From NCBI GenBank assembly GCA_025656505.1, contig JAHXHR010000030.1:1-33111 (forward strand): a DNA stretch of 33,111 nt. The letters are read 5' to 3'. The notes under the pieces were generated by a model. It saw only the letters and a program-made list of their open reading frames with translations. It had not been told where the DNA came from and did not search any database. The DNA is from Candidatus Thiodiazotropha sp. (ex Epidulcina cf. delphinae) (GTDB lineage: Bacteria > Pseudomonadota > Gammaproteobacteria > Chromatiales > Chromatiaceae). The translations under genes were made by a program, and so were the position numbers. This document shows, piece by piece, positions 1 to 33,111 of the stretch (position 1 is its first letter; each line of letters opens with the position of its first letter).

Positions 1-69
1 AGTCGGCGAACTGAATTGTTGCGATTGGTAGGATCTACCCACCCGATCAGGGGAAGAGCCATAAAATGG

Positions 70-109
70 ATTTGCGAATATTTGCGGTGATTGGCGTTCA
101 TTTGCGGCT
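70..109. repeat. helix-phased ATTTGCG direct repeats
   Basis: Four copies of the heptamer ATTTGCG (the third is ATTGGCG) begin at 70, 80, 90 and 100, so the period is exactly 10 bp, about one DNA helical turn. They are separated by unrelated triplets (AAT, GTG, TTC). The block lies about 115 bp upstream of the cytochrome b561 start, outside any gene I can support. A TTC-rich stretch follows. It could be a protein-binding array, a bend, or a dispersed repeat; the sequence alone does not decide. Confidence 0.6.
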
Positions 110-223
110 TATTCTTCTTCTTCCTCATCATTAACCCGACTTTATGGGGGTAGTGATTTTCAGCTTTGTTTCATCTCTCTCTGCCAAGCTCTCCCTCATG
201 GCAGGATTTATGTGAGGTGAAAA

Positions 224-787
224 ATGCGAGATGAACACGAAATAAAGGTATGGGATCCGTTGGTGCGCCTGTTTCATTGGGGGCTGGTTGGCGCATTCGC
301 CATTGCCTGGCTGACGGAAGATGAATGGATGGATCTGCATGCGTATGCCGGGTATGTGATTGGCTCATTGCTGCTGGTTCGCCTTGCCTGGGGCCTGATC
401 GGGACTCGCTATGCCCGCTTCAACGACTTCATTACATCACCTTCCAGCGTCGTCGGTTATCTCAAAGATCTGATGGTTTTACGGGCAAGGCGCTATATCG
501 GACACAATCCCGCCGGTGGTGCGATGATCGTCGCGCTGCTGCTGTCGTTGCTGATCACGACACTCACCGGAATGCTGGCCTATGGCGCCACCGGGGCCGG
601 CCCGCTGGCGGCGATGTTCTTTTCACAGGCGGCATACGGGAGTGAGTTGTTTGAAGAGGTTCATGAATTTTTCGCCAATTTTACACTCTTGCTGGTGCTG
701 ATCCACTTGGCTGGGGTGGGACTCGGGTCCCTTGTCCATAGAGAGAATCTAGTGCGTTCGATGGTGACCGGTACTAAACGGGTGTGA
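224..787 (+). CDS. cytochrome b561-family membrane protein
   Basis: This is a 187-residue integral membrane cytochrome b of the b561/Ni-Fe hydrogenase cytochrome b type. Such proteins take electrons from the quinone pool and pass them to periplasmic c-type cytochromes. About four hydrophobic helices are visible. Candidate haem-ligand histidines lie in RLFHWGL near the N-terminus, LHAYAGYVIG, the EEVHEFF segment and VLIHLAG. GAGGTG lies about 5 bases before the ATG. It is first in a tight series with the SHP and DHC cytochromes, so it is the likely membrane electron donor to them. The family is clear; the physiological partner is inferred from context and from the same gene grouping known in Rhodobacter sphaeroides. 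Confidence 0.9.
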   Translation: MRDEHEIKVWDPLVRLFHWGLVGAFAIAWLTEDEWMDLHAYAGYVIGSLLLVRLAWGLIGTRYARFNDFITSPSSVVGYLKDLMVLRARRYIGHNPAGGAMIVALLLSLLITTLTGMLAYGATGAGPLAAMFFSQAAYGSELFEEVHEFFANFTLLLVLIHLAGVGLGSLVHRENLVRSMVTGTKRV

Positions 788-807
788 CCCGACAGGAGTT
801 AAATGAG

Positions 808-1206
808 ATGACTATGAAACATATTGCCACGCTGTTGCTGTTTTTCCTGCCGATGGCGCTTCAGGCGAATGTCGTGGATGGCTTGCTCAAAGGATATCAG
901 GTCAGCGGGGCGGGGGGCTTCTCTGCGGAACAGGGCGCTGCGGATTGGCAGCGACGTGTCGCTCATGCCAAAAGCGGTCAGGCCCGATCATGCAGCGACT
1001 GTCATGGGTCCGATCTGACCAAGGAGGGCGGTCATGCCAAGACCGGAAAACTGATCGAGCCGATGGCGCCATCCGCCAATCCGCAACGCCTGAGCGATGC
1101 GAAAAAGATAGAGAAGTGGTTCAAGCGCAATTGTAAATGGACCTGGGGAAGGGAGTGCACGGCGCAGGAAAAGGGCGATCTGCTGCGCTATCTGCAACAG
1201 CAGTGA
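808..1206 (+). CDS. shp: SHP-type monohaem cytochrome c (DUF1924)
   Basis: This is a periplasmic monohaem cytochrome c of the DUF1924 / sphaeroides haem protein family, whose characterised member binds oxygen and nitric oxide through an Asn-ligated haem. A short signal peptide ends near LQA, and the haem motif CSDCH follows. A later ANPQRLSD segment contains a candidate distal Asn ligand, and two Cys in RNCKWTWGREC could form the disulfide known in the family. The ORF track starts at GTG 784, but ATG 808 is preferred because AGGAG lies about 11 bases upstream and the signal peptide then starts normally with MTMKHIA. It is followed at 11 bp by the diheme partner. The family is fairly certain; the ligand assignment is by analogy. 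Confidence 0.85.
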   Translation: MTMKHIATLLLFFLPMALQANVVDGLLKGYQVSGAGGFSAEQGAADWQRRVAHAKSGQARSCSDCHGSDLTKEGGHAKTGKLIEPMAPSANPQRLSDAKKIEKWFKRNCKWTWGRECTAQEKGDLLRYLQQQ

Positions 1207-1217
1207 GGAGAAGAGAT

Positions 1218-1796
1218 ATGAAAATTCAGTCCTATTGGTTATTCTTGTTGTTGAGTGTCCTGATGATCTTAGGCTTAGGCGCGGCGTTGGCGGATCTTGA
1301 TGACGACGAAAGAGGCGAAAGGTTCTATTCCCGTTGGTTCAAACCCGATTTCATGGTATTCAACAGCCAGGAGAGTCGGCTCTACCGGGAGGAGTGCGGA
1401 AGTTGCCATTTTCCCTTCCAGCCGGGTTTCCTTCCGACGGTTTCCTGGCAGGATATCATGAGCGGCCTGGATGACCATTTCGGCGAGAACGCCGAACTTT
1501 CCGACGAGGCCAATGCGCACCTGCTGAGTTATCTCAGCGCAAACGCCGCAGGCGTCGTCGATCAGGAAATACCCAACAAGGTCATGTGGTCCCTGCGTTA
1601 TATACCGAATCCGCAACGCATTACCGAGACGGCCTTTTTTCAGCATGAGCATCGTGAAATACCGCCGCGAATGTTGGAAAGCGAGGGAGAGCGTCTCGCT
1701 TTCAGCAACTGTGATAGCTGCCATACCAGGGCCATGCAGGGTTCCTACGATGAGCATGAAATCCGCATTCCGGGCATCGGTCATTGGGATGATTAA
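1218..1796 (+). CDS. dhc: diheme cytochrome c (DHC family)
   Basis: This is a periplasmic diheme cytochrome c, known as the electron donor to SHP in Rhodobacter sphaeroides. After an N-terminal hydrophobic segment (about residues 8-26, signal peptide or anchor) there are two haem motifs, CGSCH about one third along and CDSCH near the C-terminus. The track ORF begins at 1137 inside shp, but ATG 1218 has GAGGAG just upstream and gives a clean exported N-terminus (MKIQSYWL), so it is chosen. About 192 residues fits the family. It is flanked by shp and a PepSY gene on the same strand with gaps of 11 and 3 bp, consistent with one transcript. Confidence 0.88.
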   Translation: MKIQSYWLFLLLSVLMILGLGAALADLDDDERGERFYSRWFKPDFMVFNSQESRLYREECGSCHFPFQPGFLPTVSWQDIMSGLDDHFGENAELSDEANAHLLSYLSANAAGVVDQEIPNKVMWSLRYIPNPQRITETAFFQHEHREIPPRMLESEGERLAFSNCDSCHTRAMQGSYDEHEIRIPGIGHWDD

Positions 1797-1799
1797 TCG

Positions 1800-2111
1800 A
1801 TGATGAAATCGCTTATCCTATGCTTGTCCCTGGCAATCCTGGCAATCCTGGCGATGACTGGCCGGCTATCGGCCGATGAGGGTTACCAACAGGCGCGGCG
1901 ATTGAAGGAGGCGGGAGATATCCTGCCTCTGCAGACGCTGCTGCATACCATTCAATCACAACATCCCGGGCGTGTTCTGGAAGTGGAGTTCGAGCGCAAG
2001 GGTGAACGGTATGTGTATGAGATCGAGATCCTTGACAAACAGGGCGCCGTGTGGGAGTTCAAGATCGATGCGTCCAGCGGTGAAATCGTGGAGCGAGAGC
2101 TGGAGGATTGA
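1800..2111 (+). CDS. small exported PepSY-domain protein
   Basis: This is a 103-residue protein with a signal peptide (hydrophobic residues 4-22, cleavage likely near RLSADE) followed by a single PepSY-type domain. The C-terminal half shows the pattern WEFKIDASSGEIVERE, which matches the Y/W-x-(V/F)-x-(I/V)-D-xx-(T/S)-G-xVxxxE PepSY signature. PepSY proteins of this size often sit beside cytochrome b561 or two-component genes and are thought to act as periplasmic ligands or inhibitors. It begins 3 bp after dhc and ends 3 bp before the response regulator, so it links the cytochrome and signalling halves of the operon. A second in-frame ATG follows directly at 1803. Its exact role is unknown. 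Confidence 0.8.
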   Translation: MMKSLILCLSLAILAILAMTGRLSADEGYQQARRLKEAGDILPLQTLLHTIQSQHPGRVLEVEFERKGERYVYEIEILDKQGAVWEFKIDASSGEIVERELED

Positions 2112-2114
2112 GCA

Positions 2115-2783
2115 TTGCGACTGCTATTGGTGGAAGATGACGACCTCCTCTCCACGCCCTTGCGGCACGACCTGGAACAGCAGGGTTTCGCCGTCGATTT
2201 GGCAAAAGAGGGTGTCGAAGCGGAGTTTATGGGTAATGAAATAGCCTACGATCTCATCGTGCTGGATTTAGGTTTGCCGAAACGGTCCGGTATCGAAGTC
2301 CTGCAGAACTGGCGGGGCGGAGGCAATGCCACGCCGGTGATTATTCTGACGGCCCGCGACGCCTGGCATGAACGGGTCGCGGGGTTCAAGGCTGGGGCGG
2401 ATGACTATCTCGGCAAACCTTTTCATGTGGAAGAGCTGGTGGTGCGGCTCCAGGCGCTGGTCAGGCGCAGTCACGATATGCTCGGCAAGGGGTTGCAATC
2501 GGGAGGGCTGGAGCTCGATGAAGAGCGGCAACAGGTGATCCTGCCCGATCAGGCGCGGCGCGATCTCACCGGCACGGAGTTTCGCCTGTTGCGTTGTTTC
2601 ATGCTTAACAAGGACAAAATCCTCTCCAAGACCCGTCTCACAGAACATGTCTACGAACAGGATTTCGACCGCGACAGCAACTTGATCGAGGTCTACATCA
2701 GGCGTTTGCGGGACAAACTGGGTAAACAGGTTATCGAAACCCGTCGCGGGCAGGGTTATATCTATGTCGGTGTTGAGACCTAA
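2115..2783 (+). CDS. OmpR/PhoP-type response regulator
   Basis: This is a DNA-binding response regulator of 222 residues. The N-terminal receiver domain has the acidic pocket VEDDD (residues 6-10), phosphoacceptor Asp51 in VLDLGLP, the Thr of ILTARD and the Lys of YLGKPF. The C-terminal winged-helix output domain includes LTGTEFRLL and the tail VETRRGQGYIY typical of the PhoP/QseB subgroup. The start is TTG at 2115, three bases after the PepSY stop; no ATG would give an intact receiver domain. The 3' end overlaps the histidine kinase by 20 bp. Position suggests it controls the upstream cytochrome genes in response to redox or oxygen, but no operator can be identified by eye. Confidence 0.92.
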   Translation: MRLLLVEDDDLLSTPLRHDLEQQGFAVDLAKEGVEAEFMGNEIAYDLIVLDLGLPKRSGIEVLQNWRGGGNATPVIILTARDAWHERVAGFKAGADDYLGKPFHVEELVVRLQALVRRSHDMLGKGLQSGGLELDEERQQVILPDQARRDLTGTEFRLLRCFMLNKDKILSKTRLTEHVYEQDFDRDSNLIEVYIRRLRDKLGKQVIETRRGQGYIYVGVET

Positions 2784-4104
2784 TTCCCTCGAACACCGTC
2801 TGCATATCGGCTTGGCGATCAGCCTTATTTTGCTGGTGGGTTTGTTATGGCTGTTCGGGGCGAAATCCCTCGAAGCCCTGACGGAGAACTTCGTCGCATC
2901 CAGGCTGGAGCACGATAGCGAAACCCTGCTGGTGGCCGTCTCCCTGAATCAACAACGATTGGAAGTTCGCCCAGCGCGCATCGATCAGATCTATCTCCGC
3001 CCCTATTCCGGTCACTACTACCTGATTAGGCTGGCCGATGGCCATGAGGCCACCTCCCGCTCACTGTGGGATTTCAAACTTCAGGTGCCGTCGATGGATG
3101 TCGGCAAGCATCAACGCCTTCGCCTGAGCGGCCCGGAAGGGCAACGGCTGTTGGTTTGGGTGGCCGGATTCAGGAAACAGGGTCGGGAGCTGACCGTGGC
3201 CGTTGCGGAGGATTTAACGCTGATAAAAAAACAACGCGATCTTTTTCTGCGTAACTTCGCACTGTTGGCCCTGACGGGTCTTGTTATCTTACTGGTTGTG
3301 CAGGGGGTGGTCGTACGCCAATCCTTTCGCCGTCTCGAACCCTTGAGAGAGGATGTGAAAAGCCTGGCTAAAGGGCAAGAGCAACTGCTGAGCGAAGATG
3401 TGCCCAGTGAAATGTCGCCGCTGGTGTGCGAGGTGAATCACTTGCTGCAACTGCTCTCAAAGCGTAATCAGCGATCACGCAACGCCCTGGGCAATCTCGC
3501 CCATGCGCTCAAGGCCCCCCTGAATCTGCTGACCCGGTTCATTGACAGGCGGTTAGCGCAACTCGATGACAAGGAGGGCCGGCAGGCGAGTCAGCAGGTT
3601 GAGCGAATACGTTTGCTGATTGAGAGAGAGTTAAAACGTGCCCGCTTGGCAGGCAGCGGAACAATAAGCCAACGATTCGATTCGCAACAGGATCTGCAGG
3701 ATCTGTTGAGCGTATTAAAACAGATCTATAAAGAAAAACGGCTGACCATGGAAGCGCATGTACCAAGTGATCAGATACCGTTCGGGGATCGAGAGGACAT
3801 GCTGGAATTGCTCGGGAATCTCCTGGACAACGCATGCAAGTGGGCTGATTGCAGGGTGCGATGCCGTATTTCAGGTAATGATCGGTTTGCAGTGACGGTC
3901 GAGGACGACGGCCGTGGCCTTCAGGATGAGGATATGGATCGTTTGACACAACGTGGCGGCCGTCTGGATGAGAATATTGAAGGCCATGGTCTGGGATTGG
4001 CGATCGTCTATGACGTAGTTAAACTCTATAAAGGGCAAATTGATTTTGATCGTTCGCCGGAACTGCAAGGGCTTCGTGTAACAGTGGTTTTAAATCGGTT
4101 GTAA
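2764..4104 (+). CDS. PhoQ/QseC-like sensor histidine kinase
   Basis: This is a membrane-bound sensor kinase of 446 residues and the likely partner of the overlapping response regulator. Two transmembrane helices (about residues 16-35 and 161-182) bracket a periplasmic sensor region of about 125 residues. A HAMP-like linker follows. The dimerisation domain contains NLAHALKAPLN with phosphoacceptor His247. The ATPase domain shows the N box NLLDNACKWA, the G1 box VEDDGRGL and the G2 box GHGLGLAIV. The H-box form LAHALKAPL resembles the PhoQ group. ATG 2764 lies inside the regulator gene, which suggests translational coupling. The stimulus is unknown; the PepSY protein or the cytochromes are candidates. 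Confidence 0.9.
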   Translation: MSVLRPNSLEHRLHIGLAISLILLVGLLWLFGAKSLEALTENFVASRLEHDSETLLVAVSLNQQRLEVRPARIDQIYLRPYSGHYYLIRLADGHEATSRSLWDFKLQVPSMDVGKHQRLRLSGPEGQRLLVWVAGFRKQGRELTVAVAEDLTLIKKQRDLFLRNFALLALTGLVILLVVQGVVVRQSFRRLEPLREDVKSLAKGQEQLLSEDVPSEMSPLVCEVNHLLQLLSKRNQRSRNALGNLAHALKAPLNLLTRFIDRRLAQLDDKEGRQASQQVERIRLLIERELKRARLAGSGTISQRFDSQQDLQDLLSVLKQIYKEKRLTMEAHVPSDQIPFGDREDMLELLGNLLDNACKWADCRVRCRISGNDRFAVTVEDDGRGLQDEDMDRLTQRGGRLDENIEGHGLGLAIVYDVVKLYKGQIDFDRSPELQGLRVTVVLNRL

Positions 4105-4170
4105 TTCAATTTACGGACTCATGAATCGGTAGCTGTTGCAGGCAAAAGTAAATCTTCCAAAAAGTAGGCG

Positions 4171-4242
4171 ATGTGCAGGAGCGACCCTTGCCCTGCACCC
4201 CCGCAAGCGTACACTTCACCCCGTCCAACTGTGGTTTTTAGG
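4171..4242 (+). mobile_element. solo right end of CCTAAAAACC-family MITE (copy A)
   Basis: This stretch matches the right-hand 72 bp of the complete copies at 25103-25544 and 27768-28035. It has the ATGTGCAGGAGCGACCC hairpin region and ends CCAACTGTGGTTTTTAGG, with one change in the terminal repeat. No left end is present, so the copy is truncated. It lies between the convergent histidine kinase and ppk1 genes. Confidence 0.8.
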
Positions 4243-4272
4243 ATTATGCACTGCTTTCGTCTCTTCTCATGC

Positions 4273-6510
4273 TCATCCGGCGTCAGCGCCTCCATTCCGG
4301 TGATTGTTCTTGAGGCGGTGCTTGAAGTGATGCATGAGTTTTTCCCGCATGCGTTTTTCCCGGTGTTTCTTCGCTGCTTCCAGGCGTCGCTCGACGACGC
4401 CGACGAGGGTCTCCTGACAGTTGAGGGATTTATCGTCTTCGGCGGGCGTTCGTCGCAGATAAGTTCCGTCGGATTGCATATCCCAGGTGTTATGCTTGTC
4501 ACCGAGCTGAACATCGAGAATCAATCGCAGCTCTTGGCGCAACGCCTGCGACTCCACGGGCGCCAGCACCTCCACCCGCATCATGAGATTGCGCTGCATA
4601 AAATCGGCTGAGCCGATGAAATACTCCTCATCGCCGCCGTTGAGGAAATAGGTGATGCGTGCATGTTCGAGGAAACGTCCGACAACGCTGACCACGCTGC
4701 CGCTTTCGCTCAGTCCGGGAATGCCCGGTCGGAAGCGGCAGGTATCGCGCACGATCAGTTCCACCTTGACCCCGGCCTGGGTGGCTTTGTAGAGGGCCTT
4801 GACGATATCGTGATCCTCCAAGGCGTTCATCTTCATCTGGATATGGGCAGGCTTGCCTTGGATATGAATCCTGATCTCACGCTCGATCTTGTTCAGCAGG
4901 GCCTGCTTCAGGGTATACGGGGCCGCGAGGATCTTGCGATAACTGGGCGGCGGTGAGTAGCCGGTCAGGTAGTTGAACAGTTCGGTCAGGTCTTTGCCGA
5001 TCTCCTCGTCACAGCCGAATAGTCCAAGGTCGGTATAGAGCCGGGCTGTGCCCGCATGATAGTTGCCGGTGCCGACATGGTAGTAGCGGCGCAGTTGCGA
5101 GTAGTCTTTTCGGACGACCATGATGAGTTTGCTATGGGTCTTCAATCCGATGACCCCATAGGTGACATGTATGCCCGCCTGTTCCAGGCGTCTCGCCCAG
5201 CGGATGTTCGCCGCCTCATCGAAACGCGCCTTGAGCTCCACCAGCACCGCGACCTGTTTGCCGTTGCGGGCGGCCTTGGTCAGCGAGTCGAGCACATTGC
5301 CGTCGGCGGATGTGCGGTAAAGGGTCATCTTGATGGCCAGCACCTTTGGGTCTTCAGCCGCAGTGCGCAGGAAACGCTCGACCGTGGTATTGAAGGACTC
5401 GTAAGGGTGTTGCAATAACAGCGAACCCTGGTCGCGGATGATATGGAAGATGTTTCGCCGGTCATGGGCAAGCTGTGGATGATCGATGGGATGGTGGGGG
5501 GTGTCGTGCAGTTCAGGGATATTCAGCATGGCCAGTTCAAACAGGTCGCGCAGGGCCATCATGCAGTCGATCTCGAACACGTCCCGCTTTTCGTCGAGGC
5601 CCAGTTCGGCGGCCAGCATGCCGCGATGGGTGGGGTTCATACCCTTGGAAACCTCCAGGCGCACGATCGGCGCGAAATGGCGCTCCCGCAGTTCGGTCTC
5701 GATGGTCTCCAACAGGTCGCTGGCCGATTCCTGGTCGAGTTCCACATTGGCGTTGCGGGTGACCCGGAACAGCTCGCAGGATTCGATCTCCATTCCCGGA
5801 AACAGCATGTCGAGATTGTTAGCGATCAAGTCGTCGAGCGTGACATGGGTGTAGCTGTCGCCCACCTGGATCAAGCGCGGTGAAACCTCCTTGCTGACAG
5901 GCACCTTTACCCTCGCCATGTGCAGGTCGTGCCCACCCGGAAATCGCAGCGTGACAAGCAGATTGAGGGTCAGGTTGGAGATGAAGGGGAAGGGATGGCT
6001 GGGGTCCATCGCCAGTGGGGTCAGCATGGGGAAGATATTCAGTTGGAAATGGTCCCGCAACTGTTGTTGTTGAGATCCGTCCAATACCTGAAATTCGCTG
6101 ATGAGAATATCGGATTCAGCCAGCCGATCCAGCAGGTCGTTATAGATGCGTTGTTGCACCTGCTGCATGTCACGGGTGACCTGATGGCATTCGCTAAGCT
6201 GTTGGGTGGGTGTTCTGCCATCAACGGTGGGGGTGGTGAGGCCCGCAGCGACCTGCTGTTTCAGGCCGCCGATGCGCTTCATGAAAAACTCATCGAGGTT
6301 GTTGCTGACGATGGCGAGAAACTTGACCCTTTCAAGCAAGGGGTTTTGCTCCTGTTCCGCTTCATCCAGGACCCGTCGGTTGAAAGAGAGCCAGGTGAGT
6401 TCCCTGTTCAGGTAGAGGCTTGGATCATCCAGATCGATTCCGTGGCGCTGATCGTTACGATCATCGGCTGGGACTTCGCTGTTCGGTGGTATTTGTTCCG
6501 GCTGTGACAT
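4273..6510 (-). CDS. ppk1: polyphosphate kinase 1
   Basis: This enzyme reversibly transfers the terminal phosphate of ATP to polyphosphate. The 745 residues cover the N-terminal domain (LYLNRELTWLSFNRRVLDEA), the head domain, and the two phospholipase-D-like catalytic domains. Hallmarks include MKMTLYRTSADGNV, the catalytic-His segment GLKTHSKLIMV, HVGTGNYH, and the C-terminal FIGSADFMQRNLMMRVEV. The protein is about 55 residues longer than the E. coli enzyme, with a polar N-terminal extension of about 30 residues and a very basic C-terminal tail (KKHREKRMREKLMHHFKHR). No ppx gene adjoins it. It is separated by 164 bp from the upstream ApgM-like gene on the same strand. Confidence 0.97.
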   Translation of the reverse strand: MSQPEQIPPNSEVPADDRNDQRHGIDLDDPSLYLNRELTWLSFNRRVLDEAEQEQNPLLERVKFLAIVSNNLDEFFMKRIGGLKQQVAAGLTTPTVDGRTPTQQLSECHQVTRDMQQVQQRIYNDLLDRLAESDILISEFQVLDGSQQQQLRDHFQLNIFPMLTPLAMDPSHPFPFISNLTLNLLVTLRFPGGHDLHMARVKVPVSKEVSPRLIQVGDSYTHVTLDDLIANNLDMLFPGMEIESCELFRVTRNANVELDQESASDLLETIETELRERHFAPIVRLEVSKGMNPTHRGMLAAELGLDEKRDVFEIDCMMALRDLFELAMLNIPELHDTPHHPIDHPQLAHDRRNIFHIIRDQGSLLLQHPYESFNTTVERFLRTAAEDPKVLAIKMTLYRTSADGNVLDSLTKAARNGKQVAVLVELKARFDEAANIRWARRLEQAGIHVTYGVIGLKTHSKLIMVVRKDYSQLRRYYHVGTGNYHAGTARLYTDLGLFGCDEEIGKDLTELFNYLTGYSPPPSYRKILAAPYTLKQALLNKIEREIRIHIQGKPAHIQMKMNALEDHDIVKALYKATQAGVKVELIVRDTCRFRPGIPGLSESGSVVSVVGRFLEHARITYFLNGGDEEYFIGSADFMQRNLMMRVEVLAPVESQALRQELRLILDVQLGDKHNTWDMQSDGTYLRRTPAEDDKSLNCQETLVGVVERRLEAAKKHREKRMREKLMHHFKHRLKNNHRNGGADAG

Positions 6511-6674
6511 GGCATTGATATCGGCTTGGAAGGTGGGGTACTACATGAATTATAGGCTCGTCATTCGATCGAGTGGGTGCTGTCTATGACGGGATGTGCG
6601 ACGCGCACTCCCTGATCACGGGGGAATGATCTATTTTTAGGGCCCACTTTCTACTGCCGCCTTAGTTGTTTCTC

Positions 6675-7949
6675 TCAGAAGAGAAAAGCGCTGTCTTTAG
6701 GTTTGAAGTTTTCCAGTTGGTTCATCTGATCCAGCATGGTCAATAGAAACCCGCTGCTGTTGATACGGCCCAGGCCACCCGCCGCGCACGCCAGTTCGGA
6801 AAAATGCCGGCATCCATCCGTTCTGCCGAGCGGGTTGTAGATCAGACTGGGAATAGGATCTCCGGTGTGTCGGCCTGTATTGGTGTCGGTGGAGTGGTCG
6901 GCGGTAATTGCGATGACCAGAGCGTCACTGATCAGCGGGGCAATGGCATCATCGATTTTAGCCAGCATCTCCCGTTTGCCTACCGGGTCCCGATCATGGG
7001 AATGGATATCCGTCGCTTTGATGTGCAGATAGACGATGTCGTGGTCATCCAGGGCCAGCATGGCTGTTTTTACCTTGCCGTTCAGGTCGGTATTCGGCAT
7101 GGCGGTAAAGCGATCATCCTTGAAAAGCGTGTAGCCCAATAGTTTTCCCAGTCCCAGCACGGTTTGCTCGCCTGAAATCACGGCCGTTTTGAGTTTGAGG
7201 GTTTTCAGCAGGGGCTTCAGTTTCGGGAGTCTTCCGGGGCTTCGGCAGATAATGCCGTTGGCGGGTGGCAGGCCCTTCTCGATCCTTTTGAGGTTGATCG
7301 GATGATGACGGAGCTTCTCATGGGTCGTATCCATCAGGCGGTTGACTGCATCGGAGGTTCTGACGGCTGAGCTGTCCAGCGGATCATTTGCATGGCAGCT
7401 CAATACCCCCTTGCTTCGGTAGCGATTTCCAGGGTCGGTATTGCTGATGTCATGCGACAGTCCTTCGCCGTTCAGTTGCAGGACTACGCGATGCTGAGTC
7501 GCAGGGTGCAGGCTGGCCGTGATGCCCCCTCCCAAGTCAAGTTGACCGACCTCGGCCGCCAGGCTGTCGGTTCCTGTATTGATCCGACCGGCTCTGCGAT
7601 CGAGGATGTGAAATCCGTTGTGGCTTTTTTCGAGAGTGGCGAAGTTACAGCGAAAAAACAGCGCTTTGTCGTCGTTATCCAGACCAACGCCGGAGGCTTC
7701 CACCGGTCCCCGTGCAAGTTTCATGGCTTGTTGTTTCGAGAGTCCCAGCAACAGGCATGTTCCGGTATGAGTGCCGACAGGCATGCCGGGGAAGAGCGGG
7801 TCGACTAAACCGCATTGCCCCGTGCTTGCGAGACTGTCCATATTCGGCGTGTCGGCAACTTCCAACGGGGTCTTGCCGCCGAAAGCGGGAATTCCCCGGT
7901 CTCCCAGGCCGTCCAATATGATCATCAGCCCCTTACGTATCGTGAGCAC
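6675..7949 (-). CDS. ApgM-like alkaline phosphatase superfamily enzyme
   Basis: This is a 424-residue relative of the archaeal-type cofactor-independent phosphoglycerate mutase. Metal-site motifs are visible: MIILDGLGDR with Asp13, DIHSHDRDPVGK, and TADHSTDTNTGRHTGDPIP. Substrate-site motifs FRCNFAT and DRRAGRI are also kept. However, the canonical nucleophile motif of the type PGSDxAHL reads VGTHTGTCLL, placing Thr60 where Ser is expected. Thr nucleophiles occur elsewhere in this superfamily, so the protein may be a phosphatase or an altered mutase. The start is GTG, with AGGAG about 10 bases upstream and an in-frame stop just before. The upstream neighbour on the same strand is 2-phosphoglycerate kinase, which points to phosphoglycerate chemistry. 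Confidence 0.82.
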   Translation of the reverse strand: MLTIRKGLMIILDGLGDRGIPAFGGKTPLEVADTPNMDSLASTGQCGLVDPLFPGMPVGTHTGTCLLLGLSKQQAMKLARGPVEASGVGLDNDDKALFFRCNFATLEKSHNGFHILDRRAGRINTGTDSLAAEVGQLDLGGGITASLHPATQHRVVLQLNGEGLSHDISNTDPGNRYRSKGVLSCHANDPLDSSAVRTSDAVNRLMDTTHEKLRHHPINLKRIEKGLPPANGIICRSPGRLPKLKPLLKTLKLKTAVISGEQTVLGLGKLLGYTLFKDDRFTAMPNTDLNGKVKTAMLALDDHDIVYLHIKATDIHSHDRDPVGKREMLAKIDDAIAPLISDALVIAITADHSTDTNTGRHTGDPIPSLIYNPLGRTDGCRHFSELACAAGGLGRINSSGFLLTMLDQMNQLENFKPKDSAFLF

Positions 7950-8190
7950 GGCTCAACTACTCCTGCAAAATTGTATTGACGGGTTCAAGCGAGCCGGAAA
8001 GCCTGGGGGGAGGCAACCTTGGAGCGCACCTTCAGGGAACGCCTTTGTAGGGCTTACGCAATAAAGCGATAGCCGTGCTTTTTTTCTTTTCGGAAAGCAC
8101 CTTGTACCCTTGAATGCAACATATCAGGTCGCCGGGTTAATGGCTTTGAACCCATCATTATATCTTTGTGAGAAGCACTAAACCCGATTG

Positions 8191-9384
8191 TCAGTCTATA
8201 CTGAAAACGTCTTCCACACTAGCATGAAAACCCTTTTCCAACACCTCTATGATCGAGCGCATGACCCGGTCTGTGGTCTTATCCTTTTCGTCGTTGGCGA
8301 TGATCGGAATGGCGTTGTTGTCCGCTTCCGACAGGAGATGGGACTGAAGCATCCAGATCGATTCGAAATTGGAAAGGTAGTCACTGTGAGCATTTCGCTC
8401 AGGCGCCGAAATGCCTCGGTCTTTTAAATGGTGCTTGAGCCGATCCGGTTTGAGCACCGCCAGCATGATGGGTACGATGACGGCATTTTCCGTGTCCTGA
8501 AAGCGATTGACCAGGGCGGGCGAGATGTGGACGCCTTCCAGGATCAGAGAGACCCGTTCACTCAAGGCGCGTTGCACGACCGCTTCGCAGGGGACTGCAA
8601 CCAATTCGGACTGATGGATATAGCCATGTATCATCATCTCTTCAGGCGTCTCTTTGGTATCGCCCGAGCCGAGAATCTTGCGCCAGGCATTAAAAGACGA
8701 GGTGTGCAGTTCCGGTATTAATCGCTCAGGTACCATCATGCGCATCACTTCACGCAGCATGTCGGTGGATTGGGTTCGAATAATATTCAGACGGTGCGCC
8801 GCCTCTGTGGCGATGGTGCTCTTACCGCTGCCGGTGGTGCCCCCGATCAACAGGATCAGCGGCCGCTGGCTGTGTTTATAGTCGATCCAGACCAGATAGT
8901 GTTTCGCGGCCTCTTTTCCGTAGTGTTGCCTGAGCTTTTCGTAAGTCAATCTGCCAATGGCGTTGCTGCCTATCTCTTCCTGATAGGATTCAGCCGACTC
9001 AAGGTACACAATCTGTGAAATATAAGCCGCCTTATCCGAACTGAGACCGGTGGATTCAAGTGTGCGACGGTGCTCGGTGATGGAGAATGGGAGCGTCGAG
9101 CCCTTGCGGTCACGCACGATGATATTGGTCGATGTCGGATTGATGCTTTCATAGTTTTCGATAACCTCTCTTTCATCCAGAGTGTGTAGCTCGCTCAACA
9201 CCAAACGGCGCAATTCCTGGGTGGTGATTTCGTCTTTTCCGCTGATCTTTTGTCGTATCTCGGAAGAGAGCCGATAGCCTGTTTCGAAAGAGAGCCCGGC
9301 ATCGGTCAGAGAACGGGTCAGGATGCCTCTGAGAAAGGGAGTGCGTGTTCCGTCCGTGGGGTCGATTATAAGTGTCTTTGCCAT
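8191..9384 (-). CDS. 2-phosphoglycerate kinase (ATP-cone plus P-loop kinase)
   Basis: In methanogens this family phosphorylates 2-phosphoglycerate to 2,3-bisphosphoglycerate, the precursor of cyclic 2,3-diphosphoglycerate. The 397 residues show an N-terminal ATP-cone-like region (TPFLRGILTRSLTDAGLSFE, about residues 15-95) and a P-loop kinase domain with GGTTGSGKST near residue 183. Further kinase features follow, such as the strand SLILEGVHISP. Length and architecture match the archaeal enzyme. It lies 241 bp upstream of the ApgM-like gene on the same strand. No cyclic 2,3-diphosphoglycerate synthetase is seen in the window. Some bacterial members may act on other small phosphate acceptors, so the substrate is assigned by family only. 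Confidence 0.85.
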   Translation of the reverse strand: MAKTLIIDPTDGTRTPFLRGILTRSLTDAGLSFETGYRLSSEIRQKISGKDEITTQELRRLVLSELHTLDEREVIENYESINPTSTNIIVRDRKGSTLPFSITEHRRTLESTGLSSDKAAYISQIVYLESAESYQEEIGSNAIGRLTYEKLRQHYGKEAAKHYLVWIDYKHSQRPLILLIGGTTGSGKSTIATEAAHRLNIIRTQSTDMLREVMRMMVPERLIPELHTSSFNAWRKILGSGDTKETPEEMMIHGYIHQSELVAVPCEAVVQRALSERVSLILEGVHISPALVNRFQDTENAVIVPIMLAVLKPDRLKHHLKDRGISAPERNAHSDYLSNFESIWMLQSHLLSEADNNAIPIIANDEKDKTTDRVMRSIIEVLEKGFHASVEDVFSID

Positions 9385-9461
9385 ATCATGGTCGAAGTGA
9401 TGATGTTTACGCCTTATAGTGGACAGTATGAGGCTTTTCCATGCTTACTGAAAGTGAGCGG

Positions 9462-11195
9462 TTAGTGATTTTCCCAGACGTAGATCACCTCTGCCTTATT
9501 TCCCGGCTCGTAAAAGTGAAGTTGTTTACAGAGTGATTCCACTAACATGAGGCCTCGGCCGCTGTAGGTGTCCTCATTCGCCACGAAACGTTTCAGCGCC
9601 TTGAAGTCGAATCCGTTGCCGCTGTCTTCTATCGATATCAGGATATACCCCCCGTCAATTAGCTGATGGATTCTTAAACCGATGCGAATCCGGCCTTCGG
9701 TTAAGGCATGGAGGCGCTGTTCCCGCTGTTGGAAGTAGTTGGTGAAACCATCCTCACCCTGTTTAATGGCGGAGTCCAGACGCAGCACACCATGATCCAG
9801 GGCATTGATATAGAGTTCGGTAAGAATGGTGAATAGGGGGCGTCGGTGTTCGTGGAGCCCGGCGGTTTCTTGGATATAGTTGATCAGGATCGGTACCGGG
9901 TCGGCCTGCCGTAATTGGGAGCCGTACAGGATGAGTTGGAACTCGATGCAGTCGGGATGATCCTGCATCAATAGCGCTTCCGGTAGATCCTTGCTGACCT
10001 CGATACGGTCCGTGGTTGTCTCCCATCCCGGCAACAACGCATGGATCAACGGCACCTCGACTACGCTGATATCATCATCTTGAGGCGCGTTTTGACAAAA
10101 CGATTCAAGATCCAGGGCGAGTTTGTCGAGGATGTAGGGGTGAGAGGCGCTGTTATTGATGACCCGGATAAATCGCTGCTGACCGAAGTACTCACCTTCA
10201 CTATTGCGCGCTTCGGTGACTCCGTCAGTGGCGAGAATCACCCGATCCCCCTCTTTGATGCGCAGATGGTGAAATTCATCCTTGAAATTGATGTCGGAGG
10301 CAATACCGAGCGGCAGGGATTGGGAAGTGATACGCTCTTTGATGCGCCTGCTGTCATTTTCGATGAGATAGCAATCGGGCATGCCGCAATTGATAATCGT
10401 AATATGATCGAGGTGGTGATCGACCTTGACAAACTGCGCGGCCAGGAACATTCCCGTTGGTAATAGGCTGTGTAGTTTGTTATTGATGGCATAGAGAATC
10501 TGTTGTGGGGCGAAACCTTTGGCCGTCATGGAGCGGAAGACCTCGGAGGTGGGTAGGGCGCCCAAGGCCGCCGCCAGACCGTGACCGGTGAAGTCACCTA
10601 GCAACACATGCAGATCATGGGAAGGTGCAAACGCCGTCAGCATCAAGTCACCGCTGAAAACGCTGGCCGGCCTGAGCAGGCTGTGGATATGTTCGAGGGC
10701 GACATTCCCGGCGACCACCGCGCCGCTGAAGACCTGTTCCGCAATCTCTTCATCCCGCTGCATGCGGCTGTAGAGCATACGAGTATCCTGATGCAGGGTA
10801 CGGATACGCTCCATCGCTTTTACCTTTGCCGAGAGAACCGTGAAGCTGTAAGGCTTTGAGAGGAAATCATCACCCCCCACCTCAATGCATCGCGCCAACG
10901 CCTGTTCGTCAGACATTGCTGTCAGAAAAATGATCGGCACGAAATGGTTGCCGGCCAACTGTTTGATGCGTGTCGCTGCTTCGTAACCGTCCATGACAGG
11001 CATCATGACATCCATGAAAATGATGTCTGGGCTGCGCTTCTCAAACTGCTTTACGGCATCGACGCCGTTTTCCGCCTCAATAACCTGATAGCCCTGTTTT
11101 TTCAGCAGTTTCTTGAGAATCAGGCGGTTTGTAATCTCATCCTCGACGATGAGCGCAATTCTTTGATTTGGAGAGAGATGTGCAATCTTTAGCAT
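9462..11195 (-). CDS. response regulator with PP2C phosphatase and HATPase domains (HsbR/CrsR-like)
   Basis: This is a 577-residue cytoplasmic protein with three domains. The receiver domain (residues about 12-130) has Asp62 in IIFMDVMMPVMDGYEAA and a Lys in FLSKPYSF. After a short helical linker comes a SpoIIE-type PP2C phosphatase with SGDL, LGDFTGHGLAAALG, ATDGVTEAR and DDDISVVEV. The C-terminus is an RsbW-like ATPase with ILTELYINALDHG, ISIEDSGNGFD and GRGLMLVESL. The architecture matches Pseudomonas HsbR and Shewanella CrsR, which switch a STAS-domain anti-sigma antagonist by phosphorylation and dephosphorylation to control a general stress sigma factor. No STAS gene or sigma factor lies beside it here, so the partner must be elsewhere if it exists. 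Confidence 0.9.
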   Translation of the reverse strand: MLKIAHLSPNQRIALIVEDEITNRLILKKLLKKQGYQVIEAENGVDAVKQFEKRSPDIIFMDVMMPVMDGYEAATRIKQLAGNHFVPIIFLTAMSDEQALARCIEVGGDDFLSKPYSFTVLSAKVKAMERIRTLHQDTRMLYSRMQRDEEIAEQVFSGAVVAGNVALEHIHSLLRPASVFSGDLMLTAFAPSHDLHVLLGDFTGHGLAAALGALPTSEVFRSMTAKGFAPQQILYAINNKLHSLLPTGMFLAAQFVKVDHHLDHITIINCGMPDCYLIENDSRRIKERITSQSLPLGIASDINFKDEFHHLRIKEGDRVILATDGVTEARNSEGEYFGQQRFIRVINNSASHPYILDKLALDLESFCQNAPQDDDISVVEVPLIHALLPGWETTTDRIEVSKDLPEALLMQDHPDCIEFQLILYGSQLRQADPVPILINYIQETAGLHEHRRPLFTILTELYINALDHGVLRLDSAIKQGEDGFTNYFQQREQRLHALTEGRIRIGLRIHQLIDGGYILISIEDSGNGFDFKALKRFVANEDTYSGRGLMLVESLCKQLHFYEPGNKAEVIYVWENH

Positions 11196-11409
11196 GATCT
11201 CTACCTTAACCTGAGGCTGTTATTCTTCATTTGCATCCAAATAGCGGCTTTGCTGCTGGAAAGCTTAGTTTTGACGTGAGCATTGTATTCGTCGCGCCAC
11301 ACACTACATGGAACAGCGCTTCCTAAGCGTAGCCGGTTCTTTCCTATATGCCGTTTCCGTATAATCCATGTCTTCAAGATAATTGAGGATTCCAGGTTAA
11401 ATTATCCAT

Positions 11410-11901
11410 ATGAATAACAACAGACAAATAAAGGTACTATTCGTGTGCATGGGCAATATCTGTCGTTCACCGACTGCCCAGGGGGTGTTTCGCGCCATGG
11501 TGGACAGGGAAGGATTGGGCGATCGCATCGCTACTGACTCCGCCGGCACCATTGACTACCATGTCGGGGGCAAGCCTGATCGGCGCGCCCGGGAAACAGC
11601 GCTCAAGCGCGGTGTCGATCTCAACGATCTTCGCGCCCGTCAGGTCATCGTAGAGGATTTCGATCTGTTCGACTATGTCATCGCCATGGACCGGTCCAAC
11701 TACCATGATTTACTGGAACTCTGCCCGCCGGGAAGGGAGGAGCGCCTATACCTGTTTCTCGATTTTGCGCCCCACTTGCCGGCGCGGGAAGTGCCGGATC
11801 CCTACTACGGCGGCGCAGGGGGCTTCGACCGTGTGTTCGACCTGGTTGAAGCGGCTTCAAAGGGTCTGCTTCAGCGAATCCGGGAGGATCACCTTAGCTG
11901 A
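11410..11901 (+). CDS. low-molecular-weight protein tyrosine phosphatase
   Basis: This is a cytosolic cysteine phosphatase of 163 residues. The catalytic P-loop is VCMGNICRS, with nucleophile Cys13 and Arg19 of the CX5R motif. The general-acid Asp is in VPDPYYGG near the C-terminus, where the family always has DPY or DPF. Length is normal. It is transcribed divergently from the HsbR-like gene across a gap of about 210 bp and faces rne, with a complete MITE between their ends. No exopolysaccharide genes or tyrosine kinase adjoin it, so this is probably the housekeeping member of the family rather than a Wzb-type capsule phosphatase. Confidence 0.95.
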   Translation: MNNNRQIKVLFVCMGNICRSPTAQGVFRAMVDREGLGDRIATDSAGTIDYHVGGKPDRRARETALKRGVDLNDLRARQVIVEDFDLFDYVIAMDRSNYHDLLELCPPGREERLYLFLDFAPHLPAREVPDPYYGGAGGFDRVFDLVEAASKGLLQRIREDHLS

Positions 11902-11902
11902 A

Positions 11903-11975
11903 CCTAAAAACCGCAGTTGACCGCTCCATTCCGATACTGGACTACTGCTCACCCCGTCCAATTGCGGCTTTTAGG
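11903..11975. mobile_element. minimal 73-bp MITE (copy B)
   Basis: This is a complete but very short copy of the CCTAAAAACC family. The left end is CCTAAAAACCGCAGTTG and the right end is CAATTGCGGCTTTTAGG, so the ends are inverted repeats with two differences. The sequence CTGAA stands directly on both sides (11898-11902 and 11976-11980), a 5-bp target duplication. Only about 39 bp remain between the ends, a deletion of the internal part found in the longer copies. It lies between two converging genes, where the paired ends with a T-rich 3' arm could act as a bidirectional terminator. Confidence 0.88.
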
Positions 11976-12038
11976 CTGAAACAGAGGTTTTACATCCCAG
12001 GCCGGTCGTGGAATCAGTCACCACACCGGCTATGGCTT

Positions 12039-15000
12039 TCAGTCACTGTTTCCCGCATCGGCGATATTTACTTTCTTCCCGACAGGCTCCACGGATTTTT
12101 TGACCTCTGCCTTGGACTCTGCAGGTAAGGGTTTCTGCTGCGGAACCGTTTCAATGCCGGTCTGGGTTTTAACCACCTTAACCGCCGAAGGCTCGGTCTT
12201 GGCCGACTCGGTCTTGGCAGGCTCGGTCTTAGCCGACTCGGTCTTAGCCGACTCGGTCTTGGCAGGCTCGGTCTTAGCCGACTCGGTCTTGGCCGACTCG
12301 GTCTTGGCCGACTCGGTCTTGGCAGGCTCGGTCTTGGCCGACACGGTCTTGGCAGGCTCGGTCTTGGCCGACACGGTCTTGGCAGGCTCGGTCTTGGCAG
12401 GCTCGGTCTTGGCCGACACGGTCTTGGCCGACACGGTCTTGGCCGACACGGTCTTGGCCGACACGGTCTTGGCCGACACGGTCTTGGCCGACACGGTCTT
12501 GGCCGACTCGGTCTTGGCCGACTCGGTCTTGGTAGGTTCGGGCGGAGGAGGGACTGTAGCAGGCTTTACGGTTTCGACCTGCTGCAGCTTTCGAGGAGCA
12601 GGCTTGGCTGCCGGCCGGCTTGCGGATGCCGTGGCTTTGCCTGAGTTGGCGCCATGCGCCTTTTTTTCAACCACCTGGGCGGCATCGGTCTGAATGGCCC
12701 TCGATTGGAGGTCGGGCCGGTTTTCGGCAGGTTTGGTCGTCTCTATCTGGACAGGCTTCAACGGACTTTCATCAGTTGCAGGCACGGTGGACTCCCGTTT
12801 CCGGGGCGGCCTAACCGATGTCTTGGTTTCGGATCTTGGCGTTCGCTGTGGAGCAACTCGCTTTTGCGGACGGGGTTGACGCTTTTCTTTATCCGCCATG
12901 GCCTCATTGGCGATGTTATCCGATTTGCCGTCAGAGACAGCCTTGACCGCTGATGGTTCACCGTTTCGCTCGGTACCGGTGCGGCGCTTGCGACCACCAC
13001 GCCGACCTCGGCGGGATTTCGGCTTGCTGATCTCACCGGTCTCGGTTTCCGCGTGTGTCTTGGCCTGTTCCGGTGGCTTTTGCTCCACGATTCGCTTGTC
13101 GGCGACTTTTTTCTCACCGGCCGTCGGTTTGGCGTTTCGCCGCTTGTTGACGGTGGCCTCCTGGGAACGGCCTTCACCACGCTCGTCACGTCGGTTGCCG
13201 CCGCCGGTCGGTTTGCGGTCACGTCCGTCGGAGAGCTGGTTTCTTCGGGTTTTCCTGGCAGACGAGTCACCACCGTCCTGGGCCGGTCTCTGTTTTTTCG
13301 TTTCCACCACCGGTTCGGCCCCAGACGTTGCCGACTCCACGCTTTTCGGTGAGAAAATATTGAAGATCTTTTTCAGAAACCCGGACTCGCCCGCTTCCCC
13401 GTCGGCTTGTACCGGATCTGTCCGTTGGGGAACGGGGCTGGCCGGCTCGATGGATTTCACCGCGGGCTGTTCCGCCTTGGATTGTTTGGGCTTGCCGGGT
13501 TCCGACACTTCGGCGGCGTTCTCTTCAGAGACCATCCTGTAGCTCGAAACACCCTCCTCTTCAGATGGCATGTCGCTGACACGTATGCGTTCAATGCCGT
13601 AGTTGGGCGTCTCCAGGTGGACGTTGGGTATCAGCACCACATCGATGGATTGGCGTTGTTCGACGTCGTGAATCATCTGGCGCTTTTCGTTCAGCAGGAA
13701 TGTAGCCATATCGACGGGGAGTTGCGCCATGATACGACCGGTATTCTCCTTCATCGCCTCCTCTTCGATAATCCGCAGCACCGACAGTGAAAGCGACTCA
13801 ACCCCACGAACGGTGCCATGCCCCTTGCATCGAGGGCAGACCTGCTCGCTGGCCTCTCCCAGGGAAGGGCGTAGGCGCTGCCTGGACATCTCCAGCAAGC
13901 CGAAGCGGGAGATTCGGCCGACCTGGACCCTGGCGCGATCCTGTTTGAGCGCCTCTTTGAGCCGGTTCTCCACCTCTCGCTGGCTGCGGGAGGGGGTCAT
14001 ATCGATGAAATCGATGACGAACAGGCCGCCAAGGTCACGCAAGCGCAGTTGGCGGGCGATCTCGTCGGCTGCTTCGAGATTGGTGTTCAGCGCGGTCTCT
14101 TCAATATCGGCGCCCTTGGTGGCGCGGGCGGAGTTGATATCGATGGAGGTCAATGCTTCGGTGTGATCGATGACGATGGCGCCGCCGGAAGGCAGGCTGA
14201 CCTCCCGTTGGAAAGCCGATTCGATCTGGCTCTCGATCTGATAGCGGCTGAATAGGGGAACCTCATCATCATAGTGGCGCAACTTCTTGCCGTATTGCGG
14301 CATCACCTGATTGATGAAGCGCTCCGCCTGACTGTATACATCCGTATCATCGATCACAATCTCGCCGATATCCGCACGCAGATAGTCGCGTATCGAGCGA
14401 ATGATGACATTGCTCTCCTGATAGATCAGAAATGGGGCGGGTTTATCGGCTGAGTGTTCGATGGCCTGCCAGAGCTGGATCAGGTAGTCCAGATCCCATT
14501 GCAGCTCCTCTGCATTCTTGCCCACGCCGGCGGTGCGAACGATCAGTCCCATGTCATCCTGGATCTGCAGTTCGCTCATGGCTTCACGCAGCTCGGTACG
14601 GTCCTGACCCTCGATTCGGCGGGAGACGCCGCCGGCCCGGGGGTTGTTCGGCATCAGCACAAGATATCGGCCCGCCAGGGAGATGAAGGTGGTGAGCGCG
14701 GCCCCTTTGTTGCCACGCTCTTCCTTCTCGACCTGGACAACGATCTCCTGCCCCTCCTTGATCGCCTCTTGAATATTCACCCGGCCCGAGGATTCCCTCG
14801 CCTTGTCGGTAAAGTAGTTTCTGGCGATCTCTTTGAGGGGGAGGAAGCCATGGCGTTCTGACCCATAGTCGATGAAGGCGGCTTCAAGGCTCGGTTCTAC
14901 GCGGGTGATACGCCCTTTGTAGATGTTGGCCTTTTTTTGTTCCCGGCCGGGAATTTCAATGTCCAGATTGAATAGTTTTTGACCATCGACGATGGCAACG

Positions 15001-15044
15001 CGCAACTCCTCAGGCTGAGTTGCGTTGATCAGCATACGTTTCAT
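12039..15044 (-). CDS. rne: ribonuclease E
   Basis: This is the endoribonuclease that starts mRNA decay and processes rRNA and tRNA, and it scaffolds the degradosome. The catalytic half is very well conserved: [10 protein letters not shown] start, S1 domain with [16 protein letters not shown], DNase-I-like catalytic region with DIDEINSAR-equivalent [12 protein letters not shown] and FVIDFIDM, and the Zn-link [12 protein letters not shown]. The track ORF starts earlier at 15134; Met at 15044 is chosen because it matches the E. coli N-terminus exactly. The C-terminal half is polar and disordered, with Arg-rich patches ([12 protein letters not shown]) typical of RNA binding. It also has 22 tandem pentapeptides of the form (E/V)(S/P)AKT. 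Total length is 1001 residues. A long leader precedes it. Confidence 0.97.
12195..12524 (-). repeat. 22 tandem 15-bp repeats encoding (E/V)(S/P)AKT in rne
   Basis: Twenty-two in-frame copies of a 15-bp unit (on the + strand GGTCTTGGCCGACTC or close variants) run head to tail without spacers. Variants fall into three kinds, [10 protein letters not shown] and EPAKT, with six VSAKT units in a row, which indicates recent unit duplication. A degenerate unit (EPTKT) precedes and a fragment (EPSAV) follows. Copy number is likely to vary between strains. Because the unit is a multiple of three, expansion or contraction keeps the reading frame. Confidence 0.97.
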
Positions 15045-15210
15045 TTTGTTATGTCCGTACAACCGCACGAGGCTGTCGCCAACCCGACACGCAGCAAAAG
15101 CCCCGCAGGCATGGGCGGGCGAACCCTTACCCACTCAAGTGTCAATTGAGCATCGCTACGTAAACCCTGAGACCAGGGTTCGCTGTCAGGCTAGAAAACT
15201 AGCTCGGACG
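15045..15210 (-). promoter_or_regulatory. probable structured rne 5' leader
   Basis: Upstream of the rne start codon no strong Shine-Dalgarno sequence is visible (CATAACAAAATG). Three perfect small hairpins lie within 160 bp: GTCG/CGAC with a 6-nt loop (15075-15088), AACCCTG/CAGGGTT with a 4-nt loop (15163-15180) and GCTAG/CTAGC with an AAAA loop (15190-15203). In E. coli a long hairpin-bearing rne leader mediates autoregulation by RNase E. The same role here is inferred from position and structure, not from sequence identity. Confidence 0.45.
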
Positions 15211-15599
15211 GTTGAAAAGCTGTTAAAGTCCGCCGCTTGGGATCTGCTGCTGATCGAACGGTATATTAGGCGCTTAAAGCAGGGGAGAGCGACATGGCCT
15301 TGTCAATTAGGCCCGGCATCAATTCCCATGGTGCAAGCCCGAATCTATGGGCGGACACGCAAAGTCTGCTTTGGCGCGGCTTAAGGGTTCGGATTAAAAG
15401 CCGTTTCCAAAGGGCACCTATGCACTTGGCGGATTGACCGGTTGCACCGAATAGATCAAATCAGGTTGCAGCCGCTCACCAACCGTGCGGGCGTCGGCGG
15501 TTGCGATATTTTGCTAGCCGGCGCCTGAAAAACTGATCATAAATATAGCAATCTTCCCCCCGAACATCAATCGTGATAACACAATTAAATCGCCGCTAA
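15211..15599. other. rne-rluC divergent intergenic region
   Basis: About 390 bp between the probable rne leader and rluC. I see no convincing gene. The ORF track shows only one short ORF (15025-15384), which overlaps the rne start and leader. Promoters for both divergent genes should lie here, but I cannot assign -35 and -10 boxes with confidence. The last 80 bp before rluC are A/T-rich. Confidence 0.5.
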
Positions 15600-16553
15600 A
15601 TGTCAGAATCAAAAAAGAATTCTCCCTCAGTCAGATTTATCGGGGTGACAGAGGAGTTTGCCGGTCAGCGGATCGATAATTTCCTGTTGCGACAGCTCAA
15701 GGGGGTGCCTAAGAGCCATATCTACCGTATTCTGAGAAAAGGCGAGGTAAGGGTCAATAAAGGAAGGATCAAGGCAGACTACAAGCTCCAGGCAGGTGAT
15801 TCAATTCGCATTCCGCCTGTGCGCACGGGGCCGCAGGAGTCTGCGCCGCGCCTCTCCGAACAACTGCGCTCCAGCCTGGAAAAGGCCGTGGTCTATGAGG
15901 ATGAGAGGCTGCTGGTGTTGAACAAGCCTTCCGGCATGGCAGTGCATGGCGGTAGCGGTGTGAGCGTCGGTATCATCGAGGCCCTTCGGGAATTGAGACC
16001 GGAGCAACGGCAGCTTGAGTTGGTGCATCGACTGGACAGGGATACCTCAGGCTGTCTGATGATCAGCAAACGGCGCAGTTCCCTGCGGAGACTGCATGAA
16101 CTGATGCGCGAAAACCGGGTCGATAAACGTTATCTGGCGCTGCTCGCGGGGTGTTGGCGCAAAGGTGTGCAAATGGTTGATATGCCGCTAAGGAAAAACA
16201 CCCTGCAAGGCGGCGAGCGTGTGGTCAGGGTCGATGCCGAGGGTAAACCGGCGCAAACTCGATTCAAACGTCTGCAACGTTTCAAAGAGGCGACATTGGT
16301 CGAAGCCAAATTGATCACCGGCCGTACCCACCAGATCCGTGTGCATAGCGCTTGGCTGGGCACCCCTGTGCTGGGTGACGGCAAATACGGCGATGATGAT
16401 GCAAACAGGCGCATGCGGGAGATCGGGTTGCGGCGGCTTTTTCTCCACGCCCACCGGCTCAGCTTCCGTTGGCCGGGTGAAAAACGGGATTTAATCGTCG
16501 AGGCTCCCTTGCCGAAAGCATTGGAGAAGCTCCTGGACAAGCTCAAGAGTTGA
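15600..16553 (+). CDS. rluC: 23S rRNA pseudouridine synthase RluC
   Basis: This converts uridines to pseudouridine in 23S rRNA (955/2504/2580 in E. coli). The 317 residues begin with an S4 RNA-binding domain (QRIDNFLLRQLKGVPKSH and VRVNKGRIK, about residues 18-80). The RluA-type catalytic domain follows, with HRLDRDTSG carrying catalytic Asp146 and a later GRTHQIRVH motif. The divergent arrangement with rne across a long intergenic region is the conserved gammaproteobacterial order and supports RluC rather than RluD. It is followed after one base by a HAD phosphatase, so the two are probably cotranscribed. Confidence 0.95.
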   Translation: MSESKKNSPSVRFIGVTEEFAGQRIDNFLLRQLKGVPKSHIYRILRKGEVRVNKGRIKADYKLQAGDSIRIPPVRTGPQESAPRLSEQLRSSLEKAVVYEDERLLVLNKPSGMAVHGGSGVSVGIIEALRELRPEQRQLELVHRLDRDTSGCLMISKRRSSLRRLHELMRENRVDKRYLALLAGCWRKGVQMVDMPLRKNTLQGGERVVRVDAEGKPAQTRFKRLQRFKEATLVEAKLITGRTHQIRVHSAWLGTPVLGDGKYGDDDANRRMREIGLRRLFLHAHRLSFRWPGEKRDLIVEAPLPKALEKLLDKLKS

Positions 16554-16554
16554 C

Positions 16555-17226
16555 ATGAACTTTAAATTATTAGTATTTGATTGGGATGGCACTTTGATGG
16601 ATTCAGAGGCGCATATTGTGGCATGCGTGGAGGCTGCTGTCAGAGACCTGGAACTGCCGTTGCCGAGCCGGGAGGCCATTAGCAATATCATCGGACTGGG
16701 ACTGCGCGAAGCCGTAAACACCCTTTTTCCCGAGGACGATGACCATCTGCATCTGGATATCGCCGCCCGCTATCGGACCCACTTCTTCAGCGCTGGCGCG
16801 TCACCCTCGCAGCTCTTCGAGGGCGCCCGGGAGGTCGTAGATGAGCTGTCGCAACAGGGATATATGCTGGCGGTCGCCACGGGCAAAGGGCGAAAAGGCC
16901 TGGATTATGCCTTGCAAACCACCGGCTTGGGGGATTATTTTCAGCTAACCCGTTGCGCCGAAGAGACCTCTTCCAAGCCCAATCCGGAGATGCTGCAACA
17001 AATTCTCGAGGAGACAGGCGTCGCGCAGGATCGGGCGCTGATGATAGGTGACACCGAGTATGATCTGGAAATGGCCGTCAACGCGGGAATGCCCGCCTTG
17101 GGAGTGACCTACGGCGTGCATGCCCATGAGCGGCTGCTGAAGCATCATCCGCTGGCTTGTCTGGACCGGATCACGGAGATTCCGGCTTGGTTGGGCAGGT
17201 GTTCAGACGGCATGGCTTCCGGCTAG
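16555..17226 (+). CDS. HAD-IA family phosphatase (phosphoglycolate phosphatase-like)
   Basis: This is a soluble HAD hydrolase of 223 residues. Motif I is FDWDGTLMDSE near the N-terminus (nucleophile Asp9), motif II is AVATGKGRKGL, motif III lies in SSKPNPEML, and motif IV is MIGDTEYDLEMA. A helical cap between motifs I and II places it in subfamily IA with Gph and related enzymes. The ATG follows the rluC stop after one base. The same rluC-HAD-sppA order occurs in Pseudomonas, which supports a conserved operon. The substrate cannot be read from sequence; small phosphate esters such as phosphoglycolate are typical. Confidence 0.92.
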   Translation: MNFKLLVFDWDGTLMDSEAHIVACVEAAVRDLELPLPSREAISNIIGLGLREAVNTLFPEDDDHLHLDIAARYRTHFFSAGASPSQLFEGAREVVDELSQQGYMLAVATGKGRKGLDYALQTTGLGDYFQLTRCAEETSSKPNPEMLQQILEETGVAQDRALMIGDTEYDLEMAVNAGMPALGVTYGVHAHERLLKHHPLACLDRITEIPAWLGRCSDGMASG

Positions 17227-17300
17227 CGTCGAGAAATCGGATGAGCTATTATGAATTAATAAAATGGCCAGTATATACAATTAGTTAAAGGGTATTTCTT

Positions 17301-18290
17301 ATGTCGGATAATAATAGTGGTGAACACCGAAGTCAGTCCGAGCCCAGCCGCTGGGAGAGGGATCTGCTGAACCGGATGGTGATGGCGACCGTGGCCGAAA
17401 GCCGGCGCAGTCGCCGTTGGGGAATATTCTTCAAACTCCTTACCTTTGGTTATCTGTTCCTGATATTGGGTGTTTTTTTCTGGGGGGACAAGCTCCAGCT
17501 CGCGCAAATCAGCGCCGAGGAACATACCGCACTGGTCGAGGTGAAGGGACTGATCTCATCCGAGACCAAGGCCAGTGCCGACAAGATCGTTACCGGGTTA
17601 CGCAGCGCCTTTGAAGACAAAAAGACCAAAGGGGTCATCCTGCGTATGAATACCCCGGGTGGGAGTCCGGTACAGTCCCGCTATATCAACCGGGAAATCA
17701 TGCGCTTGAAGGAAAAGTATCCAAAGATACCGGTCTACGCCGTGGTGGCGGATATCTGTGCCTCGGGCGGTTACTACATTGCCGCTGCGGCGGACAAGAT
17801 CTATGCGGACGAAGGCAGCATTGTCGGTTCCATCGGTGTTCTGGTCAACGGCTTCGGTTTCGTTGAAGGCATGGAGGAGTTGGGTATCGAGCGGCGTCTC
17901 CTCACCGCCGGAGACAATAAAGGCATACTCGATCCCTTCTCTCCCCTGAACGAGGAGGACAAGGTGCATATCCAACGCATGCTCGATCAGTTGCATGAGC
18001 AGTTTATCGAGACCGTCAAACAGGGCAGGGGGGATCGGCTCAAGACCGATCAGCACCCGGAGCTCTTCAGCGGACTCTTCTGGAGCGGCGAAGAGGCGCG
18101 TGAATTGGGTCTGATCGACGAGTTCGGCAGCAGCAGCTTCGTCGCCAGGGAGGTCATCGGTGCGGAAGAGATCGTCGACTTCACCCCGAAAGAAGAGGTT
18201 TGGGACCGTCTTGCCAAAAACCTGGGCGCCGGAGTCGCCAAAGTGCTGGCGAGAATCAGCGGATTGGGCAGCGGGTTGACCATCCAGTGA
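17301..18290 (+). CDS. sppA: signal peptide peptidase SppA (S49 family)
   Basis: This is an inner-membrane serine protease that degrades cleaved signal peptides. The 329-residue short form has one N-terminal transmembrane helix (about residues 40-58, LLTFGYLFLILGVFFW) and a periplasmic S49 domain. Motifs are VILRMNTPGGSPVQS, the nucleophile Ser in ICASGGYYIAAAAD, and the catalytic Lys in GDNKGILDPF, following the Ser/Lys dyad of the B. subtilis enzyme. AAGGG lies about 8 bases before the ATG. It is half the length of E. coli SppA, as is usual for this subgroup. It ends close to and faces hypE. Confidence 0.93.
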   Translation: MSDNNSGEHRSQSEPSRWERDLLNRMVMATVAESRRSRRWGIFFKLLTFGYLFLILGVFFWGDKLQLAQISAEEHTALVEVKGLISSETKASADKIVTGLRSAFEDKKTKGVILRMNTPGGSPVQSRYINREIMRLKEKYPKIPVYAVVADICASGGYYIAAAADKIYADEGSIVGSIGVLVNGFGFVEGMEELGIERRLLTAGDNKGILDPFSPLNEEDKVHIQRMLDQLHEQFIETVKQGRGDRLKTDQHPELFSGLFWSGEEARELGLIDEFGSSSFVAREVIGAEEIVDFTPKEEVWDRLAKNLGAGVAKVLARISGLGSGLTIQ

Positions 18291-18319
18291 CATCAGTATA
18301 TTTCATCCGATTGCTTGGC

Positions 18320-19333
18320 TTAACAGATCCGCGGCAGCGGATCGTCCTCCAACTCTTCCAGAATGCGCGCGCCACCCAGCTCCGTCTGGAGAATGACGTA
18401 GGGATCGGCCTTTTTCGTCTCTCCGATCAGTGCCGCGAGATCACCACCGGGCCGGCTTCGCCATAAGGCCAGGGCTTCATCAGCCTGGTTGGCAGCCACT
18501 ACGGCAACCACCCTTCCTTCGCAGGCCAGGAAAAGGGGGTCGTAACCAAGCATCTCGCATACGGCGTTAACCGGATCCCGTACCGGTATGGCCGCTTGAT
18601 CGAGTTTTATCTGTAAACCGGTGGCCCGGCACAGTTCATGGGCCACGGTCGCCAGACCGCCCCGTGTAGGATCACGCATGAAGCGCAGTCCGGGGAGGCC
18701 GAGCAGGGCCTGGGTAAAGGGTAAGACACTGGCGGCATCGGACAACAAGTCGCCACGTAAGCCAAATTGTTCACGGGCAAGCATCACGGCAATACCATGA
18801 TCGCCGACAGGTCCGCTCACCAGCAACATGTCACCCGGCTGGATTTGATTCATTCCCAGTTGTATCCGGGGATCTTTGAACCCTATGCCGGTGGTTGCCA
18901 GATAGATGCCGCCACCTTCACCACGCCGAACCACCTTGGTATCACCAGCGACCACTTCCACATCAATAGCTTTGGCGGCATCTGCGATGCCTTGAATGAT
19001 ACGCTCCAAGGTCGCTACTTCGAACCCTTCTTCGATGAAGGCATTGAGACTGAGATATTTCGGGATTGCGCCACTCACGGCCAGATCATTGGTCGTCCCA
19101 TGCACAGCCAGAGAACCGATGTTACCACCAGGAAATTCCAAGGGTTGCACAGTAAATCCATCGGTGGTGAACAGTAGCTCTCCCGGCTGCCCGAGTGGCA
19201 GGGCAACGGCGTCTGCCTGGATATCCAGATTGGGATTTTTCAGATAGCGGGCAAACAGCGACTCGATGAGTTCGCGCATGTATCGCCCACCATTGCCGTG
19301 AGCGAGTGAAATATGGCTGTCCTGTAAGGTCAT
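18320..19333 (-). CDS. hypE: hydrogenase maturation protein HypE
   Basis: HypE, with HypF, makes the thiocyanate that becomes the cyanide ligand of [NiFe] hydrogenases. The 337 residues start with the typical LAHGNGGRYMRELI, contain an AIR-synthase-type ATP site (GGNIGSLAVHGTTNDLAVSG and VEVVAGDTKVV), and end in PLPRIC, the family's essential C-terminal Cys. The protein therefore looks intact. No other hyp gene or hydrogenase subunit is adjacent: the upstream neighbour 11 bp away is a toxin-antitoxin-type DNA-binding protein. Either a hyp operon was split or the remaining genes are elsewhere. Confidence 0.96.
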   Translation of the reverse strand: MTLQDSHISLAHGNGGRYMRELIESLFARYLKNPNLDIQADAVALPLGQPGELLFTTDGFTVQPLEFPGGNIGSLAVHGTTNDLAVSGAIPKYLSLNAFIEEGFEVATLERIIQGIADAAKAIDVEVVAGDTKVVRRGEGGGIYLATTGIGFKDPRIQLGMNQIQPGDMLLVSGPVGDHGIAVMLAREQFGLRGDLLSDAASVLPFTQALLGLPGLRFMRDPTRGGLATVAHELCRATGLQIKLDQAAIPVRDPVNAVCEMLGYDPLFLACEGRVVAVVAANQADEALALWRSRPGGDLAALIGETKKADPYVILQTELGGARILEELEDDPLPRIC

Positions 19334-19344
19334 TATTAATCAGC

Positions 19345-19707
19345 TTATGCCACTAACCTCACATGGGCATCAATCACATCCCAGGGGGCTATCAATAATC
19401 CTTTCTCGGTACGCTGGATGAGATCGACTTCCTCCAGGGCACTGGCATCGGTGCGGACATTCTTGTAGTCACGTTGCAGTTGTTTCGCCAATGCCCTGAA
19501 GCTCAATGGGCCGCGTTGAGGCAGGGTCTTCATCAACTCCAGTCGCTTCGGTGTCAGTACTGAAGCCAGGATGGCAAAGTCCTCGGAATTGAGGTGTATT
19601 TCCGCTTGCTCGGTCTCGCTTGTCTCGGCTTTGTGCCAGGCTTTTATGAAACGTTCAAAGCCACGGTTCGCATCTTCTACACCCATATGAATATGCTGTT
19701 TACTCAT
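19345..19707 (-). CDS. HVO_A0114-type winged-helix DNA-binding protein (putative antitoxin)
   Basis: This 120-residue protein resembles the small MarR-like regulators annotated as HVO_A0114 family and often found just downstream of TumE-type toxin genes. The C-terminal two thirds form a winged helix: LTPKRLELMKTLPQRGPLSF, then ALAKQLQRDYKNVRTDASALEE as the recognition helix region, then DLIQRTEKGLLIAPWD as the wing. GAGG lies about 8 bases before the ATG. It follows the broken TumE-like gene by 4 bp and precedes hypE by 11 bp. If the toxin is dead, this gene could persist as an orphan antitoxin or as a regulator of hypE. Confidence 0.8.
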   Translation of the reverse strand: MSKQHIHMGVEDANRGFERFIKAWHKAETSETEQAEIHLNSEDFAILASVLTPKRLELMKTLPQRGPLSFRALAKQLQRDYKNVRTDASALEEVDLIQRTEKGLLIAPWDVIDAHVRLVA

Positions 19708-19711
19708 CCTG

Positions 19712-19921
19712 CTAACCTCGCAGCGTTCGATATCTGTCTTGAAGTTTTGGATGGATCAATTGTTCAACGGAGATAAAGGTATATGGCGCTTCCTGATCTT
19801 CATCATGTCGATGATCATCCTTTCCCCGCTCATTGTCATACCGCACCAGACACTCGCCGGGAAAACCATAAAAAAGCCGGTATTTGAACCCATGTGGCCC
19901 CTCGCTATCCGTGCAATTCAC
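19712..19921 (-). pseudogene. TumE-family toxin, truncated and frameshifted
   Basis: The conserved core of TumE-type toxins is visible: GFKYRLFYGF, LVRYDNERGKDDHRH and YTFISVEQLI. The expected N-terminal 25-30 residues are missing: the frame closes at a TAG 30 bp upstream, and only a GTG inside the end of the aminotransferase gene can start it. The 3' part is also out of frame. A tandem GGATGGAT (19749-19756, ATCCATCC on the coding strand) shifts the frame. Removing one 4-bp copy gives VEQLIQNFKTDIER, the usual C-terminal pattern, which then runs without a stop into the antitoxin frame. The gene is most likely inactive. Confidence 0.7.
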
Positions 19922-21023
19922 GCAGGCGGGCGAATGCGGTCCGAATCTGCTCTATGGTATTGTGAAAATGGGGTGAAAAGCGAATGCCGCCTCCCCGATA
20001 GGCGCAAACGACCCGCTGTTCCATCAACCTATGATAGAGGGCCTGATTGTCCTTCTCTGGAACGCGGAATGTAACGATGCCGGCGCGCTTGTCGTGGGCG
20101 CGGGGGGTCAGCAACTCGAATCCCAAGGCATCCACCTGCTCGATGATCTCGTCGGTATTGGCCTGAATCCTCGAGAATATCTTTTCGAGGCCGATCTCCA
20201 GGATCAGCGATAGACTGGCCTGTAGGGCATGCACACCGAGCATGTTTGAGCTTCCGCATTCAAAGCGCCGTGCGGTGTCGGCCGGACACCAGTCAGTGCG
20301 ATCAAAATCGCCCATTGCCTGTATCATGTGCCAGCCATACTGATGCAGCCTGAGCTTGTCCCGCAACTCAGGTCGACAATAGAAGAGGGCCAGTCCTTCC
20401 GGGCCGAGCATCCATTTGTGTCCGTCCGCCACCACGACATCGGCTTGGGACTGTCTCAGATCGAAGGGGAGGGCGCCCAGGCTCTGGATGGCATCGACCA
20501 CGAAAAGCGTGCAACGCTGCCGGCAATAGGCTCCCAGGGTGTCCAACTGCATCCTGCGTCCGTCGGCATACTGCACCGAACTCACGGCAAGCAGACGGGT
20601 ATGGTTGTCGCACAGCGCCACAAGCTCCCGCTCCGGATCGTTGCCTGCCTGCTGCAGGTCGAGGAGACGGACTTCGACTCCCTGACCCTTCAACGACTCC
20701 CAGACGATGCGGTTCGAGGGGAATTCCTGGGCAATCGACACGATGTTGTCCCCGGGTTGCCAATCGAGACCATGGGCGATCAGCGACAGGCCTTCCGAGG
20801 TGCTCTTCAGGAGCGCGATATCCGCCAGATCCGGTGCGTGGATCAGCTCAGCCAACAGGGATCTCAGCGAATCTTCCGCCCTCAGCCAACGGGGATAGTC
20901 GATTGAGCCCTGGCGGTTGTTTTCACGTGCGAAGGAGCAGACGGCTTCCCGAGTTCGGTTTGGCCAGGGCGCCACGGCTGCGTGATTGAGATAGATGATG
21001 TCAGGGTCGAGAGCGAAAAACAC
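19905..21023 (-). CDS. class V aminotransferase (cysteine desulfurase-like, PLP enzyme)
   Basis: This is a PLP-dependent enzyme of fold type I, class V. Visible features are the N-terminal IIYLNHAAVAPWP, the substrate-site region SIAQEFPSNRIVWE, the PLP Asp segment VVDAIQSLGALPFDL and the lysine motif VVADGHKWMLGPEGLAL carrying the Schiff-base Lys. The last part (VCAYRGGGIRFSPHFHNT) matches the family C-terminus. The track ORF starts at TTG 21080; GTG 21023 is preferred because GAGG lies 9 bases upstream and the extra 19 residues are not family-like. About 372 residues results. No suf or isc genes adjoin it, so desulfurase activity is not established. Its 3' end overlaps the TumE remnant. Confidence 0.85.
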   Translation of the reverse strand: MFFALDPDIIYLNHAAVAPWPNRTREAVCSFARENNRQGSIDYPRWLRAEDSLRSLLAELIHAPDLADIALLKSTSEGLSLIAHGLDWQPGDNIVSIAQEFPSNRIVWESLKGQGVEVRLLDLQQAGNDPERELVALCDNHTRLLAVSSVQYADGRRMQLDTLGAYCRQRCTLFVVDAIQSLGALPFDLRQSQADVVVADGHKWMLGPEGLALFYCRPELRDKLRLHQYGWHMIQAMGDFDRTDWCPADTARRFECGSSNMLGVHALQASLSLILEIGLEKIFSRIQANTDEIIEQVDALGFELLTPRAHDKRAGIVTFRVPEKDNQALYHRLMEQRVVCAYRGGGIRFSPHFHNTIEQIRTAFARLRELHG

Positions 21024-21113
21024 CGGAGCTGTCCTCTGTGCTAGTGTATCTATGGCGAGGTACACTGTGTGTTTGGGCAATCCATTCAGTCATTCTAGGG
21101 TGGGGATCGATCA

Positions 21114-21479
21114 ATGCAGGCGATGATCTTAAAGCATACGGTGGATAAAGAGTACTTTTTCCATGAAGGGTGTTTCATAAATGAACTCTTGAATCATCTG
21201 CGGGATCGTGAACTCTCTATTGCCCGGGTCAGGGTAAGACCGGGGGATACGACCCAATGGCACAGCCTGCGCAACACGACTGAACGTTATCTCATCCTGC
21301 ATGGGAGGGGGTTGGTGGAAGTGGGCGATTTACCCTCAGAGGTGGTGACATCAGGCGATGCCGTGTTCATACCCCCTGGGGCGCCTCAGCGTATCTCCAA
21401 TACGGGTGAAGAGGATCTGATCTTTCTAGCCCTGTGCACACCCCGATTTGTCCCGGCATCTTACCAAGCGCTTGAGTGA
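21114..21479 (+). CDS. small single-domain cupin protein
   Basis: This 121-residue protein has one cupin barrel. Motif 1 is PGDTTQWHSLRNTTERYLILHGRG and motif 2 is GDAVFIPPGAPQRISNTGEEDL, with a His-x(n)-Glu metal set in motif 1 but Gln/Arg where motif 2 usually has His. GGGG lies about 8 bases before the ATG, and a second in-frame ATG occurs three codons later. It is divergent from the aminotransferase gene, with about 90 bp between them. Such proteins can be sugar isomerases, dioxygenases or simple ligand binders; nothing here selects one. It is not obviously part of the following copper group. Confidence 0.85.
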   Translation: MQAMILKHTVDKEYFFHEGCFINELLNHLRDRELSIARVRVRPGDTTQWHSLRNTTERYLILHGRGLVEVGDLPSEVVTSGDAVFIPPGAPQRISNTGEEDLIFLALCTPRFVPASYQALE

Positions 21480-21780
21480 ACGTGCGGCGGCAGCCCATGA
21501 CTTTGAAGTGTATGGTAAGAATGCCAGTAAATACATGATGCAATGACAATATCTTAATATTATATCTAAATATCGTTATTTGGATTTTTGTCACAACATT
21601 AATTTTTACATGCCTTATAATTAATTAAGAATAAATTAATATTCTGGGAGAATGGCTATGGGAATCCATGTTCGGCGGTTCACCGGGAATAGGCATTCAT
21701 AGACGATCGCTCAGGGCAAAACAGGGGTTTGCCGACAGCGCAAAATCAAATGACAAATATACGAGTAGTTGAGGTGTGCT
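21480..21780. other. AT-rich intergenic region before the copper-type cluster
   Basis: About 300 bp without a supported gene. From about 21540 to 21650 it is very A/T-rich and includes TTATAATTAATTAAG, which offers good -10 boxes (TATAAT) but no well-spaced -35. A 16-codon reading frame with GGGAG before its ATG (21652-21702) is present but too short to support. Promoters of the downstream + strand genes are expected here. Confidence 0.5.
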
Positions 21781-22011
21781 ATGTCATTTCTGAATTGTAA
21801 ACGTTTACGCCGAGTCGTCAGCCTGGCGGGCATAGTCTTGATCAGCGGGATATTGCTGGAAGTCATTGCCCATCTCACGGCTGCAACGGTTACTCTGCTG
21901 CTTTTCCAGTCACTCGCTTTGGCCATGGTTCTGATCAGTCCGGTGATTATTCTCCTCGCCATTGTAATTTCACTGATCCCCGGCACCGGTGTTAAGGACT
22001 GTATGCACTGA
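21781..22011 (+). CDS. small two-helix membrane protein, unknown function
   Basis: I do not recognise this gene. It encodes about 76 residues starting MSFLNCKRLRR, a basic N-terminus followed by two hydrophobic segments (about 12-32 and 38-66) and a short tail ending KDCMH. The track ORF starts four codons earlier, but ATG 21781 has GAGG 6 bases upstream. It has the same orientation as the Cys-rich protein, cytochrome c and DUF411 genes that follow, with a 125-bp gap. It may belong with them or be independent. Confidence 0.55.
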   Translation: MSFLNCKRLRRVVSLAGIVLISGILLEVIAHLTAATVTLLLFQSLALAMVLISPVIILLAIVISLIPGTGVKDCMH

Positions 22012-22136
22012 AACGGACTCTCAGGAGGTTTCTCACCCTGGAAGAGGTCGGATGAGAAGCGCAAAGGAACTTTTACGGCAAACGATTGCTCGAATCTTGT
22101 TATTCATAGTATGAATATCAACTTCACTGACTGAAA

Positions 22137-22517
22137 ATGCAGCGGTTTCCTGAGAAAATATTGCTGGTCCTACTCGCCCTGCTGCTGGGGACAGCTCCCT
22201 TGCAGGCGGCTTTTACCGGCATATCGGCCAGTGATGACAGCACCCGACACCAGCTTGGGACGATGCATCAGATGGAGATGGACTCGACCTCCGGGATGGC
22301 TGCGGATCATGAATCATGCCGTTGCGCCCAGGGGATGATTGACAAGTGCTGTTCCCCGGATGCCTGTAACAGCGGCCATTGTAGCTCCGTTCCCGCGCTT
22401 ATCCCCTCAACCCTCATCCACGCTACAGATGCGTTCCCAGGCTGTCAGAGGATACTCACCGATGCTACGCCGCTGAGGCGAATATCCTCTCCTCCCTTCC
22501 GACCACCCAGAGTCTGA
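22137..22517 (+). CDS. exported Cys-rich protein (putative metal-binding)
   Basis: This 126-residue protein has a clear signal peptide (ILLVLLALLLGTAPLQA, cleavage after LQA). The mature part holds a His/Met stretch (HQLGTMHQMEM) and a cysteine cluster (CRCAQGMIDKCCSPDACN, then HC), and ends in an R/P-rich tail (SSPPFRPPRV). Small proteins with this layout, including CopL-like ones, are common in copper-response operons. Neighbours are a cytochrome c lipoprotein and a DUF411 protein, which fits. No good ribosome binding site precedes the ATG. The metal and the function are inferred; the family was not matched with certainty. Confidence 0.7.
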   Translation: MQRFPEKILLVLLALLLGTAPLQAAFTGISASDDSTRHQLGTMHQMEMDSTSGMAADHESCRCAQGMIDKCCSPDACNSGHCSSVPALIPSTLIHATDAFPGCQRILTDATPLRRISSPPFRPPRV

Positions 22518-22629
22518 CCTCCATAGCAACGATCCTTCAGAGATAAGGGATCGGCCGATGAAAAACATCAACAGATGTTTCCATGGCGGCGTGCCGTCCG
22601 TCACGGCTATGCAGAGGAAGAAACACTTA

Positions 22630-23124
22630 ATGAAGAGAAACGAAGTTATATTGTGGTCGCTATCCGGCCTGACCATCTTGGTGGGATGTGATGATCAACG
22701 AAGTGCTGCAGGGGATCTGCAACGGCGGACAGCATCTGTATCGATACTGCAATCGCCCCCTGTTGAGCGCTGGTATGGAGCTGGGCAGATAGTACGGGGT
22801 AATAAGTTCTATCTGGAGAACTGTGCCGAGTGTCATAGACCGGATGCTTCCGGTGCGGCAAACTGGAAAGAGCCGGACGAGCAGGGTAACTATCCGCCGC
22901 CGCCCCTTAACGGCACCGCCCATACCTGGCATCATCCACTCTCGGTTTTACGACGGACAGTGAGAATCGGTGGTGTTCCGTTGGGCGGCTCCATGCCGGG
23001 ATTCGCGGATAAACTGAATGAACAGCAGATCGATGACATTTTTGCCTGGGTGCAGTCTCACTGGTCCGATGAGATCTACACGATCTGGCATAAGCGGAAT
23101 CTACAGTCTTTGAAAAAAGGCTGA
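22630..23124 (+). CDS. cytochrome c lipoprotein
   Basis: This is a monohaem class I cytochrome c. The N-terminus after ATG 22630 is MKRNEVILW with a hydrophobic stretch and lipobox LVGC, so the mature protein should be lipid-anchored in the periplasm. The haem motif is CAECH, and the likely axial Met lies in GGSMPGF. The track ORF starts at 22558; the later ATG is chosen because AGGAAG lies 9 bases upstream and the lipoprotein signal then starts correctly. The NYPPPPLNGTAHTWHH segment is typical of cytochromes found beside copper-resistance and DUF411 genes. Role, probably electron transfer linked to copper handling, is inferred. Confidence 0.87.
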   Translation: MKRNEVILWSLSGLTILVGCDDQRSAAGDLQRRTASVSILQSPPVERWYGAGQIVRGNKFYLENCAECHRPDASGAANWKEPDEQGNYPPPPLNGTAHTWHHPLSVLRRTVRIGGVPLGGSMPGFADKLNEQQIDDIFAWVQSHWSDEIYTIWHKRNLQSLKKG

Positions 23125-23148
23125 ACTTTACAGGAAATGAGGTCAATC

Positions 23149-23640
23149 ATGACTAACAACAAACCCGACAAGTCTCATAAAAAATCCATCTACCTAAAAA
23201 TAGCCGCTTGGTTTATAGCCGGTGCTGTTCCGATTATCGGCGGTTTGCTGATGACTCAACAAGCCAGCGAAGCAGCCGACATTGTGGTCTATAAAAGCCC
23301 GACCTGCGGCTGTTGCAAGGCGTGGGTGACCCACTTGCAGGATAACGGCTTCTCCGTTGAAGTGCATGACAGGAACAACATGCAACCGATCAAGCAGGCG
23401 ATGGGCGTTCCAGACCGTTTACAGTCCTGTCATACGGCTCAAATTGAAGGATATGTCATTGAGGGTCATGTCCCCGCTGATGACATTATTCGTCTTTTAA
23501 AAGAGAAACCTGCCGTCACGGGAATCACCGCGCCTGGTATGCCGATGGGATCGCCGGGTATGGAAGGGCCGAGAAAGGATAACTACGAAGTGCTGACATT
23601 TAAGAAAAACGGAAAGACGAGCGTCTTTGCCAAGCACTGA
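23149..23640 (+). CDS. DUF411 / CopG-like periplasmic copper protein
   Basis: DUF411 proteins, including the CopG proteins of Vibrio and Pseudomonas, are thioredoxin-like copper binders of the periplasm. The protein has an N-terminal membrane or signal segment (YLKIAAWFIAGAVPIIGGLL), then VVYKSPTCGCCKAW with the CxCC cluster, a further conserved Cys in LQSCHTA, and GYVIEGHVPADDI. The C-terminal part carries Met residues (GMPMGSPGM) and the usual YEVLTF end. ATG 23149 is chosen over 23137 because GAGG lies 8 bases upstream. It closes the putative copper group. Copper binding follows from family knowledge; no regulator is visible. Confidence 0.92.
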   Translation: MTNNKPDKSHKKSIYLKIAAWFIAGAVPIIGGLLMTQQASEAADIVVYKSPTCGCCKAWVTHLQDNGFSVEVHDRNNMQPIKQAMGVPDRLQSCHTAQIEGYVIEGHVPADDIIRLLKEKPAVTGITAPGMPMGSPGMEGPRKDNYEVLTFKKNGKTSVFAKH

Positions 23641-23795
23641 ATTGAAGCGACGCTCCATGTGTATCCATGTAGTATGAGCCGTCACTTCACTTTGTCTGTC
23701 GATGAATTCGCTATTGCCCTACAAACAACCCCCTAAACACAGCTACAATCGCAGGCCGGATTTCATTGTTATTCATCTAAATACAGGAAACATCC

Positions 23796-25052
23796 ATGGC
23801 ATACGACAAGATTGAGGTCCCTTCAGCGGGTGAAAAGATCAGAGTTGACGCGGGTGGTGCGCTGAGCGTGCCGAACAACCCGATCATCCCATATATCGAG
23901 GGTGACGGGATTGGTGTGGACATCACTCCGGTGATGCGTAAAGTGATCGATGCCGCTGTGGCTAAGGCCTATGGCGGCAAAAGGGATATCGCCTGGATGG
24001 AGATCTATGCCGGTGAGAAAGCGACCCATGTCTACGATAGCGATACCTGGTTGCCGGATGAGACCCTCGATGCAGTCAAGGCGTTCGTTGTCTCCATCAA
24101 GGGGCCGTTGACCACCCCGGTGGGAGGCGGCATCCGATCCCTGAATGTGGCGTTGCGTCAGCAACTCGACCTGTATGTCTGTCTCCGGCCGGTGCGCTAT
24201 TTCAACGGCACTCCCAGTCCGTTGAAGGAGCCGGAGAGGACCGACATGGTGATCTTCCGCGAGAATTCAGAGGATATCTATGCCGGCATCGAATGGGAAT
24301 CGGGCTCGGAAGAGGTGAAGACGCTGATCGATTTCCTGCAAAACAGGATGGGCGTGAGTAAGATCCGTTTCCCGAATACCTCGGGTGTCGGCGTCAAACC
24401 CGTCTCAAGCGAGGGTAGCAAACGCTTGGTGCGCAAGGCGTTGCAGTATGCCATCGACAATGATCGTGACTCGGTGACCCTGGTCCACAAGGGTAACATC
24501 ATGAAGTTTACCGAGGGGGCGTTCAAGAACTGGGGCTACGAACTGGCCAAGGAGGAGTTCGGCGCGGTGGAGTTGGACGGCGGCCCCTGGTGTTCCTTCA
24601 ACAATCCCAACAGTGGCAAAGAGATCATCGTCAAGGATGTGATCGCTGATGCCTTCCTGCAGCAGATCCTGTTGCGTCCCGCCGAATACAGCGTGATCGC
24701 CACCCTCAACCTGAACGGCGACTACATCTCCGATGCCCTGGCCGCCCAGGTGGGCGGTATCGGTATCGCGCCGGGGGCCAATCTGTCGGATAGCGTGGCG
24801 ATGTTCGAGGCGACCCATGGCACCGCGCCGAAATATGCCGGCCAGGACAAGGTCAATCCCGGTTCGCTGATCCTTTCAGCCGAAATGATGCTGCGTCACA
24901 TGGGATGGCATGAGGCTGCGGACCTGGTGATCCAAAGTCTCGGCGCCACCATTTCCGCCAAGACCGTAACCTATGATCTGGCGCGGCTGATGGGAGATCC
25001 CCAAGAGCTGAGCTGTTCCGCCTTTGGCGATGCCATGATTGCCATGATGTGA
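23796..25052 (+). CDS. icd: NADP-dependent isocitrate dehydrogenase
   Basis: This TCA-cycle enzyme oxidises isocitrate to 2-oxoglutarate with NADP. The 418 residues align with E. coli Icd throughout. [23 protein letters not shown] contains the Ser that AceK phosphorylates, [17 protein letters not shown] is the substrate region, and [22 protein letters not shown] and [19 protein letters not shown] flank the cofactor site. AGGAA lies 6 bases before the ATG. Conservation of the phosphorylation site suggests control at the glyoxylate branch point if aceK is present elsewhere. It is monocistronic here. Confidence 0.98.
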
Positions 25053-25069
25053 ATATTCAAAGGGGAACA

Positions 25070-25094
25070 CCGCAGGGGGAACCTCCTCCTGCGG
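25070..25094 (+). terminator. hairpin downstream of icd, possible terminator
   Basis: CCGCAGG pairs with CCTGCGG across an 11-nt loop 18 bp after the icd stop. There is no T-tract after it, so an intrinsic terminator is uncertain; it may only protect the 3' end. The MITE begins 9 bp later. Confidence 0.35.
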
Positions 25095-25102
25095 CGGTTA
25101 AC

Positions 25103-25544
25103 CCTAAAAACCGCAGTTGACCGCTCCATTCTGATACTAACCTAGGGATAGAGAAACTAGGGGGCGTTCTCAATCATCGTTCGCGGCGTGATTCCGGCCC
25201 TTTTCCGCGCCGGCGGCGTTGCGATTCGTTGCAATAGAATGACTATTACGCCTCATCGCGCCTTGCCGGCACGAAAAATGACTCAGAATCACGCTCACTC
25301 AGCTAATTGAGAACGCCCCCTAGTAATTTCGATTTGCCTATTCACCGGTTGGGTGAACCAGGCTACGGGGTGAATGGCACGCTTGCGGCGGCGCATGGCT
25401 GCGTTGCAACGCCTTGGAATAGCATGACGATTTCGCGTCGTTGCGCGCTGCACAAGTGTCGCAAGCACAGGGATGTGCGGGAGCGGCCCTTGCCCTGCAC
25501 TCCCGCAAACGTACCCTTCACCCCGTCCAACTGCGGTTTTTAGG
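25103..25544. mobile_element. complete MITE of the CCTAAAAACC family with nested insertion (copy C)
   Basis: The ends are CCTAAAAACCGCAGTTG and its exact inverse CAACTGCGGTTTTTAGG. TTAAC is directly repeated on both sides (25098-25102 and 25545-25549). The interior matches copy E at 27768-28035 except for one insertion of 163 bp, so the uninterrupted length would be 279 bp. It holds no transposase ORF. It lies between icd and the LbtU-like gene. The 5-bp duplication and CCTA ends resemble the IS1380/ISEcp1 group, which is only a suggestion for the mobilising transposase. Confidence 0.92.
25161..25319. mobile_element. nested 159-bp fold-back MITE with CTAG duplication
   Basis: Perfect 14-bp ends GGGGCGTTCTCAAT face each other, flanked by CTAG on both sides (25157-25160 and 25320-25323). 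A second perfect inverted pair, GCGTGATTC / GAATCACGC (25186-25194 and 25286-25294), and further partial pairing make most of the element one long hairpin. Comparison with copy E shows the empty site as AAACTA followed by nine bases up to CGATTTGCC, so the insertion boundaries are well defined. CTAG targets are typical of IS5-related transposases. Confidence 0.92.
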
Positions 25545-25562
25545 TTAACGCCGCTTTTCAGG

Positions 25563-26609
25563 TTAAAACTCTGCCGCGAACTGGATCGTCAGGTTGTTGG
25601 AATGACTGTCGTCGTACGCCTCGGCCCGTGCATATTCGAGGCCGATGGCCGCGCCCTCCATCAACCCGACGGAGAATGTAGTGAGGAGAATCGCTTCAGG
25701 AAGTTCAGTCAACTCGGCATCGTTGGTGCCTTGATAGCCGACCGCTAGCGTGGCTTCACGGTCTGCGACGGCGAAGCCGTATCCACCCTCGACGCTGAAG
25801 GCGCCGGGCTTTTCGCCGGTAGGGAACTCATCCAGGGAGGTGATCGTCTCACCGATTAGGGTAAACGGGCCTGTCTGCATCAGCACATGGAAGGCTAAGC
25901 CGCCGATACGGTCATGTACTGTCCCGGCGTAGTCGATGAGCCCGTCGGAGTCGCCGATGTCGTTGATGTAACCGAGACCGGCATTGAGCGAGAATTGATC
26001 GTTTTCGAACATGTAGGCGAAGCTGAGTCCGAAATTATCGATCTTATTCGTCTCTTCTTCGCCGGCATCGCCGTCGAAGAGGTACAACGAACCGGAAAAG
26101 GGGCCGGTCGAATAACCGCCCAGCAGACTCGTTTCGCGGGTCTCGCCGATCTCCAGTGTGAGCGGATCGGAGATCATCCCGGTCTCGAAGCTACCGAAAG
26201 GCAGATAGAATTGGCCGGCGATGACAAACCAGTCTGCATCGGCTGCGAAGGTGACGGCCGCCACGTCCACATCCAGCTTCTCGTCACCGTCATCCTCGTA
26301 CAGCAGGACGATTTCCGCCGACAATGAGGGATTGATGTCGGCGGCAAGGCCGAGTTCCATGGTGGCCAGGGTCAGATTGCTTTCTGATTCACCCTCATCC
26401 GGATCAGCGAATGCGGCCTCGATTTCGATGATGCCGCCGATTTCCATCTTGTTCAGCCAGTCACCATGCCGTTCATCTGACTGCATGACATCGCCCCGGT
26501 CGTTTGGGTCGGCTTCAGGGAGTTGGCCGTCAAGGCCGACATCGGCCGTAGCGGCTCCTTGCCATGAGAGCGTGATTGCGATGGCTATGTGCAACAATGT
26601 TTTCTGCAT
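25563..26609 (-). CDS. LbtU-family siderophore porin-like outer membrane protein
   Basis: This 348-residue protein resembles the LbtU family, named for the Legionella legiobactin receptor. It has a signal peptide ending near ATA-DVG, then a plug-like or spacer stretch. A long series of amphipathic beta strands follows, with alternating hydrophobic residues (IGGIIEIEAAF, ADINPSLSAEIVLLYEDDGD, VIAGQFYLPFGSFETGMISDP). It closes with the strand NNLTIQFAAEF, whose final Phe is an outer-membrane insertion signal. It is highly acidic. No TonB box is seen. No siderophore synthesis genes adjoin it, so the substrate is unknown. A MITE lies just after its stop codon. Confidence 0.82.
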   Translation of the reverse strand: MQKTLLHIAIAITLSWQGAATADVGLDGQLPEADPNDRGDVMQSDERHGDWLNKMEIGGIIEIEAAFADPDEGESESNLTLATMELGLAADINPSLSAEIVLLYEDDGDEKLDVDVAAVTFAADADWFVIAGQFYLPFGSFETGMISDPLTLEIGETRETSLLGGYSTGPFSGSLYLFDGDAGEEETNKIDNFGLSFAYMFENDQFSLNAGLGYINDIGDSDGLIDYAGTVHDRIGGLAFHVLMQTGPFTLIGETITSLDEFPTGEKPGAFSVEGGYGFAVADREATLAVGYQGTNDAELTELPEAILLTTFSVGLMEGAAIGLEYARAEAYDDSHSNNLTIQFAAEF

Positions 26610-26907
26610 TTTTTTATATACCTCGACACGAAAGAATGTTTGAGGAGTGCTGCTGAACGGCAGAAGCTCGGTTCCCGGCGCGGTTGGTCATTGCGGTGGA
26701 GCGTTGCGGTTCTCTCAAGCCGGTTTGCAGCGGTACTCCGGTTATCGGCAGGTAGAGCGGATCGCTTAGGATGTGATTGAAAAAAACTTGGCCCGAATCA
26801 TGCCTGGCCAATCGCCCAGCCTAAAAACCGCAGATGGACGGGGTGAAGTGTGCGCTTGTGCTCGATGCCGCCGGACTCAAGGCACTCGGTAAGCGTTGCT
26901 ACTTATT
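26610..26907. other. intergenic region between the LbtU-like gene and ycgN
   Basis: About 298 bp with no supported gene. It should contain the promoter of the LbtU-like gene (transcribed leftward). The only clear structure is the MITE end fragment listed separately. Confidence 0.5.
26820..26858 (-). mobile_element. solo MITE end (copy D)
   Basis: CCTAAAAACCGCAGaTGGACGGGG and the following bases up to TGTGCGCTTG are the inverse of the right end of the complete copies, with one change in the terminal repeat. The match ends after about 39 bp. No partner end is nearby, so this is a truncated copy. Confidence 0.78.
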
Positions 26908-27354
26908 TCATACCCAGTCAATCAGGTGAAACTCCCAGTCGTCCGCTTCAGCTTCCGGCACCACCTTGCCACGGATGGAGTGTCCGCCCTTTTCGACGCC
27001 GGCGGAGTCGCCTGTGATCAGCGGATGCCAGGAAGGCAGCTCCTTTCCTTCTGCCAGTAGGCGATAGGTGCAAGTGGGCGGTAACCAGTACGGATCGATC
27101 AGATCGTTTGGCGTGAGAGTCACGCAGTTGGGCACAAGCATTGACCGCTCTTGGTAACGGGTGCAGCGGCAAGTCCCGAGATCCAGGAGATCGCAGACCA
27201 CATTGGTGTAATGGATATCCCGCGTCTCCTCATCTTCCAATTTTTGCAGGCAACATTTGGCGCAACCGTCGCATAGGGATTCCCACTCGTTGGAGGGGAT
27301 GGCGTCAAGTGATCGGGTCTTCCAAAATGGCTGATCGGCGTAGCGTTGTGGCAT
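26908..27354 (-). CDS. YcgN-family cysteine cluster protein (UPF0260)
   Basis: This is a 148-residue cytosolic protein of the YcgN family. It shows the typical N-terminus FWKTRSLDAIPSNEWESLCDGC, the Cys set CDGCAKCC, TNVVCDLLD, CRCTRYQER and PNC, and the later PWLPPTCTYR-like WLPPTCTYRLL. The C-terminus FHLIDWV is also typical. The many conserved Cys suggest a metal or iron-sulfur site, as for the wider YkgJ/cysteine-cluster superfamily. Biological role is not established. It stands alone, between two MITE copies, with about 680 bp of non-coding sequence upstream. Confidence 0.95.
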   Translation of the reverse strand: MPQRYADQPFWKTRSLDAIPSNEWESLCDGCAKCCLQKLEDEETRDIHYTNVVCDLLDLGTCRCTRYQERSMLVPNCVTLTPNDLIDPYWLPPTCTYRLLAEGKELPSWHPLITGDSAGVEKGGHSIRGKVVPEAEADDWEFHLIDWV

Positions 27355-27767
27355 GGGTGAATGCTGACTTCTATAGTAGGCTATGGGTTGTTGTCCGCCA
27401 ATATTCGCGGATCAGGTAAAATGCGATGTGTCAATGCTTAGGTATACATCTTTATTGCGTCACCTCAGTGATTGGCAGGTTAAGAGGAAGTTATGTGACA
27501 ACGCTCGAGAGATATAATATATCCTTTTGATAAATAACAGTTAATATGTATTGTACAGAAATTACACAATCTAAACAGGGTATAGCAACATCAAGGGCCG
27601 TGGGTGAATGCCTCCAGCTTACCCACAAAGATATCCACAGGATCTGTGGAAACATCCGATTGCTGTTTCGGCTCAGGCATCGAAGCATATTTCGGTTATC
27701 TTTTCCAATATGCGATCCCTGACAATCGGGCCTATGGAGGATACACAGTGGTCCATGCGTAATTGAA
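27355..27767. other. non-coding region with AT-rich block and DnaA-box-like sites
   Basis: About 410 bp with no supported gene. From about 27480 to 27600 it is A/T-rich, with TATAAT at 27513. It is followed by three 9-mers close to the DnaA box, described separately. Upstream of ogt there is GGAGG (27736) seven bases before GTG 27748, probably the original start region of that gene. The minus-strand ORF at 27491-28021 is mostly MITE sequence and is not supported. Confidence 0.5.
27619..27653. promoter_or_regulatory. cluster of DnaA-box-like 9-mers with inverted repeat
   Basis: TTACCCACA (27619), ATATCCACA (27631) and, inverted, TGTGGAAAC (27645) differ from the consensus TTATCCACA by one, one and two bases. 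The last two form a perfect TCCACAG-GAT-CTGTGGA inverted repeat. They border an A/T-rich stretch. This could bind DnaA or be an operator for another dimeric regulator. Confidence 0.35.
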
Positions 27768-28035
27768 CCTAAAAACCGCAGTTGACCGCTCCATCCTGAT
27801 ACTAAGCTACCAATATGCAAACTATTGACTTCGATTTGCCTATTCACCTGCCGGGTGAGCCACGCTACGGGGCGCATGGCTGCATTGCAACGCCTTGGAA
27901 TAGCATGAGGATTCCGCGTCGTTGTGCGCCGTGCGGGGATGCACAAGTGTCGCAAGCACAGGGATGTGCAGGAGCGACCCTTGCCCTGCACCCCCGCAAG
28001 CGCACACTTTACCCCGTCCAACTGCGGTTTTTAGG
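27768..28035. mobile_element. complete 268-bp MITE at the start of ogt (copy E)
   Basis: This is a full-length copy without nested insertion. The ends CCTAAAAACCGCAGTTG and CAACTGCGGTTTTTAGG are perfect inverted repeats, and TTGAA is duplicated on both sides (27763-27767 and 28036-28040). The internal part contains a TGCAGG/CCTGCA hairpin near the right end. The right duplication supplies the TTG that begins the recognisable Ogt protein. An open frame crosses the right third of the element in phase with ogt. Confidence 0.93.
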
Positions 28036-28500
28036 TTGAACTACCACGCGGTCGTTCCTCTCCCTTTCGGTCCTATCGGCATTGCCATGTCTGAGGGCGG
28101 ATTGAAGGCGATCGAGTATCTTTCATCGCCGCAGCAGGGTTATCGGCAAGAGGCTCCCGGACTGGATCGCGTAGTCGATGCCATCGAGGCCTATCTGCAT
28201 GATCCCACCTGGCGGTTCGACCTGGATCTTATATTGCTTGGGACAGCGTTTCAGCAACGTGTGTGGAAAGCACTGCAGGCGATTCCCCCAGGCAGGCCCC
28301 TGACATACGGCCGACTGGCTGAAAAGATCGGCAGTGGGGCCAGGGCGGTGGGAAACGCTTGCAGGGCCAATCCCTGTCCTCTTGTCATTCCCTGTCATCG
28401 GGTGGTGGGGGTCAACGGCCTGGGCGGATTCGCCGGCGAGCGGGGTGGTGAGAAACTGGAGATAAAGCGCTGGTTGTTGCGGCATGAGGGTTGGCTATGA
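28036..28500 (+). CDS. ogt: methylated-DNA-[protein]-cysteine S-methyltransferase (Ogt type)
   Basis: This suicide enzyme removes O6-methyl groups from guanine in DNA. The protein (about 154 residues from TTG 28036) begins NYHAVVPLPFGPIGIA, like other Ogt N-termini. It contains the helix-turn-helix region FQQRVWKALQAIPPGRPLTYGRLAEKIG, RAVGNACRANP with the Arg and Asn of the family, and the acceptor Cys in VIPCHRVVG. The start is uncertain because a MITE abuts it. TTG 28036 has no spaced ribosome binding site, and ATG 27964 inside the MITE would add 24 residues. GTG 27748 left of the MITE has a perfect GGAGG but is now cut off. The stop overlaps the xerD start as ATGA. Confidence 0.9.
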   Translation: MNYHAVVPLPFGPIGIAMSEGGLKAIEYLSSPQQGYRQEAPGLDRVVDAIEAYLHDPTWRFDLDLILLGTAFQQRVWKALQAIPPGRPLTYGRLAEKIGSGARAVGNACRANPCPLVIPCHRVVGVNGLGGFAGERGGEKLEIKRWLLRHEGWL

Positions 28501-29402
28501 AGAGCGATGGGGAGGATCTCCGTTTTATAGAGACTTTCTCCGATGCGCTCTGGATGGAGCGTGGTTTGAGTCGTAACACCCTCTCGGCCTACCAATCCGA
28601 TTTGCACAAACTGGCCGATTGGCTGAAAACCCATCAAGGGTACGGTTTGTTGTGGGCGCAACGGGCCGATTTGCAGCGCTATTTGGGAGAATTGGCCCGG
28701 CAGGGACGCAAATCTCGCTCCAGCGCACGTCTGCTCTCCTGTTTGAAACAGTTCTACCGGCATGGTTTGCGCGAGGGTTGGTTGAGCGTCGATCCCAGTG
28801 TGCGAATCGATGCGCCCAAATTGGGCAGGGCGTTGCCGAAATCCCTCTCCGAGGGAGAGGTGGAAGCCTTGTTGGAGGCCCCTGATTCGGAGAATGCGGA
28901 AGGCATGCGGGATCGCGCCATGTTGGAGATTCTCTATGCGACGGGACTTAGGGTATCGGAACTGGTGGATCTGCGCCCGGAACAGGTCAGCCTGACCCAG
29001 GGGGTGATACGGATCGTCGGCAAGGGCGGCAAAGAGCGGTTGGTGCCGATGGGGGATGAAGCGCAGGACTGGCTTGAAAGGTTCTGTGCCGGCGCTCGGG
29101 GAGAACTGCTTGGCGCCCGGATCTGTCCCCATCTCTTTCCTACACGTCGTGGCCATGGCATGACCCGGCAGGCGTTTTGGCACCGGATCAAAAAGCATGC
29201 GGCCACCGCCGGGATCAACCGCCAGGTCTCCCCACATACTTTGCGTCATGCCTTTGCGACCCATTTGCTGAACCATGGCGCGAATCTGCGGGTAGTGCAA
29301 CTGTTGCTCGGCCATAGCGATCTTTCCACCACTCAGATCTACACCCATGTGGCCCGCGAACGCCTGAAACGGCTGCATGCAGAGCACCATCCGAGGGGGT
29401 GA
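28497..29402 (+). CDS. xerD: tyrosine recombinase XerD
   Basis: XerD, with XerC, resolves chromosome dimers at dif and is activated by FtsK. The 301 residues have the SAM-like N-terminal domain (SRNTLSAYQSDLHKLADWL) and the catalytic domain. Active-site residues are the Arg in YATGLRVSELVDL, the Lys in GKGGKERLVP, HTLRHAFATHLL, the His in LLGHSDLST and the nucleophile Tyr in QIYTHV. ATG 28497 overlaps the ogt stop, so the two are translationally linked; the track start at 28491 is two codons early. XerD rather than XerC is favoured by the downstream dsbC, as in E. coli. Confidence 0.95.
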   Translation: MKSDGEDLRFIETFSDALWMERGLSRNTLSAYQSDLHKLADWLKTHQGYGLLWAQRADLQRYLGELARQGRKSRSSARLLSCLKQFYRHGLREGWLSVDPSVRIDAPKLGRALPKSLSEGEVEALLEAPDSENAEGMRDRAMLEILYATGLRVSELVDLRPEQVSLTQGVIRIVGKGGKERLVPMGDEAQDWLERFCAGARGELLGARICPHLFPTRRGHGMTRQAFWHRIKKHAATAGINRQVSPHTLRHAFATHLLNHGANLRVVQLLLGHSDLSTTQIYTHVARERLKRLHAEHHPRG

Positions 29403-29423
29403 AACCAGGGATTCAGCAATAAA

Positions 29424-29450
29424 CCTAAAAACCGCAGTTGGACGGGGTAA
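29424..29450 (-). mobile_element. solo MITE end (copy F)
   Basis: CCTAAAAACCGCAGTTG followed by GACGGGGTAA is the inverse of the right end of the complete copies, with an intact terminal repeat. The similarity stops after about 27 bp. It sits between xerD and yajQ, where it may serve as part of a terminator. Confidence 0.75.
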
Positions 29451-29526
29451 CGCTAATCAAACCAAGGGTCTTGGCGCCGGTTGTGGTAGAGTCTTTGCTC
29501 GATAATTCAGAAGCCGGGAGCATGCG

Positions 29527-30009
29527 ATGCCGTCATTCGATATCGTCTCAGAGGTGGACCTTCAGGAGGTCAGGAACGCCGTGGACCAGGCAAACCGGGA
29601 GATAGGGACCCGCTTCGACTTCAAAGGCGTGAATGCCGAATTCGAGTTGGCCGATAGCGAAATCGCCCTGCGCGCCGAACAGGCGTTTCAACTCGATCAG
29701 ATGATGGATATTTTGCGTCAGAAACTGGTCAAACGGAGAGTCGATATCGCCGCTATGGATATCAAGGATCCGCAGATCAGTCTCAATGCAGCACGGCAAG
29801 CGGTGATTGTCATACAAGGAATCGACAGCGATGTGGCGAAGAAGATGGTCAAGGATATCAAGGCAGGTAAGCTCAAGGTGCAGGCTCAGATTCAGGGTGA
29901 TCAGATTCGGGTGACAGGGAAAAAACGGGATGATCTGCAGCAGGTCATTACAGCATTGCGGAATGCCGACTACGGTCTTCCGCTTCAATACCAAAACTTT
30001 CGGGACTAA
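29527..30009 (+). CDS. yajQ: YajQ-family nucleotide-binding protein
   Basis: This 160-residue protein matches YajQ throughout: [21 protein letters not shown] at the start, [26 protein letters not shown]-like region, [24 protein letters not shown], and the end [10 protein letters not shown]. Some members (Xanthomonas) bind cyclic di-GMP and act with a transcription factor; others bind nucleic acids. It lies between xerD and dsbC, which are adjacent in E. coli, so it appears to be an insertion in that order. It is followed by dsbC after 6 bp, suggesting cotranscription. Confidence 0.96.
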
Positions 30010-30015
30010 TCATTG

Positions 30016-30810
30016 ATGAAATATTTTGACAAAGTCGGCCTGAAATCGACTCAAACGCTTTCGGCGCTACTCTCTATATTCTTCGCCGCCGGCGCCATGG
30101 CTGAGTCTGCCCAGCAAAATGCGGAAATGCTCAAGGTGCGCGAGGGCATCGGGAAAATCATTCAGCAAGGCACCGTTTCCAGTATCACGCCCACAGAGAT
30201 CGGTGGCTTGTATGAGGTGTTGATAGGCCCACAGATTTTCTATGTTTCCGCCGATGGCAAGTATCTGTTGAGCGGAAAGTTGTTTAATATCGATAACCGT
30301 GAAGATTTGACCACGCCGAAGGTCTCGCAGGCCAAGGCCCGGTTCATCGAGCAGGCCGGGGAAGACGGCATGGTGATCTTCTCGCCGGAAAAATATAGCC
30401 ACACAGTCACGGTTTTTACCGATATCGATTGCGGTTATTGCCGCAAGCTGCATAGTGAGATCAACGATTACAATGCGCTTGGCATTCGGGTGCGTTACCT
30501 GATGTATCCTCGCGCCGGAGTCGGCAGTCCATCCTATGACAAGGCGGTATCCGTATGGTGCGAGGATGATCAAAACGACGCCATGACCCGCGCCAAGGCC
30601 GGCGAGGATATCGAGAAGAAAGTGTGTGACAATCCGGTGGTGGATCATCTTCAACTCGGCAAGTTGTTGGGTGTGAGCGGTACCCCGACGATATTCTTGC
30701 AGGATGGCGATATGTTGCCGGGATATGTGCCTGCGAAGCGCATGAGTGCTATTTTGGAGGGGAAGAAGGCTGGGGAGGCAAAACAGGCAAGTACGAACCG
30801 TATTCAGTAA
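30016..30810 (+). CDS. dsbC: thiol:disulfide isomerase DsbC
   Basis: DsbC is the periplasmic isomerase that corrects wrong disulfides and is kept reduced by DsbD. The 264-residue protein has a signal peptide (ending AMAES), an N-terminal dimerisation domain, and a thioredoxin-like domain. The active site is CGYC in DIDCGYCRKLHSEI, the structural Cys pair is in VWCEDDQND and KKVCDNPVV, and the cis-Pro is in SGTPTIFL. The track start is a TTG one codon before ATG 30016; the ATG is chosen. The C-terminal extension after the usual KMSAILE-like end (KRMSAILEGKK) is short and polar. Confidence 0.95.
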   Translation: MKYFDKVGLKSTQTLSALLSIFFAAGAMAESAQQNAEMLKVREGIGKIIQQGTVSSITPTEIGGLYEVLIGPQIFYVSADGKYLLSGKLFNIDNREDLTTPKVSQAKARFIEQAGEDGMVIFSPEKYSHTVTVFTDIDCGYCRKLHSEINDYNALGIRVRYLMYPRAGVGSPSYDKAVSVWCEDDQNDAMTRAKAGEDIEKKVCDNPVVDHLQLGKLLGVSGTPTIFLQDGDMLPGYVPAKRMSAILEGKKAGEAKQASTNRIQ

Positions 30811-30976
30811 GTTGTCTCCGGATGATCCCCGGCGGCAGCGTCGCGAATTTCTAATATTTCGAAAGCACGAATATCGTCGCTTGATTATGGTTTGTTGAGC
30901 ATTGCCCGGTAACACTTTGTACTTTTTGTCTGCGGCCGGGTGAAATATCCCGGCTAGGGTCTATCCAGGAGTCAGC

Positions 30977-31729
30977 TTGATTTTAGATGTGGCCATGCGT
31001 ACCGATAAGGGTGTGGTGCGGGAGCAAAATGAAGATGCGGTGGGCGGCGATCCCGTAGCGGGTCTGGTGATTCTCGCTGACGGAATGGGAGGCGCCAACG
31101 CCGGTGAGGTGGCCAGCGGATTGGCCGTCGATCTGCTGGTCAGCCAACTGGTTACCGGCCGGCGGCAGAGTGACGGTCGTATCGGCGGCCAGGAACTGCT
31201 GGATGCGATGCAAGGCGTCAATCAGGCGATCCTGGAGCTCTCGCAGCAAATACCCGAATATCAGGGAATGGGAACGACGCTGGTGGTGGGGGTGTTCGGG
31301 GAGAGGAGTCTGATCCATGCCCATGTGGGAGATTCCAGATTATATCGTTTGCGTTTGGGTCTGTTTGAGCAATTGACCATCGACCATACCTTGATCCAGG
31401 AGATGGTGAATGTCGGAGATTTTGTTAGCATTGATCAGGCGCAATCGGCTGGGGTGCCGGTGAATGTGCTGTCCAGGGCCTTTGGTTCGGAAGCGGATGT
31501 GGAGGTTGCTCTCACCGAGGCCGATATCGAACCCGGAGATCTCTATCTCTTCTGCTCCGATGGGTTATCCGGCATGGTGACGGATCAGGAAATGCAAAGT
31601 ATCCTGGAAAATCAAAAGACTGACCTGATGCAGCAGGCCGATGGGTTGGTCGATCTGGCCTGTGGGATGGGCGGTATCGATAATATATCGGTGATCCTGG
31701 TCCGCGTGATGCGGAGTGACGCGAAATAA
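30977..31729 (+). CDS. PP2C-type Ser/Thr protein phosphatase
   Basis: This is a soluble PPM/PP2C phosphatase of 250 residues. The metal-binding motifs are in order: RTDKGVVREQNEDAVG, ILADGMGGANAGEVAS, GMGTTLVVGVF with AHVGDSRLYRL, LYLFCSDGLSGMV, and GGIDNISVILVRV. It matches the bacterial Stp/PppA group that reverses Hanks-type kinase phosphorylation. AGGAG lies about 6 bases before TTG 30977, which supports that unusual start. No kinase gene is within the window, but a double-FHA phosphothreonine-binding protein follows on the same strand after about 290 bp, suggesting a shared Ser/Thr phosphorylation circuit. Confidence 0.93.
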   Translation: MILDVAMRTDKGVVREQNEDAVGGDPVAGLVILADGMGGANAGEVASGLAVDLLVSQLVTGRRQSDGRIGGQELLDAMQGVNQAILELSQQIPEYQGMGTTLVVGVFGERSLIHAHVGDSRLYRLRLGLFEQLTIDHTLIQEMVNVGDFVSIDQAQSAGVPVNVLSRAFGSEADVEVALTEADIEPGDLYLFCSDGLSGMVTDQEMQSILENQKTDLMQQADGLVDLACGMGGIDNISVILVRVMRSDAK

Positions 31730-31771
31730 GAAATGAGCTAGTGTACTAACGTATAAACCATGCTTAATCAG

Positions 31772-31950
31772 AGGCCCGTCAATGCTTCAAGACGCCCTGT
31801 TGGAGTCTGCCGCAGCGCGCAGGCAATGGCGCCCCCCCCCTTGTCAAAGAGCGCTGCAATGCAGGGTTGAGGCATTGACAGGCCTCCGGACGAGGCGTTA
31901 AGCCGTCATCTGCGTTGCTTGGAAAGGGTGCGCCATTCCCTGCGCCTAGC
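31772..31950. repeat. interleaved inverted repeats with C9 tract
   Basis: GGCCCGTCAATGC (31773) has an inverse partner GCATTGACAGGCC at 31872 with one mismatch. GCGCAGGCAATGGCGCC (about 31817) has an imperfect partner GGTGCGCCATTCCCTGCGCC at 31928. The pairs interleave rather than nest. A run of nine C lies at 31832-31840. No gene is supported in this 291-bp gap. It may be a decayed mobile repeat or a structured RNA. Confidence 0.5.
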
Positions 31951-32020
31951 GGCTGATGGCCTGGGGTTACGCTGATATCACCGATCAGTATGATACACCG
32001 GTACCTGGGTGGATGATTTT

Positions 32021-32743
32021 ATGGAAAAGCTCGTAGTTATGAGTGACGATGAAGCGCCGCAAGAGTATAGGCTCATTGATAAGCGCTTGTTGATAGGACG
32101 TGATGAGACCTGCGATATGTGCCTCAGTGATCGATCGGTAAGTCGTCATCATGCCACGCTGATGCGGGTGTTCCGTGGTTTTTCCATTGAGGATGAGCGG
32201 AGCACCAACGGCACCAAGGTGAACGGCACGGTTATCAATAAACGTTTCCTCAAGCACGGAGATCTGATAGAGATCGGCAAGTACCGTATGCGTTACATCG
32301 CCCAACCGCCGGAGCGGGACATGGACGATCCGGACCGTACCGTGGTTTTACGGCCTACCCATCGATCTGAGTTGACCGTGCCGAGTGCTTTTTCAGCCGC
32401 ACCTATGACCCCGCCGACCGCAGGGTCTGCGCCGGTAGCGGGAGAGACCGATAAACAGCGATCCGATACTCACACCGCACAGGAGCCTCAGGCCAAGGTC
32501 CGTTTTCTCTCGGGGGAACATAGAGGTGAGGAAAAGGTGGTGGATCGGGCTTTTTTCAGTGTCGGTAGACCGGGAGGCGATCTGGTGTTGATCAATCACC
32601 GTCATTCCGGTTACTTCCTTCTTAAAGTGGGCGGGGAGAACAATCCGATGATCAACGGAGATCGGATCAGGGCCGGAGGCGTGGAATTGCATAATGGTGA
32701 CCGCATCGACTTGGGTGAATTATCGTTGGAGTTTATAGGCTGA
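32021..32743 (+). CDS. double FHA-domain protein
   Basis: FHA domains bind phosphothreonine peptides. The first domain (about residues 15-90) is canonical: RLLIGRDETCDMCLSDRSVSRHHATL, then DERSTNGTKVNG and LKHGDLIEIGKYRMRY. A Pro/Ala/Thr-rich linker follows (about 105-150), and a second, weaker FHA-like fold ends the protein (FFSVGRPGGDLVLINHRHSGYFLL, MINGDRI, LHNGDRIDLGELSLEF). The ATG at 32021 has GGTGG about 8 bases upstream; the track start at GTG 32009 is less likely. It has no signal peptide or secretion-system neighbours. Pairing with the PP2C gene suggests a role in Ser/Thr phosphosignalling. Confidence 0.88.
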   Translation: MEKLVVMSDDEAPQEYRLIDKRLLIGRDETCDMCLSDRSVSRHHATLMRVFRGFSIEDERSTNGTKVNGTVINKRFLKHGDLIEIGKYRMRYIAQPPERDMDDPDRTVVLRPTHRSELTVPSAFSAAPMTPPTAGSAPVAGETDKQRSDTHTAQEPQAKVRFLSGEHRGEEKVVDRAFFSVGRPGGDLVLINHRHSGYFLLKVGGENNPMINGDRIRAGGVELHNGDRIDLGELSLEFIG

Positions 32744-32916
32744 TCAGGACAACTACGCAGACGGGGAACTACCCTCGAAAAGTGCGGAATTCCCCATGCT
32801 CTTAAATCAATCGCGGATCTTGGATGCAAGCGCTCTCTTTTCTCGCTAGACCCAATCCCGTATGCTTAGCGATCATCCCGGTAATCCCGATTCAGCTCAT
32901 TCACAGACCACGTTTG

Positions 32917-33111
32917 ATGTCAGAAACCGCTTATCCTGAAGAGATACCCGCTTATCCGGATCTGGATACCCACGCCATCAAGGTGCCGCCGCACTCGATC
33001 CAGGCTGAACAGTCGGTGCTGGGCGGTTTGATGCTGGATAACGCCGGCTGGGACAGGGTTGCGGATTTGGTGGTGGAGGGGGATTTCTACCGCAAGGAGC
33101 ATCGCCTGATC
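32917..33111 (+). CDS. dnaB: replicative DNA helicase DnaB, 5' part (runs off window)
   Basis: The first 65 codons of an open frame reach the window end without a stop and are therefore absent from the ORF track. The translation MSETAYPEEIPAYPD is followed by VPPHSIQAEQSVLGGLMLDN, the hallmark N-terminal domain of DnaB, then WDRVADLVVEGDFYRKEHRLI, which matches the family (FYRxxHRxIF). The usual upstream rpsF-rpsR-rplI genes of many gammaproteobacteria are not present in the 170 bp before it. Identity is certain at the family level; phage-type DnaB cannot be fully excluded without the rest. Confidence 0.93.
   Translation, partial: MSETAYPEEIPAYPDLDTHAIKVPPHSIQAEQSVLGGLMLDNAGWDRVADLVVEGDFYRKEHRLI

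Follow-up and report, generated by a model that had tools for sequence, protein, structure and literature searches.

A threonine-nucleophile relative of ApgM is linked to 2-phosphoglycerate kinase and phosphate genes in bacteria, suggesting a 2,3-bisphosphoglycerate module

A 2-phosphoglycerate kinase (2PGK) homologue and a relative of the phosphoglycerate mutase ApgM that carries Thr in place of the Ser nucleophile occur together as neighbouring genes or as one fused protein, and we regard their functional linkage as near certain. We read the two as a 2,3-bisphosphoglycerate (2,3-BPG) module tied to phosphate handling, in which the kinase would make 2,3-BPG and the Thr enzyme would hydrolyse it through a phospho-Thr, and we put the probability of this reading at about one half; the substrates, the hydrolysis and the physiological role are what we infer. 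The protein families were known already. The Thr subfamily itself, the way it is paired or fused with the kinase, and its phosphate context appear to be undescribed in the literature searched, which lay largely outside subscription journals and contained nothing linking 2PGK to Pst or polyphosphate and nothing describing the fusion. A preliminary description of this DNA had proposed such a pathway: our analysis supports the functional unit and the phosphate link and adds that Thr tracks the kinase, whereas the 2,3-BPG chemistry is carried forward as a proposal.

The window, meaning the whole stretch of DNA analysed, is a 33-kb contig in a 3.43-Mb draft genome whose nearest relatives belong to Candidatus Thiodiazotropha, a group of sulfur oxidisers that live in symbiosis with lucinid clams. 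On its minus strand a response-regulator/SpoIIE protein, the kinase, the ApgM relative and ppk1 are encoded in that order, with the following features:

9462..11195, minus strand: response regulator, SpoIIE phosphatase and HATPase protein, upstream of the kinase (domain scan)
8191..9384, minus strand: 2PGK homologue, 397 aa, with two N-terminal ATP-cones and a P-loop kinase domain (open reading frame, domain and profile matches)
8875..9120, minus strand: second ATP-cone, residues 89-170, the first ATP-cone lying N-terminal to it (Pfam PF03477, two stretches)
8815..8844, minus strand: Walker A motif or P-loop GGTTGSGKST, residues 181-190 (invariant residues in homologues)
7950..8190, minus strand: gap between kinase and ApgM relative, 241 bp (sequence)
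6675..7949, minus strand: ApgM relative with predicted Thr nucleophile, 424 aa (open reading frame, Metalloenzyme and PhosphMutase domains, TIGR00306)
7770..7772, minus strand: Thr60 codon, at the catalytic Ser position and the N terminus of helix 60-67 (alignment and AlphaFold model)
6867..7913, minus strand: span of the metal ligands D13, D314, H318, D351, H352 and H361 (alignment)
4273..6510, minus strand: ppk1, polyphosphate kinase 1, 745 aa, directly downstream on the same strand as the pair (open reading frame, family match)

Open reading frames with matches to the named families bear out the earlier placement of a 2PGK beside an ApgM relative, and of ppk1 directly downstream on the same strand. 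The ApgM relative begins with GTG just downstream of an AGGAG ribosome-binding site, the 241-bp gap holds no terminator-like site on the minus strand, and in many relatives the gap is short or the two genes overlap; an Rfam search for RNA elements near the pair returned no match. The upstream response regulator, SpoIIE and HATPase gene is kept in Thiodiazotropha, and ppk1 lies downstream of the pair in all Thiodiazotropha loci that extend far enough. An anti-sigma-type HATPase and a STAS protein lie ahead of the pair in two Acidobacteriota loci (L244, 2445-3252; L038, 269-1067), an arrangement that recalls the SpoIIE/HATPase protein of the window. Also in the window, the C-terminal part (12039-12700, minus strand) of an RNase E/G-like open reading frame is made up of consecutive [15 protein letters not shown] repeats.

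By profile comparison the kinase is a clear 2PGK homologue, though it scores under the curated equivalog cut-offs (264 bits against 343 for PRK04220; 256 bits against 603 for PRK12337). Its ATP-cone and P-loop layout is that of 2PGK and is shared with the methanogen enzyme (COG2074, PRK04220; PRK12337 in bacteria), from which it differs in having one ATP-cone more than the 306-aa PRK04220 model, in being paired with a Thr-type ApgM near phosphate genes, and in usually lacking a nearby cyclic 2,3-diphosphoglycerate (cDPG) synthetase. G182, G185, G187, K188 and S189 of the P-loop are invariant in 12 homologues and likewise in 20. For an AlphaFold model (mean pLDDT 86), the structural matches are folds of the adenylate kinase type for the kinase part and class I ribonucleotide reductase for the cones.

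The ApgM relative had been proposed to carry Thr where the Ser nucleophile is expected, and structural alignment agrees. A gap-free alignment pairs its VGTHTG with AGSDTA in the Pyrococcus structure 2zkt and with CGSDTS in the Thermoplasma structures 3idd/3kd8, placing Thr60 at the Ser nucleophile position. In the AlphaFold model (mean pLDDT 94.8; top PDB match 2zkt, E 3.4e-39) Thr60 starts a helix, which together with the ungapped alignments to three structures rules out a misalignment; conservation of the Thr across phyla rules out a sequencing or annotation artefact. The Thr is invariant in all kinase-linked homologues examined, and the residues beside it drift (THT, TDI, TDV, TAA, TAS). 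The protein scores above the cut-off of the TIGR00306 apgM subfamily (337.9 against 320 bits) and below those of the PRK04024 equivalog (352.5 against 489), of NF038358 for the PhpG phosphonoformyl transferase (208.7 against 545) and of the phosphopentomutase models PRK05362 (19.7 against 256) and PRK12383 (20.7 against 254).

The metal and substrate motifs are kept, as had been claimed. The six metal ligands are identical across Thr- and Ser-type proteins wherever the column is present, preserving the two-metal site, and they match the set of nematode iPGM (PMC5382265). The Arg, His, Asn and Lys residues of the phosphoglycerate pocket that we compared are the same in 42 Thr and 10 Ser proteins, except for R222, which differs in two of the 42. 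What separates the two types is the change of Ser to Thr, mostly accompanied by changes of Asp at +1 and His at +4, plus distant positions. The Thr enzyme shares with ApgM (TIGR00306; 2zkt, 3idd, 3kd8) the fold, the metal ligands and the phosphoglycerate-binding residues, and departs from it in its nucleophile, in the loss of His at +4 in most members, in having a 2PGK homologue as constant neighbour or fusion partner, and in not being its genome's glycolytic mutase. A Ser-to-Thr change in a nearly unchanged pocket would amount to a natural experiment in which a mutase becomes something else within the alkaline phosphatase superfamily.

The linkage of Thr to the kinase holds in ApgM loci from three sets: 84,980 species genomes, 297 Acidobacteriota genomes, and a held-out test set of the phyla of L041 and L032, unused in earlier searches. 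In total, 63 of 66 Thr-type loci have the kinase as neighbour or fusion partner, the other three lying at contig ends, against 0 of 94 Ser-type loci; three genomes are counted twice in these totals (L036/L177, L041/L247, L032/L267), the tallies, like the E-values, are sample-based, MAG labels may be mistaken, and contigs end near several loci. The species-genome scan yielded 80 ApgM loci, 34 Thr and 46 Ser, with the kinase adjoining 33 of the former (a contig end marks the start of the remaining one) and none of the latter. Among 30 loci read from the Acidobacteriota genomes, 21 are Thr and 9 Ser, and most of these Thr proteins are the C-terminal half of one long protein whose N-terminal half is the kinase; such fusions, found in Acidobacteriota and Planctomycetota, run to ~740-900 aa. 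The held-out phyla contributed 11 Thr loci, with the kinase within 1.5 kb in nine, the kinase farther upstream in one (L297) and the locus cut by the contig end in one (L254), and 39 Ser loci, none with the kinase in the stretch read. Across the window's own order (147 genomes), the kinase is present in all 46 genomes with a strong ApgM match; seven genomes have the kinase only and six a weak ApgM match only. Conserved adjacency and natural fusion mark the two genes as a real functional unit, and the fusions make the idea testable with a single recombinant protein. The Thr proteins form one clade (tree support 98 and 100), which points to one long-kept evolutionary event and not many independent ones; the link between Thr and kinase may reflect that single event.

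A canonical GpmI is encoded in 34 of 34 Thr-ApgM genomes tested, so that glycolysis would not need the Thr enzyme. In the window's genome GpmI reads NSEVGH, with a Ser nucleophile, ruling out the Thr enzyme as sole housekeeping mutase. No GpmA-type mutase was recognised in that genome: its two His_Phos_1 matches, read from sequence, are unlike GpmA, one being a SixA-like domain before a Nudix-like region, and a role for 2,3-BPG there as GpmA cofactor is likewise ruled out. In line with the scarcity found in this analysis, a 2008 survey of 184 gammaproteobacterial genomes detected no archaeal-type iPGM (PMC2964296). The preliminary description had asked for a standard mutase elsewhere in the genome and had named two findings that would count against it, a conserved Ser at the nucleophile position and ordinary mutase activity in a genome with no other mutase; the position is without Ser and the genome has another mutase. 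We consider it very unlikely that the pair is a second, Thr-tolerant phosphoglycerate mutase beside an unrelated kinase. Retention of the pocket and passage of the apgM subfamily cut-off would suit such an enzyme, but the Thr tracks the kinase, fusions occur, the His at +4 is gone in most members, the same genomes carry GpmI, and the alkaline phosphatase of E. coli does not tolerate Thr in place of its Ser (PMC3145672).

In the module that we favour, adenine nucleotides at the ATP-cones would gate the kinase, which most likely phosphorylates 2-phosphoglycerate (2-PG) to 2,3-BPG under that control. The ApgM relative would bind the phosphoglycerate skeleton in its unchanged pocket, with Thr60 as the metal-bound nucleophile, and most likely takes a phosphoryl off 2,3-BPG, or off the cyclic form where this is made, through a phospho-Thr60 intermediate, passing it to water or to another phosphoglycerate. 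Transfer to water would yield monophosphoglycerate and Pi, and the two enzymes would together fix the level of 2,3-BPG, a pool that would buffer phosphate or report on it. Precedents exist for both fates of the phosphoryl: Thr89 of the alkaline phosphatase SPAP supports phosphomonoester hydrolysis in this superfamily (PMC3145672) and Thr85 is an active-site residue of phosphopentomutase (DeoB; PMC11641776), leaving room for hydrolysis and for bisphosphate-primed transfer. SPAP and the NPP phosphodiesterases share superfamily and Thr nucleophile with the Thr enzyme, although SPAP is an alkaline-phosphatase-type phosphomonoesterase whereas the Thr enzyme retains a specific phosphoglycerate pocket.

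Structure comparison finds phosphopentomutases as the next solved folds after ApgM, with a different substrate pocket and profile scores of ~20 of 254-256 bits. Phosphopentomutase works by a bisphosphate mechanism. By analogy, 2,3-BPG might load the Thr enzyme with a phosphoryl group, and the resulting phospho-Thr form might swap phosphoryl groups between 2-PG and 3-PG, with the kinase supplying the priming bisphosphate. Such a mutase would predict obligate pairing with a bisphosphate-making kinase and is in keeping with the fold, the active-site Thr and the DTHTG or DTAAG read at the nucleophile in several homologues. We nevertheless judge it unlikely, as an extra mutase needs a reason in genomes that already have GpmI, and priming leaves the phosphate neighbourhood unexplained.

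The preliminary description had seen no cDPG synthetase, which is true of the window, of the surroundings of all pairs other than L297 and L254, and of about 0.4 Mb (~12%) of the window's genome outside the window, but not of Planctomycetota relatives, where a synthetase lies between the two genes. The planctomycete contig L297 has the order 2PGK, cDPG synthetase (PDB 8ork, E 7.6e-113), Thr-ApgM, and in L254 a synthetase stands beside Thr-ApgM at the contig edge. These synthetases tie the Thr enzyme to 2,3-BPG and cDPG, and the gene order of L297 indicates that the module belongs to the metabolism of these compounds in at least some members. The published cDPG pathway (2PGK and cDPG synthetase, 8ork) has no Thr-ApgM partner; the window and most pairs share its 2PGK homologue but have no synthetase nearby, whereas L297 combines all three in one operon. 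A small CBS-domain protein adjoins Thr-ApgM in L239 (10202-10669) and in L297 (4508-4990, CBS-like by eye).

Thr is the usual nucleophile of phosphodiesterases of the alkaline phosphatase superfamily (NPP). The Thr enzyme might hydrolyse cDPG itself and so provide the breakdown step that the cDPG pathway lacks; a cDPG hydrolase activity is known from a methanogen (PMC1224877). L297 and L254, together with L178, form the Thr branch closest to the Ser enzymes in the tree, which would agree with that role; we think it quite improbable, given that neither the surroundings of the other pairs nor the ~12% of the window's genome searched outside the window yielded a synthetase. If the 2,3-BPG module is real, the Thr branch would give the pathway a first identified gene for breaking down 2,3-BPG or cDPG, and the module supplies a named candidate for the degradative step.

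The phosphate link drawn earlier from ppk1 is real and extends beyond it to Pst, PhoU, Pit, Na/Pi and ppk2. One or more genes for ppk1, ppk2, Pst, PhoU, Pit or Na/Pi lie within 6 kb at 39 of 53 pair loci (a few of them repeats of one genome), compared with 0 of 40 for Ser-ApgM and 0 of 20 for GpmI control loci from the same genomes; at 14 of the 53 a phosphate gene is absent from the flank examined. In held-out Planctomycetota, Pst or Na/Pi is nearby at all seven pairs or fusions with enough flank and at 0 of 3 Ser controls. The layout varies with lineage: besides the ppk1 downstream of the pair in Thiodiazotropha, a Pst operon follows the pair in L019, L027, L029, L030, L032 and L033, whereas Pit, PhoU-like and ppk2 genes precede it in L020 and L023, and L024 carries a related set. 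Acidobacteriota call for caution, as many of their fusions lack any phosphate gene within about 9 kb and such neighbours are confined to the L239 pair and some fusions (L229, L235). Buffering or reporting of phosphate by a 2,3-BPG pool would account for the association of the genes with Pi transporters, PhoU and polyphosphate kinases.

In bacteria 2,3-BPG is usually regarded as a cofactor of mutases, and cDPG is usually considered particular to hot methanogens. A plausible but tentative generalization is that 2,3-BPG serves as a phosphate-linked store or signal in several bacterial phyla, made by an ATP-cone-gated 2-PG kinase and consumed by a new Thr branch of ApgM, sometimes as one bifunctional enzyme; bacteria living at ordinary temperatures would then have a phosphate buffer or signal built on bisphosphoglycerate. 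Along with the gene context, two points from the literature support a storage role: the proposal that methanogens store carbon and phosphate as cDPG (PMC1224877), and the effect of the rice 2PGK homologue LPA1 (OsPGK1) on phytate and seed phosphorus storage (PMC4844318). LPA1 resembles the kinase of the pair in its tie to phosphorus storage and differs in being a plant protein with no ApgM partner described in the literature searched. Because LPA1 is proposed to be an inositol monophosphate kinase (PMC4844318) and the present kinase scores under the equivalog cut-offs, one could suppose that the latter phosphorylates a small phosphate other than 2-PG, for instance an inositol phosphate, and that the Thr enzyme acts on the product. 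The phosphoglycerate-pocket residues retained by the ApgM partner and the cDPG synthetase in the L297 operon make this highly improbable.

The kinase can apparently also work alone: a small clade nested among the paired kinases (L129, L131, L132) has no Thr-ApgM nearby and mostly keeps phosphate neighbours, namely Pit, PhoU-like, Na/Pi or CNNM transporter genes. A second kinase paralogue without ApgM, present in the window's family, overlaps or abuts a ~630-680-aa protein (L118, 7694-10818; L120; L122-L125); this partner is ruled out as a new enzyme, being a CHASE-domain sensor histidine kinase in the three scanned. Beside a Pst operon in L127 (6956-9380), the kinase and Thr-ApgM are split over several frames, which looks like decay of this copy or a fault in the assembly.
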